In this document: one piece after another, positions 1-64,000 of the stretch
How positions within the stretch are numbered: the first letter of the stretch is position 1
Layout: every line of letters starts with the position of its first letter
Assembly: GCA_002839675.1 (NCBI GenBank)
Contig: PGYM01000001.1
Span: 1,095,602 to 1,159,601 of the forward strand
Direction of reading: 5' to 3'
Length of the DNA stretch: 64,000 nt
From: Methanomicrobiales archaeon HGW-Methanomicrobiales-1
GTDB lineage: Archaea; Halobacteriota; Methanomicrobia; Methanomicrobiales; Methanospirillaceae
Notes under the pieces: model-generated
What the model saw: only the letters and a program-made list of their open reading frames with translations
Database searches by the model: none
What the model was told of the DNA's origin: nothing
Program-made: the position numbers and the translations under genes

Positions 1-289
1 CCACGGTAAAATCTGCACTGGAAAGATCAATGCGTTTTATCTGGGCTGTGTCATAATTGAGAATCTTTAACAGCTTGTTCTTGAGATCCTGTTTTCCCAG
101 TAAAAAAAAGATGAACCGCGTGCCTTCATCAACGGTATAATTCACATGGATGGCGGCAGTCCCGTTGTCAAGCCGTACAGTCACATCCTCAATCTTCAGG
201 TACCCGTAGCGCTCTTCATTGGCGGCGAATGCCGGGGTGGCGATGCCCAATATAAGAATAAACAGCAGCGCGATGGCACGGGCTCGCAT
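1..289 (-). CDS. Secreted or membrane-anchored protein, C-terminus beyond the window
   Basis: The reading frame opens at an ATG at 289 and stays open to the left edge, giving 96 residues. It begins with a clear signal peptide: MRARA followed by a hydrophobic stretch of about 14 residues and an Ala-Phe-Ala-Ala cleavage region near residue 22. The mature part is beta-rich, with YLKIEDVTVRLDNG and IHVNYTVDEGTRF segments. The gene is the last member of a minus-strand series after alba. I do not recognise the family; an exported protein conserved among related methanogens is likely. The missing C-terminus may hold a membrane anchor. Confidence is high that it is coding, low on function. Confidence 0.75.
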   Translation of the reverse strand, partial: MRARAIALLFILILGIATPAFAANEERYGYLKIEDVTVRLDNGTAAIHVNYTVDEGTRFIFFLLGKQDLKNKLLKILNYDTAQIKRIDLSSADFTV

Positions 290-396
290 AGCAATACAAA
301 TTCGTGAATACCACATAAATGGTTTTGGGTAGAATCGTGAGAAAATTATCGGATTAAAATAAATTTACGCCGGAAAATATAGAGAAATATTATTTA

Positions 397-672
397 TTAT
401 TTAACCAGGATGATCTCAATGCTCGAAACATTGGTCTTGCCTGAATCGGTATCAATGACTTCAGTTGAAGTCACAATCTCTTTCTTGGTAACTCCTTCCA
501 AAAACCGGTTTAAGGAGATCTCTGCGGTATCAACAGCCCGGGAAATAGCTTTGCCCCGGGCTTTGATTGCCACCTGATCTGCACCATTGTTAAACTGTGT
601 GACTACGGCCAGCACGTAGTTCATTACCGGTTTATTCCCGACGAATACAGTGTTCTCTTTGAGCGGTTGCAT
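397..672 (-). CDS. albA: DNA/RNA-binding protein Alba
   Basis: A 91-residue protein matching the full length of the Alba family, small dimeric basic proteins that coat archaeal DNA and bind RNA. It has the typical start ([14 protein letters not shown]), the [12 protein letters not shown] helix containing the lysine-rich binding surface, and a terminal beta hairpin ending in SSIEIILVK. In Alba the lysine within the VFVGNKP-type segment is the one controlled by acetylation; here the corresponding lysine is at about residue 14. The gene lies 14 bases downstream of asd on the same strand, so it may share the asd transcript, although it is normally highly expressed and could have its own start. 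Confidence 0.93.
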
Positions 673-686
673 AGGTACTACCTGTA

Positions 687-1706
687 TCAGAGATACTTCT
701 TTTTCACAATCAGTTCTGCATTCAGTACACTTGCACCAGCAGCACCACGGATCGTGTTGTGCCCCATGGCAATGAAACGAACACCCTCACGCAGACGCCC
801 TACTGAAACGGTCATTCCCTTCCCCCGCATCCGGTCAAGACGGGGCTGCGGGCGATCGGGTTCTTCTTCAAAGAAGTGAACGGATTCCGCGGGTTGTGTA
901 GGCAGGCCTTTGATGGGCGGTTTATAATTCCGGAATGCTTTGTTAAGGGTCTCGATCGGTTCCTTGATATCGACCCAGACTGCCATCGTGTGACCGTCAA
1001 TAACCGGCACCCGGTGGCAGCTGGCGCTCACATTAAACCGGGCATTGGTTACTTTGTTTCCCTTAAGGGCCCCCATGATCTTGAGCGTCTCGGTCTCCAT
1101 CTTCTCTTCTTCTTTGCCGATATACGGGATGACATTATCATAGATGGACATGGCAGCGACACCGGCAAACCCGGCTCCGGATATGGCCTGCATGGTTGCG
1201 ACACGGACATCCGTAAATTTGAACTGCCGTAATGGTGCCAGCGCTGTCACCATCACGATGGTGGAACAGTTCGGGTTAGTGACAATGAACCCATCCCTGC
1301 CGGCATCCTTCTGGACATCGATGAGACCAAGATGTTCCGGGTTCACTTCCGGTACAACCAGAGGGATATCCTTCTCCATCCGGTAGGAACTTGCGTTACT
1401 GCAGACCGCGATCCCGGCATCGGCAAATTCTTTCTCCACATCGATGGCAATCTCTGCCGGAAGGGCAGAAAATACCAGATCAACATCCTTCATCGCTTTT
1501 GGCGAAGTGGGTACGACCTTGATTTTCCCAATATTTTCCGGAAACTGCGTGTCAAGACGCCAGTTCACAATTTTTCCATAGGGCTTTCCCGCGCTGCGAT
1601 CGGATGCGGCGAGCGTCGACAGATTGAACCAGGGATGATCCGCAAGGAGTTCAACAAATCGCTGACCAACCGCACCCGTTGCTCCGAGCACTCCAACATT
1701 GATCAT
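687..1706 (-). CDS. asd: Aspartate-semialdehyde dehydrogenase
   Basis: Makes L-aspartate 4-semialdehyde from aspartyl phosphate with NADPH, the branch point to lysine, threonine, methionine and, in methanogens, homocysteine. The 339-residue protein starts with a Rossmann motif ([13 protein letters not shown], residues 5-17). The catalytic cysteine sits in the TNPNCSTI motif near residue 148, and the later [11 protein letters not shown] segment carries the substrate-binding Arg and catalytic His. Length and motifs fit the archaeal/fungal Asd type. It stands downstream of dapA, dapB and a ferredoxin on the same strand but has about 320 bases of AT-rich upstream sequence, so it probably has its own promoter. 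alba follows at once. Confidence 0.95.
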
Positions 1707-1800
1707 AAGTAGTCAGTTCCTGCTTGTGTGTGTATTTCCCGTTTGAGATAATGTCGGGTTGTAAAATTCCATTTCACCTGTGATAATAAAAACGTTGTTT

Positions 1801-1853
1801 TTTAATATTTTAACGGAACAATCAAAAAAAATTTATTTTAATTTATACAAAAG
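1801..1853 (-). promoter_or_regulatory. Putative promoter region of asd, within a 322-bp gene-free gap
   Basis: The gap from 1707 to 2028 holds no gene I can support. It is strongly AT-rich around 1790-1860. Read on the minus strand it has two TATA-like boxes, one at 1841-1853 (TTTGTATAAAT) and one at 1801-1812 (TAAAATATTAAA). Either would give an asd leader of about 70-110 bases. The choice between them is not decided by sequence alone. Confidence 0.4.
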
Positions 1854-2028
1854 GGCTTATTGGCCGTCATAAGGGGAAAAATCCTGAAAATTTCAAAATA
1901 CTCCAGAAAGAAAACCCTTTCCACTATCCAAGATATGCAGGATAAAAGAACAGGATAAAGAAATTACAGCGCAATACAGGAACCCGATGTCGGGGAATGA
2001 AAAAAAGAACCGGATTTATTCTCCGGGC

Positions 2029-2211
2029 TTATTCCATACGAATGGCTTCTGCCGGGCAGACATCAACACAGGTCTGGCAGTCAACGCACATGTCCTTGTC
2101 CACTTTGGCCTTTTCATTTTCCATGGCGATTGCCGATGCTGGGCATTCACTCACGCAGGTTTCGCATCCGGTACACTTGGAAATATCAACGACTGCTACC
2201 AACTCGTTCAC
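2029..2211 (-). CDS. Small 2[4Fe-4S] ferredoxin
   Basis: A 60-residue bacterial-type ferredoxin with two complete cluster motifs: CTGCETCVSECP at residues 14-25 and CVDCQTCVDVCP at about 42-53. The classical CxxCxxCxxxCP pattern is intact in both halves. It acts as a soluble one-electron carrier in the cytoplasm. It lies about 75 bases downstream of dapB and upstream of asd, a setting that suggests co-transcription with the dap genes, but no redox step of that pathway is known to need it. It may simply be one of several ferredoxins of a methanogen. Confidence 0.92.
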   Translation of the reverse strand: MNELVAVVDISKCTGCETCVSECPASAIAMENEKAKVDKDMCVDCQTCVDVCPAEAIRME

Positions 2212-2286
2212 TCCATCGTATATGTTTTACAAAAGACAAAAAAAGGGTTTCGATTGTACCCTCCCGGTAAATTTCAGAAAAAGGGC

Positions 2287-3051
2287 TTATTTTTTGAGGT
2301 TGAGCACATCGCTCATGCCGTAGATACCGGGTTTTTTGCCCACAACCCACCGGGCTGCATGGACGGCCCCGCTGGCAAAGACAGAGCGATCAGACGCATG
2401 GTGAGAGAGTTCAATGGTCTCAAAATTCTTTGAGAACATGACCTTGTGATCACCAACAATATCCCCACCGCGGATAACGTGGACACCAATTTCGTTTTTC
2501 CGCTCGGTCATACCTTCACGCCCGTACTGCTTCTGCCGGTGGCCGACTTCTTCTTCCAGGATCTCGAGGATGGTCTTTGCCGTACCGCTCGGCGCATCCT
2601 TCTTGTTCCGGTGGTGCGCCTCAAAGACCTCGATATCATAGTCTTTCAGCAGCTTCCCGGACTCCCGGACCAGCTGCCAGAAGATATTCACTCCTACCGA
2701 AAAGTTGCTGGATATGACGGCAGGAACATTGTTATGAATGGCTTTTTCCATCACAGCACGCTGCTCGGGAGAAAATCCTGTGGTGCCGACAACCAGCGCC
2801 ACGTTGTTCCGCGCAGCCATCTTCACGTTCTCTACAGCTGCTGCCGCAATCGTGAAATCGATCAGCACATCGGCCCGGGTCGATTTTAAGAGATCTTCAG
2901 CATTTTTCGCTTCAACAATTTCAGCGCCGAAAAATGAACTGGGCTTGAGGTTGATTCCCCCGACCAGTTCCATATCGGACGATTCATTGACCATCCTTCC
3001 GATCGTCTGCCCCATTCGTCCTGAGGCGCCGCATACTACCACTTTGATCAT
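2287..3051 (-). CDS. dapB: 4-hydroxy-tetrahydrodipicolinate reductase
   Basis: Reduces hydroxy-tetrahydrodipicolinate to tetrahydrodipicolinate with NAD(P)H in lysine biosynthesis. The 254-residue protein has the N-terminal Rossmann motif VVCGASGRMGQ (residues 5-15), the DVLIDFT segment, the VVGTTGFS loop, and the signature EAHHRNKKDAPSGTA at about residues 144-158, which carries the catalytic His and Lys. Length is normal. It follows dapA with an 8-base gap on the same strand, a standard operon arrangement. Confidence 0.96.
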   Translation of the reverse strand: MIKVVVCGASGRMGQTIGRMVNESSDMELVGGINLKPSSFFGAEIVEAKNAEDLLKSTRADVLIDFTIAAAAVENVKMAARNNVALVVGTTGFSPEQRAVMEKAIHNNVPAVISSNFSVGVNIFWQLVRESGKLLKDYDIEVFEAHHRNKKDAPSGTAKTILEILEEEVGHRQKQYGREGMTERKNEIGVHVIRGGDIVGDHKVMFSKNFETIELSHHASDRSVFASGAVHAARWVVGKKPGIYGMSDVLNLKK

Positions 3052-3059
3052 GATTCAGG

Positions 3060-4028
3060 TTACCTCGTCCGTTTCGCGGTTACAGACTTTTTCATTGGGT
3101 CTGGTTTTGCTGCCGGTTTTTTAGCGGTTACTGAACGTTTTGCACCGGATTTTACCGGGATCGTCGCCAGTACTTTTTTGAGCTGCTCCGTCTTTTTTGC
3201 ATCCAGTTCATCGAGCGGGAGCCGGACAGGGCCGCCTGCCATGCCCATCAGCTCCACGGCTTTTTTCACCGGGATGGGGTTGGTATCGATAAACATGGAC
3301 CGGAAGAGCGGGGACAAAGAGAAATGAAGGACAAGAGCCTTCTGGTAATCGCCCTGTTTCATGGCTTCGTACATGGCCACCATGCGCCGGGGATCCACAT
3401 TTGCGGCAACAGATATGACACCGCTTCCTCCCAGCGCCATGATCGGGAGCGTGATGTTGTCATCACCGGAGATCACCGAGAATTCATCGTCCTGCGTCTC
3501 TTCAATGATCCGCGAGATCTGGCCGATATTGCCGCTGGCTTCCTTGACCGCAACGATATTCGGGTGCCGGGCAAGCTCGGCGATAAGATCGGGTTCGAGA
3601 TTCTGGCCGGTTCGTCCCGGGACATTGTACATAATGATCGGGATATCGAGATCCGCCAGTTTCGTAAAATGCTTGATGAGCCCGGAACGGTTTGGCTTGT
3701 TGTAGTACGGACTGATGACCAGAACACCATCCGCACCGATGTCCTTTGCAGCCTTCGTCAGTTTTACCGCTTCTGCTGTGTTGTTGGATCCGGTGCCGGC
3801 AATGACGGGTATCCGGCCCTTGACCTTATCGACCGTGATCCTGATTACCTTCTCATGCTCCTCGAACGAAAGGGTTGCAGATTCACCGGTCGATCCACAC
3901 GGAACAATCCCGTGGATACCACAGGACAGAAGAAACTCGATGTTGCGCTCCAGACCCTGAATATCAAGGCCCATCGCAGAGTTCCGTTTAAAAGGGGTAA
4001 TAATTGCTGGAAGGACACCTTCGAACAT
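3060..4028 (-). CDS. dapA: 4-hydroxy-tetrahydrodipicolinate synthase with a basic C-terminal tail
   Basis: Condenses pyruvate with aspartate semialdehyde, the first lysine-specific step. Seen: GSTGES near residue 45, catalytic Tyr in SPYYNKP, and the Schiff-base lysine in VAVKEASGN near residue 162, with the VPGRTG loop before it. The catalytic barrel of about 290 residues is followed by an unusual tail of about 30 residues rich in Lys, Ala and Pro (SVTAKKPAAK and similar), ending in KRTR. The tail resembles the H1-like protein at 31.3 kb in composition. The gene lies between rps17e (8 bases upstream) and dapB (8 bases downstream). Confidence 0.95.
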   Translation of the reverse strand: MFEGVLPAIITPFKRNSAMGLDIQGLERNIEFLLSCGIHGIVPCGSTGESATLSFEEHEKVIRITVDKVKGRIPVIAGTGSNNTAEAVKLTKAAKDIGADGVLVISPYYNKPNRSGLIKHFTKLADLDIPIIMYNVPGRTGQNLEPDLIAELARHPNIVAVKEASGNIGQISRIIEETQDDEFSVISGDDNITLPIMALGGSGVISVAANVDPRRMVAMYEAMKQGDYQKALVLHFSLSPLFRSMFIDTNPIPVKKAVELMGMAGGPVRLPLDELDAKKTEQLKKVLATIPVKSGAKRSVTAKKPAAKPDPMKKSVTAKRTR

Positions 4029-4036
4029 GAAATAGG

Positions 4037-4228
4037 TTATGAGCGTCTTTTGGTATTTATTTTTCTTGTTATGTACCCGGCGACGCGATTCCGGACACGC
4101 TTGCTTGAAATGATTGCTGAAGCGCCTAACTGCACCTTGTTCTCATCAAAGCTGTTGCTGAAGTACTCCCGCTGCTTGGCCAGGATTGCGGTACCGAGAT
4201 TTTTAATGTATGATGGCTTGATTCCCAT
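4037..4228 (-). CDS. rps17e: 30S ribosomal protein S17e
   Basis: A 63-residue basic protein with the archaeal S17e pattern: MGIKPSYIKNLG at the start, FDENKVQLGA in the middle and the diagnostic RVRNRVAGYITRKI near the end. S17e is found in archaea and eukaryotes but not bacteria. It is located 8 bases ahead of dapA on the same strand, a linkage often seen in euryarchaea, so ribosomal protein and lysine genes are probably co-transcribed. The full length matches other archaeal S17e proteins. Confidence 0.92.
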   Translation of the reverse strand: MGIKPSYIKNLGTAILAKQREYFSNSFDENKVQLGASAIISSKRVRNRVAGYITRKINTKRRS

Positions 4229-4253
4229 TACGATTCCTCAAAAGTTCTATACA

Positions 4254-4796
4254 TTAAATGCGGTTAGAACAGATAATGATATTGTTTGTAACGACGAGCG
4301 GATCCTCGCCAAAAACATGGATAATTCCCGGTCGCTGATCTCCCCCGTCATCATATATGACATCAGGAACACCGTCGTTGCAACTGGATGCAATTCCCCA
4401 GTCCATGGTGCTGATTCCCGGGGCTTTCTTTGTGCGGTCAAGAGGTACGCATTCAAGGAGCATTGCTTCAAACACCGCAAGTACGTTTCCTGAAAACCGG
4501 ATGGTCGCGACACTCCGTATGAGCGGATCGCACTTCATTACCGTAAGAATAATCCGCGCGCAGGCATCATCCGCACCAAACGCGCACGGACCACCGGCAG
4601 AAACCCTGCCATCGCGGACAATAATTTTTCCCGGCACCGCTGCAATTCCGTTGCTGTCCCGTGCACCCGGTATCGCGTACCCGATGGATGCTCCTTGTTC
4701 CGGGACGAGCAGGGGGCTCATCGAGTTATTCAGGTGCATTACTGCCAGCTCAAGCCGTTTGAGGACCTCATTTCGTTGCTGCGCCGGATCGTGCAT
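4254..4796 (-). CDS. Stand-alone ThiN-domain protein (thiamine-phosphate synthase-like)
   Basis: The 180-residue protein matches the ThiN domain that makes thiamine phosphate in archaeal ThiD-ThiN fusions and senses it in ThiR regulators. Visible are VPEQGASIGYAIPGA (31-45), GIAAVPGKII (50-59), a GPCAFGADDACAR segment (69-81) and DPLIRSVATIRF (90-101). There is no ThiD kinase domain and no N-terminal helix-turn-helix. The FGAxxHxAR segment of catalytic ThiN domains reads FGADDACAR here, so the His position is not His; this may indicate a sensor or an altered enzyme. It precedes rps17e by about 25 bases. Function as an enzyme is therefore uncertain. Confidence 0.75.
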   Translation of the reverse strand: MHDPAQQRNEVLKRLELAVMHLNNSMSPLLVPEQGASIGYAIPGARDSNGIAAVPGKIIVRDGRVSAGGPCAFGADDACARIILTVMKCDPLIRSVATIRFSGNVLAVFEAMLLECVPLDRTKKAPGISTMDWGIASSCNDGVPDVIYDDGGDQRPGIIHVFGEDPLVVTNNIIICSNRI

Positions 4797-4906
4797 CCTG
4801 CAGGAAAAATGGGCGGGAGAAATCTTAAGGGTGTCTCATATCCGCTCCAGCCCGGTACGGTAAAAATCGGTTAAACCTATATCCTCCTGCAACGAAAAAT
4901 GAGTTA

Positions 4907-5083
4907 ATGGATGCCCGACTTCTTGATGTGATCATTGGGGTGATTGCCTTTCTGATCCTGATTGCCCTGCTTGCCGTACTGCCCATGGTCATGACCGCAG
5001 GCATTGCCTACCTTGCAGCAATAATTGTCTTTATTCTCGTTCTCTCTGGCGCAGGATATCTCGTCAACGAGAAGATTGCGTAG
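4907..5083 (+). CDS. Small two-helix membrane protein
   Basis: An ATG at 4907 opens a 58-residue frame ending at TAG 5081-5083. After a short MDARLLD head there are two hydrophobic segments, residues about 8-30 and 33-53, separated by a Met-Thr-Ala-Gly turn, then a polar tail ending NEKIA. Composition and codon choice look like a genuine methanogen membrane protein. A box-like sequence TTAAACCTATAT about 30 bases upstream could be the promoter. Its last 20 bases overlap the convergent end of priL. No family is recognised. Confidence 0.6.
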   Translation: MDARLLDVIIGVIAFLILIALLAVLPMVMTAGIAYLAAIIVFILVLSGAGYLVNEKIA

Positions 5084-6161
5084 GCGGAGCCGCAGGATGC
5101 TCCCCGCTTTTTTTCTGTGAACCCTTTACCGGGGCCCTCTTTTGTGCCTTGTAATAACTGAGCGGGTGACTGACCTTTTCGCACAGGGCATCGCTGTGAA
5201 TGCACAGCCCGGTGGTGCGCATGGCCGCACACGCAGGAGTGGTGTATTCGGTCCCCGAACCTCCCCTCCCGGTGATATGCTCGACCTGGTACATGGTCTT
5301 TTCCAGATCGAAATCGGGTGACCGGGCATAAAGCTGGCCTATGGCATTGGCATCCATGCCAATCGTGTGGAGAAATGTTGTCAGGGCAAAGCGGCCGGCA
5401 TGCGTCAGGTTTGTCCCGGCAGTCAGCGCCGTGATAAGTGTCTGCATGCAGGGGGGAAACGCACTCTCTTCCACGGTGCCGAACTGCTGGAGCATCTTTT
5501 CCTGGTACACCTTTTTGAGCTGGGCAACACCGGGTGCGAGTTTCTCGCAGAGCGAGGGGGGCACCTTATGCGGGAGATCCCTGCGCAGGAGTACGCGGAT
5601 ACGCTCCCGGAGCAATTCATAGCGCTCATCTTTTTTGATATCCACAAAACCGCGTTCAAGCCGGCGGTTGATGAGATTGAACCGGTCCTGGTGCAGGGGG
5701 GCTACCAGCTCGACATAGTCCACAAGCGGGATACGATCTTTGGTGATCTGGATACCCAGCTCCTGCGCAATCGCGATGCACAGCCGGGAGTACTCCCCTT
5801 CGCCATCCTGGAATTTCTGGTTCCATTCCTCTTCGTTGACCAGGAAATAATATGCCCGTTCGGCTTCGTACCGCGTGAGCCGGTCAACAAGGGTTTTGTC
5901 GTGAACGCAGGAGACAATGATCCGGGCCAGTGCATAACTGGCAATTTCATCGTCAACAGAACCGGTAATATCCGGGACATTTGTTTTTTTTACCGTGATT
6001 GCGTCCTGGATGCGCCCGAGTGCGCGATCGATCAGCGCCTGGCCCCGTGCATCGGCAAACAGGAAATCAAGTGATGAAAACCGGACCTTGACATGGTCCT
6101 GGGCTTTTTTTAAAAACGGAAAATGGGAAAGTTCCTTTGCAGATGGGCTGAAGTCCATCAA
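5064..6161 (-). CDS. priL: DNA primase large subunit PriL
   Basis: The regulatory subunit of the archaeal two-subunit primase, which makes RNA/DNA primers with PriS. The 365-residue protein carries the C-terminal iron-sulfur domain: one Cys in AFPPCMQTL (about residue 240) and three in the segment PACAAMRTTGLCIHSDALC (about 310-330), enough for the expected [4Fe-4S] cluster. The GRFALTTFLHTIGM helix just after the first Cys is also typical. It starts with ATGATG at 6161 and overlaps pcn by 4 bases, so primase and clamp are translated from one message. The tail after the Cys domain is basic and low-complexity. Confidence 0.92.
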   Translation of the reverse strand: MMDFSPSAKELSHFPFLKKAQDHVKVRFSSLDFLFADARGQALIDRALGRIQDAITVKKTNVPDITGSVDDEIASYALARIIVSCVHDKTLVDRLTRYEAERAYYFLVNEEEWNQKFQDGEGEYSRLCIAIAQELGIQITKDRIPLVDYVELVAPLHQDRFNLINRRLERGFVDIKKDERYELLRERIRVLLRRDLPHKVPPSLCEKLAPGVAQLKKVYQEKMLQQFGTVEESAFPPCMQTLITALTAGTNLTHAGRFALTTFLHTIGMDANAIGQLYARSPDFDLEKTMYQVEHITGRGGSGTEYTTPACAAMRTTGLCIHSDALCEKVSHPLSYYKAQKRAPVKGSQKKSGEHPAAPPTQSSR

Positions 6162-6901
6162 TCGGCCTCGATCCGGGGTGCAAGGAGGTATTCGACATGC
6201 CCGTTACCACCAGCAATGTCAAATGAGAACCTGACCGGGTGATCGATTCCGAGATAGATCTCCACTTCTGCGGCCTTGGACATGACTTTTCCCATGTCTT
6301 TTAAGTAATCCAGGGAAAATAGCGACCGGGCCTCTACTGGTGTGAGCGACTTGAGCTCGTCTTTTGAGAACTCGCGCCGGATGTTGTCCGTGTCTCCCTC
6401 AGCAATCAGGTAAAAAGTCTGGTCTTTCGGGTTGATCCCCAGCGCGATCTTATCGGAGATGACTGCTGCTGCCTTCATGGCATTGTTTAAGTCATCCCCG
6501 GCAATCACGATCTTACCTGGCAGGTTGATGGTCGGGGGATTGGGATCCTTCCTTATGGTATTCGTATCGAGGAGGGTGATCGAGTAGTGGTACCCGTGGA
6601 CCGAGACCGACATCTTCTGGGCATTGTCGCCGAGCTCGAGGCTGATCAGGTCGCCTTTTCCCGCCATCCCGAAGATGTTCTTCATCTTCGATATGTCGAT
6701 CCCCAGCTGGCTGTCGGTTGCCTGGTACGAATCGAACGCCTCTTTCTTGAGCGTAAGTCCGATCATCGCAACATTAGCGGTATCAACAGCACGCGTGGAT
6801 ATACCATTCTCGTCCGTATGCAGCCGGCACTCCGGGATGAGTGCCGAGATCGCATCGATGAATTCCCTGAAAATATCTGCATCAATCGTAGCTTTTAACA
6901 T
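6158..6901 (-). CDS. pcn: DNA polymerase sliding clamp (PCNA)
   Basis: The 247-residue clamp forms a trimeric ring that tethers polymerases, FEN1, ligase and other PIP-box proteins. It begins MLKATIDADIFREFIDAIS and has both related halves, the interdomain connector around residue 120 and the closing LLAPRIEAD, with the usual acidic surface. The usual RAVDTANVAMIGL segment occurs at about residues 38-50. It stands first in a two-gene operon with priL (4-base overlap). The gene diverges from rlmE, and the roughly 100-bp space between them contains AT-rich promoter sequence for both. Confidence 0.96.
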   Translation of the reverse strand: MLKATIDADIFREFIDAISALIPECRLHTDENGISTRAVDTANVAMIGLTLKKEAFDSYQATDSQLGIDISKMKNIFGMAGKGDLISLELGDNAQKMSVSVHGYHYSITLLDTNTIRKDPNPPTINLPGKIVIAGDDLNNAMKAAAVISDKIALGINPKDQTFYLIAEGDTDNIRREFSKDELKSLTPVEARSLFSLDYLKDMGKVMSKAAEVEIYLGIDHPVRFSFDIAGGNGHVEYLLAPRIEAD

Positions 6902-7000
6902 CGCTTACCCCTTAACACATTATCTTATACAGTATATCGTCATACTTTAATTATAGCGTTTTGGGTTTAACCCGGACATTTTAGGGGAACGATAAAGACA

Positions 7001-7582
7001 ATGGGTTCACAGTGGGGACAGGATAAAACATATCTGCGGGCAAAACACGAGGGATTCCGTTCACGGGCAGCCTATAAGCTGATGGAAATCCAGAAAAAAT
7101 TTGCAATCATCCGGCCGGATGACAATATCGTAGATTTGGGCGCGGCACCCGGAAGCTGGCTCCAGATCGAGCGGACACTTACTGACGCCAAGATTATCGG
7201 CATCGATCTCAACCCGATAGCCGAACTCGATGGGGTAGAAACCATCCAGGGGGATATTAATGATCCCGAGGTCGTGGAACAGGTCAAATCGATGCTCAGT
7301 GAGGTCAGCGTCGTGCTCTGCGATGCATCGCCAAAACTCTCCGGGCACCGGAGTTACGATCAGGCCCGGATCATTGCACTCAATGAACAGGCACTCGCGT
7401 TTGCCTGCAAAGTCTTGAAACCGGGCGGCAATTTCGCGGTGAAATCATTCCAGGGAACGGACTTTCCTGAATTTTATGCGGAATGCAAAACGAAATTCTA
7501 TTCCGTAAAAACCTGTATGACGCAGTCTACCCGGAAAGGAAGTACCGAGCTTTACATTGTTGCAAAGAACTTCATAGGCTGA
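7001..7582 (+). CDS. rlmE: 23S rRNA (uridine-2'-O-)-methyltransferase RlmE/FtsJ family
   Basis: A 193-residue Rossmann methyltransferase of the FtsJ/RrmJ family. Seen are the early catalytic Lys region (FRSRAAYKLMEIQKKF), the SAM motif VDLGAAPGSWLQ (44-55), the acidic GIDLNPI, the catalytic Asp in LCDASPKLSGH near residue 110, and the catalytic Lys in GGNFAVKSFQG near residue 147. The K-D-K-E tetrad appears complete, so an active RNA 2'-O-methyltransferase is expected. It precedes moaA by 9 bases on the same strand. Confidence 0.93.
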   Translation: MGSQWGQDKTYLRAKHEGFRSRAAYKLMEIQKKFAIIRPDDNIVDLGAAPGSWLQIERTLTDAKIIGIDLNPIAELDGVETIQGDINDPEVVEQVKSMLSEVSVVLCDASPKLSGHRSYDQARIIALNEQALAFACKVLKPGGNFAVKSFQGTDFPEFYAECKTKFYSVKTCMTQSTRKGSTELYIVAKNFIG

Positions 7583-7591
7583 AACATTTCC

Positions 7592-8470
7592 ATGACGCTC
7601 AGGGACCCTTACAATCGCCCGGTCAGCAACCTGCGGATCAGTCTCACTCCCAAGTGTAACCTGTCCTGCATCTACTGCCACCGGGAAGGGGAGAAAGCGC
7701 CGAAAGAGCAGTTGTCAGCACCGGAAATTGCAGAAATTTTACGGGTTGCCGCACATTTCGGGATCCGCAGCGTGAAATTTACCGGTGGCGAGCCCATGCT
7801 CCGTCCCGATCTCCTGGAGATCACCAGGTCGGTGCCTGCCGGCATGGAATCATCGATCACCACCAATGGCACCCTTCTCGCCGGGCTTGCCGCGGATCTC
7901 AAGCAGGCGGGCTTACGCAGGGTGAATGTCAGTATCGACAGCCTGAACCATGAAACCTACAAGAAAATTACCGGAACCGATAAACTCGATGATGTGCTGG
8001 AAGGCATTGCCGCAGCAGTCGATGCCGGCCTCACACCCGTAAAGCTGAATGTGGTTGTGCTGGCCGGTATCAACGATCACGAGATCGATGACTTCCTGAA
8101 ATTTGTGCGGGGGAACCGGAACCTCGTGCTCCAGCTGATCGAGCTGATGGATTTCAATAATTGCACCAATCACGGCGATCTCAACCAGCTGGAAGATTCA
8201 CTTGCTGCCCGCTCAAAGCAGATCATTACCCGTAGGATGCACCACCGGAAGAAGTACTGCCTTGACGGGGCGGAAGTGGAAGTGGTCCGCCCGCTCCACA
8301 ACACCGAGTTCTGTGCGTTCTGCAACCGGCTCCGGGTGACATCGGACGGGAAACTCAAGCCCTGCCTCCTGCGCACGGACAATCATATCGATATTCGCGG
8401 GAAGAGCGGCAAGGAGCTGGAAGCATTATTTGAAAAAGCCGTGTCACTCAGGGAACCGTTTTACAAATAG
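7592..8470 (+). CDS. moaA: GTP 3',8-cyclase MoaA (molybdenum cofactor)
   Basis: Radical SAM enzyme that begins molybdopterin synthesis from GTP. The first cluster motif is CNLSCIYC (residues 22-29), followed by VKFTGGEPMLRPD. The second cluster has Cys in EFCAFCNRLR and KPCLLR near residues 235-260, as required in MoaA. The 292-residue length is short, and the C-terminus ends REPFYK without the terminal Gly-Gly typical of bacterial MoaA, where that tail reaches the active site. Methanogens need the cofactor for formylmethanofuran and formate dehydrogenases. It probably forms an operon with rlmE. Confidence 0.92.
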   Translation: MTLRDPYNRPVSNLRISLTPKCNLSCIYCHREGEKAPKEQLSAPEIAEILRVAAHFGIRSVKFTGGEPMLRPDLLEITRSVPAGMESSITTNGTLLAGLAADLKQAGLRRVNVSIDSLNHETYKKITGTDKLDDVLEGIAAAVDAGLTPVKLNVVVLAGINDHEIDDFLKFVRGNRNLVLQLIELMDFNNCTNHGDLNQLEDSLAARSKQIITRRMHHRKKYCLDGAEVEVVRPLHNTEFCAFCNRLRVTSDGKLKPCLLRTDNHIDIRGKSGKELEALFEKAVSLREPFYK

Positions 8471-8540
8471 TGACCCTTTTTAGTTAACAACAATCTGCCT
8501 CACGGCAATATATTTACAATCCCGTAACGAACTTGTTGCT

Positions 8541-9044
8541 ATGCAGGATGAAAACGAATTCCTGGCGGTGCTCAACCACCTTTATGAGAAGTCGCTCATG
8601 CTCCATGACACCGGCAGTTTCAATAAGACCCTTTACTTTTACTTTATCGATGCATTAGCCCACATCGACTATACGGCAAGCCTCTATGCCTATCATTACG
8701 AGTCCCCAAAAAATATCATGGGCGCCGAATACCTCCGCTGGCGCATTGATGAAGAGAAGAAAGGGGACCGGGTAAAATTCAAAGGCTTCATCAACTGGCT
8801 GCGGGAAGAAAACCCGAAAAAATTTGACTCCCTGCCCTCATTATGGCAGATGATCTATGATACGGAAGATCCGGCCAGCTACCGGAGTTTCCGAATCGTG
8901 CGAGACCCTGACAGCAAATCCCCCATTCCTGCGGATTTCTTCTACACCGTTATCGATGAATTTTTCGACAAGGAATTTTTAAAGAGCCTGTACGAGGATG
9001 CTTCCCTCGCGAAATTATTTGTCACGTATTCCACCAATCATTAA
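8541..9044 (+). CDS. Conserved-type protein of unknown function
   Basis: A 167-residue soluble, charged and aromatic-rich protein without Cys clusters, signal or membrane segments. It begins MQDENEFLAVLNHLYEKSLM and has repeated Tyr/Trp-rich helices (LYFYFIDALAHIDYTASLYA, then KGFINWLREENP). A TATA-like ATATATTTAC at 8507-8516 stands about 30 bases upstream of the ATG, so it probably has its own promoter and a very short leader. The downstream M20 peptidase starts 16 bases after its stop. I do not recognise a family. An alpha-helical fold is likely. Confidence 0.7.
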   Translation: MQDENEFLAVLNHLYEKSLMLHDTGSFNKTLYFYFIDALAHIDYTASLYAYHYESPKNIMGAEYLRWRIDEEKKGDRVKFKGFINWLREENPKKFDSLPSLWQMIYDTEDPASYRSFRIVRDPDSKSPIPADFFYTVIDEFFDKEFLKSLYEDASLAKLFVTYSTNH

Positions 9045-9060
9045 AAAACTCAGGTAACCC

Positions 9061-10245
9061 ATGAGAGCAGTCAGCCGCATCTGTGCCGATCTGGTAGCGA
9101 TCCGTAGTGAAAACCCTCCCGGGCGCACGGATGAGGTTATTGAATATATTCGGGCATTTCTGACAGAAATCGGTATCAGTTCATCCGTCTCGGGAAATAC
9201 GGCAGGGGAGTGCAACCTTGTCACCACCGGCACAGGCCAGCCGAAAAAACTTCTCTTCTGCGGCCATGTGGACGTAGTGCCGGCCCTGGATGCAGGGTGG
9301 ACCCATCCCCCGTTCTCCGGCATCATCCAGGACGGGTTTGTGCACGGGCGCGGTTCTACCGATATGAAAGGAGGCTGCGCATCCATTCTGGCTGCCTGCC
9401 AGGCACGGGTGGACCGGAGTGAGGAAATTCCGGCCACCCTCGCCTTTGTCTGCGATGAAGAGACCGGGGGAGAGAATGGGATTCGCCGTCTCCTGTCCGA
9501 AGGTGCTCTCACTCCCGGAGACTGTGTAATCGCCGAACCTACGCCATCGAGGCATCCCTGCATTGGCCAGAAAGGGCTCTGCCGGCTCGAGATGGTATTC
9601 TCCGGCACGCCCGCCCACGGGTCCCTGTACCCTGCTGTGGGCACCAGTGCGATCATGGAATCCATGACCCTGCTCAACCACGTCAAAGCATTGAATAAAA
9701 AAGAATATCCTGTTGATCCCTCGCTCAACGCGATCATTGCACAGTCATCTGCGGTGCTTGGGCGGGAATTCGGCATTGACGGTGTTGGCGATATCTTAAA
9801 ACGGCTCACGTTCAACCCGGGCGTGATCAAGGGCGGCGAGAAATCCAACGTGGTTGCCCAGCACTGCACCCTTGAACTCGAACTCAGGGTTCCGTGGGGA
9901 TGCTCTATTGACAAACTTATCACATCGATACAGGCCCATGCAGTTCACGGGAAGATCCTGTCGCAGGAAACACATAATCCCTCGATTACCGATCCGGCAT
10001 CCCCGCTGGTGGAAATAACCTGTGACGCGGTGAAACGCGTTCAGGAAGGAGAAGTATTCCCCATCGTCCAGTGGGCGGCAAGCGATGCACGTCATCTCCG
10101 TGCGGCCGGCTTTAAGGTAATCGAGTATGGTCCCGGCGAGATCCCGACCCTGCATGCCGTAAACGAGCGGACACCAATCGATTCTCTGGAAAAAGCGTCC
10201 CTTGTCTACCAGGACATTATGGCAAAATATGCAGAAACAGGATAG
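9061..10245 (+). CDS. M20-family zinc peptidase/deacylase (ArgE/DapE/CPG2 type)
   Basis: The 394-residue protein has the M20 metal and catalytic motifs: GHVDVVPALD (63-72), the GRGSTDMKGG loop with the bridging Asp, CDEETGG with the catalytic Glu-Glu, IAEPT, and a late HAVNER His. A dimerisation domain lies between. Members remove acyl groups or cleave dipeptides. Sequence cannot decide between succinyl-diaminopimelate desuccinylase, acetylornithine deacetylase and a peptidase. Related methanogens make diaminopimelate by the DapL aminotransferase route, so DapE function should not be assumed although dapA and dapB are nearby. Confidence 0.88.
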   Translation: MRAVSRICADLVAIRSENPPGRTDEVIEYIRAFLTEIGISSSVSGNTAGECNLVTTGTGQPKKLLFCGHVDVVPALDAGWTHPPFSGIIQDGFVHGRGSTDMKGGCASILAACQARVDRSEEIPATLAFVCDEETGGENGIRRLLSEGALTPGDCVIAEPTPSRHPCIGQKGLCRLEMVFSGTPAHGSLYPAVGTSAIMESMTLLNHVKALNKKEYPVDPSLNAIIAQSSAVLGREFGIDGVGDILKRLTFNPGVIKGGEKSNVVAQHCTLELELRVPWGCSIDKLITSIQAHAVHGKILSQETHNPSITDPASPLVEITCDAVKRVQEGEVFPIVQWAASDARHLRAAGFKVIEYGPGEIPTLHAVNERTPIDSLEKASLVYQDIMAKYAETG

Positions 10246-10254
10246 ATAAAAAAA

Positions 10255-11250
10255 TTATTTTTTCTGCCGGTTCAGGGCAAAGACAATCCCACTGACAACA
10301 ATGACCGCACCAAATGCGGACAGCGGCGATACCGGTGAATAGGTTGTTTTCTTCTGTACGGGAGTTGTTTCGGTCGGCACAATCTCCATGATTTCCGGGG
10401 TGACCACTGGTGCGGCAGTCGTCATTTCAGTTACCAGGGGCACGGGTGTTGCCGTTGTGTAAAACGTGCCGATCCGGCTTATGGTGGGGACCGGAGTAAC
10501 CGTGCCGGATATGTTAACGATCTGGAGTTTTCCTACCATACTATCCCGGTTCTTCAGGGCATCGGCAAAATTGGGATCAATACCCAAGGCTTTCTTGAAA
10601 CACTCGGATGCGTCCTGGGGTTTTCCCAGCTGGACATAGGCCAACCCTTTGTTATTCCAGAGCGTGGCATTTTTGATAGTAATACCGGTTGCACGATCAA
10701 ACGACGTGAGTGCCCGGTCGTACTTGCTGCTGCCCATGTAAGCCAGACCCTGATAGTTAAAAGCCATGAAGTTCTGGGGATCAACAGCAGTACAGCGGTC
10801 ATAGGAAACAACGGATGCATCAAACTTTTCCAGATGAAGATAAGCATAACCCTGGTTGCAGTAGGCATCCACGCGGTTGGTCTGAACCGTGAAGAGCTTA
10901 TCATAAGCGGCAACGGATTCTTCAAATCTCCCGAGCTTGAAAAGGCCGTAGGCCCGGGCATTCAAAGCTACCGGGTCTGATCCTCGCAGGGCAAGTGCCT
11001 GTTCTGACAGGTTGACAGCCGATTCATAGTTTCCCAGGCCGTTCAAGGCCGTAGCCTTACCGGCCATTGCAGCAGCATAATTCTTGTCAAGCGTAAGAGC
11101 ATTATTGTAATACGTCAGGGCATCAGTATAGTGGCCCACGGTTACCGCATTCTCCCCCCGGATATACCATTCCTGCGCATCCTCGGCATACACACCAGGA
11201 ATTGCAAGGATGGCAGCAAGAAGAACCAGAATAATTATTTTTGATCTCAT
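10255..11250 (-). CDS. Exported TPR-repeat protein with C-terminal membrane anchor
   Basis: The 331-residue protein has an N-terminal signal peptide (hydrophobic residues 5-20, then VYAEDAQEW). About six tetratricopeptide repeats of 34 residues follow to about residue 240, each with the A-x-x-x-x-G and A-x-x-x-(Y/F)-x-x-A pattern. A Pro/Thr-rich linker then leads to a C-terminal hydrophobic segment (AFGAVIVVSGIVFAL) and NRQKK. The topology places the TPR domain outside the membrane. It is likely a scaffold for surface complexes. Its end converges on the M20 gene across a very short AT-rich space. Confidence 0.85.
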   Translation of the reverse strand: MRSKIIILVLLAAILAIPGVYAEDAQEWYIRGENAVTVGHYTDALTYYNNALTLDKNYAAAMAGKATALNGLGNYESAVNLSEQALALRGSDPVALNARAYGLFKLGRFEESVAAYDKLFTVQTNRVDAYCNQGYAYLHLEKFDASVVSYDRCTAVDPQNFMAFNYQGLAYMGSSKYDRALTSFDRATGITIKNATLWNNKGLAYVQLGKPQDASECFKKALGIDPNFADALKNRDSMVGKLQIVNISGTVTPVPTISRIGTFYTTATPVPLVTEMTTAAPVVTPEIMEIVPTETTPVQKKTTYSPVSPLSAFGAVIVVSGIVFALNRQKK

Positions 11251-11309
11251 AATCCCATGACGAAATTTCCCTTAATCGCAGATGAATCTATTCATTTTAA
11301 CGGATTTTT

Positions 11310-12386
11310 TCAGGATACCGGCCTTCCGCAGGCACACAAACCAATAGTAAGGGCCACGGTGAGTGCACAAAAAGCTGCTGTACAGAACGCCAGGAAAAAG
11401 CCACCGGAATCCGCGACCAGCCCGGCAAGGAATGGAAGTACGGCCATACCCAGGTAACTCGTGGTTGAAAAAAGTCCCATGGCAAACCCCTGTGGCGCTT
11501 TAACACCGGCAAGGAATGCCATCTGGGCAATCATGACAATGCCGGCCAATGCCCCGATCACGATAAAACCTGACGGAGAATAAAAAGCGATCATAACGCC
11601 AAAAATCATCAGGACTGCAGACCAGCGGATGGTGGGGACCGGGGGCAGCGACAAGCGGGAGGCGATGAGAACGGCAATGATCGTAGAGACACTCATCAAG
11701 GCAATCCAGATGCCCGCAATATCGGAAGACGCGCCGGAAAATTCCGGGTAGAGCGAGATAACCACGCCGGTGATGCCGACCATGACAACCGAAGAATACC
11801 AGAGCCAGCGGTACCCGCTCACCAGGGGCAGGAGGAGGCGGGTATCATGAGCGGTTGCCAGCTGCGGCACTTCGCGGATGAAAAAAGCAGCACATGCAGG
11901 AATGACGGCACATCCGGTAAACAGCATTACGCCAATAACCGGAAGGTGGAAGTACGCGCTGAGCCAACCGGCAGTAACCAGACCAGTCACGAGCCCGGCA
12001 TTGAGCATAGCCATGAAGTACCCGCTCATCCGCTCATGTTCCGGAACAGAGTTGACAAACGACATGGCTGCCGCAATAAAACACCCGGCTCCGACCCCTT
12101 CAATAAAACGGATCACTATCACGGGATACGGCGATGAAACAACGGAAAGTACAATACCGCTGAGGATAGTAATAGCCAGTCCAAGGCGGATGAGCGGAAC
12201 GCGTCCCAGCCGGTCAGAGAGAATCCCGGCAGGGAGCGTACTGAATACGGCGCCCAGGAAATAGGCTGCATAGATCGCACCTTGCAGCGAAGAACTGTCA
12301 GCAAATGACGGCAGTACAGGAACGATGGCATTGGAGAGAGCCATTACGACAAAGACCCCGAAAAAAAGAGTGAGCCGGGTCCTCAT
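11310..12386 (-). CDS. MFS transporter, about 12 membrane helices
   Basis: A major facilitator superfamily permease with the MFS loop GILSDRLGRVPLIRLG between helices 2 and 3 and about 11-12 hydrophobic helices. The frame is open to an ATG at 12422, which overlaps fttA by 23 bases. I prefer the ATG at 12386 (MRTRLTLFFG), which begins immediately before the first helix and leaves 13 bases after fttA. Substrate is unknown; drug or metabolite export is typical for such proteins. It is the last gene of the psmB-fttA series. Confidence 0.85.
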   Translation of the reverse strand: MRTRLTLFFGVFVVMALSNAIVPVLPSFADSSSLQGAIYAAYFLGAVFSTLPAGILSDRLGRVPLIRLGLAITILSGIVLSVVSSPYPVIVIRFIEGVGAGCFIAAAMSFVNSVPEHERMSGYFMAMLNAGLVTGLVTAGWLSAYFHLPVIGVMLFTGCAVIPACAAFFIREVPQLATAHDTRLLLPLVSGYRWLWYSSVVMVGITGVVISLYPEFSGASSDIAGIWIALMSVSTIIAVLIASRLSLPPVPTIRWSAVLMIFGVMIAFYSPSGFIVIGALAGIVMIAQMAFLAGVKAPQGFAMGLFSTTSYLGMAVLPFLAGLVADSGGFFLAFCTAAFCALTVALTIGLCACGRPVS

Positions 12387-12399
12387 GGTAACCTGATGA

Positions 12400-14319
12400 T
12401 CAGACCATGCGGTAGGTCTCAAGGTTCATGGGTGAGTGCGTCTCGATATGGAACCGCTTGTAGATCGAACTGGCCAGATCGATCGTGTTGTTCTCATCGC
12501 CGTGGATACAGAAGATCTTCTCGGGGCGGGGCTGGATCTGCCCGATATAATTCATCAGCTGCCGGCGGTCCGAGTGACCCGAGAAACCATCGACCGTGAC
12601 AATCTCTAAGTTGATCGTGATGGTTCCTTTGCGTCCCATCGGCACCTCGCGCCAGCCTTTCTGGATGCGCCGGCCATAGGTCCCGTCGGCCTGGTACCCG
12701 ACAAAGATGAGGGCATTCTTCTCGTCCTGGGCAAGGTTCAGGAGATATTCCATAACCGGGCCGCCGTTCAGCATACCGCTGGTGGTGATGATCACGCAGG
12801 GATCTCCGTTGATGACTTTCTCGCGGAGATCCTGCGAGTCCACCTGCTGGAAGCATTCGGCCAGGAACGGGTTCATGCCTTCACGGAAGATCAGGTTCCG
12901 CAGGTCCGTGTTGAGGTACTCCGGGTAGCAGGTGTGAATCGCGGTTGCCTCGCGGATCATGCCGTCAAGGTAGATCTTCACCTTGGGGATCTTGTCAAGG
13001 CGCATACCTTCCTCGAGCGCAAGCATCACTTCCTGCGAACGCCCGACCGAAAACGCTGGGATGATGACCTTGCCACCCCGCAAGAGGACAGCATTGATCG
13101 TTTCATAGAGTTTTGCTTCGGCTTCAATTCGGGGCTGCTGGAAATCGTTGCTGCCACCGTACGTGCTCTCCATGAAGAGTGCTTCGAGACGGGGGAACTG
13201 GTTGACCGCCGGGTTGAAGAGACGGCTCTTGGCATAATTGAAGTCGCCGGTGAATGCGATGTTGTACATGCCGTCGCCGACATGGAAGTGCGCAATGGCT
13301 GAACCGAGGATATGGCCCGCATTGTGGAACGTGAGCTTGATATCCGGCGCAATATCCGTGACACTGCCATAGTTCAGGGTGATCGAGTGCCGGATATAGG
13401 TCTTGACTTCATTGGAGGAATAGGGGATCTTCCGGTCTTCCTTGTGGATCACATCGAGATAGTCCAGCTGGAGCATGGCCGAGAGGTCACGGGTCGGGGG
13501 AGTTGAATAGACCGGGCCTTCGTACCCGTACTTGTAGAGCAGGGGAATAAGTGCACAGTGATCGAGATGGGCATGGGTGAGCACAACCGCGTCGAGCTGG
13601 GCTAACGGGTGGATCTCCGGCACATAGAGGTACGGCGTGCCGCCCTGGTTATCCGGCTTTTCACCGCAATCGATCAGGATCCGGCTGTTGGGGGTGGTGA
13701 GCAGGAATGCAGCCCGGCCAACTTCACGGCAGCAGCCGAGCGTGGTGACCCGTGCCCAGTGATCGCGTTTGAGGGCTTCCTTGCTGGTATCGTCTTTACC
13801 GGGAATGTCCCGGTGAATCCGGCGGCCAATCGTCCGCAGGAATGCTTTACGCTCCTCGTTGGTGGAGCGGAGGTACTGGCGGATCTGTTTGACAGTGGAA
13901 CTTTCAATGGGAGGAGTCCGTACCACCTTGGGAGTCCAGCCGATATGGCGGGTGATATCCCGCAGGGTGGTACCGTTCTTGCCGATCACAACCCCGGGTT
14001 TCTCGGCTTCGATCAGCACTTCACCGGTATCGGGATCAAAAAAGATATCGGTGATACCCGCGGTCTCCGGGACAACAGCCTTGATCTCATTGTACGCCTT
14101 TTCGGGATCCTCTAATATCGTGGGTCTTACAACAATGCGCTTGCGTAAATCCCGGGCAAGGATCTTGATTAAATCGGCTTCATCGGCAAACCGCTTCGGG
14201 TCGTCAGTGTAGATGACCAGCTCGGGGCCTTCGAATTCTACCTGCGTCACCGTGATGCCGTGGGGCACCTTTTCATTGATCTTGTCTTTTAGCTCTTTGA
14301 GCCGTTCTTCAATTAACAT
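12400..14319 (-). CDS. fttA: Transcription termination nuclease FttA/aCPSF1 (KH, beta-lactamase, beta-CASP)
   Basis: The 639-residue archaeal CPSF73 homologue that cuts nascent RNA and terminates transcription. Domains in order: two N-terminal KH domains (about 1-145, with the GKNG loop at 113-116), metallo-beta-lactamase with THAHLDHCALIP (about 248-259) and further metal ligands (FTGDFNY, STYGGSND), then the beta-CASP insertion with IIPAFSVGRSQEV, IITTSGML and the closing DGFSGHSDR and IHGDENN. All zinc-ligand motifs are present. It follows psmB by 29 bases, a linkage conserved in many euryarchaea. Confidence 0.96.
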   Translation of the reverse strand: MLIEERLKELKDKINEKVPHGITVTQVEFEGPELVIYTDDPKRFADEADLIKILARDLRKRIVVRPTILEDPEKAYNEIKAVVPETAGITDIFFDPDTGEVLIEAEKPGVVIGKNGTTLRDITRHIGWTPKVVRTPPIESSTVKQIRQYLRSTNEERKAFLRTIGRRIHRDIPGKDDTSKEALKRDHWARVTTLGCCREVGRAAFLLTTPNSRILIDCGEKPDNQGGTPYLYVPEIHPLAQLDAVVLTHAHLDHCALIPLLYKYGYEGPVYSTPPTRDLSAMLQLDYLDVIHKEDRKIPYSSNEVKTYIRHSITLNYGSVTDIAPDIKLTFHNAGHILGSAIAHFHVGDGMYNIAFTGDFNYAKSRLFNPAVNQFPRLEALFMESTYGGSNDFQQPRIEAEAKLYETINAVLLRGGKVIIPAFSVGRSQEVMLALEEGMRLDKIPKVKIYLDGMIREATAIHTCYPEYLNTDLRNLIFREGMNPFLAECFQQVDSQDLREKVINGDPCVIITTSGMLNGGPVMEYLLNLAQDEKNALIFVGYQADGTYGRRIQKGWREVPMGRKGTITINLEIVTVDGFSGHSDRRQLMNYIGQIQPRPEKIFCIHGDENNTIDLASSIYKRFHIETHSPMNLETYRMV

Positions 14320-14348
14320 AATAATTAACGTCCTGAAAAAAAAGTTTT

Positions 14349-14990
14349 TTATGCGTTGGTTTTTGAAATATATTTTTGAAGTGCGTCTTCACCTAGGATC
14401 TCGTATTTTTCTTTGGTAATTACGACGATTTGAATGCCTTCTCCGGATCCGGCATCGCGTTTCATCGCAGATTTCAGCGCTCGTATAGCAATATCAATTG
14501 CTTCATCCTCGTTCATATCCTTGCGGAACCGGTCTTCAAGCACACCGTATGCCATGGGCGAACCGGAGCCAGTTGCAACGATCTCTTCTTCCTTGGTTGC
14601 GCCACCCATTGCATCCACCGAGTAGACGCTGGGACCGTTCTCGTCAATACCCCCGACAAGGAGCTGGACATAAAACGGGAAGTGCCGGTTCTGGTTTAAA
14701 TAATTCGAGAGCAGTGTGGCTGACGCCCCGACCGTGATGGGACGGGACCTGCGGATCTGGTAGAGATTGCATTCAACGGTGAGGATACGGGCAAGCTGCT
14801 GGGCATCTCCGACACCGCCGGCCGTAGTCATGCCGATCCGGTCTCCCACCTTGTACACTTTTTTTGCTTTCTTGCTTGCGATCATGTAGCCCATGGTCGC
14901 CCGCTTCTCGGTTGCAAGGATAACGCCATCTTTAAAAACGATACCGATGGTTGTTGTCCCCTTCATGGACTCCTGTAACTGTTCAGGCAT
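14349..14990 (-). CDS. psmB: Proteasome beta subunit
   Basis: The catalytic subunit of the archaeal 20S proteasome. A short propeptide (MPEQLQESMKG) precedes the new N-terminal threonine in the G-TTTIGIV motif, where self-cleavage exposes Thr. Lys in ATEKRAT (about residue 30) and the GVGDAQ and GSGSPMAYGVLE segments complete the active-site set. The length of 213 residues is typical. The gene is first in the series psmB-fttA-MFS and follows an AT-rich space. The alpha subunit is not in this window. Confidence 0.95.
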   Translation of the reverse strand: MPEQLQESMKGTTTIGIVFKDGVILATEKRATMGYMIASKKAKKVYKVGDRIGMTTAGGVGDAQQLARILTVECNLYQIRRSRPITVGASATLLSNYLNQNRHFPFYVQLLVGGIDENGPSVYSVDAMGGATKEEEIVATGSGSPMAYGVLEDRFRKDMNEDEAIDIAIRALKSAMKRDAGSGEGIQIVVITKEKYEILGEDALQKYISKTNA

Positions 14991-15074
14991 AGTAACTCCC
15001 CAAAAACAAATTAACGCCTAAAATTGTTAAAAGCGCTGTAAGGTATTAGATGATATTAAGAAATTTAAAGGTTT

Positions 15075-15923
15075 TTATTCAGACCCTTCTGTACAGAGGG
15101 CCCGGATGAGTTCCCGGTCGAACAACATGGCCACAAGGTGCTTGTCACCGTTGATGACCGGCAGCTGGTCAACCCGTGCCCGGCGCATCTTTAAGGCACA
15201 CTCGCTGACTTCAGCATTGTGCGGAACGGCAACAACGTTCTTGACCATCGCCAGCTTGACCGGGCGATTGGGCAACTGGACTTTCGAAATGCCGAAACTG
15301 ATCGTGTGGTTGTCCCGGATGCTCTCCCAGGTCCACTCATCATCATCGGTACCGTTCGAGAAATCGCTCACGCCAACAGAGTCCTCGATACTGGAATTCC
15401 TGATGAGATCCCGCTCGGAGATTATTCCCTGCAGTTTGTTTTCATCATCAAGGATGGGGATTGCATCGACACCGGAGATCTCCATGATCCTCCCGACAAC
15501 CGGCAGGGGTGTTTCTTCCCAGAGAGCAAACGTCTTGCTGGTATAGTTTGTCTTAATCTCATCCTTGATCTTCATCTGGGCCATGGCATGAATCAGGTCA
15601 GAGACCGAGAGAAGGCCGATCAGGTGACCGTCCTCAACAACCGGAAGCCTCCGGATATGGTGCTCGACAAGAAGACGGGCAGCCTCATGGATATCTGCAT
15701 CCGGTCCGATGTTGATCGGCTTTGACGTCATGAGAAGTCCCAGCTGGGTCTCCTCAGGTTTTCTCAGCAGGTCTTTTCGGGTGATGATACCGACAATCTT
15801 CTTGTTCTTGATGACCGGCACACCGGAAATACCGGTACGCTTTAAGATCTTCAATACATCATCGCGGTTGCCGGGGATCTCTACGTGGACAACGTCCGAA
15901 GTCATGTAGTCTTTGACAAGCAT
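15075..15923 (-). CDS. Protein with four CBS domains
   Basis: A 282-residue cytoplasmic protein made of four CBS repeats (two Bateman modules), each ending in a (V/I)(P)V(I/V)...G(I/L)(I/L) followed by Asp-Leu pattern, for example ISGVPVIKNKKIVGIITRKD at the first and VDQLPVINGDKHLVAML at the last. A negatively charged loop (TDDDEWTWE) separates domains three and four. Such proteins bind adenine nucleotides or SAM and control partner enzymes. It follows a Usp gene by 5 bases, so the two nucleotide-sensing proteins probably share a transcript. The target is unknown. Confidence 0.9.
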   Translation of the reverse strand: MLVKDYMTSDVVHVEIPGNRDDVLKILKRTGISGVPVIKNKKIVGIITRKDLLRKPEETQLGLLMTSKPINIGPDADIHEAARLLVEHHIRRLPVVEDGHLIGLLSVSDLIHAMAQMKIKDEIKTNYTSKTFALWEETPLPVVGRIMEISGVDAIPILDDENKLQGIISERDLIRNSSIEDSVGVSDFSNGTDDDEWTWESIRDNHTISFGISKVQLPNRPVKLAMVKNVVAVPHNAEVSECALKMRRARVDQLPVINGDKHLVAMLFDRELIRALCTEGSE

Positions 15924-15928
15924 TTCGG

Positions 15929-16366
15929 TTATGATCTCACCACCAGGGTTGCGATTTTACTGTGGGCGACAACAAACGAGCTGACACTCCCGATAAGCAA
16001 CTTATCAGCATTGCTCTTGCCATGGGAACCGACTACAATAAGATCGCATTTCTCCTTTTCCGCAAGGGCAACGATCTCGCTGCCGGCATGCCCCTGCTTC
16101 ATATGCGTATAAAAGGTGACTCCCTCGGTAGCAGCAAATGATTTTGCCTGGGCTAGCTTTTCCTGTCCCTCTTTTTCCAGGACACGGTACATTATCTCGA
16201 CGTTATTATCATTGGGAAGGGAGGAAAAAAGCCCCGTCTCTACTACATAAATCGCATGAATCTTTGCATTCCAGATCCGTGCCTCATCAACAGCACGGGC
16301 CAATGCCCGGTCGCTCACTTCAGAGCCATCAATTGCAACGAGTAAATTAGTAAACACTGGAATCAC
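15929..16366 (-). CDS. Universal stress protein (UspA family)
   Basis: A 145-residue single Usp domain. It has the first-strand Asp in NLLVAIDGSEVSDRAL (about residues 7-22) and the ATP-binding motif VVGSHGKSNADKLLIGSVSSFVV (G-2x-G-9x-G(S/T) type) near residue 110-132, so nucleotide binding is expected. It precedes the four-CBS protein by 5 bases, a common pairing in archaea. Its own cue is unknown. Confidence 0.93.
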   Translation of the reverse strand: MIPVFTNLLVAIDGSEVSDRALARAVDEARIWNAKIHAIYVVETGLFSSLPNDNNVEIMYRVLEKEGQEKLAQAKSFAATEGVTFYTHMKQGHAGSEIVALAEKEKCDLIVVGSHGKSNADKLLIGSVSSFVVAHSKIATLVVRS

Positions 16367-16393
16367 CCAAAAACATTCCCTTTTTATTTGAAT

Positions 16394-17434
16394 TTACGAA
16401 TTAAAAACGTTGTGGACAATCTGGCATCCGGTGACCCTTTTTGTGATGGATGCGACCGGATCGCGGCTGAAATGAAGGGCAGAGCGCGAAGGATCGATCT
16501 GCAGGAGATTTGCCCGGGCCCCTTTACGGATAAAAAATGATGAGCCCGTAAGGACAGAACCCTGCACGGCTGCACAGAGCAGGTGCCGGGGTTCCATTCC
16601 GTAAATCGCTGAGACAAATGCCATTTCCGAGAACAGATCCGGCGGGACGAACATGACATTGTCCGTGCCAAGGTAAAGCGTGCAGCCGAGTTCCTGCATA
16701 AGCTGCAGGGGGGGTTTCTGTGCAGTTGCCGTTACTCCGAGGATCCAGTTGGATCGCGGGCAGACGGCAATGGGGATCCCCCGGTCCGCACACTGGCGGA
16801 GCTGATGCTTTGTCGCGTGGGTAGCATGGATGATCAGATCCGGATCGAACGCAAGTGCTGCATCAACATCGGCAGCATCGCGTTCACCGGCATGAAACGC
16901 AATCTTTTTTCCCCGCAGCCGTGCTTCCTGCACAGAGCGTTCCACATCCTTCACGTCCCGGGCACTGCTGATACCAAGCCCGTCTGCTGTACACTCCCCA
17001 CCATCGCGACCGAAAATTACCGGGGAGAACGGAAGTCCATCCGCAGCGTCCTTAAGAGCGGCAACACCTTCCGGCCCTCCCTCCCGAAAATCAGCACAGC
17101 CGGCAACACCCCCGGTGATCATTCCCCCAATACTCGCCCGCATGCCACTGACGAGTTCCTCCCGGGAGGCTGCGGCAAGCAGTTTATGCTTCAGTCCATG
17201 TGGGGGGGTGACCAGTGAGGTGAGATCACCGGTTACATTACAATCCATGGCAATGGTATCGCCAAGGTGAGTATGCGCATTGAACAGTGCCGGGCAGATC
17301 CAACCCCCGGGCGCTCGGGGGTTTTCTTCAATGGCAGTAATAATTCCGTTTTCTATGATGATGTCGACGGGTTCCAGCAGGAGCTCGTCGCCAATGAGTG
17401 CTTGTCCGGAGATCTGCTGAAGGGTTTTTTTCAT
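16394..17434 (-). CDS. Metal-dependent amidohydrolase
   Basis: Amidohydrolase-superfamily TIM barrel of the chlorohydrolase/deaminase type. Metal and catalytic motifs are FNAHTHLGD near residue 53, FHAGERD, IIHATHATK and LGTDNVMF. These match the H-x-H, His, His, Asp ligand set. The substrate is probably a purine, pterin or related ring, but no sequence feature fixes it. I choose the ATG at 17434 (MKKTLQQ, 346 residues): an upstream in-frame ATG at 17494 would reach into secG. The start has no Shine-Dalgarno site, and TATA-like boxes lie 15-45 bases upstream, so the message is probably nearly leaderless. Confidence 0.85.
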   Translation of the reverse strand: MKKTLQQISGQALIGDELLLEPVDIIIENGIITAIEENPRAPGGWICPALFNAHTHLGDTIAMDCNVTGDLTSLVTPPHGLKHKLLAAASREELVSGMRASIGGMITGGVAGCADFREGGPEGVAALKDAADGLPFSPVIFGRDGGECTADGLGISSARDVKDVERSVQEARLRGKKIAFHAGERDAADVDAALAFDPDLIIHATHATKHQLRQCADRGIPIAVCPRSNWILGVTATAQKPPLQLMQELGCTLYLGTDNVMFVPPDLFSEMAFVSAIYGMEPRHLLCAAVQGSVLTGSSFFIRKGARANLLQIDPSRSALHFSRDPVASITKRVTGCQIVHNVFNS

Positions 17435-17448
17435 GCGAGGTGACTCTT

Positions 17449-17479
17449 CTTTATATATCCAAAAATGAAATATATTTGC
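17449..17479. promoter_or_regulatory. Compact divergent promoter between amidohydrolase and secG
   Basis: Only 45 bases separate the two start codons. CTTTATATATCC at 17449-17460 is centred about 25 bases before the secG ATG, so secG is predicted to be leaderless. GAAATATATTTGC at 17467-17479 is suitably placed for the minus-strand amidohydrolase, with a start about 10 bases before its ATG. The two boxes are side by side, so both genes may compete for or share TBP. Confidence 0.55.
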
Positions 17480-17638
17480 ATGGCAAAGAAGCAAGGTGGA
17501 AGATTATTATCATCAGCAGGTCTCGTCAATTATTATGACAGCGAAGACCGGCGGGCAATTCATATCGATCCCATTACCGTTATGGCAGTAGCAGCCGCAG
17601 TTGGCATCATCGTCATGGTACTGAACTTTCTCTACTGA
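17480..17638 (+). CDS. secG: Preprotein translocase subunit SecG (Sec61 beta)
   Basis: A 52-residue protein starting MAKKQGGRLLSSAGLVNYYD, with the archaeal Sec61-beta layout: a basic cytoplasmic head, the S-x-A-G-L-(V/M)-x-Y-(Y/F) motif, the DPITV segment and one C-terminal membrane helix (about residues 33-51). It is the small subunit of the SecYEG channel. The gene is short enough to be missed by length filters. Its last 7 bases overlap the convergent end of cofE. Confidence 0.93.
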   Translation: MAKKQGGRLLSSAGLVNYYDSEDRRAIHIDPITVMAVAAAVGIIVMVLNFLY

Positions 17639-18384
17639 GAGAATTCCTTTTTCAACACTTTTTTGGTGATATCTTCGTTGTTCCGGAAATACAGGTCATC
17701 ATGACCTGTCCATTTCGGGCAGTTGCGGAATACCACGGCCGGGATGCCATTGTTGCTCTCGCCCATCACAAAGTTCGCAAAGCCGGCGATCTCATCAGCC
17801 ACAGCCTCTTCCGTGATCTTGAGCACGTGGCCGAACAGATCCGTATCGCCCCGGAAATCCCGGATCGCAGTAAACCCGCTCCACCCAATCGCATTGCCGG
17901 TCTGTCCGCGACGGAAGGATCGCCCGCAGGTATCAGTAATAATTACACCTACATCTTTCCCGCAGCATGCCCGTATCTCATCCCGGGCATCCTGTGCCGA
18001 TTTCATCGGGTCCGGTGGCAGGAATATGACCATCCCGTCTTCGATATTGCTCTGGTCAACGCCGGCCCGGACTCCGATATGGCCGAATGCCAGTTCGGAA
18101 AGGATGAACGGGTGCTCCATGATAATATCGGTCGATGCATCCAGCACAGCCTGGACAAAACGGGGATCTTCCCCATTCCGTTTTCCCAGCCGCTCAGCCC
18201 GTTCCGTGGGTATGATGGCCGAGAGTTTTTTGGTATATCCTTTTGCCTTTGAATAGATAGTCGACGCGATGCACAGGATATCGCCGTCCTGCAGGGGGAC
18301 GCGTTCGCAGATCATCCGGGAAATGTCATCACCCGCATGGATGAGGGGAAGTCCCTGCACGCCCATGACCTGAATATTTTCCAT
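17632..18384 (-). CDS. cofE: Coenzyme F420:L-glutamate ligase
   Basis: Adds glutamates to F420-0 with GTP to give F420-2 and higher forms; F420 is the central hydride carrier of methanogenesis. The 250-residue protein has the N-terminal QGLPLIHAGDDI segment, the IASTIYSKAKG strand, the metal-binding ITDTCGRSFRRGQTGNAIGWSG motif (about residues 150-171) and the C-terminal FRNCPKWTGHDDLYFR. Length is normal for archaeal CofE. It is expressed toward secG, and the two 3' ends overlap by 7 bases. Confidence 0.95.
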   Translation of the reverse strand: MENIQVMGVQGLPLIHAGDDISRMICERVPLQDGDILCIASTIYSKAKGYTKKLSAIIPTERAERLGKRNGEDPRFVQAVLDASTDIIMEHPFILSELAFGHIGVRAGVDQSNIEDGMVIFLPPDPMKSAQDARDEIRACCGKDVGVIITDTCGRSFRRGQTGNAIGWSGFTAIRDFRGDTDLFGHVLKITEEAVADEIAGFANFVMGESNNGIPAVVFRNCPKWTGHDDLYFRNNEDITKKVLKKEFSQ

Positions 18385-18566
18385 AGTACCAGCTCTATGG
18401 GATGAACTGACGATATAGGAGTTTCGTTTTGTGTACCGGGATTTTCATTTTCCCAAATACTCCGGCATGACTACCCTCACCGGAACAGTAAAAGACAACG
18501 ATAGTGGGCCGGATAAAAAAATCTCCGATATATTTTTATCAGGATAAAGCACATGACGTCTTTACC

Positions 18567-18851
18567 ATGTACCTTGTCATCCGCTGCCCGTCCTGCAGTA
18601 CCTTTACGTACGTGGACCATTTCCAGAAATGGAAACTCTGCCCCCAGTGCGGACATGCGCATGAAGTAGTAAAGACCCCCGCGTACCTCGAGGTACACGA
18701 TTTCCACGAGGCCGAACACATTGTAAAGCAGATGCAAAAGCACCTGCATGCAACCAAGAAAAAAGATTTTTCCCCGGAAGAAACCGACGAGCTCCGCCAC
18801 CATTACACGGAGGCGCTGCGCAAGCGGGTCAAAGGGCATCACACACACTAG
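18567..18851 (+). CDS. DUF1922-like zinc-ribbon protein
   Basis: A small protein with a rubredoxin-like zinc ribbon: CPSC and CPQC (residues about 8-11 and 26-29), followed by a helical tail FHEAEHIVKQMQKHL and a basic end KGHHTH. The N-terminal layout MYLVIRCPSC matches the DUF1922 family of methanogens. The frame is open from 18504, but the ATG at 18567 (94 residues) fits the family start, and a TATA box (ATATATTTTTATC at 18528-18540) lies about 30 bases before it. Function is unknown; nucleic-acid or protein binding is plausible for such a ribbon. Confidence 0.75.
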   Translation: MYLVIRCPSCSTFTYVDHFQKWKLCPQCGHAHEVVKTPAYLEVHDFHEAEHIVKQMQKHLHATKKKDFSPEETDELRHHYTEALRKRVKGHHTH

Positions 18852-18862
18852 CGGACAACTCC

Positions 18863-18873
18863 TTTTTTTTTTT
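18863..18873 (+). terminator. Poly-T terminator after the DUF1922 gene
   Basis: A run of 11 T follows the stop codon by about 11 bases on the plus strand. Such T-runs are the usual signal for archaeal RNA polymerase termination. The minus-strand MFS gene ends 40 bases further on. Confidence 0.6.
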
Positions 18874-18914
18874 AATCCAGCGGAAAGCCAAATTTTATGG
18901 AATTGGTGGGGTAA

Positions 18915-20288
18915 TCACTCGTGGATCGTTCCCCGGACAAAGGAAGTCCCCACACCAATGACACACAGACCGGTGAAGACCAAAAATGAAACGGTCACGC
19001 TGGTCATAAGTGCCGGAAAAACCGCTGGCGTAATCGTGACCGTTCCGATAAATACCGAAAAACTGAACATGGCAATGGCCATTGAAAGCACCTGCCCGAG
19101 CGAGCGCATGGTGGCATTCATGCCGGATGCAATGCCGAGATAGCGCTTGTCGACCGAACTCATGATCGCGTTCGTGTTGGGCGAGGAGAAGAGCGCATAC
19201 CCGAACCCGAGCACCATCAGGGCTATCACGATGGCATAGAGCGGCGTTGACGGGGTCAAAAAAATAAAAAACGAGAGCCCGATGGTCGTGATTGCCATGC
19301 CGGCCGTAGCAACAATACGGGGCTCGATCCGGTCGGACAATCTTCCGGCAACGGGTGAGAAGAGGGTCTGGATCACCGGCTGGGCAATAAGGATGAAACC
19401 GGCATATTCTGCGGAGAACCCCTGGATGAATTGGAGGTATAATGAGAGGAGAACGGCTACGGCAAAGGTGGCCCCGTAGTTGATCATGGCAGCGATATTG
19501 GAAAAGACAAAGGTCCGGTTGCCGGAGAATATCTTCAGATTGAAGAGAGGGGTTGTGCACCGCCGCTCCCACCAGACAAAAAAACCAGCAGCACATACCG
19601 CGGCAAACAGCCATGCCAGCCCTCCAGGATCCGGCAGCAGGAGCATGCCGAAGATCCCGGAAAAGAGCATAATTCCGTACACCAGTGCACCGGTCAGATC
19701 AAACCGTTCGCCCGCCGCGTCAGCCCACTCGTGTTTCACGCCCTGCAGGGTCAAGGCAATGGTAATCAGGCCAAGGGGGATGTTGATGAGAAAAATTGCC
19801 GGCCAGCCGAAGCGTTCCGTAAGAATGCCGCCAAGGAACGGGCCGATGGAGAGACCGGCATAGACCGTTGCGATGGTAATGCCCAGCGCCCATCCCCGCT
19901 CGCCCGGGCCATAGACCTGCGTCACAATGGCCACCGATGTGGCAAAGATCATGGCCCCGCCGATTCCCTGGATGAACCGGGCGGCGATCAGGATGCCGGC
20001 CGTAGGGGCAAGCGCTGATGCAAGCGAGGCTATTGAGAAGATCAGGACACCGGCAAGGAAGATCTTCTTGCGGCCGTAAATATCAGCAAACCGGCCGAAC
20101 GGGACGATAAAGAGAGCCGCCGAAACAATATACGCCGATGTAATCCACCCGAGCGTGACAGCATCTGCCGAAAACTGGGTGGCCATTGCCGGGAGTGCAA
20201 CGGTGATGGACGAGCCGGTATACGGGACAAGAAATGATGCAAGTGATGCAACAAGAAGAATAATCTTTTTTTCCCGTTCATCAACCAT
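18915..20288 (-). CDS. MFS exporter, DHA2-type, about 14 helices
   Basis: A 457-residue permease of the drug:H+ antiporter-2 type. The start has the characteristic GSSITVALPAMATQF and WITSAYIVSAALF segments, followed by the loop GRFADIYGRKKIFLAG and a second-half loop GRLSDRIEPRIVA. About 14 hydrophobic segments are visible. It is likely to export a hydrophobic or cationic toxic compound. It diverges from the HI0933-type flavoprotein gene across about 140 bases. No regulator is adjacent. Confidence 0.88.
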   Translation of the reverse strand: MVDEREKKIILLVASLASFLVPYTGSSITVALPAMATQFSADAVTLGWITSAYIVSAALFIVPFGRFADIYGRKKIFLAGVLIFSIASLASALAPTAGILIAARFIQGIGGAMIFATSVAIVTQVYGPGERGWALGITIATVYAGLSIGPFLGGILTERFGWPAIFLINIPLGLITIALTLQGVKHEWADAAGERFDLTGALVYGIMLFSGIFGMLLLPDPGGLAWLFAAVCAAGFFVWWERRCTTPLFNLKIFSGNRTFVFSNIAAMINYGATFAVAVLLSLYLQFIQGFSAEYAGFILIAQPVIQTLFSPVAGRLSDRIEPRIVATAGMAITTIGLSFFIFLTPSTPLYAIVIALMVLGFGYALFSSPNTNAIMSSVDKRYLGIASGMNATMRSLGQVLSMAIAMFSFSVFIGTVTITPAVFPALMTSVTVSFLVFTGLCVIGVGTSFVRGTIHE

Positions 20289-20427
20289 GAGTACCAGCTT
20301 TTTGTGCTTGAAGGGATTAAGGATATTGAAATCCCCGGAATTGAGGGGTATCAGGTTTTTCCCCAGACTCGCGGGGCCTGCAATGCTTCAAGAGGTACGC
20401 GGGCGGCACTACTATGGAGGATGTGTG

Positions 20428-21681
20428 ATGGAGCAATACGATATTACCATAATCGGTGCGGGACCTGCAGGACTTTCCTGCGCAATTCACGTAGGCGCAC
20501 CCGGCATCCGGGTACTTGTTCTGGAAAAGATGGATGAACCAGGGAAAAAACTCCTGCTCGCGGGAACCGGCCAATGCAATATCACCCATGCCGGCGAGAT
20601 GCGGGATTTCCTTTCCCGCTATGGCGACCATGGCAAATGGTTAAAACCGGCACTTTTCTCGTTTACCAACAAAGCCCTCCTCGCATTTTTTGAAGAGCGC
20701 GGGCTTCCCATGATCGCAGAAGAGAATGGCAAGGTGTTCCCCCAAACCCGGCAGTCGGCTGATGTACTGGCAGTCCTTCTTGAGGAATGCAAAACAAGGG
20801 GTGTCGAAATCCGGTGCAGCGAACCGGTTACCGGCATCACCCCCGATGCGGAAGGTTTTCAGATCGCCACTGCTCCCGCCACGTACCGCTCCACCTTTGT
20901 CGTGATCACGACCGGGGGTGCTTCCTACCCAAAGACCGGCTCAACCGGCGACGGGTTCAAGTTCGCTGCAGCGCTGGGACAACCGGTCACAGAAACTGCA
21001 CCTGCCCTCACCCCGCTCCTGATCCGGAATTTCCCGTTTGCCGCACTGGCCGGCATCTCGTTTGAACAGATGCCGTTTACGGTCTGGCGGGCCGGGAAGA
21101 AAGTCGGGGACTACAAGGGAGATGTCCTCTTTACGCACCTTGGCGTATCCGGCCCCTGCATTCTCGATGCATCACGGCACATCCAGCCGGATGATATCAT
21201 CAGGCTCTCGTTTGCAGGAGCCGTGAAGCGCGAGGAGTTTACCGCTGATCTCTCCCGGCGCGTGCAGGAGAACCGGACCTGGAATGTCAGCACGATCCTT
21301 GCTGCGTACCCGATCCCGGAACGACTCAACCGGAAACTCCTGAAACTCTCGGATATCCCGGACGATCTCAAGTGCAATCATTTCTCCGCAGAACAGCGAA
21401 CGCGGCTGGTAACAAACTGCACAGAGTTCCCGTTAACCGTCACCGCACCGGGCGGTTACGCGGTTGCCATGGCAACCCGGGGTGGTGTGGCACTCGATGG
21501 TGTGGACATGAAAACCATGGAATCGAAGCTGGTTCCCAACCTGTATTTTGCCGGGGAAGTGCTGGATATCGATGGCGATACCGGAGGCTATAACCTGCAG
21601 GCCGCGTTTTCGACCGGTTACCTTGCGGCGCAGGGAATCAGGAAGCGAAGGGAAGAGAAGAGCCAGCTGCCGGGAGAATGA
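20428..21681 (+). CDS. HI0933/YhiN-type flavoprotein (NAD(P)/FAD-dependent oxidoreductase)
   Basis: A 417-residue FAD protein. The N-terminus has the dinucleotide fold ITIIGAGPAGLSCAIHV and the family signature KKLLLAGTGQCNIT at about residues 41-54; VITTGGASYPKTGSTGDG and the C-terminal LYFAGEVLDIDGDTGGYNLQAAFSTGY complete FAD binding. The frame extends upstream to 20155, inside the divergent MFS gene, but the ATG at 20428 has a strong GGAGG at 20417-20421 and begins just before the FAD fold. Reaction is unknown; related bacterial proteins reduce unsaturated substrates. Confidence 0.9.
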   Translation: MEQYDITIIGAGPAGLSCAIHVGAPGIRVLVLEKMDEPGKKLLLAGTGQCNITHAGEMRDFLSRYGDHGKWLKPALFSFTNKALLAFFEERGLPMIAEENGKVFPQTRQSADVLAVLLEECKTRGVEIRCSEPVTGITPDAEGFQIATAPATYRSTFVVITTGGASYPKTGSTGDGFKFAAALGQPVTETAPALTPLLIRNFPFAALAGISFEQMPFTVWRAGKKVGDYKGDVLFTHLGVSGPCILDASRHIQPDDIIRLSFAGAVKREEFTADLSRRVQENRTWNVSTILAAYPIPERLNRKLLKLSDIPDDLKCNHFSAEQRTRLVTNCTEFPLTVTAPGGYAVAMATRGGVALDGVDMKTMESKLVPNLYFAGEVLDIDGDTGGYNLQAAFSTGYLAAQGIRKRREEKSQLPGE

Positions 21682-21711
21682 TCCCGATCCCAAAAAAATA
21701 CCTGAAAAAAT

Positions 21712-22158
21712 TTATTCCTGTTTCTTTGTTACCACATACGTCAGTGAACCCGCTTTTTTTATGAGGTAATATCCTGCACCAAGACCAACCACAATCACAC
21801 CGATCCCTATCAGCTCGAACGCGAATGCATAGGAATCTCCCGGCGCCGGATTCAGGAGAATCACTTTTCTCGCCATGGCAATGATGGCCAGCAGGATAAT
21901 AATCTCAACATGGATGGTATTCTCGATGAAATATGCCTTGATGGTGTCTAACAGTTCGACACCGATCAGCACCAGCAGGAACCCGCCGAGCACCAGGATC
22001 ATCTCGGTGGGGTCTATAAGATAGGGAGTGTCAAGGTCAGTGAGAGCGCCAATTAATTTGACCGCAAGCTCAAAAATAGCCGCAACGAGCACGACCATCA
22101 GCATAACCATGAGTATCGCATAAACACTTTTTTCGAATTTATTGACAATCTCAATCAT
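21712..22158 (-). CDS. PsiE-family membrane protein
   Basis: A 148-residue integral membrane protein with four hydrophobic segments, about residues 12-38, 51-70, 83-100 and 112-135. It has the PsiE-family features EKSVYAILMVMLMVVLVAA near the start and the polar ENTIHVEIIILLAIIAMARKVI motif in the middle. PsiE is named from phosphate-starvation induction in E. coli; its activity is not known. It lies 6 bases downstream of cobA, so it is probably read with the hemB-hemL-hemC-cobA operon, with no evident functional link. Confidence 0.8.
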   Translation of the reverse strand: MIEIVNKFEKSVYAILMVMLMVVLVAAIFELAVKLIGALTDLDTPYLIDPTEMILVLGGFLLVLIGVELLDTIKAYFIENTIHVEIIILLAIIAMARKVILLNPAPGDSYAFAFELIGIGVIVVGLGAGYYLIKKAGSLTYVVTKKQE

Positions 22159-22164
22159 AGGGGA

Positions 22165-22923
22165 TCACCCTTCCACGGGAATAAGATCCGGGTTTGCCGG
22201 ATTATATAACTTCACCACATCACCAATCACGATAACCGCCGGAGGTTTTACACCCGCATTTTTTGCCGCGTCGGCGATGGTTGCCAGCGATCCGGTCGTC
22301 ACCCGCCGGTCCTTTCTCAGGCCGCGTTCGATGATTGCAACGGGCGTATCTTTCGACTTGCCATTCTGGATGAGCACGGCAGCAATCTTGCCAAGGTTCG
22401 CCACACCCATGAGAATTACGATCGTGCCCCGGCTTTGGGCGAGAAGTTTCCAGTCAAGGGCCGGTTCGGCCTTGGTCGGGTCCTCGTTGCCGGTCAGGAT
22501 GGTGACCTGCGAGGCGTATTTCCGGTGCGTGAGCGGGATTCCCACGGACGCGGGAACCGCAAGGGCACTGGAGATCCCCGGGACCATCTCGACTGCGATA
22601 CCGGCATCGCGGACGGTCTCGAGTTCTTCACCACCCCGACCGAACAGGAACGGGTCGCCGCCTTTGAGCCGGACAACCGTCTTTCCCGCTTTTGCCCGGT
22701 CCACGACAAGGGCCTCGATCTCGTCCTGCTCCAGCGTATGTTTACCGCCATACTTTCCGCAGTCGATCTTCTCGGCACGGGCGGGGAGCGAGGCAAGGAT
22801 CTCCTCACCGGGGAGCTGGTCGAAGAGCACAACATCCGCTGCATCGATCACAGCCCGGCCCCGCTGCGTGAGCAGGCCTTCGCTACCGGGGCCGGAGCCC
22901 ACCAGATACACTTTACCGTTCAT
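22165..22923 (-). CDS. cobA: Uroporphyrinogen-III C-methyltransferase (SUMT)
   Basis: Uses two SAM to convert uroporphyrinogen III to precorrin-2, the entry to siroheme, cobamides and F430. The 252-residue protein has VYLVGSGPGSEGLLT (5-19), VVRLKGGDPFLFGRGGEE (about 82-99) and MVPGISSALAVPASVGIPLTHR (about 112-133), all diagnostic of SUMT. There is no fused uroporphyrinogen-III synthase or CysG part. The start overlaps hemC by 4 bases. Confidence 0.95.
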   Translation of the reverse strand: MNGKVYLVGSGPGSEGLLTQRGRAVIDAADVVLFDQLPGEEILASLPARAEKIDCGKYGGKHTLEQDEIEALVVDRAKAGKTVVRLKGGDPFLFGRGGEELETVRDAGIAVEMVPGISSALAVPASVGIPLTHRKYASQVTILTGNEDPTKAEPALDWKLLAQSRGTIVILMGVANLGKIAAVLIQNGKSKDTPVAIIERGLRKDRRVTTGSLATIADAAKNAGVKPPAVIVIGDVVKLYNPANPDLIPVEG

Positions 22924-23816
22924 GGATATACCTCGTTGCTGATCCCCAGTTCCCTGCAGGCATCTTCGATCAGATCCTGTGCTTTGCCTTTGAGCAGCCG
23001 GCCCTGTTCCCGGGCCTGTTCGATGGAGGTCACATCCGTCTCGATCCGTTCCGTCCTTGTCCCATCCAGCGAGAGCACTTCAGCGATGAGGTGGCCGGCC
23101 CGGCAATAGATCCCGAGTGGTGTATAACATCCCCCGCCCAGCTGTTCCATCACCGCCCGTTCGATCAGCACATCGGTGCGGGTCTGGGGGTGATCGAGAG
23201 CGGAGAGCACTTCCATGAGCGAGGGATCAGCCCGGCTCACAACTGCAATCGTGCCCTGGTTAGGAGATGGGACGAATTTTTCCGGGGGGAACCGTTCTCC
23301 GGGTAACCGGATACCGAGCCGGGTCAGCCCTGCCTCGGCAAGGATGATCGCATCATATTCTCTTTCGTTCAGCTTCCGGATACGGGTATCGACATTGCCC
23401 CGGAGATCTTTTACCGTAAGATCCGGGTCGTGCCGGAGCAGCTGGGCACGCCTCCGGGTGCTCGAGGTCCCGATAATTTTTACCTTTCCCAGCGGGCCAT
23501 TGTGGGCAATATAATCCGCAGGGGAATCGCGCTTGAGCACGGCGGCTGTGAAGAGACCGTGGGGACGGTACGCGGGAATATCTTTCATGCTGTGCACTGC
23601 ACAGTCAATTTCATTGGCCAGGATTGCATCGTCCAGTGCCCGGACAAAGACGCCCTGCCCGCCGATCGCATGCAGGGGAACCTGCGTGGTGGTGTCTCCC
23701 TGCGTGTTGATGATGATCTTCTCGGAGGGGATATCAAGCGCAGAGAGTTTTTTCATGACCGTCTCGGTCTGGGCAAGGGCCAGCTTGCTGCCCCGGGTCC
23801 CGATTCTTATCGACAT
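22920..23816 (-). CDS. hemC: Hydroxymethylbilane synthase (porphobilinogen deaminase)
   Basis: Polymerises four porphobilinogens to hydroxymethylbilane. The 298-residue protein starts [13 protein letters not shown], has the cofactor-binding catalytic Asp region [11 protein letters not shown] near residue 80, the arginine-rich [12 protein letters not shown], and the dipyrromethane cofactor Cys in the GGGCYTPLG loop near residue 238. Length is standard. It overlaps hemL by 10 bases upstream and cobA by 4 bases downstream. Confidence 0.96.
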
Positions 23817-25066
23817 TGTGTGTACGCCTGTGAGAGAGTGGTGAGGTCCTGATCGCTGTGCGCTGTGGAAATGAAGTTGGTCTCAAACTGGGAGGGTGGG
23901 AGGAAGATGCCGGCCTCCAGCATCCGTTTCCAGAACCTGCCGAAGGCATCGGTATTGCATTCCTTGACCTCGCGGTAATTTTTCGGGGGTGTGCTGCGGA
24001 AGAAATACTTGAACATCGAGCCGAGCCGGACGAACGAGCCCTTGTTGTCACTCCCCAGCGATTCTTCGAGCACACGCGTCTTTGCATCCAGCTCTTCGTA
24101 GAGCAGGTGATTGTCGTGGAGGTACCTGAGCGTGGCGATGCCGGCCGCAAGCGAGAGCGGGTTTCCGGAAAACGTACCGGCCTGGTACACCGGGCCCTGC
24201 GGGGCAATGAGCTGCAGGATATCCTTTCGCCCGCCAAATGCCCCGATGGGAAGCCCGCCTCCGATGATTTTTCCGAGCGTGGTGAGATCCGGTTTGACAC
24301 CATACATCACCTGCGCCCCGCCAATGCCGAGCCGGTAGCCCGTGATCACCTCATCAAAGATCAGGAGCACATCGTGCGCTTTGGTGATCTCCCGTACATC
24401 CCTGAGATAATTTTTTTCAGGAAGGATCGGCCCGATGTTGCCTTGCACGGGTTCGATGATGAGAGCCGCGACATCACTCTGATTCTTGAGCAGTGCCTCA
24501 AGCGCTTCGGGATCATTGAAGGGCACCTGCCGGGTATGCTTCACGAGATCGGCGAGCACACCGGCAGAATCCGGGACGCCCATTGTGGTTGCGCCCGACC
24601 CGGCCTTGACGAGCACCGCATCATGGGCGCCATGGAACCCGCCCTCGATCTTAACGATATCTTTCTTGCCGGTGAACCCGCGTGCGAGCCGGATGGCAGC
24701 CATCGTAGCTTCAGAACCGCTCGATACGAACCGGACCATGTCCATGCCCGGGTGATCGCCCGTGATCATCTTCGCAAACTCGGGTTCGAGCGGTGAGGGG
24801 GTACCGTACAGCCACCCGAAGTCCAGCTGGGCTTCCACAGCCTGCCGGACCTGCGGGGCCGCATGACCAAGAAGGAGCGGACCGTACGCCATGCAGCAGT
24901 CGAGCAGGGTATTCCCGTCAACGGTGGTCAGGTACGAGCCGCTCGCACTGGCGGTATAAAACGGGTACGGCTTTATCGCCCGTACCGGGCTGCTGACGCC
25001 GCCGGGCATCAGGGTCTTTGCGATAGCGAACAATTCGCTGCTGGTACTGCTGTTACTGTTTTTCAT
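23807..25066 (-). CDS. hemL: Glutamate-1-semialdehyde 2,1-aminomutase
   Basis: PLP enzyme giving 5-aminolevulinate from glutamate-1-semialdehyde. Seen are GGVSSPVRA near the start, [31 protein letters not shown] and the PLP-lysine motif [18 protein letters not shown], then [15 protein letters not shown]. The frame is open to an ATG at 25123, but the ATG at 25066 (MKNSNSS, 419 residues) matches the family and has GGTGG just upstream. It overlaps the end of hemB by 14 bases and the start of hemC by 10 bases. Confidence 0.94.
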
Positions 25067-26036
25067 CAAGCCACCCGGCAACATCTGCCGCAAAATAGGT
25101 AATAATGAGGTCGGCTCCCGCACGCTTGATGCAGATCAGGCTCTCGATCACCGTCTCTTTCTCCTTTAACCATCCGCGCTCGGCGGCACTCTTGATCATC
25201 GAATATTCGCCGCTGACCTGGTAGGCGGCCACCGGCAGGCCAAGTTCGGCAACCCCGGCAAGGATGTCGAGGTAGAATCCCGCCGGTTTTACCATGAGGA
25301 TGTCGGCACCCTCGTCCGCATCCATCTGCGATTCAAGGATCGCTTCCCGGCCATTGCCACAGTGGATCTGGTAGGTAGACCGGTCGCCAAACGAGAACCC
25401 GGAGCCGGCCGCTTCCCGGAACGGGCCATAGAGTGCGGAGGCAAACTTTGTGGAGTAGGACATGATCAGCACATCCTCAAACCCTGCATCGTCCAGCGCG
25501 GCACGCAACGACCCGACCATCCCGTCAAGCATGCAGGACGGGGCTATGATATCTGCCCCGCTCTCGGCATGGCTGCACGCGATCCGGTTCATCAGTTCGA
25601 GCGAGGGATCGTTGAGCAGGTCAGGGCCATTCCGTCCTTCCCCGACAATCCCGCAATGGCCGTGATCGGTATATTCGCAGGCACAGACATCGGTGATGAC
25701 AACCATGCCCGGCACAGCAGATTTAATCCTGCGGACGGCCTGCTGCACGACACCGTTGGCGTCATGAGCCGAGCAGGCTTCCGGATCTTTTACTTTGGGA
25801 ATGCCAAAGAGCAGCACGGCACGTATCCCGCGTTTCCAGAGATCTGCAGCAACCGCTGCAATCCCGTCAATGGGATAGTTGAACTGGCCGGGCATCGAAT
25901 CGATGGGGCGGGGGGAACTGATCGTCTCGTTCACAAAAAGAGGAGCGATCAGATCGTCTTTTGTTATACAGCACTCACGCAGGAGTGGCTGGATATGCCG
26001 GGTACGTGTTCTTCTCATCCGTCGCTGGGGAAACAT
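25053..26036 (-). CDS. hemB: Porphobilinogen synthase (delta-aminolevulinate dehydratase)
   Basis: Condenses two 5-aminolevulinates to porphobilinogen. The 327-residue protein has the zinc-ligand-type Cys cluster [15 protein letters not shown] (about residues 116-130), the first catalytic Lys in [18 protein letters not shown], the [12 protein letters not shown] segment and the second catalytic Lys in [13 protein letters not shown] near residue 246. The Cys-rich loop indicates the zinc type. It is first in hemB-hemL-hemC-cobA; ACCATAAATACC near 26087-26098 on the minus strand is a possible TATA box. Confidence 0.96.
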
Positions 26037-26112
26037 ACTGGAAACAGGCCTCCTGCTATTCTGATGACTACAGTTTTAAGAACAATGGTATTTATGGTTA
26101 CTTTATTCCCCG

Positions 26113-26841
26113 TCATGCACCGCCGGTCTCTAAGGGGTGGCTCTTTAAGGAGCAGGCAAGCCGGAGCGCACTGTTGACCATGTTGTGCAGGTCTTCCTGC
26201 GTGTACTTGTTGTTCTCAATAAGGCCCCAGTCCTTGGTGGTGTCCTCGTCATTCTCTCCCACCCAGGACGCGATGGCAACTTCTGGCGTGTGAAAACCCA
26301 GCCAAGAAACAAAATTTAAGAGATTGCCGGCCACATGCTGGATCCCGTCCACATGCCCGATGATGATGAGAGCAGCAACCTTGTTTGAGATCATGCGGTT
26401 GCCAAACCACGTGAACTGGTTCTCGATAGTGTTCATCCGCTCAATAAATTTCTGGATCAGGGCCGAATGGTTGTTCCACCGGATGGGGGTTGCAAGGATC
26501 ATTATGTCGCACGCAAGCACGGCATCGTAGACGGTCTGCATCTGGTCATCGTCGTACTTCAGCGAGCTCTGGCAGGGATAGGTACAGTAATCCGGGTTCT
26601 CGGAATAGTTTCCCTCACAGTCATGGATAACGAGATCCTTGAGCCGCAGGAACTGCGTCTGGCACCCATACCCGGTATACAGGTCAAGAGCCCGGAGCAG
26701 GAGACGTTCCGATTTGCTCATCCCCGGCTTCTGCCGGCTCGAACCGGAAATTCCGAGGACATTGATCTGCCGACAGGTGTTCCGGTCCGGGACCGGGATG
26801 ATGTTGAGGCCTAACTTCCTTCCGACCAGTGACGCAGGCAT
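26113..26841 (-). CDS. Flavodoxin-fold NADPH-dependent FMN reductase family protein
   Basis: A 242-residue protein with the flavodoxin-like FMN phosphate loop VLGISGSSRQKPGMSK near residue 28 and the later ILATPIRWNNHSALIQKFIERM segment, the usual second FMN loop. A Cys-containing stretch (IHDCEGNYSENPDYCTYPC, about 72-90) resembles the cluster region of archaeal iron-sulfur flavoproteins, but the spacing is different, so a cluster cannot be claimed. Likely role is electron transfer or quinone/oxygen detoxification. It lies downstream of nothing on its strand and 76 bases before hemB's upstream region. Confidence 0.8.
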   Translation of the reverse strand: MPASLVGRKLGLNIIPVPDRNTCRQINVLGISGSSRQKPGMSKSERLLLRALDLYTGYGCQTQFLRLKDLVIHDCEGNYSENPDYCTYPCQSSLKYDDDQMQTVYDAVLACDIMILATPIRWNNHSALIQKFIERMNTIENQFTWFGNRMISNKVAALIIIGHVDGIQHVAGNLLNFVSWLGFHTPEVAIASWVGENDEDTTKDWGLIENNKYTQEDLHNMVNSALRLACSLKSHPLETGGA

Positions 26842-26939
26842 GAATTAATAATCCTTGGTCCTGATTATCTACTTATGGGTCTGTTCCGCAGGACCCCGGA
26901 TGCGGGAACCTGCGGATCAATGGACGGGGGATGCCTGCG

Positions 26940-27182
26940 ATGAACGAGAATCTGAAAAATATTGTTGAGGATAACAAAAAGAAGTGTATCTGCGAACCAT
27001 GTCCTTCCTACACCGAGTGCATGCGGGCGGGCAATGAACTGCTGTTCTGCGTAACAGGAAAAAGCGCTGACTGCAAATTTGAGAAGCAGGGGTGCCTTTG
27101 CCCGACCTGCCCGGTAACTGCCATCCTTGGCCTGAAAAAGGCTTATTATTGTATCAAAGGATCCGAGGCGGAACAGAAATAA
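26940..27182 (+). CDS. DUF2769-type cysteine-rich small protein
   Basis: About 80 residues with eight cysteines in two similar blocks: CICEPCPSYTEC then FCVTGKSADC, and CLCPTCPVTAILGL then YYCIKG. This is the DUF2769 layout of methanogens. Metal or iron-sulfur binding is likely from the Cys pattern but unproven. Two in-frame ATGs exist, at 26931 and 26940; GGGGGA at 26925-26930 is better spaced for the one at 26940. Confidence 0.8.
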   Translation: MNENLKNIVEDNKKKCICEPCPSYTECMRAGNELLFCVTGKSADCKFEKQGCLCPTCPVTAILGLKKAYYCIKGSEAEQK

Positions 27183-27257
27183 TGAAGTCTGGCGGTACAG
27201 CTGGGCCGCAATCACAGATCACCCTGTTTTTTATGCAGGTCTGAGATAATCATAAGA

Positions 27258-27965
27258 ATGCAGATATCCCGCTGTCTTTTTGTTTTCCTCATAGTATGTG
27301 CTGCACTGGTGTGTGCAGGGTGTACGCAACCTGCTTCCCCGGTGACTCCGGTTCCTGTGACCATAGTACCGGTGATGGCTACCCCGGGTAATGGAACCGC
27401 GCCGGTGATTGACCCCGCACCCCTGGGTCTCACGCAATCCGATCTCCCGCAGGGTTTTACCCTGGTGGAGAGCCGGACAAAAACCCCCTCCGAAATGCCC
27501 CGTCTTGCTTTGGATCTCGGCTGGCAGGGTGGCTACATGGCACAGTATACCGGCCCGGTACCGGAGGGAACCGGTACGTACGATATCATGCACTCCATTG
27601 CCATCTACCCGTCAGGCAAAATTCCGGATGTGATCGATTATTCGGTACAACAGGGACAGTCTGACAGTGACTTTGCCTATTCCGTTATCCCGGTCCCGGG
27701 ACCCGGAGCACAATCAAGGGCATTTTCCGGGAGAATACGGGAGCAGATTCCCGGAAATGCCGGAATGACCGGTAACACCGGTAACACCGGTTCCCTGGTT
27801 ACCAGCATGGAGAACCCAGATGGCCGGACAAGCCTGAAGACAAACTTTTCCATGATCATCTTTTCCCGGGGCAATACCTTTGAAGTGATCAAACTATCCG
27901 GGACCGACCCCGACACGGATTTCCTGGTCAATCTCAGCCAGAAAGCCTATGCAAAAATTCCCTGA
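27258..27965 (+). CDS. Lipoprotein with Pro/Thr-rich linker
   Basis: A 235-residue exported protein. The signal sequence ends in a lipobox-like VCAGC (Cys at residue 22), indicating lipid attachment. A Pro/Val/Thr-rich linker (about 23-55) precedes a globular domain with beta-rich content and a TGNTGNTG insertion (about residue 177). Two domains of this kind are common among methanogen surface proteins, but I recognise no defined family. It is flanked by DUF2769 and the end of hemA and stands alone as a transcription unit. Confidence 0.78.
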   Translation: MQISRCLFVFLIVCAALVCAGCTQPASPVTPVPVTIVPVMATPGNGTAPVIDPAPLGLTQSDLPQGFTLVESRTKTPSEMPRLALDLGWQGGYMAQYTGPVPEGTGTYDIMHSIAIYPSGKIPDVIDYSVQQGQSDSDFAYSVIPVPGPGAQSRAFSGRIREQIPGNAGMTGNTGNTGSLVTSMENPDGRTSLKTNFSMIIFSRGNTFEVIKLSGTDPDTDFLVNLSQKAYAKIP

Positions 27966-28108
27966 ATAATCTGAAAATCCCATTCTCTCTTTTTTCCGGG
28001 ATATCCGACAGGATTCTCCCATTACCACAATTGTCAGAGGCGGGAGAGTGCCAAGGGTTGCCGGTACAATTCAGCCCGGTGGCAGCTGCCCCGAAAAGAA
28101 GTGAACTA

Positions 28109-29392
28109 TTAATTTTTACCGGGCATTTTTTCGTTGTCGATCCGGTCGCCTTTGGTGACCGCTTTAATGAGAGCATCCACCATCTCAAGGTCCCCTTCTT
28201 CCGCACTGGAACGAATGGAAAAGGTCAGGTCAGTGAGCAGTTTTTTTGCCAGCACGCGGGAGAGGTCATCGACAACTTCCGCAGTTTTTGGATTTGCGGG
28301 GCCCAGGCGGGCAATCGCCCGGTCACGTTCCCGTATGCGCAACGACTCTGCCCACGTGTGCAGGGAAGCAAGGGCATCGTCGGCTGATTTCCGGTGCAGG
28401 TGACGCTGGAAGACCTCGAGTTCCTCATCGACAAAGGTATGGGCCCGGTCGGCTTCTGCCTTCCGTGTGCTCATCGTCTGTTCATTGATGCTGCGGAGGT
28501 TGTCGATGGTAAAGAGATGGACGCCATCGATCGTCTCGGCGCCTTCCTCGACATCCCGGGGCTGGGCAATGTCGATGAGAATAAGCGGGCGGGGGTGCCC
28601 TTCGACCGGCCAGCACCGGTCCTTCATGGCATGGGCGAGATCCTTCCGGTGAATGACCGGGTGCGGGGCGGAGGTGCAGGAGATCACGACATCGGAGAGC
28701 GTGATGTAATGGTAGAGCTCGGATAGTTTCACCGCTTTGCCGCCGATTTTGTTGGCGAGGTGGACCGCCCGACCGTACGTCCGGTTCGCCACGTACATTG
28801 CGGTCAGGTTCTTGGCCGCAAGCGCCTGGGCAACCAGCAGGCCCATCTCGCCACTGCCAATGACAAGGATATGCTTGCCCTCAAGGCTGCCGATCTCTGC
28901 TTCTGCGAGAAGCACCGCTGCCGAACCCACGGATACCGAACCCCGGTTGATGAGGGTGCGCTGCCGGACTTCGACGCCGACATGCACGGCCTTGTTGATG
29001 CAGGTCTCTAAGAAACTGCTTGAAGTCTGCGCTTCCTGCGCATCCGAAAGCGCCTTTTTGAGCTGGCCGATGATCTGGTCTTCCCCGACAATCATTGAGT
29101 CGATCCCGGATGCCATGGCAAAGAGATGGCGCAGGGCACCTTTCCCTTCGTGGATAAAGAACTCTTTTCGTCCCATATCATTCAGGAACGACCGGAGCTC
29201 GTCCACATCGCCTTCCACGATCACTTCCACCCGGTTGCAGGTCTGGATCAGGAGCACGCCACTGAACCGGGACGATGCAGCCTCAAGGAATTCTGCTTCC
29301 CCGGAGAACCGGAATGCTTCAAGATCGGTAACATTTGCGGTGTGATGGCTGACACCGGCAATAGCAAAGGAAATGTCCTCGGGTTCAGTCAT
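28109..29392 (-). CDS. hemA: Glutamyl-tRNA reductase
   Basis: Reduces glutamyl-tRNA to glutamate-1-semialdehyde, starting tetrapyrrole synthesis by the C5 route. The 427-residue protein has the catalytic Cys in LLIQTCNRVEVI (about residue 51), an ISHHTA-like start (GVSHHTANV), SMIVGEDQIIGQLK, the NADPH motif VIGSGEMGLLVAQAL and NRT after it, and the C-terminal dimerisation helices. It overlaps the precorrin-2 dehydrogenase gene by 8 bases. It is physically apart from hemB-hemL-hemC-cobA by about 2 kb. Confidence 0.95.
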   Translation of the reverse strand: MTEPEDISFAIAGVSHHTANVTDLEAFRFSGEAEFLEAASSRFSGVLLIQTCNRVEVIVEGDVDELRSFLNDMGRKEFFIHEGKGALRHLFAMASGIDSMIVGEDQIIGQLKKALSDAQEAQTSSSFLETCINKAVHVGVEVRQRTLINRGSVSVGSAAVLLAEAEIGSLEGKHILVIGSGEMGLLVAQALAAKNLTAMYVANRTYGRAVHLANKIGGKAVKLSELYHYITLSDVVISCTSAPHPVIHRKDLAHAMKDRCWPVEGHPRPLILIDIAQPRDVEEGAETIDGVHLFTIDNLRSINEQTMSTRKAEADRAHTFVDEELEVFQRHLHRKSADDALASLHTWAESLRIRERDRAIARLGPANPKTAEVVDDLSRVLAKKLLTDLTFSIRSSAEEGDLEMVDALIKAVTKGDRIDNEKMPGKN

Positions 29393-30011
29393 GAAGGTAC
29401 CTCTTATTTACCCGGTCCCATGCACCGGCAGGGTCCACAGACAGGTCAGTCCAGACCGATGTATCGTTGAGCACTTCCCGGAGAATCGCGTTCCGCTTTA
29501 ACGGGTCCGGTTCCGTGCGTTTGAGTTCTGCCCGCAGGCGCTGCTGGAGGGCGATCATCCGGTCCATTGCCGGGAATTCATGTTCAAGGTGCTCACGGAT
29601 AAAGCGGGACACCGCCGGGCTGCTGCCACCGGTGCTGATGGCAAGCGTATAGCCAGTACCCCGGGAAACCGAAGGCAGGATCACATCGCCCGGCTCGCCA
29701 TCCGCGTTGTTGAACAGGATCCCCCGGTCCCGGCAGAGCCGCCCGATCCGGTTGTTCTGGGCTGGCTCAGAGAGTGCCCCGATGACAAGAAACGCCCCGT
29801 CAAGCATGGTTTCGATCGATGCATCGGTTTCCGTGCTGACATCGCATTCCCTGCGGGCTGCCGGCAGGTCCAGGATCTTCTGCCCGAATGAACGGCTCAC
29901 GATAGTTACCTCAGCCTTACCGGCAAAATAGGCAGCCTTGCGTGCGGCCACCTCCCCTCCTCCGAAAATGACGATGCGCCGCCGGGAGCAGTCCACGAAG
30001 AGAGGAATCAT
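29385..30011 (-). CDS. Precorrin-2 dehydrogenase / sirohydrochlorin ferrochelatase family (CysG N-terminal, Met8-like)
   Basis: Oxidises precorrin-2 to sirohydrochlorin, with possible ferrochelatase activity. The 208-residue protein has MIPLFVDCSRRRIVIFGGGEVAARKA with the NAD fold, VIGALSEPAQNNRI, LFNNADGEPGDVILPS and the STGGSSPAVSRFIREHLE stretch used in the active site. There is no attached SUMT. It precedes hemA with an 8-base overlap. SirC or CysG-B is the matching name in other systems. Confidence 0.9.
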   Translation of the reverse strand: MIPLFVDCSRRRIVIFGGGEVAARKAAYFAGKAEVTIVSRSFGQKILDLPAARRECDVSTETDASIETMLDGAFLVIGALSEPAQNNRIGRLCRDRGILFNNADGEPGDVILPSVSRGTGYTLAISTGGSSPAVSRFIREHLEHEFPAMDRMIALQQRLRAELKRTEPDPLKRNAILREVLNDTSVWTDLSVDPAGAWDRVNKRYLHD

Positions 30012-30107
30012 CTGCTATTAGATAGAGCGATTATAGCAAAAACCCTGTCGTTATGTTCGTAAAATTTCCAGCCGTCACGCTATGGGTTCATGGACCTGTA
30101 CCCGCTA

Positions 30108-30133
30108 CCCGGTTCCCGGTTCCCGGTTCCCGG
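30108..30133. repeat. 7-bp tandem repeat, CCCGGTT x 3.7
   Basis: Three full CCCGGTT units and a partial fourth stand in the 270-base space between the precorrin-2 dehydrogenase gene and tRNA-Gly. No coding meaning is seen. Such microrepeats can vary in copy number. Confidence 0.85.
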
Positions 30134-30240
30134 CTTCCGGCTCCATGAAACCGAAATTCTGTGCGGGCATACAAGCAGGGAGTTCCCCGAAATATTCGGC
30201 TCACGCCGGAGAAAGCGGAATCCGGGGCTCCCGACTTCGA

Positions 30241-30252
30241 TATACTTAAATC
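30241..30252 (+). promoter_or_regulatory. TATA box of tRNA-Gly
   Basis: TATACTTAAATC is located about 30-40 bases upstream of the mature tRNA start, the usual archaeal spacing. It is the best promoter candidate in this gap. Confidence 0.6.
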
Positions 30253-30281
30253 ATTTGAATTCCCACATTGTAGAGCACACT

Positions 30282-30353
30282 GCGCCGATAGTGTAGTGGT
30301 TATCACTAGGCGTTGCCAACGCCTAAACCCGGGTTCGAGTCCCGGTCGGCGCA
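30282..30353 (+). tRNA. tRNA-Gly (anticodon GCC)
   Basis: A 72-base cloverleaf. The acceptor GCGCCGA pairs with TCGGCGC, the anticodon stem AGGCG/CGCCT encloses the loop TTGCCAA giving anticodon GCC, and the T arm CCGGG/CCCGG encloses TTCGAGT. The discriminator is A. The 3' CCA is not encoded. No intron is seen. It reads GGC codons and, by wobble, GGU. Confidence 0.97.
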
Positions 30354-30633
30354 CTTCTTGTTTTGTATCCTTGTTTCAAGGAGCGTAGCATAATTTTTAC
30401 ACACTTTTCAAAAAAGAACAATAAATCATTTTAGAGTTGAAAATTTTAAAAACGATCTTCATTTTTAGGTCATGTCCAGATTGTAGTTTTCTCTTTCCCC
30501 TATCGATGTAGCCTGAAAAAATTATCAAAAGCAAATCGATAACAAATACGAAAATTAAAAATGCTGCACCATCTTGTTGGCCACTTGAAATCCAGACCCA
30601 TGCGGAAGAAATAAATTTTGTATTTAAGAGAGC

Positions 30634-30665
30634 CCCCGCCTCAGGGCCTCTCCGAGGCACGGCGG
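30634..30665 (+). repeat. Dispersed repeat, first half (copy A)
   Basis: A GC-rich 32-base segment inside an AT-rich region. It matches the reverse complement of 36312-36343 at 30 of 32 bases. It contains the stem GCCTC/GAGGC and extends to a larger hairpin with GCCCC(C)GCC and GGCGGGGC arms. The gap 30354-31337 in which it lies holds no gene I can support. Confidence 0.8.
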
Positions 30666-30697
30666 GGCAATACGTTTTCAACAATTTAGTCATTGAA

Positions 30698-30728
30698 CCG
30701 CCGCGGGGCGCCCTTCGGGGCGGCGGGG
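30698..30728. repeat. GC-rich hairpin
   Basis: CCGCCGCGGGGCGCCC and GGGGCGGCGGGG flank a TTC turn, forming a strong imperfect palindrome about 30 bases after copy A. The sequence is far richer in GC than its surroundings, in which AT-rich DNA predominates. It could be a structured RNA element or a repeat boundary. Confidence 0.6.
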
Positions 30729-30813
30729 TGCATCGCAATCGTAAAAGAAAGAGTCCGGGTTTTTTTCACTATCGCTCCAGACAAATGATCGCTGATACGC
30801 AACAAATTACATT

Positions 30814-30930
30814 TGTCCCTCACTGACCCCCCTCAACTCATTACAACAATATTGAGGCATGGCCACACCGTTAAATGCTACAAATCCGATCCAAAAATCT
30901 AAAGGGTTGATGGGGGGTCAGTGAGGGACA
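30814..30930. repeat. Inverted repeat with 19-bp perfect arms
   Basis: The left arm, 30814-30832, and right arm, 30912-30930, are perfect inverted copies containing CACTGACCCCCC. Allowing one inserted base, the match extends inward by about 5 more bases (TCAAC). They enclose about 79 bases of ordinary AT-rich sequence. A third, less exact copy of the arm stands at 31017-31037. The size and terminal arms are those of a small non-autonomous element, but no target duplication was found by eye. Confidence 0.75.
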
Positions 30931-31125
30931 TTTCGCAATACAACGGCCCGGCCAGGCAGGCAATCCTGAAAATTACGACTACACACTTTCAGATCTCACC
31001 GTTCCCCACAAATCAAAGTGCCCCCACTGACCCCCCCCTTCCCTCGTCCGGCATTTACCCAACAACCTCATCGAGCCCACGCAATAACCATCATTAAGGC
31101 CATTGCGGGAACGCCCCATTGGGAG

Positions 31126-31170
31126 CGGCAGACCATCCTTAGTTGGGGGCATGGGAACATCAGCCCCCAT
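31126..31170 (+). repeat. Dispersed repeat, second half (copy B)
   Basis: This 45-base segment matches the reverse complement of 36273-36317 at 39 of 45 bases without gaps. It includes ATCCTTAGTT and the end CATCAGCCCCCAT. With copy A it covers the two halves of the unit that is continuous at 36.3 kb. Confidence 0.75.
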
Positions 31171-31337
31171 CAGCACGAAAATAGTATCACCATTTCCCAG
31201 AGAAACAGAGCCTGGCTTTCGCTGGGGCAGAACACTACAGCGAAATAAACCCGATCAGAAAATAAAATTCCGGGAAAATGCTCTGAACAAAATTTCTACA
31301 AAATTCACAATCAAAAATAGTTTTTAAGATTCTGACA

Positions 31338-31700
31338 TCACTTCTTCTTGGGTGCCGTCTTCTTAGCTGCTACCTTCTTGGGTGCTGCCTTCTTTGCAAC
31401 TACCTTCTTAGGTGCTGCTTTCGCCGCTACCTTCTTGGGTGCTGCCTTCTTTGCAACTACCTTCTTGGGTGCTGCTTTCGCCGCTACCTTCTTGGGTGCT
31501 GCCTTCTTTGCAACTACCTTCTTGGGTGCTGCTTTCGCCGCTACCTTCTTAGGTGCTGCCTTCTTAACTTCCGGCTTCTTTACCGCTACCTTCTTTGCTG
31601 GTGCTGCCTTCTTTGCCGCTACTTTCTTCACAACTACCTTCTTAGGTGCTGCTTTCTTAACTTCCGGCTTCTTTGCCGCTGCTTTCATTGCTGCTGCCAT
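31338..31700 (-). CDS. Histone-H1-like Lys/Ala/Pro-repeat protein
   Basis: A 120-residue protein made almost only of Lys, Ala, Val and Pro. After MAAAMKAAAKKPEVKKAAP it consists of AAPKKV-type repeats, including three exact 19-residue units, and it ends TAPKKK. It has no aromatic or acidic core apart from two Glu, so it is expected to be disordered and strongly cationic. Composition resembles the tail of eukaryotic H1, chlamydial Hc2 and Pseudomonas AlgP, which bind DNA. The start is certain: GGAGGTG stands about 8 bases upstream of the ATG. TATA-like sequence lies near 31757-31770 on the minus strand. DNA or RNA binding is inferred, not shown. Confidence 0.85.
   Translation of the reverse strand: MAAAMKAAAKKPEVKKAAPKKVVVKKVAAKKAAPAKKVAVKKPEVKKAAPKKVAAKAAPKKVVAKKAAPKKVAAKAAPKKVVAKKAAPKKVAAKAAPKKVVAKKAAPKKVAAKKTAPKKK
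31371..31541 (-). repeat. 57-bp tandem repeat inside the H1-like gene
   Basis: Three consecutive 57-base units begin at 31371, 31428 and 31485. They are nearly identical, with single C/T or G/A differences, and each encodes 19 residues. Partial units continue to about 31580. Near identity at DNA level shows recent duplication or homogenisation and makes copy-number change likely. Confidence 0.88.
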
Positions 31701-31835
31701 GTGGTTTCCACCTCCTACCGGAAAGGGTTATATTTTGTGTTAATTTTCGAATTAATAAATATTTTGGTCGCAACACCATTTTTGAGCGTAGAATCGGGCT
31801 AAATACCCACATTGATTCATAGATTATGGCACGAT

Positions 31836-31866
31836 CCGACCAGAAACCAATTATATGTCGGATAGT
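31836..31866. promoter_or_regulatory. Inverted repeat in the divergent gap between the H1-like gene and 32058 gene
   Basis: ATCCGAC and GTCGGAT are 7-base arms around 17 bases that contain AATTATAT. The 357-base gap 31701-32057 otherwise shows AT-rich promoter DNA and no gene. The position between two divergent genes would suit an operator, but this is inference from symmetry only. Confidence 0.35.
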
Positions 31867-32057
31867 GAGCAAAATGCGCAATCCTGCAATTATCCTTCGG
31901 ATTTACTTAAATCACGATATTCGGGCGATTTCAGTTTGCGGGTTTTCGTCGGTTTTTCATCGGTACAGAAATATGCGCTATCGTCTATTTTTCCCTTTTT
32001 TCGCAGAGTACCTGTCCAAACGACAACATTTATCGCCGATAACATCCCGGTAAGTGT

Positions 32058-32417
32058 ATGAAAAGGCCGTTCGTAGTAGGACTTGCAGGAGCAATATTCG
32101 GGCTGATCACCGCGTTCTGGGTGATCTTTACTGCCACATCCGGCGAGATTATGCTTTCAGGCGTACAGGCCGCACTGTTTTCAAGCCTCGGAATGGGGGG
32201 TGCTGCAATCTCAATACGAGAACCACGGTTTGCCGGCTGGATGCTCATCTCTTCTGCGGCCTGGATTACCCTTTCTGTTCCCGTAGCCGGTACCTTATAT
32301 CTCCTCTTCCTGTACGCGCCCGCAATCCTCGTGATGGCAGTCGCAGCCGTGCTCTGCTTTAGAGAGCCGGTAGAAGAATTCTCTGAAAATTTTGATGAAG
32401 ATAATTCCCGGGAATAA
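32058..32417 (+). CDS. Small integral membrane protein
   Basis: A 119-residue protein with about four hydrophobic segments (about 6-25, 33-48, 60-78, 80-100) and an acidic tail EEFSENFDEDNSRE. Glycine-rich helices and a FGLITAF-like start resemble archaeal DUF4064-type proteins, but this match is weak. It stands alone, converging on the MrpG-like gene. Function unknown. Confidence 0.7.
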   Translation: MKRPFVVGLAGAIFGLITAFWVIFTATSGEIMLSGVQAALFSSLGMGGAAISIREPRFAGWMLISSAAWITLSVPVAGTLYLLFLYAPAILVMAVAAVLCFREPVEEFSENFDEDNSRE

Positions 32418-32528
32418 AGACCGGAATACTTTTTTCCTGTCAGACTTTCGGAGGGTTCCCCCCGCCGGAAAACAGGATAATTTTAAAAAAAAACATCATT
32501 GAAATTGATGTAAAAAAATCAGAAAAAA

Positions 32529-32894
32529 TTATTGTTTTTCGCCATCTTTGCCGGCATGAGTTTTTACTTCCGGGTTACCCGTATACAGCCGGATCTTTTC
32601 AAGAATTGAACGCGATACCAGATAGTTTCCTGCTGCAACGACAAGCACCAGCACGAGCGCATGCACGACAAGAGTTGCGTACTGGTTCCCGCCGGAGGTT
32701 TGCAGTGCATTCAGTCCATAGACAATCACGGCAAGTCCGGTTGCACCGATACTGATCAGGCATGACCTCACCGCAGTATACATCCGGCTCCGGGTATCGG
32801 GAAAGAGCAGGAGCCCGATCAGGCCGATCAGGCCGAAGCCGACACCAGCAAAGAGCAGCGCCCAAATGATAAGATCGATTATCAGCGAACTCAT
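32529..32894 (-). CDS. MrpG/MnhG-like antiporter subunit
   Basis: A 121-residue protein with three hydrophobic helices. The segment GLIGLLLFPDTRSRMYTAVRS matches the MrpG signature (G-x-x-G-L-x-R-F-P-D-x-x-x-R-x-H-A-A-T-K type), with Tyr-Thr in place of the usual His-Ala. A charged tail follows (KTHAGKDGEKQ). In multi-subunit Na+/H+ antiporters and in membrane hydrogenases this small subunit supports ion transfer. It overlaps the MrpF-like gene by 4 bases; no other subunits are near. Confidence 0.75.
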   Translation of the reverse strand: MSSLIIDLIIWALLFAGVGFGLIGLIGLLLFPDTRSRMYTAVRSCLISIGATGLAVIVYGLNALQTSGGNQYATLVVHALVLVLVVAAGNYLVSRSILEKIRLYTGNPEVKTHAGKDGEKQ

Positions 32895-33151
32895 TGCTCT
32901 TCACTCCCGCCGGATTTCGCATATACCAGTGTGCCTGCAAACAGGATCACGGCGCTGATGATAGCAGCATCAAGGATGAAGAGATTGCCCGACGCGATAC
33001 TAAAAACCAGTGCTGCGGCTGCGGCAAAGGTAATGGCCGCAGAAAAAGAGACCAGCCGGTCATTCCGCCCGGGCCCGGGAATCACCCTCAGGAGAGCGCA
33101 GAGCGCAAGAAAACCGAAACATATTGCTGCAAAAAACCAGGTGTCTATCAT
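32891..33151 (-). CDS. MrpF/MnhF-like antiporter subunit
   Basis: An 86-residue, three-helix protein with the MrpF pattern R-x-x-x-G-P-x-x-x-D-R-(L/V) (RVIPGPGRNDRLVSF, residues 22-36) and the C-terminal LDAAIISAVILFAGTLVYAK. The conserved Asp in NDR is retained. It precedes the MrpG-like gene with a 4-base ATGA-type overlap. The pair may belong to a complex encoded elsewhere, such as an energy-converting hydrogenase. Confidence 0.75.
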   Translation of the reverse strand: MIDTWFFAAICFGFLALCALLRVIPGPGRNDRLVSFSAAITFAAAAALVFSIASGNLFILDAAIISAVILFAGTLVYAKSGGSEEQ

Positions 33152-33227
33152 TTCTTAATGTAATGTGGGAAAGCGGGGTATTTATCAATACTGTCATCTC
33201 CCTTCCATTTTTATTTCCGCAGAACGA

Positions 33228-34652
33228 ATGTATAGTCAGATGCCCCCGTCCTATCTTGGAAAGATCCTTTTACGCTGGTGCGATCACTGTCATGCACCGG
33301 TTCTTGCCGAAAAGTGTGCCTGTGGGGCAGATACCCGGAGTGTTCCGCTGACGCCACCGGGAGATGCCCGGCCCGCATTTCCTGCCGATATCGCGCTTAT
33401 CAACCAGATCTATACCGACCATTTCGGAGCCCCGCTCATTCCGGAAGGCCATCTTGCGCTGCTCAACAAAGTGCCGGACCAAGACCGGATGGAAGAGATC
33501 ATCGTGGGAGGTGGCATTGCCGGGATCATCCGGTATTTTCCCGAGCAGCGGCGCTGGGAACCGGTTCCCCGCCCGGAAGCCTGCCTCATCTTCACGCCAA
33601 AAAAGCGGTTTATCGTTGTCGATGACGGGGCAGTCCCGTTCATCCGCGACCAGGGCATGAGTGTTCTTGCACCGGGACTGGTATCCATTCATGAGGATGT
33701 CCGTGCCGGTGATGGGGTGTTTATTCTTACAAAGGACGGCACCTGCATCGCGGTCGGGCGGGCCAAAGTGGATGCTGCTGTTGCAGAAGGGATGGATAAA
33801 GGCCAGATTGTCCGGACCCGCAGGAATGTTGCATCCACTATCGTACCGGGCGCTGCAAGTTGGGCTGATGCCGTGCTGGCAAATGCCGAGGCCCTGAAAA
33901 AGACCGAGGCATCATCTATCCTCTTTGTCCAGGAAGTTGCCGGGCGCAACAAGGATCTGGTGGCCAACGTCTCGTACTCCGGGGGAAAAGACAGCCTTGC
34001 CACGCTGCTGGTCGTAACCAAAGCGATCGGAAAAGTCCCGATGCTCTTTGCCGATACCGGCCTTGAGTTTCCCGAAACCTATGCCAATATCGATGATGCA
34101 GCCCGGCACTACGGGCTTGAGCTTATCCGTTCCGATGGCAACTCAACGTTCTGGGAGACCTTTGAGCGGCAGGGCCCGCCCGCAGTCAATGCCCGGTGGT
34201 GCTGCAAGGTCTGCAAACTGACCCCGGTCGGCAAGTTGATCCGGGAAAACTGGGGGCAGTGCCTCTCATTTATAGGCCAGCGCCGGTACGAGTCGGCAGC
34301 CCGGGCGCAGAGCGAACGGGTCTGGCGCAACAAGAATGTGCGGGAACAGCTCTCCGCCGCGCCTATCCACAACTGGACCGCGCTCCATGTCTGGCTGTAC
34401 CTGATGCAGGAGAAGGCACCGCATAATATCCTGTATGAACAGCGCCTGGACCGGATCGGATGTTTCATGTGCCCTTCGAGCGATATGGCATTAATACACA
34501 TGATAGAGGACGAGTATCCCGAGCTCTGGAAAGGCTGGGTTGAGAAACTCGAACACTACCGGGATGCTCACGGGTTGCCCGCAGAATGGATCACGGAAGG
34601 GAAATGGAGACTGGTTGAGGGATGCGCAGATGACGAAGATAGCCATTATTGA
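33228..34652 (+). CDS. PAPS-reductase-like PP-loop enzyme with zinc ribbon and PUA domain
   Basis: Three domains: an N-terminal ribbon with CDHC and CAC Cys (about residues 18-32), a PUA-like domain near 130-210 (FILTKDGTCIAVGRAKV), and a PP-loop adenylating/reductase domain with VSYSGGKDSLATLLV, FADTGLEFPETY and the ARWCCKVCK and GCFMCPSS Cys pairs. The PUA domain suggests an RNA substrate or regulation, and the Cys pairs suggest a cluster or sulfur chemistry; neither is proved. Possible starts are 33228 and 33240; an earlier in-frame ATG at 33165 lacks family-like sequence. The gene overlaps hisH by 23 bases. Confidence 0.85.
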   Translation: MYSQMPPSYLGKILLRWCDHCHAPVLAEKCACGADTRSVPLTPPGDARPAFPADIALINQIYTDHFGAPLIPEGHLALLNKVPDQDRMEEIIVGGGIAGIIRYFPEQRRWEPVPRPEACLIFTPKKRFIVVDDGAVPFIRDQGMSVLAPGLVSIHEDVRAGDGVFILTKDGTCIAVGRAKVDAAVAEGMDKGQIVRTRRNVASTIVPGAASWADAVLANAEALKKTEASSILFVQEVAGRNKDLVANVSYSGGKDSLATLLVVTKAIGKVPMLFADTGLEFPETYANIDDAARHYGLELIRSDGNSTFWETFERQGPPAVNARWCCKVCKLTPVGKLIRENWGQCLSFIGQRRYESAARAQSERVWRNKNVREQLSAAPIHNWTALHVWLYLMQEKAPHNILYEQRLDRIGCFMCPSSDMALIHMIEDEYPELWKGWVEKLEHYRDAHGLPAEWITEGKWRLVEGCADDEDSHY

Positions 34653-35235
34653 TTACGGACTGGGAAACCTCCGCAGCGTGATCCGCGGGCTGGAAAAAGC
34701 CGGGGCGCAGGCTGTAATTACCTGCGATGCTGATGAGATCGCATCTGCCGACGGGCTTGTCCTGCCGGGAGTGGGGGCATTCCATGAAGGCATGGATCAG
34801 CTCGGGAGTCTCAAAGAAACGGTCCTGGATTCCACCCGCGAAGTCCCCCTGCTGGGAATTTGTCTCGGTATGCAGATGCTCATGGAGACGAGCGAAGAGC
34901 ACGGGGTTCACCAGGGGCTTGGCCTTATACCGGGAAGCGTGCGCCGGTTCCCCCGGATCCCCGGTATGAAAGTGCCCCATATGGGGTGGAACTCGCTTTC
35001 AATCACCAACAATGACCACCCGCTGTTTGCCGGGTTCAGTGGGGATGAGTACGTGTACTTCGTTCACTCGTATTATGCCGATACCACACCGGATAACATG
35101 CTCACGTCAACGGACTACATCTGCCCCTTTGCATCATCGGTAGGCAGGGGCACCACCTTCGGCGTCCAGTTCCACCCGGAAAAGAGCGGGACAACAGGAC
35201 TTCGCCTGTTAAAGAATTTTATCGGCATGTGTTGA
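34630..35235 (+). CDS. hisH: Imidazole glycerol phosphate synthase, glutamine amidotransferase subunit
   Basis: Supplies ammonia to HisF in histidine synthesis. The 201-residue class I amidotransferase starts TKIAIIDYGLGNLRSV, has the nucleophile in LLGICLGMQMLM (about residue 80), KVPHMGWN and the His-Glu pair in GVQFHPEKSGTTGL. The ATG at 34630 has GAGGG just upstream; an extended frame from 34540 lies within the preceding gene. It overlaps the PUA/PP-loop gene by 23 bases, so the two are translated from one message. hisF is not in the window. Confidence 0.94.
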   Translation: MTKIAIIDYGLGNLRSVIRGLEKAGAQAVITCDADEIASADGLVLPGVGAFHEGMDQLGSLKETVLDSTREVPLLGICLGMQMLMETSEEHGVHQGLGLIPGSVRRFPRIPGMKVPHMGWNSLSITNNDHPLFAGFSGDEYVYFVHSYYADTTPDNMLTSTDYICPFASSVGRGTTFGVQFHPEKSGTTGLRLLKNFIGMC

Positions 35236-35310
35236 TTTCGGTTGCTTTTTTCCCGGCCGGCACAGGATCAAAAGATACCATTTTATTTTCTGCCATTCGA
35301 AGCTGTAGTC

Positions 35311-36138
35311 ATGAAACGGATCCTACTCATTGCTTTGTGCCTGGTATGTATCACCGGGACGGCATCTGCATATGGGCTTTACATGGACTGCGACGAAAGC
35401 GTCCAGGCGGGTCTCCCGCTGAAATGTTCCTTTGACAGCGATTTTCCCCCGGGAACTACATTCGATATCGTATTCTACCAGTCACTTACTACCGCAACTG
35501 AAGTCAGCCGACAGGCGTTAACTATCCAGGACAACAAGCTCACCCAGTACAAACTGCTGGATACCAAAGGCCTCCCTGGAGGGAATTATAAGATTGAGGT
35601 CCAGTACACCAGTAAAGGTGAGGCTAGTCTTCGATCAGATTCAAAGACTATGCAACTCGTAAAAATTATTGACCGTTCCAATGAGATCACCATCACGTCA
35701 CCACTTACCCAGGATCCCGATGCAGCACTCCGTATCGAAGGATCTATTGCCAAACTGGGGAATGACGGGGTTAAAATTGAGGTAAGAGGGCCTGATGGCG
35801 TATTGTTCAACAACTGGATTGGTTCAAAAGCGACTATTCAATCCGGTGCCGGCACTTTTTCCAAGCTGGTAACGGTCACGGGGCCCGGGGAGTACGAGGT
35901 CATGTTCACTGATGCGAAAGGGTATATCGGAACAGTGACGTTCAATGTCGTGGCCCCGGCAACCCAGGTTATCACTACGATACCGACAACTACTCCGATA
36001 CCTAAAACCACGAAAGCCCTGACCACGGTACCAACACCCTGGCCAACTGCCACTCAATCTCCGCTGTCACCAATAACAGTGCTCATCGGCATTGCCGGTA
36101 CCGGACTTGCGGCAGTTTTCGTGATGAAACGAAAGTAA
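35311..36138 (+). CDS. Exported surface protein with Thr/Pro-rich stalk and C-terminal anchor
   Basis: A 275-residue protein. The signal peptide is MKRILLIALCLVCITGTASA. The middle holds two immunoglobulin-like beta domains (about 22-115 and 125-215), then a Thr/Pro stalk (IPTTTPIPKTTKALTT) and a terminal hydrophobic helix GIAGTGLAAVFVMKRK. This is a common design among methanogen S-layer-associated proteins. The frame opens at 35242, but the ATG at 35311 starts the signal peptide. No function beyond the cell surface can be assigned. Confidence 0.8.
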   Translation: MKRILLIALCLVCITGTASAYGLYMDCDESVQAGLPLKCSFDSDFPPGTTFDIVFYQSLTTATEVSRQALTIQDNKLTQYKLLDTKGLPGGNYKIEVQYTSKGEASLRSDSKTMQLVKIIDRSNEITITSPLTQDPDAALRIEGSIAKLGNDGVKIEVRGPDGVLFNNWIGSKATIQSGAGTFSKLVTVTGPGEYEVMFTDAKGYIGTVTFNVVAPATQVITTIPTTTPIPKTTKALTTVPTPWPTATQSPLSPITVLIGIAGTGLAAVFVMKRK

Positions 36139-36272
36139 AAGAGAAATTTTTTAATTTTTTTGATTTTTCTCGTAATGAATACTCAAATCGAATCTATTTT
36201 TCATTGACTGCTTTATTCATGCTACAGCCGGGATTAATCCCATCGACACCCGGTACGTAGTTCTCTTTAATA

Positions 36273-36344
36273 ATGGGGGCTGATGCCCCCATTCCCCAAA
36301 CTAAGGATGTTCCGCCGTGCCTCGAAGAGGCCCTGATGCGGGGG
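36273..36344 (-). repeat. Dispersed repeat, continuous copy
   Basis: This unit lies in the 310-base gap 36139-36448, which has no gene I support. Read on the minus strand, its first part (36343-36312) matches 30634-30665 at 30/32 and the second part (36317-36273) matches 31126-31170 at 39/45. ATGGGGGC/GCCCCCAT is a perfect 8-bp hairpin at 36273-36292. A GTG-initiated frame crosses it but appears accidental. Confidence 0.8.
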
Positions 36345-36448
36345 ATGCTCATTAATATCTATGAGTGTAAACCAGTTCGGTCCATACCTCATTTCAATTG
36401 AATCCGATTTTTTGACGATTTCAAAATGAACAAAAAAGGATTCCGCCA

Positions 36449-37195
36449 CTATCGACGTTTCCAGAGATATGCCTCGTAACAGAGCAAGACAAAAATAATC
36501 ATAATTCCACCTAAGAAGAATGCCAGGGCCATATCCGTATTGAGCGTGAACACGGAGGTTGCAGTCTCGGGGGGAACCTGAGTAACATAATTGATGATCT
36601 CTGGCGCCGGAACGGACGTGGGCGTGAAATTTGCAGCGGCTACGTCGGAAATTCCTTTTGCACCGGCTATCGGGGTGTCATGAGCAGTCGTGGCATTCGC
36701 TGCATACACATCGCCAACTGCTTTGGCATAGGAGCCACCCGACTCCTGCACGGACATACGGGGAATTGTATTCAGGCTGCTGCGCATCACGCTTTCGGAA
36801 CTAAAGAGCGGTGACATAATGCCGATAATAACGGAACCAAATGCAACGATCCCGAATAATGAGGCATATTTCAGGAGCAGTGAACGCACATTGGACTGCC
36901 TGGGTGCGACAATGAGGAGCTGGTTGGTAAGCGAATAGAGTTTTACCTCACGTCCCTTGACACTGTATTTCGTCTCGGAAACCGAGATAAGACCGGCGTC
37001 GAGCAGATTCTCCACGTGGTATTTGGCCGTGGTCATGGGAATGGCGAGGCGTTCGGTGATGTCGGTCAGGCTCTTCTGGCCGTCAGAGAGGTACTGGAGG
37101 ATATCACTTGCCGTCTGGCTGCCCATGGCTTTTGCTATCTTCTGCGCCCGTTCATCGCCCGGTTCTAAAAAAACAACATCCTCGGCCATGTTCAT
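36449..37195 (-). CDS. Winged-helix regulator with C-terminal membrane segments
   Basis: A 248-residue protein. Residues about 20-90 form an ArsR/IclR-like winged helix (MGSQTASDILQYLSDGQ, LAIPMTTAKYHVENLLDAGLI, then a SETKYSVKGREVKLYSL wing). Two hydrophobic helices follow, near residues 107-128 (GIVAFGSVIIGIM) and 223-241 (AFFLGGIMIIFVLLCYEAYL), with an exposed loop of about 95 residues between them. So it is probably a membrane-attached transcription factor with an external sensing loop. It ends 10 bases upstream of alaS on the template map (alaS ends at 37205's side), same strand. Confidence 0.82.
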   Translation of the reverse strand: MNMAEDVVFLEPGDERAQKIAKAMGSQTASDILQYLSDGQKSLTDITERLAIPMTTAKYHVENLLDAGLISVSETKYSVKGREVKLYSLTNQLLIVAPRQSNVRSLLLKYASLFGIVAFGSVIIGIMSPLFSSESVMRSSLNTIPRMSVQESGGSYAKAVGDVYAANATTAHDTPIAGAKGISDVAAANFTPTSVPAPEIINYVTQVPPETATSVFTLNTDMALAFFLGGIMIIFVLLCYEAYLWKRR

Positions 37196-37204
37196 CCTTT
37201 GCGG

Positions 37205-39946
37205 TCAGCCCTGCAGGGCCGCAATAATGCGTTCGCGCCCGACTTTCAAGGCCAGGTCAACCTGGTTTGCATCCGGACCGCCGCCCTGTGCCATCGTGGG
37301 TTTGCCGCCGCCTTTTCCGCCCAGCAGGCTGCATACCTGCCCGATAATATCACCGGCATTGACCCGGGGTTCGCCGGATGCAAGTACCACTCTCACGGTT
37401 TCCCCGACTCCTGCTAGAAGAGCAACTCCGCCCTTTTCCGATACGGAAGTTGCCAGCTGGGCAAGCTCTTTCTGGGGGAGGTCGATGCGCTTGATGACGA
37501 CCGGAATACCTCCCATGGATTCGGAAACAAGGGACTGCATCTCGAGCTCGACTACTTTTGCGCTCATACGCTCGATCTCTTTTCTCTGGTCTTTCCATTC
37601 CGAAAAGAACCGGGTCACGGTTGCTGGCAGGTTATCCGGCTGGACAGAGAGGACTTCTGCAGAAGAGGTGACGATCTGTTCGAGATGCTGCATGTAATAG
37701 ACCGCAGCAACTCCTGCGGTAAATTCGATCCGCTCGATACCGTCCTGGATATGTTCGACCCGGATGATCTTGATGACCCCGACTTCCCCGGTGCTCCGGC
37801 AGTGGGTACCGGCACAGGCTTCGATATCACCGGCCACTTTGACAATCCGTATATCCCTGCCGGGAGGTACTCCTCCCTGGTACAGGGAAAAACCGTACTT
37901 CTGTTCGGCCTTGGTCCGGTCCATAGTAGAGATGTCAACCGGCTGGCTTGCCATGATCATGCGGTTTGCCGCAGTCTCTATCCTGCGGAGCTCATCGGGC
38001 GTGATATGCTTGAAATGCCGGAGGTCCATGCGGGAACTCTCGCTGCCTTTCTGGGCTCCTGCCTGGTGAATATGCGCACCGAGCACTTCCTTTGCAGCAT
38101 GGAGGATGATGTGGGTGGCCGTGTGGTGGCGCATCAGGGACCAGCGCCGCTCCTCATCGATCATTCCCTTGACCCGGTCGCCGCGCTGGAGGACTCCTCC
38201 GCTGATATGGTGGAGGATCACTTCGCCGACTTTGATAACGTCGTCAACCCGGACCATGCTGTCGGAGCTGACCATCGTACCGGTATCTGCGGGCTGACCG
38301 CCGCCTTCGGGATAGAAAAGCGTCTGGTCGATGACCGCGTACCCGTCAAAGAAGTCCAGCACAACGGCTTCGAACTCGATATCGGACGACTGCTCGTAGT
38401 AGAGTTTCTTTGTGGGTGGCAGTCCCTGGACCCGCTCGTCGTACTTTGCCTTTGTATCCACTTCTGCTTCGGCTTTCGATTCGGAATGCATATCGGCAAC
38501 CATCGAGTAAAAATTGTCGGGCAGGTCAACGACAGCGCCTTCTTTTGCTGCAATATCCTTGATCATCTCGGGCTGGATACCGTGCGAGTCGTACAGGGTG
38601 ATGATCTCGCTGAGGGGCACCCGCTGGCTCTTGGCCTTGTACGTCTTTGCTATCTTCTGGACCGTCCGGGTTCCGCGTTCGAGCGTTGATGCATATTTTT
38701 CGGTCTCGCGTTCAACGATCTCGCGAACAACGCCGATATCCTGCTCGAACTTGTTCATGCCGATGATCCGGGTCTGCTGCTCGATCAAGTCCGCGAGCGG
38801 CTCTTCGATCTTGAGATCGGTCATCATCCGCAGGGTCCGGCGGATAACGAGCCTTGCAAGGTAACCTTCCCGAACATTGGAGGGCACGATACAGTCGCCG
38901 AGCATGTAGGCAAGGCACCGGGTGTGATCCACCGTTGCGTACACCTTCTCGATGGGCGTGATCATCCGGTCGAGTTTTTCCGGCGAGATATCGATCGCTG
39001 CGGCCACTTTCTTTCTCAGCTGGAAGAGATTGGTACCGGAGATATCCATGAGGCCGGCGAATTTTGCATTGAGCGAGAGGAGCTTGGTGTACTCCTTATT
39101 GTCAAGCATGTGGGAGAGACCGGCAGCCCCCATGACATGGCTCACCATCTCCGGGAAGACGGCATCGTAGATCGTGGGCGAGCCTTTCGAGGCCCAGACC
39201 AGGCGTTCCAGCCCGTAACCGGTATCGACAATACGGAGCTTCATCGGGTAGTACATCTCGCCCTTGAGATCGTACCCCGGCTGATCGGTCTTCTGGCGCC
39301 CGAGGCTCATGAAGACGAGCGTGGCGATCTCAAGACCGCCAATAAGTACCTCGACACTGGGGCCGGCATTCCCGCCGCCAATCCACGGGCTCTCCTTAAA
39401 GGTGACCTTGTTGAGATCCCCGCCAATGGATGCGATGAACTGGTCGCAGAGCTCGACAGTCCGGTCCTTCCAGTAGATCTCCTCGTTGGGCGTGTTGAAG
39501 GCGTGGTGTGCCATCATCTCGAAGGTGGTGAGGTGTCGCCCGGACCTGCCGACCGAGTCGAGGTCATTGAGCCGGATACAGGGCTGGGCAATGGTGAGCG
39601 GATTGGCCGGCGGGGGGACGATCCCGCTGGTCACGAATGGCTGGAAATCCGCAATCGATGCGATGGTTAAGTAAATATCGTCTCTCCATCTCGCGGCAAC
39701 CGGGTAGCGTTCGATCCGGGTGTGCCCCTGTTTTTCAAAAAAGGAGAGGTACGCCTCGCGCATGGTATCGAGGTTGTGCGTCTTAAAGACCGGATCCCCG
39801 ATAAAATTGTACGGTTCACAGGGTGCATCGCCACATATCTCACGTGCACTGTCCCGCGTCCAGAATGCAGATCCGCAAACCTTACAGATCTTGCGGACCA
39901 TCCCCTGTTCTTTAAAATAATCCAGCTGGTATTCCTCTTCGAGCAT
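37205..39946 (-). CDS. alaS: Alanyl-tRNA synthetase, archaeal type
   Basis: The 913-residue enzyme charges tRNA-Ala and edits Ser/Gly mischarging. It has the archaeal N-terminal zinc-like segment (CKVCGSAFW and CGDAPC, about residues 20-43), class II motifs in the first half (RDDIYLTIASIADFQPF, GGGNAGPSVEVL, DTGYGLERLVWAS), the editing motif HHTATHIILHAAKEVLG, and ACAGTHCRSTGEVG. The C-terminal C-Ala domain contains a GGKGGGKP stretch. The gene is transcribed toward the winged-helix regulator gene. Confidence 0.97.
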   Translation of the reverse strand: MLEEEYQLDYFKEQGMVRKICKVCGSAFWTRDSAREICGDAPCEPYNFIGDPVFKTHNLDTMREAYLSFFEKQGHTRIERYPVAARWRDDIYLTIASIADFQPFVTSGIVPPPANPLTIAQPCIRLNDLDSVGRSGRHLTTFEMMAHHAFNTPNEEIYWKDRTVELCDQFIASIGGDLNKVTFKESPWIGGGNAGPSVEVLIGGLEIATLVFMSLGRQKTDQPGYDLKGEMYYPMKLRIVDTGYGLERLVWASKGSPTIYDAVFPEMVSHVMGAAGLSHMLDNKEYTKLLSLNAKFAGLMDISGTNLFQLRKKVAAAIDISPEKLDRMITPIEKVYATVDHTRCLAYMLGDCIVPSNVREGYLARLVIRRTLRMMTDLKIEEPLADLIEQQTRIIGMNKFEQDIGVVREIVERETEKYASTLERGTRTVQKIAKTYKAKSQRVPLSEIITLYDSHGIQPEMIKDIAAKEGAVVDLPDNFYSMVADMHSESKAEAEVDTKAKYDERVQGLPPTKKLYYEQSSDIEFEAVVLDFFDGYAVIDQTLFYPEGGGQPADTGTMVSSDSMVRVDDVIKVGEVILHHISGGVLQRGDRVKGMIDEERRWSLMRHHTATHIILHAAKEVLGAHIHQAGAQKGSESSRMDLRHFKHITPDELRRIETAANRMIMASQPVDISTMDRTKAEQKYGFSLYQGGVPPGRDIRIVKVAGDIEACAGTHCRSTGEVGVIKIIRVEHIQDGIERIEFTAGVAAVYYMQHLEQIVTSSAEVLSVQPDNLPATVTRFFSEWKDQRKEIERMSAKVVELEMQSLVSESMGGIPVVIKRIDLPQKELAQLATSVSEKGGVALLAGVGETVRVVLASGEPRVNAGDIIGQVCSLLGGKGGGKPTMAQGGGPDANQVDLALKVGRERIIAALQG

Positions 39947-40227
39947 GAACCACCACTAATCGTCAGTACAGTTGATTATGAACGCTAATTAGTGTATTGT
40001 CTCATACCTTGCCCGGGCCGGGTTTCCTGCCAGGTATGGTCCATCGGTCCCGGTCCATTCATCAACCGGTTCGGCAAAGCCGGCGCCCCCCGACCTGTAC
40101 CGTTAAAGCAAAAGGATTTCTGAAGAAGAAAGGCAGATCCTTTTTTCTTATCGCTTAAACCCGGTGCGTGAAAATGTGTGCCGAAGAGGACCACAAAACT
40201 AATGTCATACACCGCAGAGTCTTGTGT

Positions 40228-40608
40228 ATGGAGGCTCAAACTGAGAAACATTTTGATAAAGCTGCAGATTTTGCCAAGCTCGGGGATCTCGAAAAGGCGA
40301 TAGCCTTGTTTGACAAGGCGCTTGTCCTTGAACCCGAAAACGATATGGTATGGGTTCTCCGGGGATCCCTGCTGAGTGAACTCGGTCGATACCCGGAAGC
40401 TCTCGCATCATATGACAAGGCGCTTGCCATCCGGCCAGACTATGACGTGGCATGGTATAACCGGGGCATGGCATTGCGCAAACTCGCACGGTATACCGAT
40501 GCAGTTACCTCTTTTGACCGAGCACTAACCATCAATCCTGCATTTGCCAATGCAAAAAAAGACCGGGAAATGGCGCTGCAGGAACGGGATAATGCCCAGG
40601 GCAGATAA
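40228..40608 (+). CDS. Small TPR-repeat protein
   Basis: A 126-residue soluble protein starting MEAQTEKHFDKAADFAKLGD with about three TPR repeats (about residues 6-40, 41-74, 75-108). Consensus positions Gly8, Ala20 and Pro32 are clear, for example LEKAIALFDKALVLEPEN. A protein-interaction role is expected. The frame opens at 40168, but the ATG at 40228 matches the first repeat better. There is no signal peptide, unlike the TPR protein at 10.3 kb. Confidence 0.82.
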   Translation: MEAQTEKHFDKAADFAKLGDLEKAIALFDKALVLEPENDMVWVLRGSLLSELGRYPEALASYDKALAIRPDYDVAWYNRGMALRKLARYTDAVTSFDRALTINPAFANAKKDREMALQERDNAQGR

Positions 40609-40636
40609 TCGGTAATGAAGATATCTTCCTCTTCCC

Positions 40637-40951
40637 TCATTTGAGTTGATCAACGTACCAGGAATCGACCGGTATGAACTGGCCGGTCAGAAATGCGATC
40701 CGCACCGCGAGGAGGTGCCAGCAGCTCCGGCCCCGGTACAGGAAATCCCGGCAGGTGCAGAAATCCTCATCCACGACATACTCAGCCGTCCTGCCTTCGA
40801 CAACAAAGAAATCCCGGTACTGCTTGACCTTGCCGGCATCAATAGCCGCTAGAGCTTTTTTCCCTTTATCTCCAAACGCAGTCTCGATCTCTTCGCGCAG
40901 GGATGCGTCCAGCGCGTGTTTATCCTGGATCCGTTGCCAGAGATCGCTCAT
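40637..40951 (-). CDS. SWIM zinc-finger protein
   Basis: A 104-residue protein with the SWIM motif C-x-C-x(n)-C-x-H in DEDFCTCRDFLYRGRSCWHLLAVR (residues about 62-85). Such domains bind DNA or protein. The N-terminal half is helical and charged. It overlaps the NIF3 gene by 4 bases. In some archaea small SWIM proteins accompany RecA-like genes; none is near here. Confidence 0.85.
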   Translation of the reverse strand: MSDLWQRIQDKHALDASLREEIETAFGDKGKKALAAIDAGKVKQYRDFFVVEGRTAEYVVDEDFCTCRDFLYRGRSCWHLLAVRIAFLTGQFIPVDSWYVDQLK

Positions 40952-41655
40952 AGGATGGAACGGACCCGGGGGGGATCATCAATATATTGCCAGCCTTTCC
41001 GGGCAGCAAGGCGGCGCATGGCCGGGGCTTCGAGTGCATAATGGGTTGCTTCAATGCAGGGCAGGGGTGCGGAACGAAAAACCGAGTGTTTGAGTTCGGC
41101 AGACAGGAAAGCATCCGCCCCTGCCAGCTTTGCTTCAGCAAGGAATGCCGGATCAAAACCACTGCCGGCTATAACCGCGAGACGCGACAGGGAGGTGAGT
41201 TCTCCCCATACGCGGATGTTTCCCCCCAGGCGCCGTGACAGTTCATCGATGGTGAGGGGGCAGGTACCAATGAGGCCCAGCGAGAGCGGGACTACATCCG
41301 TTAAGGTGAGAAGTTCTGCCAGTGCATCGTTCACACCTTCAGGAGCGCGATCGAAGTTGGTGTGCATGACATAGAGGTTCATATTTGCAGCAAGCAGCTG
41401 GCGCATCAGCGATGCGGTTGGCCCGGTGAGCGCAGTAACCGGCGTCCATAACGGGGTGTGGTGGACTACGAGCATATCCGCTCCGGCATCAACAGCCTTC
41501 CTGACCACTGCAGCGGTCGCGTCTAACGCACAACAGACCGTGCCGATCTCCGGCCTGCCTTCGACAACCAGGCCAATCCTCCCGCAATCGAACTCCTCGG
41601 CTAGTGTGAGCGGGGCGAGCCGTTCCATCTCCTCAATGAAGGCACGCAGGTGCAT
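40948..41655 (-). CDS. NIF3/DUF34 family protein (dinuclear metal-binding)
   Basis: A 235-residue member of the Nif3-like family, once called GTP cyclohydrolase I type 2. It has the metal-binding DMLVVHHTPLW motif near residue 63, the YVMHTNFDRAPEGVNDALA segment near 95-113, and the C-terminal GADAFLSAELKHS and IEATHYALEAPAMRRL, which give further His/Glu ligands. Function of the family is still unresolved. The 4-base overlap with the SWIM gene indicates one message. Length (about 235) is the short, uninserted form. Confidence 0.9.
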   Translation of the reverse strand: MHLRAFIEEMERLAPLTLAEEFDCGRIGLVVEGRPEIGTVCCALDATAAVVRKAVDAGADMLVVHHTPLWTPVTALTGPTASLMRQLLAANMNLYVMHTNFDRAPEGVNDALAELLTLTDVVPLSLGLIGTCPLTIDELSRRLGGNIRVWGELTSLSRLAVIAGSGFDPAFLAEAKLAGADAFLSAELKHSVFRSAPLPCIEATHYALEAPAMRRLAARKGWQYIDDPPRVRSIL

Positions 41656-41745
41656 ACAGGTGATTGGGCGTTGGGAGTTAAAAATTTAATATTACTAATA
41701 GTAATAACGATTGTATTAAATATGCATTAAAGCATATTTCTGGAT

Positions 41746-43254
41746 ATGCACAAGTCGATCAGCCAGATCAATGAGCGGATCCGTGACGGCAGTGCGCGGG
41801 TGGTTACCGCAGAAGAGATGCCCGCGATCGTTGCCGAGCTCGGCGAACAGGGAGCGCTGAAAGAAGTGGATGTGGTCACGACCGGTACGTTCGGTGCGAT
41901 GTGCTCATCCGGCGCGTTCTTTAATTTCGGCCATGCGGAACCCCCCATCCGCATGGAGCGGATCTGGCTGAACAATGTCGAAGCATATGGCGGACTTGCC
42001 GCAGTTGACACGTACCTCGGTGCAACGCAGCAGTCCGATACCCGGGAAGATGAGTACGGCGGTGCGCATGTGCTCGAGGATCTTGTTGCCGGAAAATCTG
42101 TGGAACTCCGCGCAAGTTCCCGCGGCACGGACTGTTACCCGCGCCGCACGATCACCACCGAACTGCTGCTGGAAAACTTAAACCAGGCAACCATGTGCAA
42201 CCCGCGCAATGCCTACCAGCGCTACAATGCTGCAACCAATACTACCGATCGCACCCTTCACACGTACATGGGAACGTTGCTGCCCGGGTGCGGCAACGTT
42301 TCGTTCTCGGGAGCGGGACTGCTCAACCCGATCTCGAATGACCCGAATTTCCGGCTGATTGGCAGCGGGGTCCCGATCTTCCTGTGCGGTGCACAGGGCA
42401 TGATAGTTGGTGAGGGAACCCAGCATTCTCCCGCCGGCGGGTTCGGTACACTGATGGTTACCGGTGACATGAAACAGATGTCGCAGGACTATTTGCGGGC
42501 AGCGACAATGACCGGTTATGGGGTTACCCTGTACGTGGGGCTTGGCATCCCCCTGCCGGTACTTGATATCGACGTGGTGCGGGCAACTGCCGTGCGGGAC
42601 GAGGATATCAGTGTTGACATCCTTGATTATGCGGTTCCAAGCCGGAGCCGGCCCGTGATCCGGAAAGTGAATTATGCCGAACTGCGCAGCGGTTCTATTG
42701 AACTGAATGGCGAAGAAGTAAAGACATCATCCCTGTCCAGTTTCCGCAGGGCACGGAAAGTGGCGGCAGAGCTGAAAGGCTGGGTTGAACAGGGAAAGAT
42801 GCAGCTTGCTCTTCCGACGCGCCCAATCGATGCCAAAAAAGTTTCACGGCCCATGCACCAGACCACGCAGGGCCCCCGGGTCCTCGATATTATGGACCGG
42901 CAGGTCGTCAGCATCCGCGAAGATGAAGAGATCAAGACCGCGGCAAAAAAACTGCTCAAAGGTGAGACCAATCACCTCCCGGTTATCAACGCAGCCGGTA
43001 TCCTTGTCGGGATTGTAACCACCTTTGATATCTCGAAGGCCGTGGCAAACCCCGGAAAAGCGCATCTTGTCAAGGATATCATGAAGACCAAGGTGATCAC
43101 GGCAAAAACGGATGAGGCTGTTGACATCGCGGTGCAGAAACTTGAGCAGTATAACATCAGTGCACTGCCGGTCGTTGATGCAGAAAACCGGGTGCTGGGT
43201 ATCCTGACTGCGATGAATCTCGGGAAACTCTTTGGCGGGAGGTGGCTGAAATGA
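41746..43254 (+). CDS. DUF39 homocysteine biosynthesis protein with CBS pair
   Basis: The 502-residue homologue of M. acetivorans MA1821 / M. jannaschii MJ0100, required to turn aspartate semialdehyde and sulfide into homocysteine. The DUF39 domain (about 1-370) holds a Cys at residue 53 (AMCSSG) and at 130 (GTDCYPRR), equivalent to the conserved Cys of the family. Two CBS domains follow (about 378-500: IMDRQVVSI, then VKDIMKTKVITAK). It overlaps the ferredoxin partner gene by 13 bases. Confidence 0.93.
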   Translation: MHKSISQINERIRDGSARVVTAEEMPAIVAELGEQGALKEVDVVTTGTFGAMCSSGAFFNFGHAEPPIRMERIWLNNVEAYGGLAAVDTYLGATQQSDTREDEYGGAHVLEDLVAGKSVELRASSRGTDCYPRRTITTELLLENLNQATMCNPRNAYQRYNAATNTTDRTLHTYMGTLLPGCGNVSFSGAGLLNPISNDPNFRLIGSGVPIFLCGAQGMIVGEGTQHSPAGGFGTLMVTGDMKQMSQDYLRAATMTGYGVTLYVGLGIPLPVLDIDVVRATAVRDEDISVDILDYAVPSRSRPVIRKVNYAELRSGSIELNGEEVKTSSLSSFRRARKVAAELKGWVEQGKMQLALPTRPIDAKKVSRPMHQTTQGPRVLDIMDRQVVSIREDEEIKTAAKKLLKGETNHLPVINAAGILVGIVTTFDISKAVANPGKAHLVKDIMKTKVITAKTDEAVDIAVQKLEQYNISALPVVDAENRVLGILTAMNLGKLFGGRWLK

Positions 43255-43637
43255 AACTGCTGGTAAATTTTTCACGCGGAAAGGGTAGGAAGCCGATTAT
43301 CGCGCAGGTTGTCCGGGATACCGGTGTGCTCATCAATGTTGAGCGTGCCGTAATTGATTCCTCCGAAGGCGAGGCCCTGATCGATGTACCGGATGACCAG
43401 TGCCAGCTTGTACGCGATTCGATGACCAGCATGGGCGCAACCGTCCACCTTCTCGAACACGGGATAAACCTGGATGAGAGTGAATGTGTTGACTGCGGGG
43501 CCTGCATCAGCATCTGTCCCCGCGAAGTCTTCTCGTTCGATCCTGACTGGAAACTCACCCTGGATGAGAAACGGTGCGTGCTCTGCGGCAAGTGCGTTGA
43601 CGCCTGCCCGTCCAATGCCCTGACGCTGCCGGTATGA
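43242..43637 (+). CDS. NIL-domain ferredoxin, partner in homocysteine synthesis
   Basis: A 131-residue protein with an N-terminal NIL domain (about 1-72) and a 2[4Fe-4S] ferredoxin domain with CVDCGACISICP and CVLCGKCVDACP (about 80-125). It corresponds to M. acetivorans MA1822, which works with the DUF39 protein. The Cys patterns are intact. It overlaps its upstream partner by 13 bases and the UPF0280 gene by 4 bases. Confidence 0.94.
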   Translation: MAEMKLLVNFSRGKGRKPIIAQVVRDTGVLINVERAVIDSSEGEALIDVPDDQCQLVRDSMTSMGATVHLLEHGINLDESECVDCGACISICPREVFSFDPDWKLTLDEKRCVLCGKCVDACPSNALTLPV

Positions 43638-44344
43638 TCCGCGAGCGGTTCGCGTACCGGCAGACCTTTGCATCCATTCTTGCAGAGACACCGGAACACA
43701 TTGAGGCGGCTAAAGCAGGAATGCTTGCAGCACGGCAGGTGCTAGAAGCATACATTGCCCGCGATCCTTTTTTCTCCACTACGTTCGATCCCTACACGCC
43801 GGACTCGGACGATCTGATCATCACAAGGATGGCAGACGCAACCCGGGCGGCAGGAGTCGGGCCAATGGCAGCAGTTGCCGGCGCGATTGCATGGGCGGGC
43901 ATCGAAGCCATGCAGGAAGCCGGGGCAGTACTTGGGGTGATAGACAACGGGGGGGACATCGCGCTCATCAGCGACCGACCGGTGCGGGTAGGCGTACATG
44001 CCGGTGCCGCTGCACTCTCCAACCGGATCGCCTTTGTGGTCCCGCCACAGGATTCTGTTCTCGGTATCTGCACCTCTTCGGCCACGGTGGGCCCTTCCAT
44101 TTCTTTTGGCGTGGCCGACGCAATTACGGTCTTTGCCCGCAATGTTGCCCTCGCAGATGCATGGGCTACTGCGGCCTGCAACCAGATACGGCCGGAGGAT
44201 CTCTCGGTGCTGGACCAGATCAATCCCAATGACGTGCGGGGAATATTTGCCATCATGGGAGACCAGCAGGTTACGTGGGGCGAGCTGCCGCCACTTGTGC
44301 GTGCGGATGTGGACGAGCGGTTGATCAGTGCTGGGGACCGGTAG
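43634..44344 (+). CDS. UPF0280 / ApbE-like family protein
   Basis: A 236-residue protein typical of the UPF0280 family found beside DUF39/NIL-ferredoxin genes in methanogens; M. acetivorans MA1715 is the comparable family member. It has the glycine-rich VLGVIDNGGDIALISDRPV core (about 100-118), then SNRIAFVVPPQDSVLGICTSSATVGPS, which resembles the flavin-transferase ApbE fold. It is translationally coupled to the ferredoxin by 4 bases. It has been implicated by genetics in the homocysteine route, but the reaction is not defined. Confidence 0.88.
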   Translation: MIRERFAYRQTFASILAETPEHIEAAKAGMLAARQVLEAYIARDPFFSTTFDPYTPDSDDLIITRMADATRAAGVGPMAAVAGAIAWAGIEAMQEAGAVLGVIDNGGDIALISDRPVRVGVHAGAAALSNRIAFVVPPQDSVLGICTSSATVGPSISFGVADAITVFARNVALADAWATAACNQIRPEDLSVLDQINPNDVRGIFAIMGDQQVTWGELPPLVRADVDERLISAGDR

Positions 44345-44424
44345 GGATAAATATCTTACAACGGGTAAAACAGGTAAAAAATTTCGGTTAATCCAACAGG
44401 CAATCAGAAACTGCCGGTATCCCG

Positions 44425-44841
44425 TTACCGGTATTCCGGGCTTGCCAGAAAAACCCGGCCCTGTTCATACGCAGATTTGCCGGTGAACGTAGCAACGGTC
44501 TTATCGCCATCGCTGATAACAATGATCGGTTTTGCATCCCGGATGCCAAAGAACATCTCCAGGAGATCGGTATCTTCAATCATAAGGCCCCCGCGAAGCG
44601 CAGATGCCGGTTCAAGGTCAAGCCGTTCCTGCACCAGTATATCAGGTTCGAACCGGAAAAAGTAATAAAAAACCTGGTACGCGTTCAACTGGTCCGATAC
44701 TAAAAGTTCGTCCCGCACGGGCTGTTCAAGCGCATCGATACCCCGGGCAAGCAGTGCCACGTCATCATCGGCAGATTCCAGCAGGTGATCCGCAATGGCA
44801 ACAAGCCGGGAATACGGGATACCCGCCTCTTTCTCACTCAT
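44425..44841 (-). CDS. Uncharacterised protein, helical N-half and beta C-half
   Basis: A 138-residue soluble protein. The first 70 residues are helical and acidic (LLESADDDVALLARGIDALEQP), the remainder contains strand-like segments ending KPIIVISDGDKTVATFTGKSAYEQG. There is no Cys motif or signal. Codon use resembles neighbours. It is transcribed away from the HTH-trm56 operon, sharing an upstream region of about 100 bases with it. I do not recognise a family. Confidence 0.65.
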   Translation of the reverse strand: MSEKEAGIPYSRLVAIADHLLESADDDVALLARGIDALEQPVRDELLVSDQLNAYQVFYYFFRFEPDILVQERLDLEPASALRGGLMIEDTDLLEMFFGIRDAKPIIVISDGDKTVATFTGKSAYEQGRVFLASPEYR

Positions 44842-44944
44842 GAGCAGTCATTGGATGCGGACGCATAAAACATCGAAGTATGGGGAACCCGGCCGGAAGG
44901 ATCCCGGCACAATCCTTATTCTCCATTATGGGGAATGTGTAAAG

Positions 44945-45220
44945 GTGAAAGATGAGGATATCGACTGGATGATCTACCATATCATTGCCTGCAAACCGGT
45001 AGTACCACGGGAAAGCCTTGCTACCGCCAGCGGACTTGATGCAGCAACAGTGGAGTCCTCGCTTGCCCGGCTCCAGCAGGCGCTCCTGATCGAACGGACC
45101 GGAGATTCGGTGCGGGCGCTCAGCTTTGGCGAATCGCTCATAAGAAGCCAGGTTAAATATTCAGACGATCTCCCGTTTATTATCGAAAACGGCTTGATAA
45201 AGGAGAAGAAACGAACATGA
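44945..45220 (+). CDS. Small winged-helix (MarR-like) protein
   Basis: From the GTG at 44945 the protein has 91 residues: a helix-turn-helix with [32 protein letters not shown] (about 20-50) and a wing region [11 protein letters not shown]. The frame is open further upstream to 44795, but that part is unlike the domain and overlaps the divergent gene. The 4-base overlap with trm56 implies one message. The likely role is transcriptional regulation, perhaps of the tRNA-modification gene; this is not shown. Confidence 0.72.
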
Positions 45221-45747
45221 CAACACACGAAGTTGCCATCCTCCGCATCGGTCACCGTCCCGAGCGCGACCAGCGGGTGACCACGCATGTCGGCCTCACG
45301 GCAAGGGCCCTGGGTGCAAAAGGTATGTACCTTGCCGCTGCCGACAAAGGGGTGGTAGAGAGTATCGGGGATGTGGTGGAACGCTGGGGCGGCGAGTTCT
45401 TCTGCGAGGATAACGTGAAATGGCGCTCCTGCATTAAGGACTGGAAGGCGCAGGGGGGCGTTGTCGTCCACCTCACCATGTACGGCCTCAACCTGCCCGA
45501 TGTGATTGCCGAGATCAGACCGCACACCAAGATCCTCGTGATTGTCGGTGCCGAGAAAGTACCGGGAGACATTTACGGGCTTGCGGATTACAATGTGGCA
45601 GTCACGGGCCAGCCGCATTCCGAGATATCGAGCCTCGCACTATTCCTTGACAACCTTTTCTTAGGCAAAGAGTTTGCCTGCGAATTTCCCGGCGCCAAGA
45701 TACAGATTATTCCGACACGCGTGGGGAAACAGACGGTGGAACGGTGA
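45217..45747 (+). CDS. trm56: tRNA (cytidine(56)-2'-O)-methyltransferase
   Basis: A 176-residue SPOUT enzyme that methylates C56 in the T-loop of tRNA in archaea. The N-terminal [29 protein letters not shown] and the C-terminal [40 protein letters not shown] contain the trefoil-knot SAM site. Both match the Trm56 family over its full length. It lies second in the series HTH-trm56-ATP-grasp-tfe-HD with 4-base overlaps on each side. Confidence 0.95.
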
Positions 45748-46820
45748 AAGGGCGGGTACTGGTCGCGGGCTTTGCAACACGCCATGTGGCGCAATCCGCA
45801 TTCCATGCAGGCTATGAAGTCTGTGCAGTGGACCATTTCTGCGACCAGGACCTTTCGTGGTATACCAAAGACCGGATAACGTTCGAAGACCTTGCGGATC
45901 TTCCGGATGCGATGGACCGGATGAGCAAGCGGTACGCTTTTGATATGCTCGTCGTCACCTCCGGCGCAGAAGAGCTGCCCAGTTCCATCCCGCTCTGCGG
46001 GACTGACCGTCAGCATGTGGCACGCTTCATGGACAAACTGGATATCCAGCATTTTTTCGAAGCGAGCAAAGTAGCAGTTCCCCGGCTTCTTGGAGGGGGA
46101 GAATATCCTGCCATGATCAAGCCCCGGCGCGGGGCCGGCGGCTGGCGGAATGCCGTAGTCGGGACCGCTGCTGAACAGAAAACATGGGAGACGCTCTACC
46201 CGGAGGTGGAATATATCCGGCAGGAAATGGTTGCCGGGATTCCGGCAAGCGTGTGTTGTATTGCGGACGGGAAACATGCCCGGGCGATCACGGCAAACGA
46301 ACAACTCCTCCAGGGCAAAGGCGATGCCTCGTTTGGGTTCTGCGGGTCTATCACGCCGTTCGAGCACCCGCTTGTCGGGCGGATGATGCACGAGGCTGAG
46401 CGTATTGCCGCAGCGAGCGGGTGCACCGGAACGGTGGGGATCGATTTTGTTGTCTCCGATGACCAGTTGCACGCGATCGAGATCAATCCCCGTTTCCAAG
46501 GGACGGTCGATACTGTTGAGCGGTCGCATGGATGCAACCTTTTCAAGTACCATGTTGACGCATGCGCAGGTATCCTTCCCCCATCAGCCCCGGTGAAAAA
46601 ACAGGTTGCCGTGCGCAGCATCCTGTTTGCGGACAGGGATTGCACTATAAAAGCCGATCTCACCCACCTGCGTTCCTGTATTGCCGATATTCCACACCCG
46701 GGTGATTCTTTCGAGGCAGGACAGGCTGTGGTCAGCGTCTATGGCTGGGGTGAGACCCGCGATGCAGCAGTTTTGTTGCTGGATAAACATATTAGCACCG
46801 TTAAACAATACATACGGTGA
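45744..46820 (+). CDS. ATP-grasp ligase (COG2232-like), substrate unknown
   Basis: A 358-residue ATP-grasp protein, starting with GTG at 45744. The N-terminal [17 protein letters not shown] is a Rossmann-like preATP-grasp domain. Then [16 protein letters not shown] and FIRQEM-like segments bind ATP, and [21 protein letters not shown] (about 250-270) binds Mg. The fold and motif set are those of CarB-related ligases. Substrate is unknown; it is not the known methanofuran enzyme by any feature I can point to. It sits between trm56 and tfe in an overlapping operon. Confidence 0.85.
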
Positions 46821-47341
46821 TGGTTCCTGCAAACGACGTGCTTGAAGATCCGGCAGTACGGGCATATCTTCACCGCCTGGTTGGCGATGATGGGCTTAAC
46901 CTTCTTGAACGGTTCCCGAAAGAAGGCGAGCACAGTGATGAAGACCTTGCCGCAAGTACGGGTATTAACTTAAATATCGTGCGGCACACGCTCTACACCC
47001 TGTACGAGAAACGGCTGGCCGAATATCACCGCATCAAGAATAATGAGACCGGCTGGCTTACCTACCTCTGGCAGCTGCGCCCGGATCATATCTTCGATGC
47101 TATCCGCGAGGATATGGGACTCGTGCTGGAAAAACTCTCGCGGCGCGAGAAGTACGAAGAAGAGAATGACTTTTTCATCTGCAAGGACTGCCACCTCATC
47201 TTTACCTTTCCCCTTGCCATGAACAGTGATTTCAAATGCCCTGCCTGTGAGCAGCCAATGGGACACTTCGACAACGAAATGCTCCTGAAATCGCTCAAAC
47301 TCCGGATCGACTCGATCAAAAAGTCGCTCGGCCATGCCTGA
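46817..47341 (+). CDS. tfe: Transcription factor E, alpha subunit
   Basis: A 174-residue protein that stabilises the open promoter complex. It has an N-terminal winged helix (about 10-85: LNLLERFPKEGEHSDEDLAASTGINLNIVRHTLY) and a zinc ribbon with CKDC and CPAC (about 120-145). Start is GTG at 46817, overlapping the ATP-grasp stop by 4 bases, or the ATG at 46820. TFE is archaeal-specific. Its presence in an operon with trm56 and ligase genes gives no functional clue beyond shared expression. Confidence 0.95.
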   Translation: MMVPANDVLEDPAVRAYLHRLVGDDGLNLLERFPKEGEHSDEDLAASTGINLNIVRHTLYTLYEKRLAEYHRIKNNETGWLTYLWQLRPDHIFDAIREDMGLVLEKLSRREKYEEENDFFICKDCHLIFTFPLAMNSDFKCPACEQPMGHFDNEMLLKSLKLRIDSIKKSLGHA

Positions 47342-47834
47342 TCAGACAACCGGAAAATACGAAAAAATACTGCGCGATGCCGGTTGCAGCCCAAAAGTGA
47401 TAGCCCATTGCAGGGCGGTGAGGGATTGTGCGTGTGAATATGCACAAGCCAACCCCTCTGTGGATTTTTCTCTTGTAGAAGAAGGTGCCATGCTGCACGA
47501 TATCGGCAGGGGAACCACGCACTCGATTGCACACGCACAGGTGGGTGCCGATCTCCTGCGGGCCAAAGGTTTTTCTGAAAATGTTGCCCGTATTGTCGAA
47601 TGTCATACCGGTGCCGGGCTGACTGCTGACGAATGTTCACTGCTGGGATTAATTCCCAGGGATTGTATTCCCACCACACTGGAAGAGAAGATCGTATGTC
47701 ATGCGGACAACCTGTGTGCCGGTGCCCACCGGATGAGCATTGAACAGAGTATAAGTTCGGTATCCCACCTTCCCCATAAGGTGAGAGAGCGGATGTACAA
47801 GCTCGCAACCGAAGTCGAGCTGCTCTGCAAATAA
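47334..47834 (+). CDS. HD-domain phosphohydrolase (TIGR00295-like)
   Basis: A 166-residue protein with the HD metal motif: HCRAV (about 23), AMLHDIGRG (about 52-60), HSIAHAQVGA (about 63-72) and a later HADNL. The H...HD...D set is complete. Such proteins hydrolyse nucleotides or phosphoesters; the archaeal TIGR00295 family has no known substrate. It overlaps tfe by 8 bases and closes the operon. Confidence 0.9.
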   Translation: MPDQTTGKYEKILRDAGCSPKVIAHCRAVRDCACEYAQANPSVDFSLVEEGAMLHDIGRGTTHSIAHAQVGADLLRAKGFSENVARIVECHTGAGLTADECSLLGLIPRDCIPTTLEEKIVCHADNLCAGAHRMSIEQSISSVSHLPHKVRERMYKLATEVELLCK

Positions 47835-47856
47835 AAAAAATCCTTTTTCACACGAA

Positions 47857-48357
47857 TTAGATAATAACCTGTTTTACCTGCGGCAGTGCCCGGATCTTTT
47901 CAATAACGCCCATAGGTAAAGGCTCTTCAACGATAATCACGAGTTTGGGTTCTTCGGAAAATTGCGGGTCGGTAACAAATATCTGCCGTATGGAAAGGAG
48001 ATGATCCGAGAGGACGCGGACGGCTGCACCGACAATCCCGCGCTCATTTGCATCCTTGGGTAGTACCGTAATTACCGTAAACCCGAGTGATTCTGCCACC
48101 TTGCTCAAGTCCGGGGTTGCCCGCATATTGAGGAAGATATCCTTAAGGTGGGGGTGCTCCAGAATGCGACGCGCCGTGGAATCGACAACCCGCCGGTCCG
48201 AACCGATCGCTTTTGCAACAGCTGTTGCCGGCACCTCGATACCATTGCAGCTTATTCGCCCGTCTTCGGTCACCCCAAAACCGTTTTCAAAAAGGAACCG
48301 TACCACGCGGCTCTGGGAAGGTGAATCGGCAAATTCATGGATGATATCTGACCACAT
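47857..48357 (-). CDS. ACT-domain regulator of amino-acid metabolism (COG2061-like)
   Basis: A 166-residue protein with an N-terminal helix-turn-helix-like region (about 1-60) and two ACT-like parts (LGFTVITVLPKDANERGIVGAAVRVL and PKLVIIVEEPLPMGVIEKI). COG2061 proteins are proposed allosteric regulators of homoserine metabolism. I take the ATG at 48357, with GGTGAG a few bases before; a GTG at 48366 also exists. It converges on the HD gene. Confidence 0.82.
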   Translation of the reverse strand: MWSDIIHEFADSPSQSRVVRFLFENGFGVTEDGRISCNGIEVPATAVAKAIGSDRRVVDSTARRILEHPHLKDIFLNMRATPDLSKVAESLGFTVITVLPKDANERGIVGAAVRVLSDHLLSIRQIFVTDPQFSEEPKLVIIVEEPLPMGVIEKIRALPQVKQVII

Positions 48358-48378
48358 ACTCACCACTGGGAAGGACGC

Positions 48379-48390
48379 ATATAAATATAC
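48379..48390 (-). promoter_or_regulatory. TATA box of the ACT regulator gene
   Basis: On the minus strand GTATATTTATATG lies about 25-30 bases before the predicted message start. The ATG is then within about 5-10 bases of the start, so the leader is very short. Confidence 0.5.
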
Positions 48391-48567
48391 ATCTATGCAG
48401 ATCCGGATTCATCAGCGTACAGGAAATGGATAACGAAAAAAAGTGCAGAACGAAAAAAAACAGGCAGAAACCGTTTCATGTCTTCTCCGACTGAAAAGCC
48501 GCAAAACAGGGCGCCGATATAACATAACATTCTTTTAGATTGACAACCTCTTTGTTATGGCACAAAA

Positions 48568-48652
48568 GCGAGGGTAGCCAAGCCAGGTCAAAGGCGCTAG
48601 GTTGAGGGCCTAGTCTCGTAGGAGTTCTTGGGTTCGAATCCCATCCCTCGCA
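48568..48652 (+). tRNA. tRNA-Leu (anticodon GAG)
   Basis: An 85-base class II tRNA. The acceptor stem is GCGAGGG/CCCTCGC with discriminator A. The anticodon stem CTAGG/CCTAG encloses TTGAGGG, giving GAG. The long variable arm (TCTCGTAGGAG) fits leucine. The T arm is TGGG..TTCGAAT..CCCA. CCA is not encoded. It reads CUC and CUU. Confidence 0.96.
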
Positions 48653-48760
48653 TGCGGTTTTAAGTTTTTTTCCGGGTAGCGAAGATGATCGATTCTTAAA
48701 AAGAAGTTCTATAAAAGTCATTTTTACCCGGATAAAAAATAGTCACGAACAATACCGGCA

Positions 48761-48907
48761 TTGCTCTTGTCACCACCCCCTGCACCAGCACCTGCATCGC
48801 CAGTTACGGATACGGAGTTTCAGTCACCTGCGGCATTCACCAGAAGAGTTGCCACAGAGATTAATCCTGACAGCTGGCGGGCCTATGCAGGCATCGGATA
48901 TCACTGA
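48761..48907 (+). pseudogene. Scrap of a TPR-type exported protein
   Basis: In the 347-base gap 48653-48999 only this frame looks coding. It encodes a Ser/Pro/Ala stretch (SPPPAPAPASPV) and then EINPDSWRAYAGIGYH before the stop, which resembles the start of a TPR unit. It has no ATG; a TTG at 48761 is the only conventional alternative. It is probably the remnant of a longer gene and could be chance. Confidence 0.3.
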
Positions 48908-48999
48908 GATGATGAAATGATTCGGAGTAAATATGGGATACCGTAGCCCGTATTCCAATGGCATATATTCAATTAAAAAAAATTGCTGAATCCGGGAAA

Positions 49000-49452
49000 T
49001 TACCGTTCGATCAGATGAATATGCTCATCGGTTTTTTTCGCCAGATCCCCTTGTCCCTGCAACCGGGCCACATCCGACATCGCCTCGAGCACATGCACGG
49101 ATTCTTCTAAAAAGGAGAGAATGTCGGCAGGGAATACTTCGATCCCGTACTCATCCTGCAGGAATACCGCAATCTGCCGGTGGTCAAGCCCGTTCTCGCG
49201 GAGCTCGATGACTTTTTTTGAAAACTTTTTTTCCGGGCAGCCGCAGAGGGGCGAGTCTTTACAGTTACAGCGAAGAAAATCATTAAAAAAAGCAAGGATC
49301 TGGTCTCTCACACCATAATCAAGTGAATCATAATCAAGGCGCGAACAGAGTGCTTCGAGCATGGTGCCGGAAAAAGCAAGCTCAGGAAGGCGATAGCCCG
49401 TAAGCCGCTCAATTTTTTTTGCATTCCGGAACCGTGCCCGGTCAGCGATCAA
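49000..49452 (-). CDS. Uncharacterised protein with a Cys cluster (possibly DUF5814-like)
   Basis: A 150-residue helical protein with five Cys close together in LRCNCKDSPLCGCPEKKF (about 60-77) plus one at residue 36, a likely metal site. C-terminal residues resemble ARLQGQGDLAKK-type helices. The stretch ILSFLEESVHVLEAM recalls a domain found at the C-terminus of archaeal helicase-like proteins (DUF5814), but I cannot confirm this. It overlaps the DUF2150 gene by 4 bases and follows it. Confidence 0.65.
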   Translation of the reverse strand: MIADRARFRNAKKIERLTGYRLPELAFSGTMLEALCSRLDYDSLDYGVRDQILAFFNDFLRCNCKDSPLCGCPEKKFSKKVIELRENGLDHRQIAVFLQDEYGIEVFPADILSFLEESVHVLEAMSDVARLQGQGDLAKKTDEHIHLIER

Positions 49453-50081
49453 TCCTCGTCTCCCGTTGACTCATCGAAGTTCTTTAACGAAGTCATTGCT
49501 TCGCCCATCCGTTCGCACTCGATCAGCCATTCATCAAAGAGCGAAGTCGATTCAACATCATCTTTCACATATTTACTGCAACAGGTTGCCCCGTCGATGA
49601 CCGCAGCACCGATGTTCGATACGGTCTCGAGCGCTTTTTCCATATCCTTCTCAACTTCGGCCTTGCCTTTCTTGACAAGGGTCTTGATGTCCTTGTCAAA
49701 GCCACCGGCAAGGTAGAGCCGGCAGGAAGCAAAGAGGGCAAGTTTGGGGAGCTGGAGGATCTGGACAAGTTCGCCAAGTTCACCTTCGGGTGAAGGTGAC
49801 ATCACAATCGCCTCGACCTGCGAGAGCTTGTCAACAGCTTCTTCAAAGCTATATCGCTTGTTCTGGTAGAGCTTGATGATCTTCAAGACCGACACGGTGA
49901 TGTCGACAGAGAATCCGTCAAGGATCCGGAATCCTTCGGGAAGTTCCTCGCTCTTGGGGTCAGCTTCAAAGCTTGCTTCCTGAAGAGACTTTAACCAGTT
50001 GTCCCAGCGTTCCTGGTTGTAAAATATATAAAACAACTTCAGTGGTTCAGCCTCGATTTTCTTAGTCGCCTTTTTCGCCAT
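49449..50081 (-). CDS. DUF2150 family protein
   Basis: A 210-residue soluble protein starting MAKKATKKIEAEPLKLFYIFYNQERWDNWLKSL, then a region with SPEGELGELVQILQLPKLALFASCRLYL and VSNIGAAVIDGATCCSKYV. This is the DUF2150 pattern of euryarchaea; its function is not known. It is translationally coupled by 4 bases to the Cys-cluster protein downstream, suggesting a shared role. It diverges from thiI. Confidence 0.8.
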   Translation of the reverse strand: MAKKATKKIEAEPLKLFYIFYNQERWDNWLKSLQEASFEADPKSEELPEGFRILDGFSVDITVSVLKIIKLYQNKRYSFEEAVDKLSQVEAIVMSPSPEGELGELVQILQLPKLALFASCRLYLAGGFDKDIKTLVKKGKAEVEKDMEKALETVSNIGAAVIDGATCCSKYVKDDVESTSLFDEWLIECERMGEAMTSLKNFDESTGDED

Positions 50082-50242
50082 TTCAGTACACTATTCACTC
50101 TCCTGATTAAAGGATTTCGTTGTCTGGATGGTTATCCGGTACGAAAATGGCTGGCTTATCGTACCGGAAAAAGAGACCTGAATAAAAAACGAAAGATTAC
50201 CGCCAATGGTTATCTCCCTTGAATATCAATAGTTCTGGGAAC

Positions 50243-51454
50243 ATGCAAACCGGTGAGCACAACAGTAGTCCAAAACGGTTAGTGATGGCAAGGTACGGTG
50301 AGTTGTTTTTAAAAAGCGAGCCGGTGAAACACCATTTTATCGGGCTGCTTTTACGAAACATAGGAAAAGCGCTCACCGCTTCAGGACTACACGGCCATTA
50401 CGAAACACCCCGGGGACGCATCCTGATCTATGGCGAGGAGCCGGAAAAGATTGCCGACATCGTATCCCGCATTTTTGGAATCGTTGATGTAAGTATCTGC
50501 ACCAGGACCGGCGGAGATCTCGAGGATCTCTGTGCAGCGGCAGTCACCCTCGCAAAAGGACACCTCTCATCGGGAATGGGTTTTGCCGTCCGGGCAAAAC
50601 GCCAGCAGAAGACCGGGCTCGACAGCCAGGTGCTGGGTGCGCGGATCGGTTCTGCGATCTATGAAGAGATCCCCGGCCTGCACGTTGATCTCGATCATCC
50701 TGACTACGAGGTTTTTGTCGAAGTCCGGGATTTTGGCGGACTTGTGTACGATTCCCGGATCACCGCACCCGGTGGATTGCCCGGGGGAACGCAGGGACGG
50801 GCGCTGGTCCTGCTCTCCTCGGGCATTGACTCACCGGTGGCATCGTGGCTTGCCATGAAACGCGGGTGCGATATCACCCACCTGCATCTTGACGGCGGGC
50901 GCTGGGCAGGGTGTGATGTGAAGGCCGCGGCAATCGATAACCACCGGCGACTCTCGCGCTGGTGTGCCGGCAATCCGCTTATGATGGTGATTGCCAACAG
51001 CGAACCCCTGTATGACCGTATGCAGGAACTCCGGATACCGCCACGCTACCGGTGCGTGATCTGCAAGCGGTTTATGCTACAGGTTGCATCCCGCCTTATG
51101 CAGCACGAGGGTGCACTCGCGGTTGTCACCGGGGAAAACCTCGGGCAGGTCGCATCCCAGACGCTTCCCAACCTTTCCGTCATCTCAGAGGGGACAACGG
51201 TGCCGGTGCTTCGCCCCCTTATCACGTACGACAAGGAAGAGACCATCACCCTTGCCCGCCGCATAGGCACGTTTGACATGCATCCCGGTGATCTTGCGTG
51301 CCGGGCCGTACCCAAAATGCCGGCTACTGCGGCTGTTCTGGAAGCCATACTTGAGTGCGAACAGAAGATGGATATCGCAGCTATTGTCGATCACGCGTGT
51401 TCTGAACTGGAGTATGTGACTGCGCTGAACAGCGAGATCGTTCCGGGAAACTAA
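50243..51454 (+). CDS. thiI: tRNA 4-thiouridine synthetase ThiI
   Basis: A PP-loop sulfurtransferase for tRNA s4U. It has a THUMP domain (about 40-165) and the ATP-pyrophosphatase motif VLLSSGIDSPVAS (about 182-194), the RCVICKRFM Cys pair and the C-terminal GDLACRAVPKMPATA. There is no rhodanese domain, as in archaeal forms. ATG at 50243 (404 residues) is preferred; a TTG at 50219 also lies in frame and an ATG at 50285 would start just before RYGE. It diverges from the DUF2150 gene. Confidence 0.9.
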   Translation: MQTGEHNSSPKRLVMARYGELFLKSEPVKHHFIGLLLRNIGKALTASGLHGHYETPRGRILIYGEEPEKIADIVSRIFGIVDVSICTRTGGDLEDLCAAAVTLAKGHLSSGMGFAVRAKRQQKTGLDSQVLGARIGSAIYEEIPGLHVDLDHPDYEVFVEVRDFGGLVYDSRITAPGGLPGGTQGRALVLLSSGIDSPVASWLAMKRGCDITHLHLDGGRWAGCDVKAAAIDNHRRLSRWCAGNPLMMVIANSEPLYDRMQELRIPPRYRCVICKRFMLQVASRLMQHEGALAVVTGENLGQVASQTLPNLSVISEGTTVPVLRPLITYDKEETITLARRIGTFDMHPGDLACRAVPKMPATAAVLEAILECEQKMDIAAIVDHACSELEYVTALNSEIVPGN

Positions 51455-51478
51455 AATCCCGCCGGATGTTACCTAAGA

Positions 51479-51487
51479 TTTTTTTTT
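51479..51487 (+). terminator. Poly-T terminator after thiI
   Basis: A run of 9 T stands about 25 bases after the thiI stop on the plus strand. It is the only clear termination signal before the decayed radical-SAM gene. Confidence 0.55.
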
Positions 51488-51515
51488 AGAGACGCCGTTT
51501 CCGGTAACGTTACAT

Positions 51516-51850
51516 ATGCAGGGAAAAACCCGTGCAGGTTATATTGCACCCCATGAATCCGGTGAGCTGGCTGAACATTGTGATTATGCAAATGTTCTTC
51601 TAAAATCCTGTGCAGTCTGCCCGCGCCGGTACCGGGTTGAATTGATAAAAAATGAGAAGAGGTATTGCCGACCCGGACTTCTCCGGTTAAACGTACGTCA
51701 ACATCATGGTCCAGTATCTCCCTGCGTGGCGTGCATGCGGTCCGGGAACCGGATCATTACTCATTTCCCTAAACCGGAGGATCACGCCCGATGAGGGCAG
51801 GTTTGCCATTCGCTGCGCTTGTAACTCCGGACTCCACCGGGGATTTAAAA
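51516..51850 (+). pseudogene. Decayed radical SAM gene (PflA/AmmeMemoRadiSam-like N-terminal part)
   Basis: From the ATG at 51516 the frame encodes CDYANVLLKSCAVCPRRYRV and EKRYCRPGLLRLNV, matching the Cys-rich start of radical SAM activating-enzyme-like proteins. Where the family has a GTRGSGTIFFSGC-like motif the first frame loses it, but the +1 frame near 51735-51775 reads CGPGTGSLLISLNRR, similar but with the first cluster Cys gone. The catalytic CxxxCxxC is absent and the sequence stops at the end of the PPK2 gene. It looks frameshifted and truncated. Confidence 0.6.
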
Positions 51851-51855
51851 AAAAA

Positions 51856-53334
51856 TCAGAGAAGTTTCTCGACATGCCGGATAACGGTTTTTAACGCTTT
51901 GACCCGGGCATACCATTTCTCATCAGACTCGATGACAACCCAGGGAGCATACGGAGTGTTCGTCCGGGCCAGCATCTCCTCAACAGCACTATCGTATAAC
52001 TCCCATTTCTCCCGGTTTCTCCAGTCCTCATCAGTGATCTTGTACTGCTTGAGCGGATCTTCTTCCCGCTGTTTGAACCGTTTGAGCTGTTCGTCCTTGT
52101 CGATTTCGAGCCAGAATTTCAGTATCCCCCCGCCACTGCTCTCAACATAATCCTGCTCCATTTCATTGATTTCCTGGTATGCCCGCTGCCATTCATTTTC
52201 CGAACAGAACCCTTCTACCCGTTCGACCATGACCCTGCCATACCAGCTGCGGTCATAAATTGCAACATGACCGGCAATGGGGAAATATTTTACAAACCTT
52301 CTCAGGTAGTGATATTGTTTTTCATCCTCATTGGGTGCTGCAATGGGGATCACATCATATCCCAATGGATTCATGAGCCGGGCTACCCGCGTGATATTGC
52401 CGCCTTTTCCGGCAGCATCCCAGCCCTCATAAACGATAATGAACGGGATCTTTCGCTTGAAGAGAAGGGAATGAAGTTCCAGCATCTCTATCTGGAGATC
52501 TTTGAGTTTTTCCTGACAGTCTTCCTTTGAATAGGATGATTTGGATGAGGAACTTCGCTGAACCGGCACTTTTGGGGGTTTTTGGATACTTTTGCTCTTT
52601 CCTTTTTTTGATTGTCCTTCCTGGGCTTCCAGGATTCTTTTTTCCAGCGTTTTTATAAGCGAAGTGTAGATTTTCAGAATGGTGTATTTCCGGTCAGTTG
52701 ATTCAATGACGTGCCAGGGGGCAGAACCGGTATCGGTATTTTCTATGAATTCATCGATGACGGGCAGGTATATATCATAATGGTGATGGAAATCCCAGAT
52801 GCGGGGAGTGACAAGCCATGCGGTCAGCGGGTTTCGCTCCCGCTCAAGCAGGCGCATCTTCTGTTCTTCCTTGCTGATGTGTAAAAAATATTTGAGGACC
52901 ACCGCACCATTATCGGCAAGCTGGCGCTCGAAATTATTGATAGAATTGATCTTGTCTTTCATTGTTTTTTTCCAGCCAATGCTGGAGAGTTTCTCAGCAA
53001 GAGCCCGGCTGTACCAGCTGCGGGCAAAAATTGCTATCCTCCCGTTTGAGGGAGTCCGCAGCCAGAATCTCCACATGAATGGCCGGGCCCGTTCCTCATC
53101 GGTGGGATTGTCAATGGCATGCAGGTTGAAACCACGGGGATCTAATGACTGGATGATCTCAGCAGTGGACATGGAGATGCCCGCCGCATTCCACCCTTCG
53201 ATCACGACAATAACCGGGATATTCAGGTCGCGAAGTGTCCTCTGGAGGATTCCCAGTCGCTCTTTTAAAGGACCTATTGATTTTTCAAAGGATTCATCAT
53301 CGATTGTCTTGGTCAGGTCCAGCTTTTCAAACAC
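51856..53334 (-). CDS. Two-domain PPK2 polyphosphate kinase (polyphosphate:AMP phosphotransferase type)
   Basis: About 492 residues from a GTG at 53334 (VFEKLDL), with GGGAG 10 bases upstream; the open frame runs on to 53478 but the extra part does not resemble the family. Two PPK2 domains are seen. The second (about 290-490) has Walker A EGWDAAGKGG and lid YDRSWYGRV intact. The first (about 40-245) has EGWNAAGIS without Lys, and ARSWYSR without Asp, so it is degenerate. This pattern is known for polyphosphate:AMP phosphotransferases, which form ADP. Confidence 0.88.
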   Translation of the reverse strand: MFEKLDLTKTIDDESFEKSIGPLKERLGILQRTLRDLNIPVIVVIEGWNAAGISMSTAEIIQSLDPRGFNLHAIDNPTDEERARPFMWRFWLRTPSNGRIAIFARSWYSRALAEKLSSIGWKKTMKDKINSINNFERQLADNGAVVLKYFLHISKEEQKMRLLERERNPLTAWLVTPRIWDFHHHYDIYLPVIDEFIENTDTGSAPWHVIESTDRKYTILKIYTSLIKTLEKRILEAQEGQSKKGKSKSIQKPPKVPVQRSSSSKSSYSKEDCQEKLKDLQIEMLELHSLLFKRKIPFIIVYEGWDAAGKGGNITRVARLMNPLGYDVIPIAAPNEDEKQYHYLRRFVKYFPIAGHVAIYDRSWYGRVMVERVEGFCSENEWQRAYQEINEMEQDYVESSGGGILKFWLEIDKDEQLKRFKQREEDPLKQYKITDEDWRNREKWELYDSAVEEMLARTNTPYAPWVVIESDEKWYARVKALKTVIRHVEKLL

Positions 53335-53636
53335 CCATATCAGCTCCCGCAGATGTACTCCAGGGTTTGGAATAATTACATCGAATCGTAGGGTACCCAC
53401 AGTTAATATAACTACCAGTGAATCCGTGAAGGATTTCCGCAATTCGCATAACTTACCGGAAATTGAGAAAAATATCAAATAAATTTAAATAAGCAAGAAC
53501 GCATTTGCCTTCCATTTATGTAGTACCGTGTTGAATGAAGATCTGGATTTGATTCATTATCTCATACCTCACAGCCGGAATAATAATCGGCAAGGTGCGG
53601 GAAAGAAATCAGACCGGTCAAAATGGACGTGGATGA

Positions 53637-54839
53637 ATGGTTACTGACAGTGGGTCCACTATTGCCTGGCTTATCACCGCATCAGCGCTCGTAATGCTGA
53701 TGACCCCCGGTGTAGGTTTTTTCTACGGCGGGCTTGTGCGGAAGAAGAATTTTATCTCGATGATCACCCTCTCCTTTGTTGCATTTGCTCTGGTGAGTCT
53801 CCAATGGATTTTTATCGGGTATACCCTGTCCTTCGGGCAGGATATTGGCGGAGTAATTGGCAACCTGGGAATGCTCGGGTTGAACGGAGTAAGTATGAAT
53901 TCTGGAGACGCCGGGTATCCCCCGCTGCTCTTTATGCTCTTCCAGATGACCTTTGCGGCAGTCACTGTGGCAATCGTCACATCGGGTCTGGCCGAAAGGG
54001 TGAAACTGAGTTCATTCATTCTCTTCTCGCTGCTCTGGACAACACTGGTGTATGACCCCATCGCCCACTGGGTTTGGGGCGGGGGCTGGCTGGCTGCGAT
54101 CGGAGCCATAGATTTTGCCGGAGGAATGGTCGTCCATATCAGTGCCGGATTTGCCGCACTTGCCATTGCTGTTGTCATAGGGAAGCGTGCGGGTTACGGG
54201 CAATATACCATGGAACCGCACAATATCCCGATGACGCTGCTGGGGGCTGCCCTGCTCTGGTTCGGCTGGTTCGGTTTTAATGGGGGAAGTGCCCTTGCCG
54301 CAAACGGTATGGCGGTGAATGCGATTGTCGTGACCAATACTGCCGCTGCTGCAGGCGCATTGTCCTGGATGGCGATCAGCTGGTACTATGGCAAGCCGAG
54401 CTCCCTGGGAATGATTACCGGTGCAGTGGCGGGCCTGGGTACGATTACCCCCGCTGCCGGCTATGTAACACCCTTAACCGCAGTCCTTATCGGGGCCATT
54501 GCCGGTATAGTCTGTTACAAGGCAATGCTCTGGAGAATAAAGAGTGGGATGGATGAGAGCCTTGATGCATGGGCGGTGCATGGGGTCGGGGGATTCATGG
54601 GCACGATCTTTGCCGGGATTTTTGCCACGACGGCGGTCTGCAGTTATTCCGGGCTGCTTGAAGGCAATGTCCACCAGTTCACGGCAAATGTGATCGGGGC
54701 GGTTGTTGTTACCATATATGCGTTTGTCGTGACCAGTGTGATCGCAATTGCCATTGACAGGACGGTAGGACTCCGGGTAAGCGAGGAAGAAGAATATGTC
54801 GGGCTGGATCTCTCGCAGCATGGGGAATGCTGCCGGTGA
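53637..54839 (+). CDS. amt: Ammonium transporter Amt
   Basis: A 400-residue channel with 11 hydrophobic helices. It starts [21 protein letters not shown] and has [10 protein letters not shown], the pore His in [11 protein letters not shown] (about residue 160), [13 protein letters not shown] and a second pore His in [16 protein letters not shown]. Both twin His positions are present. The C-terminus ends [14 protein letters not shown], which is the PII-interacting tail. No glnK lies beside it, in contrast to the usual pairing. Confidence 0.95.
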
Positions 54840-54995
54840 GATCATCTTTTTTAGGCACTGTTGAAACAGGTATGAACTCATCGGGTTCCTACCATAATCA
54901 TAAAATTTTTTGATATTGCGAGGGGTCCCCGCTGCAGGGCTTCCCCGGTATCATCCTGACCGGCTAAAAAGAAAAATTTGTTTTTACGAGCCGGA

Positions 54996-56177
54996 TTATT
55001 CCTTCACCGAAAGCCCGTTCTCTCTTCCAATTTCTGCAAAAACTTCCGCGAGATACAGTGCCTGATTCTTTGTCATGCCGTACGTATTGAACTTCCAGAC
55101 TTTTGTTGCACCGGGAATCACTCCCGTCACGCCTTTTTCCTCAAGTGCCGTTGAAAAGTAGTAACCCCGTTTTTTATGGGTTTCTGCCACTTTGTCAAAG
55201 GAGCCGATCGTATCTGCCCGGGTCAGCGTGTGTTTGCGCGGCATTTCAGAGAGGATCTTTGTTCCGTCAACTGCAAGAAGCCCATCCACGACAATCCGGT
55301 TGTTCTCCAGTTCACGGTCAAAGTGCTTTACCCGTTCTTTCACATGAGGAAATGATGCCATCATCCCAATAAGGGTGACACCCATAAGCGTGCATCCCAT
55401 CATCTCCGGCTCCTTGATACCGAATTTCCGCTGGGTCACATCACCGGTAATGGCAGTGGTGCGGAAGACTTCTTCCGCCCGTTCCGCGGTTGTCGCAAGG
55501 ATCCCGGACGGTGCAGGAGCTGCCATACTCTTATGCCCGGAACCGACCACAAAATCCGCTCCAAGATCCTTTCCGTTCACCGGCATGATGCCAACGGTGT
55601 AGGCACCATTATAGAGCACGGGTATATCGTACTGGTGGCAGACCTTTGCGATTGCCTTTACGTCATGCAGGTTACCGTACTGGTAATCCACGTGATCGAT
55701 GAAGGCAAGGACAGGCGTCCTGCCGTGCTGTTTTTTTATTTCTTCGATCTTTAAGGCCGCAGCATCGGGTGTGATAATATGCTGGTCGTTTGCAGGAATT
55801 TCATAGCCAATACCCCAGGACCCTTCAACCGCAAGGAACTCAGTATAGTGCGAGAGCGCAGTGAGCAGAACCGGATCTCCTTTCTGGACATAGGTATGGG
55901 CAACAGCCTGGAATCCCCGCCGGGCGCCTGGCACGGTGCGGACCGCATCCATGTTCAGCCAGGCAGCAACATCCTGATGGAAATCTGCAATCGGGGGTTT
56001 GCTGATATAATCGAGCCGGTTGGGCTTGCGGCAGTTATCGCAGACCGAATACCCGTCACCGTACGCGATCACGGCTTTCATGGCATCGCCCGTGAGCCTT
56101 CCCCCGACCTGTATCGGATCGATATTGATGGCAAGTTCATCTACCTGTCTCGCCTCGATACCATTCGCACACCTCAT
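54996..56177 (-). CDS. pscS: Sep-tRNA:Cys-tRNA synthase
   Basis: Converts phosphoseryl-tRNA(Cys) to cysteinyl-tRNA with sulfide. The 393-residue PLP enzyme has the N-terminal DPIQVGGRLT and the Cys pair SVCDNC (residues 46 and 49), the PLP lysine in VGSGHKSMAAPAPSG (about residue 229) and a third Cys in MMGCTLMG. All three Cys considered important for sulfur transfer are present. Start overlaps the upstream 63-residue gene by 4 bases. SepRS is not in the window. Confidence 0.95.
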   Translation of the reverse strand: MRCANGIEARQVDELAINIDPIQVGGRLTGDAMKAVIAYGDGYSVCDNCRKPNRLDYISKPPIADFHQDVAAWLNMDAVRTVPGARRGFQAVAHTYVQKGDPVLLTALSHYTEFLAVEGSWGIGYEIPANDQHIITPDAAALKIEEIKKQHGRTPVLAFIDHVDYQYGNLHDVKAIAKVCHQYDIPVLYNGAYTVGIMPVNGKDLGADFVVGSGHKSMAAPAPSGILATTAERAEEVFRTTAITGDVTQRKFGIKEPEMMGCTLMGVTLIGMMASFPHVKERVKHFDRELENNRIVVDGLLAVDGTKILSEMPRKHTLTRADTIGSFDKVAETHKKRGYYFSTALEEKGVTGVIPGATKVWKFNTYGMTKNQALYLAEVFAEIGRENGLSVKE

Positions 56178-56365
56178 TTCAACATCTCCAGTTTCAATGA
56201 GCCGACCTGCCGTTCGAGATTTTCCAGCAATCGTTCTGCCTGCGCCCGCTGTTTTTCATCCAGTTCGTGCTGCGGTGCGGTCTCGCGGAGGATGACCCGG
56301 AGATCGGTAAGAGTATAGAGTGCCTGGAATGTCATGTCAACTGCCCGTTTTGACAATGGAATCAC
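56174..56365 (-). CDS. 63-residue helical protein coupled to SepCysS
   Basis: A small, charged, probably all-helical protein: MIPLSKRAVDMTFQAL, LTDLRVILRE, then a coiled-coil-like QRAQAERLLENLERQVGSLKLEMLK. Its stop overlaps the pscS start as ATGA, so translation is coupled, and the frame has normal composition. I recognise no family. A helper such as the tRNA-dependent cysteine factor SepCysE is a possible analogy by position, but no sequence match is claimed. Confidence 0.6.
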   Translation of the reverse strand: MIPLSKRAVDMTFQALYTLTDLRVILRETAPQHELDEKQRAQAERLLENLERQVGSLKLEMLK

Positions 56366-56448
56366 CTTACTAGTATTGGACTGTTATGAAATAAGTAACC
56401 GCTTTTTTTTATGCCGGAACACTGGGTATATCGTATCCTGCACGATAT

Positions 56449-56952
56449 ATGGGTAGGAAGGCGTTACCGTTGGCGTTTACCTGTCAGCAGTGCGGGGAGT
56501 GCTGCAGCTCCATGGGCGAGATCATTGAACTAATAGAAGAGTTCGAGCCCTTTTCGTTCCGGATCAGGTTTTCCGTTACCGGAGAAGAACGGATCGTATC
56601 GGTAGATCCTGAAAAACGGGAATTGTTCCGTTTTCAGGACATCCGATCGCAGCGGCCCATGGCATGCCCGTTCCTGCGGGAGACCGATTCCAAAAAATGC
56701 GTCTGTTCTGTCCACACGTCACGTCCCGACCTCTGCCGCCAGTATGCCTGCTATCGCATCCTGGTACTGGACACGCAGGAAAGAAAGATAGGGAAGGTGG
56801 CAGCGGCCTCACGATATTTTTCTTCAACAAACGACAAGCTTCGCACACTCTGGAACAGGGAGATTGCCGGAGTTGCGATACCGGACGAAACCTGCTGGGA
56901 AGAGCATGTGGAACAGGTACTTTGCCCGGCAGGATACCGGGTTGTGCGGTGA
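56449..56952 (+). CDS. YkgJ-type cysteine-cluster protein (1)
   Basis: A 167-residue protein with CQQCGECC near residue 13-20, CPFL, the CVCSVHTSRPDLCRQY region (about 84-99) and further Cys. This is the YkgJ pattern, thought to bind zinc or iron. Function is unknown. It is separate from neighbours and faces the polyamine operon across a 559-base gap. Confidence 0.85.
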   Translation: MGRKALPLAFTCQQCGECCSSMGEIIELIEEFEPFSFRIRFSVTGEERIVSVDPEKRELFRFQDIRSQRPMACPFLRETDSKKCVCSVHTSRPDLCRQYACYRILVLDTQERKIGKVAAASRYFSSTNDKLRTLWNREIAGVAIPDETCWEEHVEQVLCPAGYRVVR

Positions 56953-57030
56953 TTGGCGTACAGAATCCTCATCTTATCTGCTGACATGATATTTGGCACC
57001 GGATCTCGTGGTCCATCACACATCAATGCT

Positions 57031-57049
57031 CATACGGGCAACCCGTATG
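57031..57049. repeat. Perfect hairpin CATACGGG/CCCGTATG
   Basis: Eight-base arms with a three-base loop within the 559-base gap 56953-57511. The loop CAA is followed after the second arm by CGGGTA. No T-run follows, so it is not a standard terminator. The rest of the gap holds low-quality small frames and the leader of homospermidine synthase, with a TATA-like CTATATTTTACC at 57381-57392. Confidence 0.6.
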
Positions 57050-57511
57050 CGGGTAACGGCTGACCGGGGTCACTCTGACCGGAACTTCACCTGTACAAAA
57101 ACAAGAAGATTTCTTTATGTATTTACACGGGTAATGCTGGATACGAAGACCAATGATAAGTTTTTCTTATTTTTGCAAACATCTTGCTGGCACCCAGCCG
57201 ACAAAAGGAAATGAATCCGGAATTCCAACCTGTGCAAAAAAACATGAAACCGGTGATTACTGCACCCCGGATTCTGCAGAAAAATCTGTAGAAGCAAAAA
57301 CCTTGTGCCGCGATGCAGATTTTATAAAAATACCCGTTATGGGAAAAAAGAGATCGTGATGAAGGAAATCTGATAAAAAATCTATATTTTACCGGTAAGA
57401 AATCTTACGGGGCACCATCACAGCAAAAGCAGTTTTCTTAACAGTTATCATCTCCCATGATCAACTGGTAAGATGTGATCCGGCTCAGGTAATCCGGGCC
57501 GGGAGGTAGGA

Positions 57512-58954
57512 GTGGAATTTAAAAATAAGGTATTAATTATTGGTTATGGGGCAGTGTCCAAGTGCACACTCCCCATCCTGCTCCGGCATGTAAACATACC
57601 ACTTGAAAATATTACCATTATCGATTTTAAAGATATGGCGCCGGATCTCAAGGCGTGGATAACCGGGGGTCTCCGGTTTTTCAAGAGAAAGGTCACAAGG
57701 GACAATCTTGACCAGACACTCTCGGAATTTCTTGCCGATGGGGGCCTCCTGATTGACCTTGCATGGAACATTGACTGCTGCGAACTGGTGCAGTGGTGCC
57801 ATGACCATAACGTCATGTACGTAAATACATCGGTTGAAGCCTGGGATCCGGAAGCGGAGAAATTCACTGCCGGCCCATATGAAAAGACCCTGTATTTCCG
57901 GCAGATGAAACTCCATGAACTCACGAAAGACTGGCATGACGGTGCAACCTGCGTGGTGGATCACGGTGCAAATCCCGGCCTTATCTCTCATTTCGCACGG
58001 CAGGGACTCTGCGATATTGCGCGCAGGATGATTGCAGATGACATTGCCCCGGATCCGGAACTGATGAAGAACCTGATCCTTGAGCAGAATTTCGCCGGTC
58101 TTGCCATGGAAACCGGTGTAAAAGTCATCCACTGTTCGGAGAGAGATACCCAGATCTCCCGCTCACCCAAGATTGTCGATGAATTTGTCGGAACATGGTG
58201 TATTGAAGGACTCCGGGAAGAAGGGACCGCCCCGGCAGAGATTGGGTGGGGCACTCATGAAAAAGAGCTGCCGGATAAAGCCATTATCCCTCCGGTTGGC
58301 CCCAAAAACGAGATCCTGCTGACAAAGATGGGGATCAATACCTGGGTGCGCTCATGGCTTCCTCACCACGAGATTGTGGGAATGGTCATACGGCATGGCG
58401 AAGCATTCGGCATATCCGATCGCTGGACCGTATGGAAAGACGGCACCGCAATTTACCGGCCTACTGTGCATTATGCGTACCTGCCCTGTGATGCAACCGT
58501 TGCATCAATCCATGAGCTGCGGGGGAGAAATTACGAGCTGCAACCAAAACTCCGGATCTTAAATGACCGGGAGATTATCAGCGGATCGGATACTTTAGGC
58601 GCGCTCCTTATGGGCCACCCCTATAACTCCTGGTGGACGGGAAGTATTCTCTCTATCGAGGAAGCAAAAACCCTCGCCCCCGGCCAGAACGCGACTACGG
58701 TACAGGTCGGTCTCGGCGTGGTCACCGCGATCATGTGGATGATTGAAAATCCCAAGCGTGGGTTCTGCCTGCCCGATGACCTGCCCCATGAATTTGTACT
58801 GGATATTGCAAGGCCGTATCTTGGCGAATTTTACTCGTGCGCTTCAGACTGGACTCCGTTGAAAAACAGGGCGGTCTATTTCAAGGAGAATCCGGAGAAT
58901 GACTATGACCGGGAAGATGTCTGGCAATTCAAAAACTTCTTATTTGTGCAATGA
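57512..58954 (+). CDS. Homospermidine synthase-like enzyme
   Basis: A 480-residue protein that probably makes homospermidine from putrescine (NAD-dependent). The start is GTG at 57512 with GGGAGGT upstream. It has the NAD motif VLIIGYGAVSKCT at 7-19, LIDLAWNIDCCELV, VDHGANPGLISHFARQGL and a saccharopine-dehydrogenase-like barrel including SWLPHHEIVGMV. It matches homospermidine synthase in length. The downstream decarboxylase starts right after its stop, making a two-gene operon with a leader of about 100 bases. Confidence 0.88.
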   Translation: MEFKNKVLIIGYGAVSKCTLPILLRHVNIPLENITIIDFKDMAPDLKAWITGGLRFFKRKVTRDNLDQTLSEFLADGGLLIDLAWNIDCCELVQWCHDHNVMYVNTSVEAWDPEAEKFTAGPYEKTLYFRQMKLHELTKDWHDGATCVVDHGANPGLISHFARQGLCDIARRMIADDIAPDPELMKNLILEQNFAGLAMETGVKVIHCSERDTQISRSPKIVDEFVGTWCIEGLREEGTAPAEIGWGTHEKELPDKAIIPPVGPKNEILLTKMGINTWVRSWLPHHEIVGMVIRHGEAFGISDRWTVWKDGTAIYRPTVHYAYLPCDATVASIHELRGRNYELQPKLRILNDREIISGSDTLGALLMGHPYNSWWTGSILSIEEAKTLAPGQNATTVQVGLGVVTAIMWMIENPKRGFCLPDDLPHEFVLDIARPYLGEFYSCASDWTPLKNRAVYFKENPENDYDREDVWQFKNFLFVQ

Positions 58955-60181
58955 ATGAATCATGTAATGACAAAAATCGCAGTCGACGCAAAGAAGAAGA
59001 GAAAAAAGAAAGGGACTGATGACGGGGTCCATCATATCAGCGAAGCCCGGAAAGAACTGTTGCAGGACCTTACCCGGGAACATGGCACCCCCATCTTTGT
59101 CATTGATCATGAAAAACTCCGGGATAATTACCGGGAATTCCGGGAAAACCTGCCCAAAGTTCAGGTATATTTTGCGGTAAAAGCGAATTCCAACCCGGAG
59201 ATTGTCAGGACATTGTATGACATGGGCAGCAGCTTCGATGTTGCCTCCATGCCGGAGTTCATGATCGTTTACGAGAATATCCGGAAAATGCCTGCCAGGG
59301 AACGGCAGGACTGGATCTGGGACAAAATAATCTATGCAAATACGATCAAGCCGATAGAAACGTTAGAAGCACTGGATAAATACAACCCGTTAGTCACGTT
59401 CGACAATATTGAAGAGCTAAAAAAACTCCGCAAGCATGCACCCCATGCAGGGCTTATACTCAGGATACGGGTGCCCAATACCGGTTCTCTGGTTGAACTC
59501 TCCTCAAAGTTCGGCGCCCACCCGGGCGAGGCCGTGGACCTGATCGTTGCCGCCTTTGATATGGGACTTGTTGTGGAAGGCCTCAGCTTCCACGTGGGCA
59601 GCCAGTGCACCAATTTCGAAAACTATGTCCAGGCCCTGCAACTCTCCGCAGATATCATCAGTGAAGTAGAGACACGGACCGGACAGAAACTCCGGATTCT
59701 TGATATCGGCGGGGGCTTTCCCGTAAAGTATTATCCCGAGGTAAAATCGTTTAAGATACTTGCAAAACAACTGACTGCCGAGATCAAACGACTGTTCCCC
59801 AAGGATATGCAGATCCTTGCAGAACCCGGCCGTTTCCTGGTTGCCAATGCCTGCGAAGTTGTTGCAAAGGTTGTCGGCAAGGCCTTCCGCGACGGGAAAC
59901 CCTGTTATTACATCAACGACGGGGTTTACCACACGTATTCCGGCCAGGTCTTTGACCACAGTACGTACCCCGTCCTGTCTTTCAAGGAAGGAGAGACGCA
60001 CATCTCCGCTGTTTTCGGTCCAACCTGTGATGCCTTTGATACCATCACGCTTTCCGCGGAACTGCCGGATCTCGAGATCGGCGACCTGGTATATTCAGAA
60101 AATATCGGGGCCTACTCCCATGCCTCCTCAACCTACTTCAACGGGTTTCCACCGGCAAAGGTCGTGCATATCAACAAGTGA
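58955..60181 (+). CDS. Fold-III PLP decarboxylase, ornithine-decarboxylase-like
   Basis: A 408-residue alanine-racemase-fold decarboxylase. PLP lysine is in YFAVKANSNPEI (about residue 72), then SFHVGSQC, DIGGGFPVKY, LAEPGRFLV, the Cys of FGPTCDAFD (about residue 350) and a final ENIGAYSH. The FGPTCDAFD loop is the ornithine-decarboxylase type. A basic stretch KKKRKKK near the start may be a tail. ATG at 58955 or 58967. With the adjacent homospermidine synthase it gives ornithine to putrescine to homospermidine; lysine or other substrates are not excluded. Confidence 0.87.
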   Translation: MNHVMTKIAVDAKKKRKKKGTDDGVHHISEARKELLQDLTREHGTPIFVIDHEKLRDNYREFRENLPKVQVYFAVKANSNPEIVRTLYDMGSSFDVASMPEFMIVYENIRKMPARERQDWIWDKIIYANTIKPIETLEALDKYNPLVTFDNIEELKKLRKHAPHAGLILRIRVPNTGSLVELSSKFGAHPGEAVDLIVAAFDMGLVVEGLSFHVGSQCTNFENYVQALQLSADIISEVETRTGQKLRILDIGGGFPVKYYPEVKSFKILAKQLTAEIKRLFPKDMQILAEPGRFLVANACEVVAKVVGKAFRDGKPCYYINDGVYHTYSGQVFDHSTYPVLSFKEGETHISAVFGPTCDAFDTITLSAELPDLEIGDLVYSENIGAYSHASSTYFNGFPPAKVVHINK

Positions 60182-60214
60182 GCGTTTCCGGGTAAAACTT
60201 CCGGAAATCTTTTT

Positions 60215-60610
60215 TTACGGCGAATTATTCCGGCAGGCCGGGCAGTTCAGGGCATAGTCACGGATACCCTCGTTCCATGGCGTAAACCCAATGCAGACTT
60301 TTGGTTTGGTGTCATGAATTTTACAGTAAACCTTTCCATCTTCCGCCCGCCAGAAAAACGGACAATAAGTCAATGACCGGCCATCTGGATCAGTCCAGTA
60401 ATCTATGCGGACAATACGGGAAAGATCTTCTTCGGAAATATTCTTCCCGGTGCATCGTTTCCGGTCGGTAAACCGGATCAGAACATGCTGCAGGATATCC
60501 CGGCGATCTGCCCGTATCCAGGGGATGAGATCTTCGATCATTCCTTTCTGCCCCCAGCCCCACTTCTCACAGCACCTGCCGCATTGCTGACAATCCTGAA
60601 CGGGAGTCAT
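60215..60610 (-). CDS. YkgJ-type cysteine-cluster protein (2)
   Basis: A 131-residue protein with CQQCGRCC at residues 7-14, CPFF, YCKIHDTKPKVC near residue 95-106 and a terminal CPAC. It shares the YkgJ layout with the protein at 56449 but differs in sequence, for example in the WGWGQKGM segment. It stands at the other side of the polyamine operon and converges on it. Function unknown. Confidence 0.85.
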   Translation of the reverse strand: MTPVQDCQQCGRCCEKWGWGQKGMIEDLIPWIRADRRDILQHVLIRFTDRKRCTGKNISEEDLSRIVRIDYWTDPDGRSLTYCPFFWRAEDGKVYCKIHDTKPKVCIGFTPWNEGIRDYALNCPACRNNSP

Positions 60611-60740
60611 GTAAAATCACACCGGAGAACAGTTGGCTGAAAGATACGTAAAGGCGTTTTTACTAAAAAAATTCGCGTTACGATGTTGATTATGCGGGAG
60701 AAGGGAAATAGGTAGTACCGGCTTTAAAAAAAACCGGTTT

Positions 60741-60887
60741 TTACGCGGACCTGACATCTTTTGAATTGCAGGACGGACAGGAAGGACGTGTTGTACCATC
60801 CCATGAGAATTCCTCTCCGCACTCATTACAGCAGCAGTCAGGGCACCCGGGATCCAGAACATAAATTGCAAACGGTTCACCCTGCAT
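60741..60887 (-). CDS. Small zinc-ribbon protein
   Basis: A 48-residue protein starting MQGEPFAIYVLD, with a Cys-rich PGCPDCCCNECGEEF block and a second CPSC in RPSCPSCN. The two Cys pairs suggest a single zinc ribbon. A GAGGAAGAAT stretch stands just before the ATG, a good ribosome-binding site. The gene is too short for the usual length filters. Function unknown. Confidence 0.7.
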   Translation of the reverse strand: MQGEPFAIYVLDPGCPDCCCNECGEEFSWDGTTRPSCPSCNSKDVRSA

Positions 60888-61178
60888 ATTCTTCCTCTTC
60901 TTTGAATAGTATTAGAAGGCGATTGGGAAAATAAAGCTTGTGAAATAATTATACGGGAGATGAATACTTTTTTAAAATGGCATACAAAAAAATGGAAACC
61001 GGGTAATGAAGCCTGGTTGAAATCATCATTTTCCCGATGCTTACTATTCTCTTCTGCAACCAAAGGTGACCCTCTCCCCAAGACAGGGGGCAACTCAAGG
61101 CGATCATTCTTCTGACCCCCATATCTTCAGGTTTTTCATCAGCACCCTGAACGTTAACAAGAATGCGGGAATGGGTTG

Positions 61179-62629
61179 TTACTTTCCCGGGCGTTTAAAA
61201 ATACCGAGAATTGCAGAAATAATTCCTGACAGGAAACCCCCCTGCGAGGAAGTTTCAGGTACATCTCCTTTGGGTGCGGTTCCTTTGTCCCCAGAGGAAC
61301 TGCCTTTGTTCGGGCCCCTCCGTAAGGATGTGTCTGTTCCGGAACCGAAAGGGCGGGGTGTGGATGCACCGGGTGAACCGGGATTATTGTCAATAGTCCT
61401 CGCACTCAGGGAACGGGGCACCGGAACAGCAGGCTGTTTTGGTTCAGCAACAGGGAGTGTTTTTTCAGGGGAGGAAACTTCGTCTTCACGTCCGGAGGTT
61501 CCGGTCAGTGATTGCTCATGGGGCAGAGAAGGGGATGGTGGTATTTCAGAATCCTCTTCCGAAAGAGAGATGCCAGAGAACACGGGGCCTGATGGGGATT
61601 TGTCGTTGGGGGATTCTTCCGGTACCGTTATCTCCGGTTCTTCCCGGGGAAAATCTCCCGGGCCGCTGTCATGAATTAGAGAAACGGGTTTGGTAGTCTC
61701 AGGAATTGCTTCCGCATCCGGCAGAATATTTTCCGGGGGGGGGACCTCATGAACAGTCACGATTTCCGGGATCTTCACTTCCGGTACAGGGTCATCAGCA
61801 GCGGATAGTATCAATCCGGCATCAGAAATGCCGGGCGAATCCGAAGAGACATGCGGAGCAGCTGTACCTGATTCACCATCAGGAGGCAGGCTTTTTTCTT
61901 TACCATCAGGTGTTGCTGGTGCCGAACCGTTGCTGGTTTTCATTTCAGAATCCTTTGCAACGGACTCCTGGATCTCGCTGTACAGCTTAGCCTCCAGAAG
62001 ATGTTCCTGTTCTATCCTTGCCTCAATCGCCGTGATAACGTTTTCAAGATCCGCACGGGCCTTCGTATCCTCATCACGAATCAGGGAGAGCTGGACTTTC
62101 ATATTCTGGAGAAGGCTGACATCCACTTCCTGGCTTGTCATCAGCGAAGTATATTCATCGATCCGGTCCTGCCCGATTCCCGCAGCACACCATGATTCTA
62201 CACATTCGCGGTTGGCTTTCTGGCGTGCGAGGACTTTTTCTATCGCTTCGATAAGCTTTTTCGGAGTTACCGGTTTTGTGACAAAATCATCGATACTGAT
62301 CCGGTGCTCTTCTGCTTCCTCAGCACTGATCTTTTTTGCAGAGAACATCAGGACCGGGATATGCCGGGTAGCAGGGTTTTCCTTGATTCGTGCCAGCGTT
62401 TCCCACCCGTCCATGGGTTCCATCATGATATCGAGGATAATGATTGACGGCTTTTCCTTTTTGAGGATGTCAAGGCACTGCTGCCCGCCATATACAGCAA
62501 GGGGGTTATACTTTTTTTTCAGGATGGAAACGAGCCCGTCAACAATGAACGAACTGTCATCTACGATAAGAATGGTATCAGTCAGGGAAACCAGCCCCCG
62601 TTGCTTTTTTTCCGCTTGTTCTGTTGCAT
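61179..62629 (-). CDS. Response regulator with long disordered tail, start apparently frameshifted
   Basis: The receiver domain runs from TILIVDDSSF (at about 62576) through the phosphorylated Asp in IIILDIMMEPMDGWE and the Lys in FVTKPVTPKK, so it is complete. A helical region (about 120-215) and a Ser/Pro/Glu tail of about 190 residues follow, ending with a weak hydrophobic GGFLSGIISAILGIF. No ATG, GTG or TTG stands in frame upstream of the receiver. An ATG at 62629 is out of frame by one base, across the 7-A run at 62605-62611; one more A would give a normal MQQNKRKKKQ start. An in-frame ATG at 62426 would delete half the receiver. Confidence 0.75.
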
Positions 62630-62928
62630 GGTATGTTTCAGACAGGAATTTTTCAAATGTCCGGGTATTTCCCGTGAATCATCACTTGCACAAATATCCA
62701 TAATTTGCAGTGAGTGTATGCTCAGTACACATATGCTAAATTTGCTGATAAAATACGATGATGAAATGGTTTTCATGGTAACTCAACAGATACCGGCAAA
62801 ATCAATACGTACCGGAAAAATATACCGGCAGACAAACAAAAGAAGTGCAGCGATTTATCCGGAAACGGGCATTTCATTAGCCAAAATTTCATCTGGCGAT
62901 AAAATTGCCCTGATTGGGATTGGAGACC

Positions 62929-62940
62929 AAATATATAATT
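62929..62940 (+). promoter_or_regulatory. TATA box for the right-end membrane operon
   Basis: AAATATATAATT is centred about 40 bases before the ATG at 62975, giving a leader of about 15 bases. The 345-base gap 62630-62974 also has a weak plus-strand frame that ends at 62942, but its tail overlaps this box. No other signal is seen in the gap. Confidence 0.5.
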
Positions 62941-62974
62941 AACTGAAACGACATGATAGGTGTTGGTGAAAACC

Positions 62975-63319
62975 ATGTCAGATGATAATTCAGACAAAAG
63001 GGAAACGGTTGGCGTTGCAAGTGCGGGCAGGTATAAGATCCAGACCGCAGAAGCACTCGAAGAAGCGGCCCGCAGACTGCGGAATGCTGAGGCCCCGGTA
63101 AATGAAGAGGATGTCCGACAGATCCTTAATGAAGTCGAATCCCGGGTAAGCCAGTTTAAAACCGAAGTTGGCGAAGGGTACGAAAGAGTTGAAGCGGATT
63201 ACCACAAAAAGGTCAAGCCTGTGGAGCATATCATCATCGAACATCCCATTCCCGCAGTCCTTATCGCAGCCGGCATCGGGGTTCTTATCGGTATGTTGAT
63301 CTTCAAATCCCGCGACTAA
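62975..63319 (+). CDS. ElaB/YqjD (DUF883)-like membrane protein
   Basis: A 114-residue protein: a charged helical head (EALEEAARRLRNAEAPVNEEDV) and one C-terminal membrane helix, PIPAVLIAAGIGVLIGMLIF, then KSRD. In ElaB/YqjD of enterobacteria the same design (helical, then a single C-terminal helix near VGIAAGVGxLxG) anchors ribosome-binding stationary-phase proteins to the membrane. Whether this archaeal protein does so is unknown. ATG at 62975 is used; another in-frame ATG is at 62960. Confidence 0.75.
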   Translation: MSDDNSDKRETVGVASAGRYKIQTAEALEEAARRLRNAEAPVNEEDVRQILNEVESRVSQFKTEVGEGYERVEADYHKKVKPVEHIIIEHPIPAVLIAAGIGVLIGMLIFKSRD

Positions 63320-63333
63320 AAACGAGGGATCAC

Positions 63334-63705
63334 ATGGACGAAAGCGCCGGCACAACAGACCCGTCAATAGAATCAGAATTCGTCAGGACCTGCAAGTATA
63401 TCGATCTGTACCTCCAGCAAAAAACGGACCTGTTCCTGCAGCACTATGTGTTAGAACCGTTCGATCTCCTGTTCAAACGGACCATGTACCTGTCAGTAAT
63501 TGTCACTTTACTCGCAGGAGGGACCCTGGCCCTGGGATTGGGAATGATCCTTTTCCTTTCCACCTTTGTCCCGCTCTGGGCAGCCCTGCTCATCATGGGT
63601 GCAATAGTCTTTGCAGCCGGCGGGATCATCGCGCACATCATTTTGTCGGATAAAATTGTCTTAAAGACCCCTACTGCGGAGACGATTGACCATGGAAAAC
63701 CGTAG
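63334..63705 (+). CDS. YqjE/holin-III (DUF1469)-like membrane protein
   Basis: A 123-residue protein with two close hydrophobic segments (about 51-75 and 80-102: YLSVIVTLLAGGTLALGLGMILFL and AALLIMGAIVFAAGGIIAHIIL). The N-terminal half is a helical head (CKYIDLYLQQKTDLFLQH). This two-helix layout is that of YqjE. It follows the DUF883-like gene by 14 bases and overlaps the next gene by 14 bases. Confidence 0.75.
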   Translation: MDESAGTTDPSIESEFVRTCKYIDLYLQQKTDLFLQHYVLEPFDLLFKRTMYLSVIVTLLAGGTLALGLGMILFLSTFVPLWAALLIMGAIVFAAGGIIAHIILSDKIVLKTPTAETIDHGKP

Positions 63706-64000
63706 GCCCATAACCGAAGAAGATTTACTTGTCACCGAAAGGTTGATCGCAGAATCCTATAAGAAGCTGAAAAAAAGTGTGGTACAGGCACCGGTTCGGG
63801 CGCTTGGCCCCATAAGCCAGGTGATCAGCGATCACCCGGTTGAAGCTGCAGCAACGGCAGTCGGGGGAGGAATCGCTGCATACGGGATTGCCAGGATGTT
63901 AGCCCCGCACAGCAGGGATAATGAATATCGAAAAAAGCACGGCAAAAAAAAGAAATCTAAGCGCCGGTACGACCCGATGATGGATATCCTCTCGGCAATT
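63692..64000 (+). CDS. Third gene of the membrane operon, C-terminus beyond the window
   Basis: ATG at 63692 opens a frame that runs to the right edge (103 codons). It begins MENRRPITEEDLLVTERLI and contains a short hydrophobic stretch AAATAVGGGIAAYGIARML (about 50-68) in which Gly-rich turns suggest a membrane hairpin. Residues KKHGKKKKSKRRYDP form a strongly basic patch after it. YqjK-like or another ElaB-like partner is a guess by position only. Confidence 0.6.
   Translation, partial: MENRRPITEEDLLVTERLIAESYKKLKKSVVQAPVRALGPISQVISDHPVEAAATAVGGGIAAYGIARMLAPHSRDNEYRKKHGKKKKSKRRYDPMMDILSAI

Follow-up and report, generated by a model that had tools for sequence, protein, structure and literature searches.

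A small gene overlapping pscS in a Methanomicrobiales archaeon encodes a predicted stand-alone homologue of the SepCysE N-terminal domain

What is encoded by the short frame that runs into the start of the Sep-tRNA:Cys-tRNA synthase (SepCysS) gene pscS in Methanomicrobiales archaeon HGW-Methanomicrobiales-1, and what could its product do for the enzyme? The frame lies in the window analyzed here, a stretch of 64,000 nucleotides. A preliminary description of the sequence had predicted a helical protein of 63 residues, assigned to no known family, coupled to pscS and resembling a scaffold or adaptor, with SepRS and SepCysE mentioned as known partners of SepCysS. We refer to the gene as SepCysSn, the name introduced for the form that is split off before SepCysS, the fused form being called SepCysSN (Mukai et al. 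2017, PMC5424206; 2022, PMC8762117).

The gene and its conservation in Methanomicrobiales

The features of the locus are:

56174..56356 (stop included), minus strand: SepCysSn, 60 residues, putative stand-alone homologue of the SepCysE N-terminal domain (MSKRAVDMTFQALYTLTDLRVILRETAPQHELDEKQRAQAERLLENLERQVGSLKLEMLK); from the start codon conserved in 23 relatives, Foldseek and a PDB profile
56362..56366, minus strand: SepCysSn ribosome-binding site GGTGA; from GGTGA or a near variant 5-8 nt 5' of the start codon in relatives
56357..56365, minus strand: three extra N-terminal codons (GTG ATT CCA) of the 63-residue reading, most likely untranslated leader; from relatives such as L003 and L010, in which the GTG is out of frame
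56174..56177, minus strand: ATGA stop/start overlap of SepCysSn and pscS; from the sequence and an overlap in 40 of 48 other loci
54996..56177, minus strand: pscS, Sep-tRNA:Cys-tRNA synthase, 393 aa; from NF006810 (E = 4e-175), the only SepCysS of the genome

The pscS frame (56177..54996) was confirmed as SepCysS also by TIGR02539 (E = 2e-112), and a single match to the enzyme lies above the cut-off in this genome. As had been noted, the stop codon of the small gene (TGA, 56176-56174) overlaps the pscS start codon (ATG, 56177-56175). The length required correction. Read from GTG, the original frame (56365..56174) yields 63 residues, but this GTG is part of the GGTGA motif, and many relatives have it out of frame. 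The codon corresponding to TTG 56356 is ATG, GTG or TTG in all 23 relatives found first, each of which also carries the motif or a near variant of it. Because start codon and GGTGA are conserved and the frame of GTG 56365 is not kept, we place the predicted start at TTG 56356, 9 bases past the GTG, which gives a protein of 60 residues (MSKRAVDMTF...EMLK).

SepCysSn and pscS make up a short unit, and the gene after it, which is convergent, was recognized by eye as an ammonium transporter; a sigma-70 promoter scan was disregarded, as it is meaningless for an archaeon. The flanking region encodes a small cysteine-rich protein matching Pfam CxxCxxCC (56449-56952), a second one similar to it by eye (60215-60610), and two adjacent genes (57512-60181) that may be a polyamine operon, as they resemble by eye a homospermidine synthase and a decarboxylase of the ornithine/diaminopimelate type.

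Across 31 close sequences, the SepCysSn frame showed a pN/pS of 0.187, with 654 changes at third and 122 at second codon positions; in the five remaining frames of the locus, the ratios were 0.36-3.0. Absence of codon-level conservation, which the preliminary description had raised as an argument against the gene, is thus not what was found, nor is a frame lost or broken beside pscS in close relatives. As to the question raised earlier of whether the small gene always precedes pscS, all split copies examined stand immediately 5' of SepCysS. The coupling likewise holds up, with an ATGA or GTGA overlap in 40 of the 48 further loci and a gap of 2-5 nt in the other 8. By these measures of conservation, SepCysSn is a real and ancient gene, beyond chance.

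When 120 Methanomicrobiales genomes were searched with a profile, 115 gave a match, which was strong (E < 1e-13) in 112. Among the matched genomes, G069 and G056 carry the fused form of the domain only. The match in G067 was rejected as spurious, and this genome has no detectable SepCysS. Among the genomes that yielded no match, the SepCysS of G117 is fused and SepCysS was not detected in G038, G057, G061 and G103; genomes lacking a split copy have either no detectable SepCysS or a fused one. Domain and SepCysS counts were compared in 55 separately drawn genomes of the order and agreed in 54 (77 domains and 76 SepCysS in total); the exception was G013, where a shortened SepCysS frame of 193 codons carries an additional domain. 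We add to the earlier picture that, as judged by these searches, the domain, split or fused, accompanies nearly every Methanomicrobiales SepCysS in a one-to-one count.

Two loci deserve separate mention. In one Methanomicrobiales bin, two contigs each hold a split SepCysSn-SepCysS pair (L005 and L012), and the two pairs differ; either the pair was duplicated or the bin is mixed. A Methanoregula-like SepCysSn-SepCysS locus (L006) lies on a contig whose label reads uncultured delta proteobacterium, and misbinning is the most likely explanation.

Relationship to SepCysE and to fused SepCysS

The AlphaFold model (46 sequences) is a two-helix hairpin with a pLDDT of 96.6, in agreement with the helical protein predicted before. 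When 350,542 PDB chains were searched with Foldseek, ranks 1-5 were all N-terminal domain (NTD) chains of Methanocaldococcus jannaschii SepCysE with both models used (5x6b_F, 3wkr_C/D/G and 3wks_D; probability 0.99-1.00, TM about 0.75), the better-fitting pairs superposing at 1.1-1.2 A over 49 columns. The E-values of these chains were 0.06-0.2, and the next match was a designed protein (E about 0.9). Sequence profiles pointed to the same protein: with split and fused copies as query, MJ1481 (SepCysE) was the top hit among 177,635 PDB sequences (E = 0.011 and 0.015). The alignment covers residues 54-97, inside the NTD (35-101), and the two share an APxHEL motif. This match appeared once distant and fused copies were in the profile; the search with close relatives only gave no match, and Pfam and NCBIfam scans with the single sequence returned noise only. 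Per-sequence Pfam scans of the wider set of 46 members matched 5 to DUF2100 (best E = 0.007); we did not use this as evidence because the matches were weak and stood amid equally weak ones to unrelated families.

The E-values from Foldseek and from the profile are each modest owing to the short length of the protein (60 residues), and helical hairpins are common folds; the assignment rests on the agreement of independent methods. By this agreement, SepCysSn is the stand-alone counterpart of the SepCysS-binding domain of SepCysE, corresponding to about residues 44-103 of MJ1481, with SepCysS binding predicted by homology. It is not a new family: a family comprising SepCysSn and the SepCysE N-terminal domain is described in the main texts of PMC5424206 and PMC8762117.

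Sister genomes possess a second SepCysS, about 450-530 codons long, that begins with the SepCysSn domain (hhalign of split versus fused domain, probability 97, E = 7e-11). In a tree of 108 SepCysS proteins, built by a quick method with SH-aLRT support only, all domain-bearing SepCysS, split or fused, formed one clade. SepCysS of other clades (≤43% identical to that of the window) gave no domain match, but the 14 such proteins in the tree had been picked for lacking one and thus carry the label "none" by construction. Within the tree we count three label changes in all and, as a further addition, two apparently separate split lineages.

The surroundings of the fused genes were also inspected. 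In 10 of 10 checked loci of the order (L061, L062, L063, L064, L066, L068, L071, L074, L076 and L078), fused SepCysSN is immediately preceded by a tRNA-Cys (GCA) gene, usually within 10-30 bases; outside the order, L144 also has a tRNA-Cys gene, at a greater distance. Two fused frames are cut short, one at about 117 codons (L167 in G096) beside genes that by eye resemble cysteine synthase and serine acetyltransferase, and one at 193 codons (L165 in G013) beside a MetB-like gene, also by eye.

These results bear on whether the frame is a leader whose sole role is to set translation of pscS. The stop-start overlap is what such a leader would be expected to have, but its amino acid sequence is strongly conserved, the domain is fused in frame to SepCysS in relatives, some lineages have a gap instead of the overlap, and the predicted fold finds a specific match. 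Judged from sequence and model, this reading is already contradicted, and we give it practically no chance.

Absent parts of SepCysE and the predicted role

In M. jannaschii SepCysE, residues 1-24 bind SepRS, 35-101 SepCysS and 111-213 tRNA, and tRNA binding was not detectable for SepCysS with SepCysE lacking its C-terminal domain (Chen et al. 2017, PMC5688128). SepCysSn begins near MJ1481 residue 44, so that the SepRS-binding helix (1-24) and the linker are absent, and the gene ends after the NTD, without the C-terminal Toprim-like tRNA-binding domain (111-213). SepCysE/DUF2100 was not found anywhere in the genome of the window. SepRS is present there, encoded on another contig (contig 2 of G000) than pscS, and has ASPEG in place of the M. 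jannaschii docking loop ILDEF and ARCGK in place of ALVSN (loop positions from PMC5688128). The SepRS of Archaeoglobus fulgidus, which has no SepCysE, likewise lacks the docking loops, and the SepRS examined here resembles it at these positions. Methanococcus maripaludis is a class I methanogen with SepCysE, and its SepRS keeps the loops as VMDEI and AFVSN. The absence of SepCysE-docking residues from the local SepRS, as read from these alignments, is new here.

Of the scaffold or adaptor role suggested before, the relation to SepCysE thus stands, by Foldseek and the MJ1481 profile, whereas a bridge from SepRS to SepCysS is not supported. SepCysE homology and the coupling to pscS would fit a protein that binds both enzymes and channels Sep-tRNA as full SepCysE does. 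But because the SepRS helix, the tRNA domain and the docking residues on SepRS are all lacking, such a bridge is unlikely; with the SepRS gene on a different contig as well, we regard this reading as very improbable.

We propose instead that SepCysSn most likely serves SepCysS as a structural subunit, in dimeric form, with neither a bridge to SepRS nor a transsulfursome of the class I type, because the helix that grips SepRS and the domain that grips tRNA are missing. By homology, two copies of the two-helix hairpin seen in the model would pair at the twofold axis of dimeric SepCysS, giving a 2:2 SepCysSn-SepCysS enzyme as suggested by PDB 3WKR, 3WKS and 5X6B. SepCysSn would be translated first, and the ATGA coupling may supply SepCysS at about 1:1. 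Its likely job would be to build and stabilize the SepCysS dimer; it may further shape the tRNA entry surface of the enzyme.

Two arginines one helical turn apart, R20 and R24, occur without exception in the 87 split and 32 fused copies compared, and MJ1481 has D63 and Y67 at these positions. That the family has two invariant arginines that M. jannaschii SepCysE lacks is, from these alignments, a further addition of this work. They could suit an adaptor that docks on SepCysS and recruits another factor, a sulfur donor or tRNA, as would the tRNA-Cys genes adjoining related fused copies. This reading comes without a candidate partner, however, and the arginines could simply face SepCysS; we consider it unlikely. 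A more specific suggestion is that in methanogens without CysRS SepCysSn is a tRNA-handling subunit and not a leftover, with R20 and R24 gripping Sep-tRNA at the SepCysS twofold axis in place of the lost SepCysE C-terminal domain. This is speculative and would have an outside chance of being correct.

CysRS was not found in the genome of the window (97.7% complete), which puts SepCysS on its only visible Cys-tRNA route; of the 120 genomes of the order, only 12 gave a CysRS. According to reviews (PMC9499178), methanogens of classes II and III lost SepCysE and acquired CysRS. In Methanomicrobiales, the third of SepCysE that binds SepCysS occurs almost throughout, and CysRS is rare. Because of these two distributions, SepCysS with SepCysSn appears, from genome content, to be on the only Cys-tRNA route in most of the order. 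The minimal SepCysSn-SepCysS pair is therefore a good small system for Sep-tRNA handling without a transsulfursome.

Comparison with known systems

By its sequence, the gene of the window is a member of the already named SepCysSn kind. It is homologous to the SepCysE NTD, stands as a separate gene before SepCysS, is truncated at the C-terminus and has a fused SepCysSN counterpart in sister genomes. The SepCysSn and SepCysSN of Mukai et al., as presented in the main texts, share with it the position immediately before SepCysS, the size of about 60 residues, the homology and the fused form in relatives, and no feature given there sets the gene of the window apart. In the literature searched, the name was met only in PMC5424206 and PMC8762117, whose main texts do not name Methanomicrobiales and in which we found no functional test of SepCysSn.

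SepCysE of class I methanogens (MJ1481; PDB 3WKR, 3WKS, 5X6B and 5X6C; Pfam DUF2100) has the same two-helix N-terminal domain, which in SepCysE binds the SepCysS dimer, and the same APxHEL motif. Full SepCysE also has the N-terminal helix that inserts between SepRS subunits and the Toprim-like tRNA-binding domain, neither of which is found in SepCysSn (about 60 versus 216 residues), and it differs at D63 and Y67, the counterparts of R20 and R24. PylSn, the stand-alone N-terminal adaptor peptide of PylRS in the main text of PMC5424206, follows the same logic of a small helper that is either separate from or joined to an enzyme working on tRNA; its enzyme is unrelated to SepCysS, and the likeness is one of organization.
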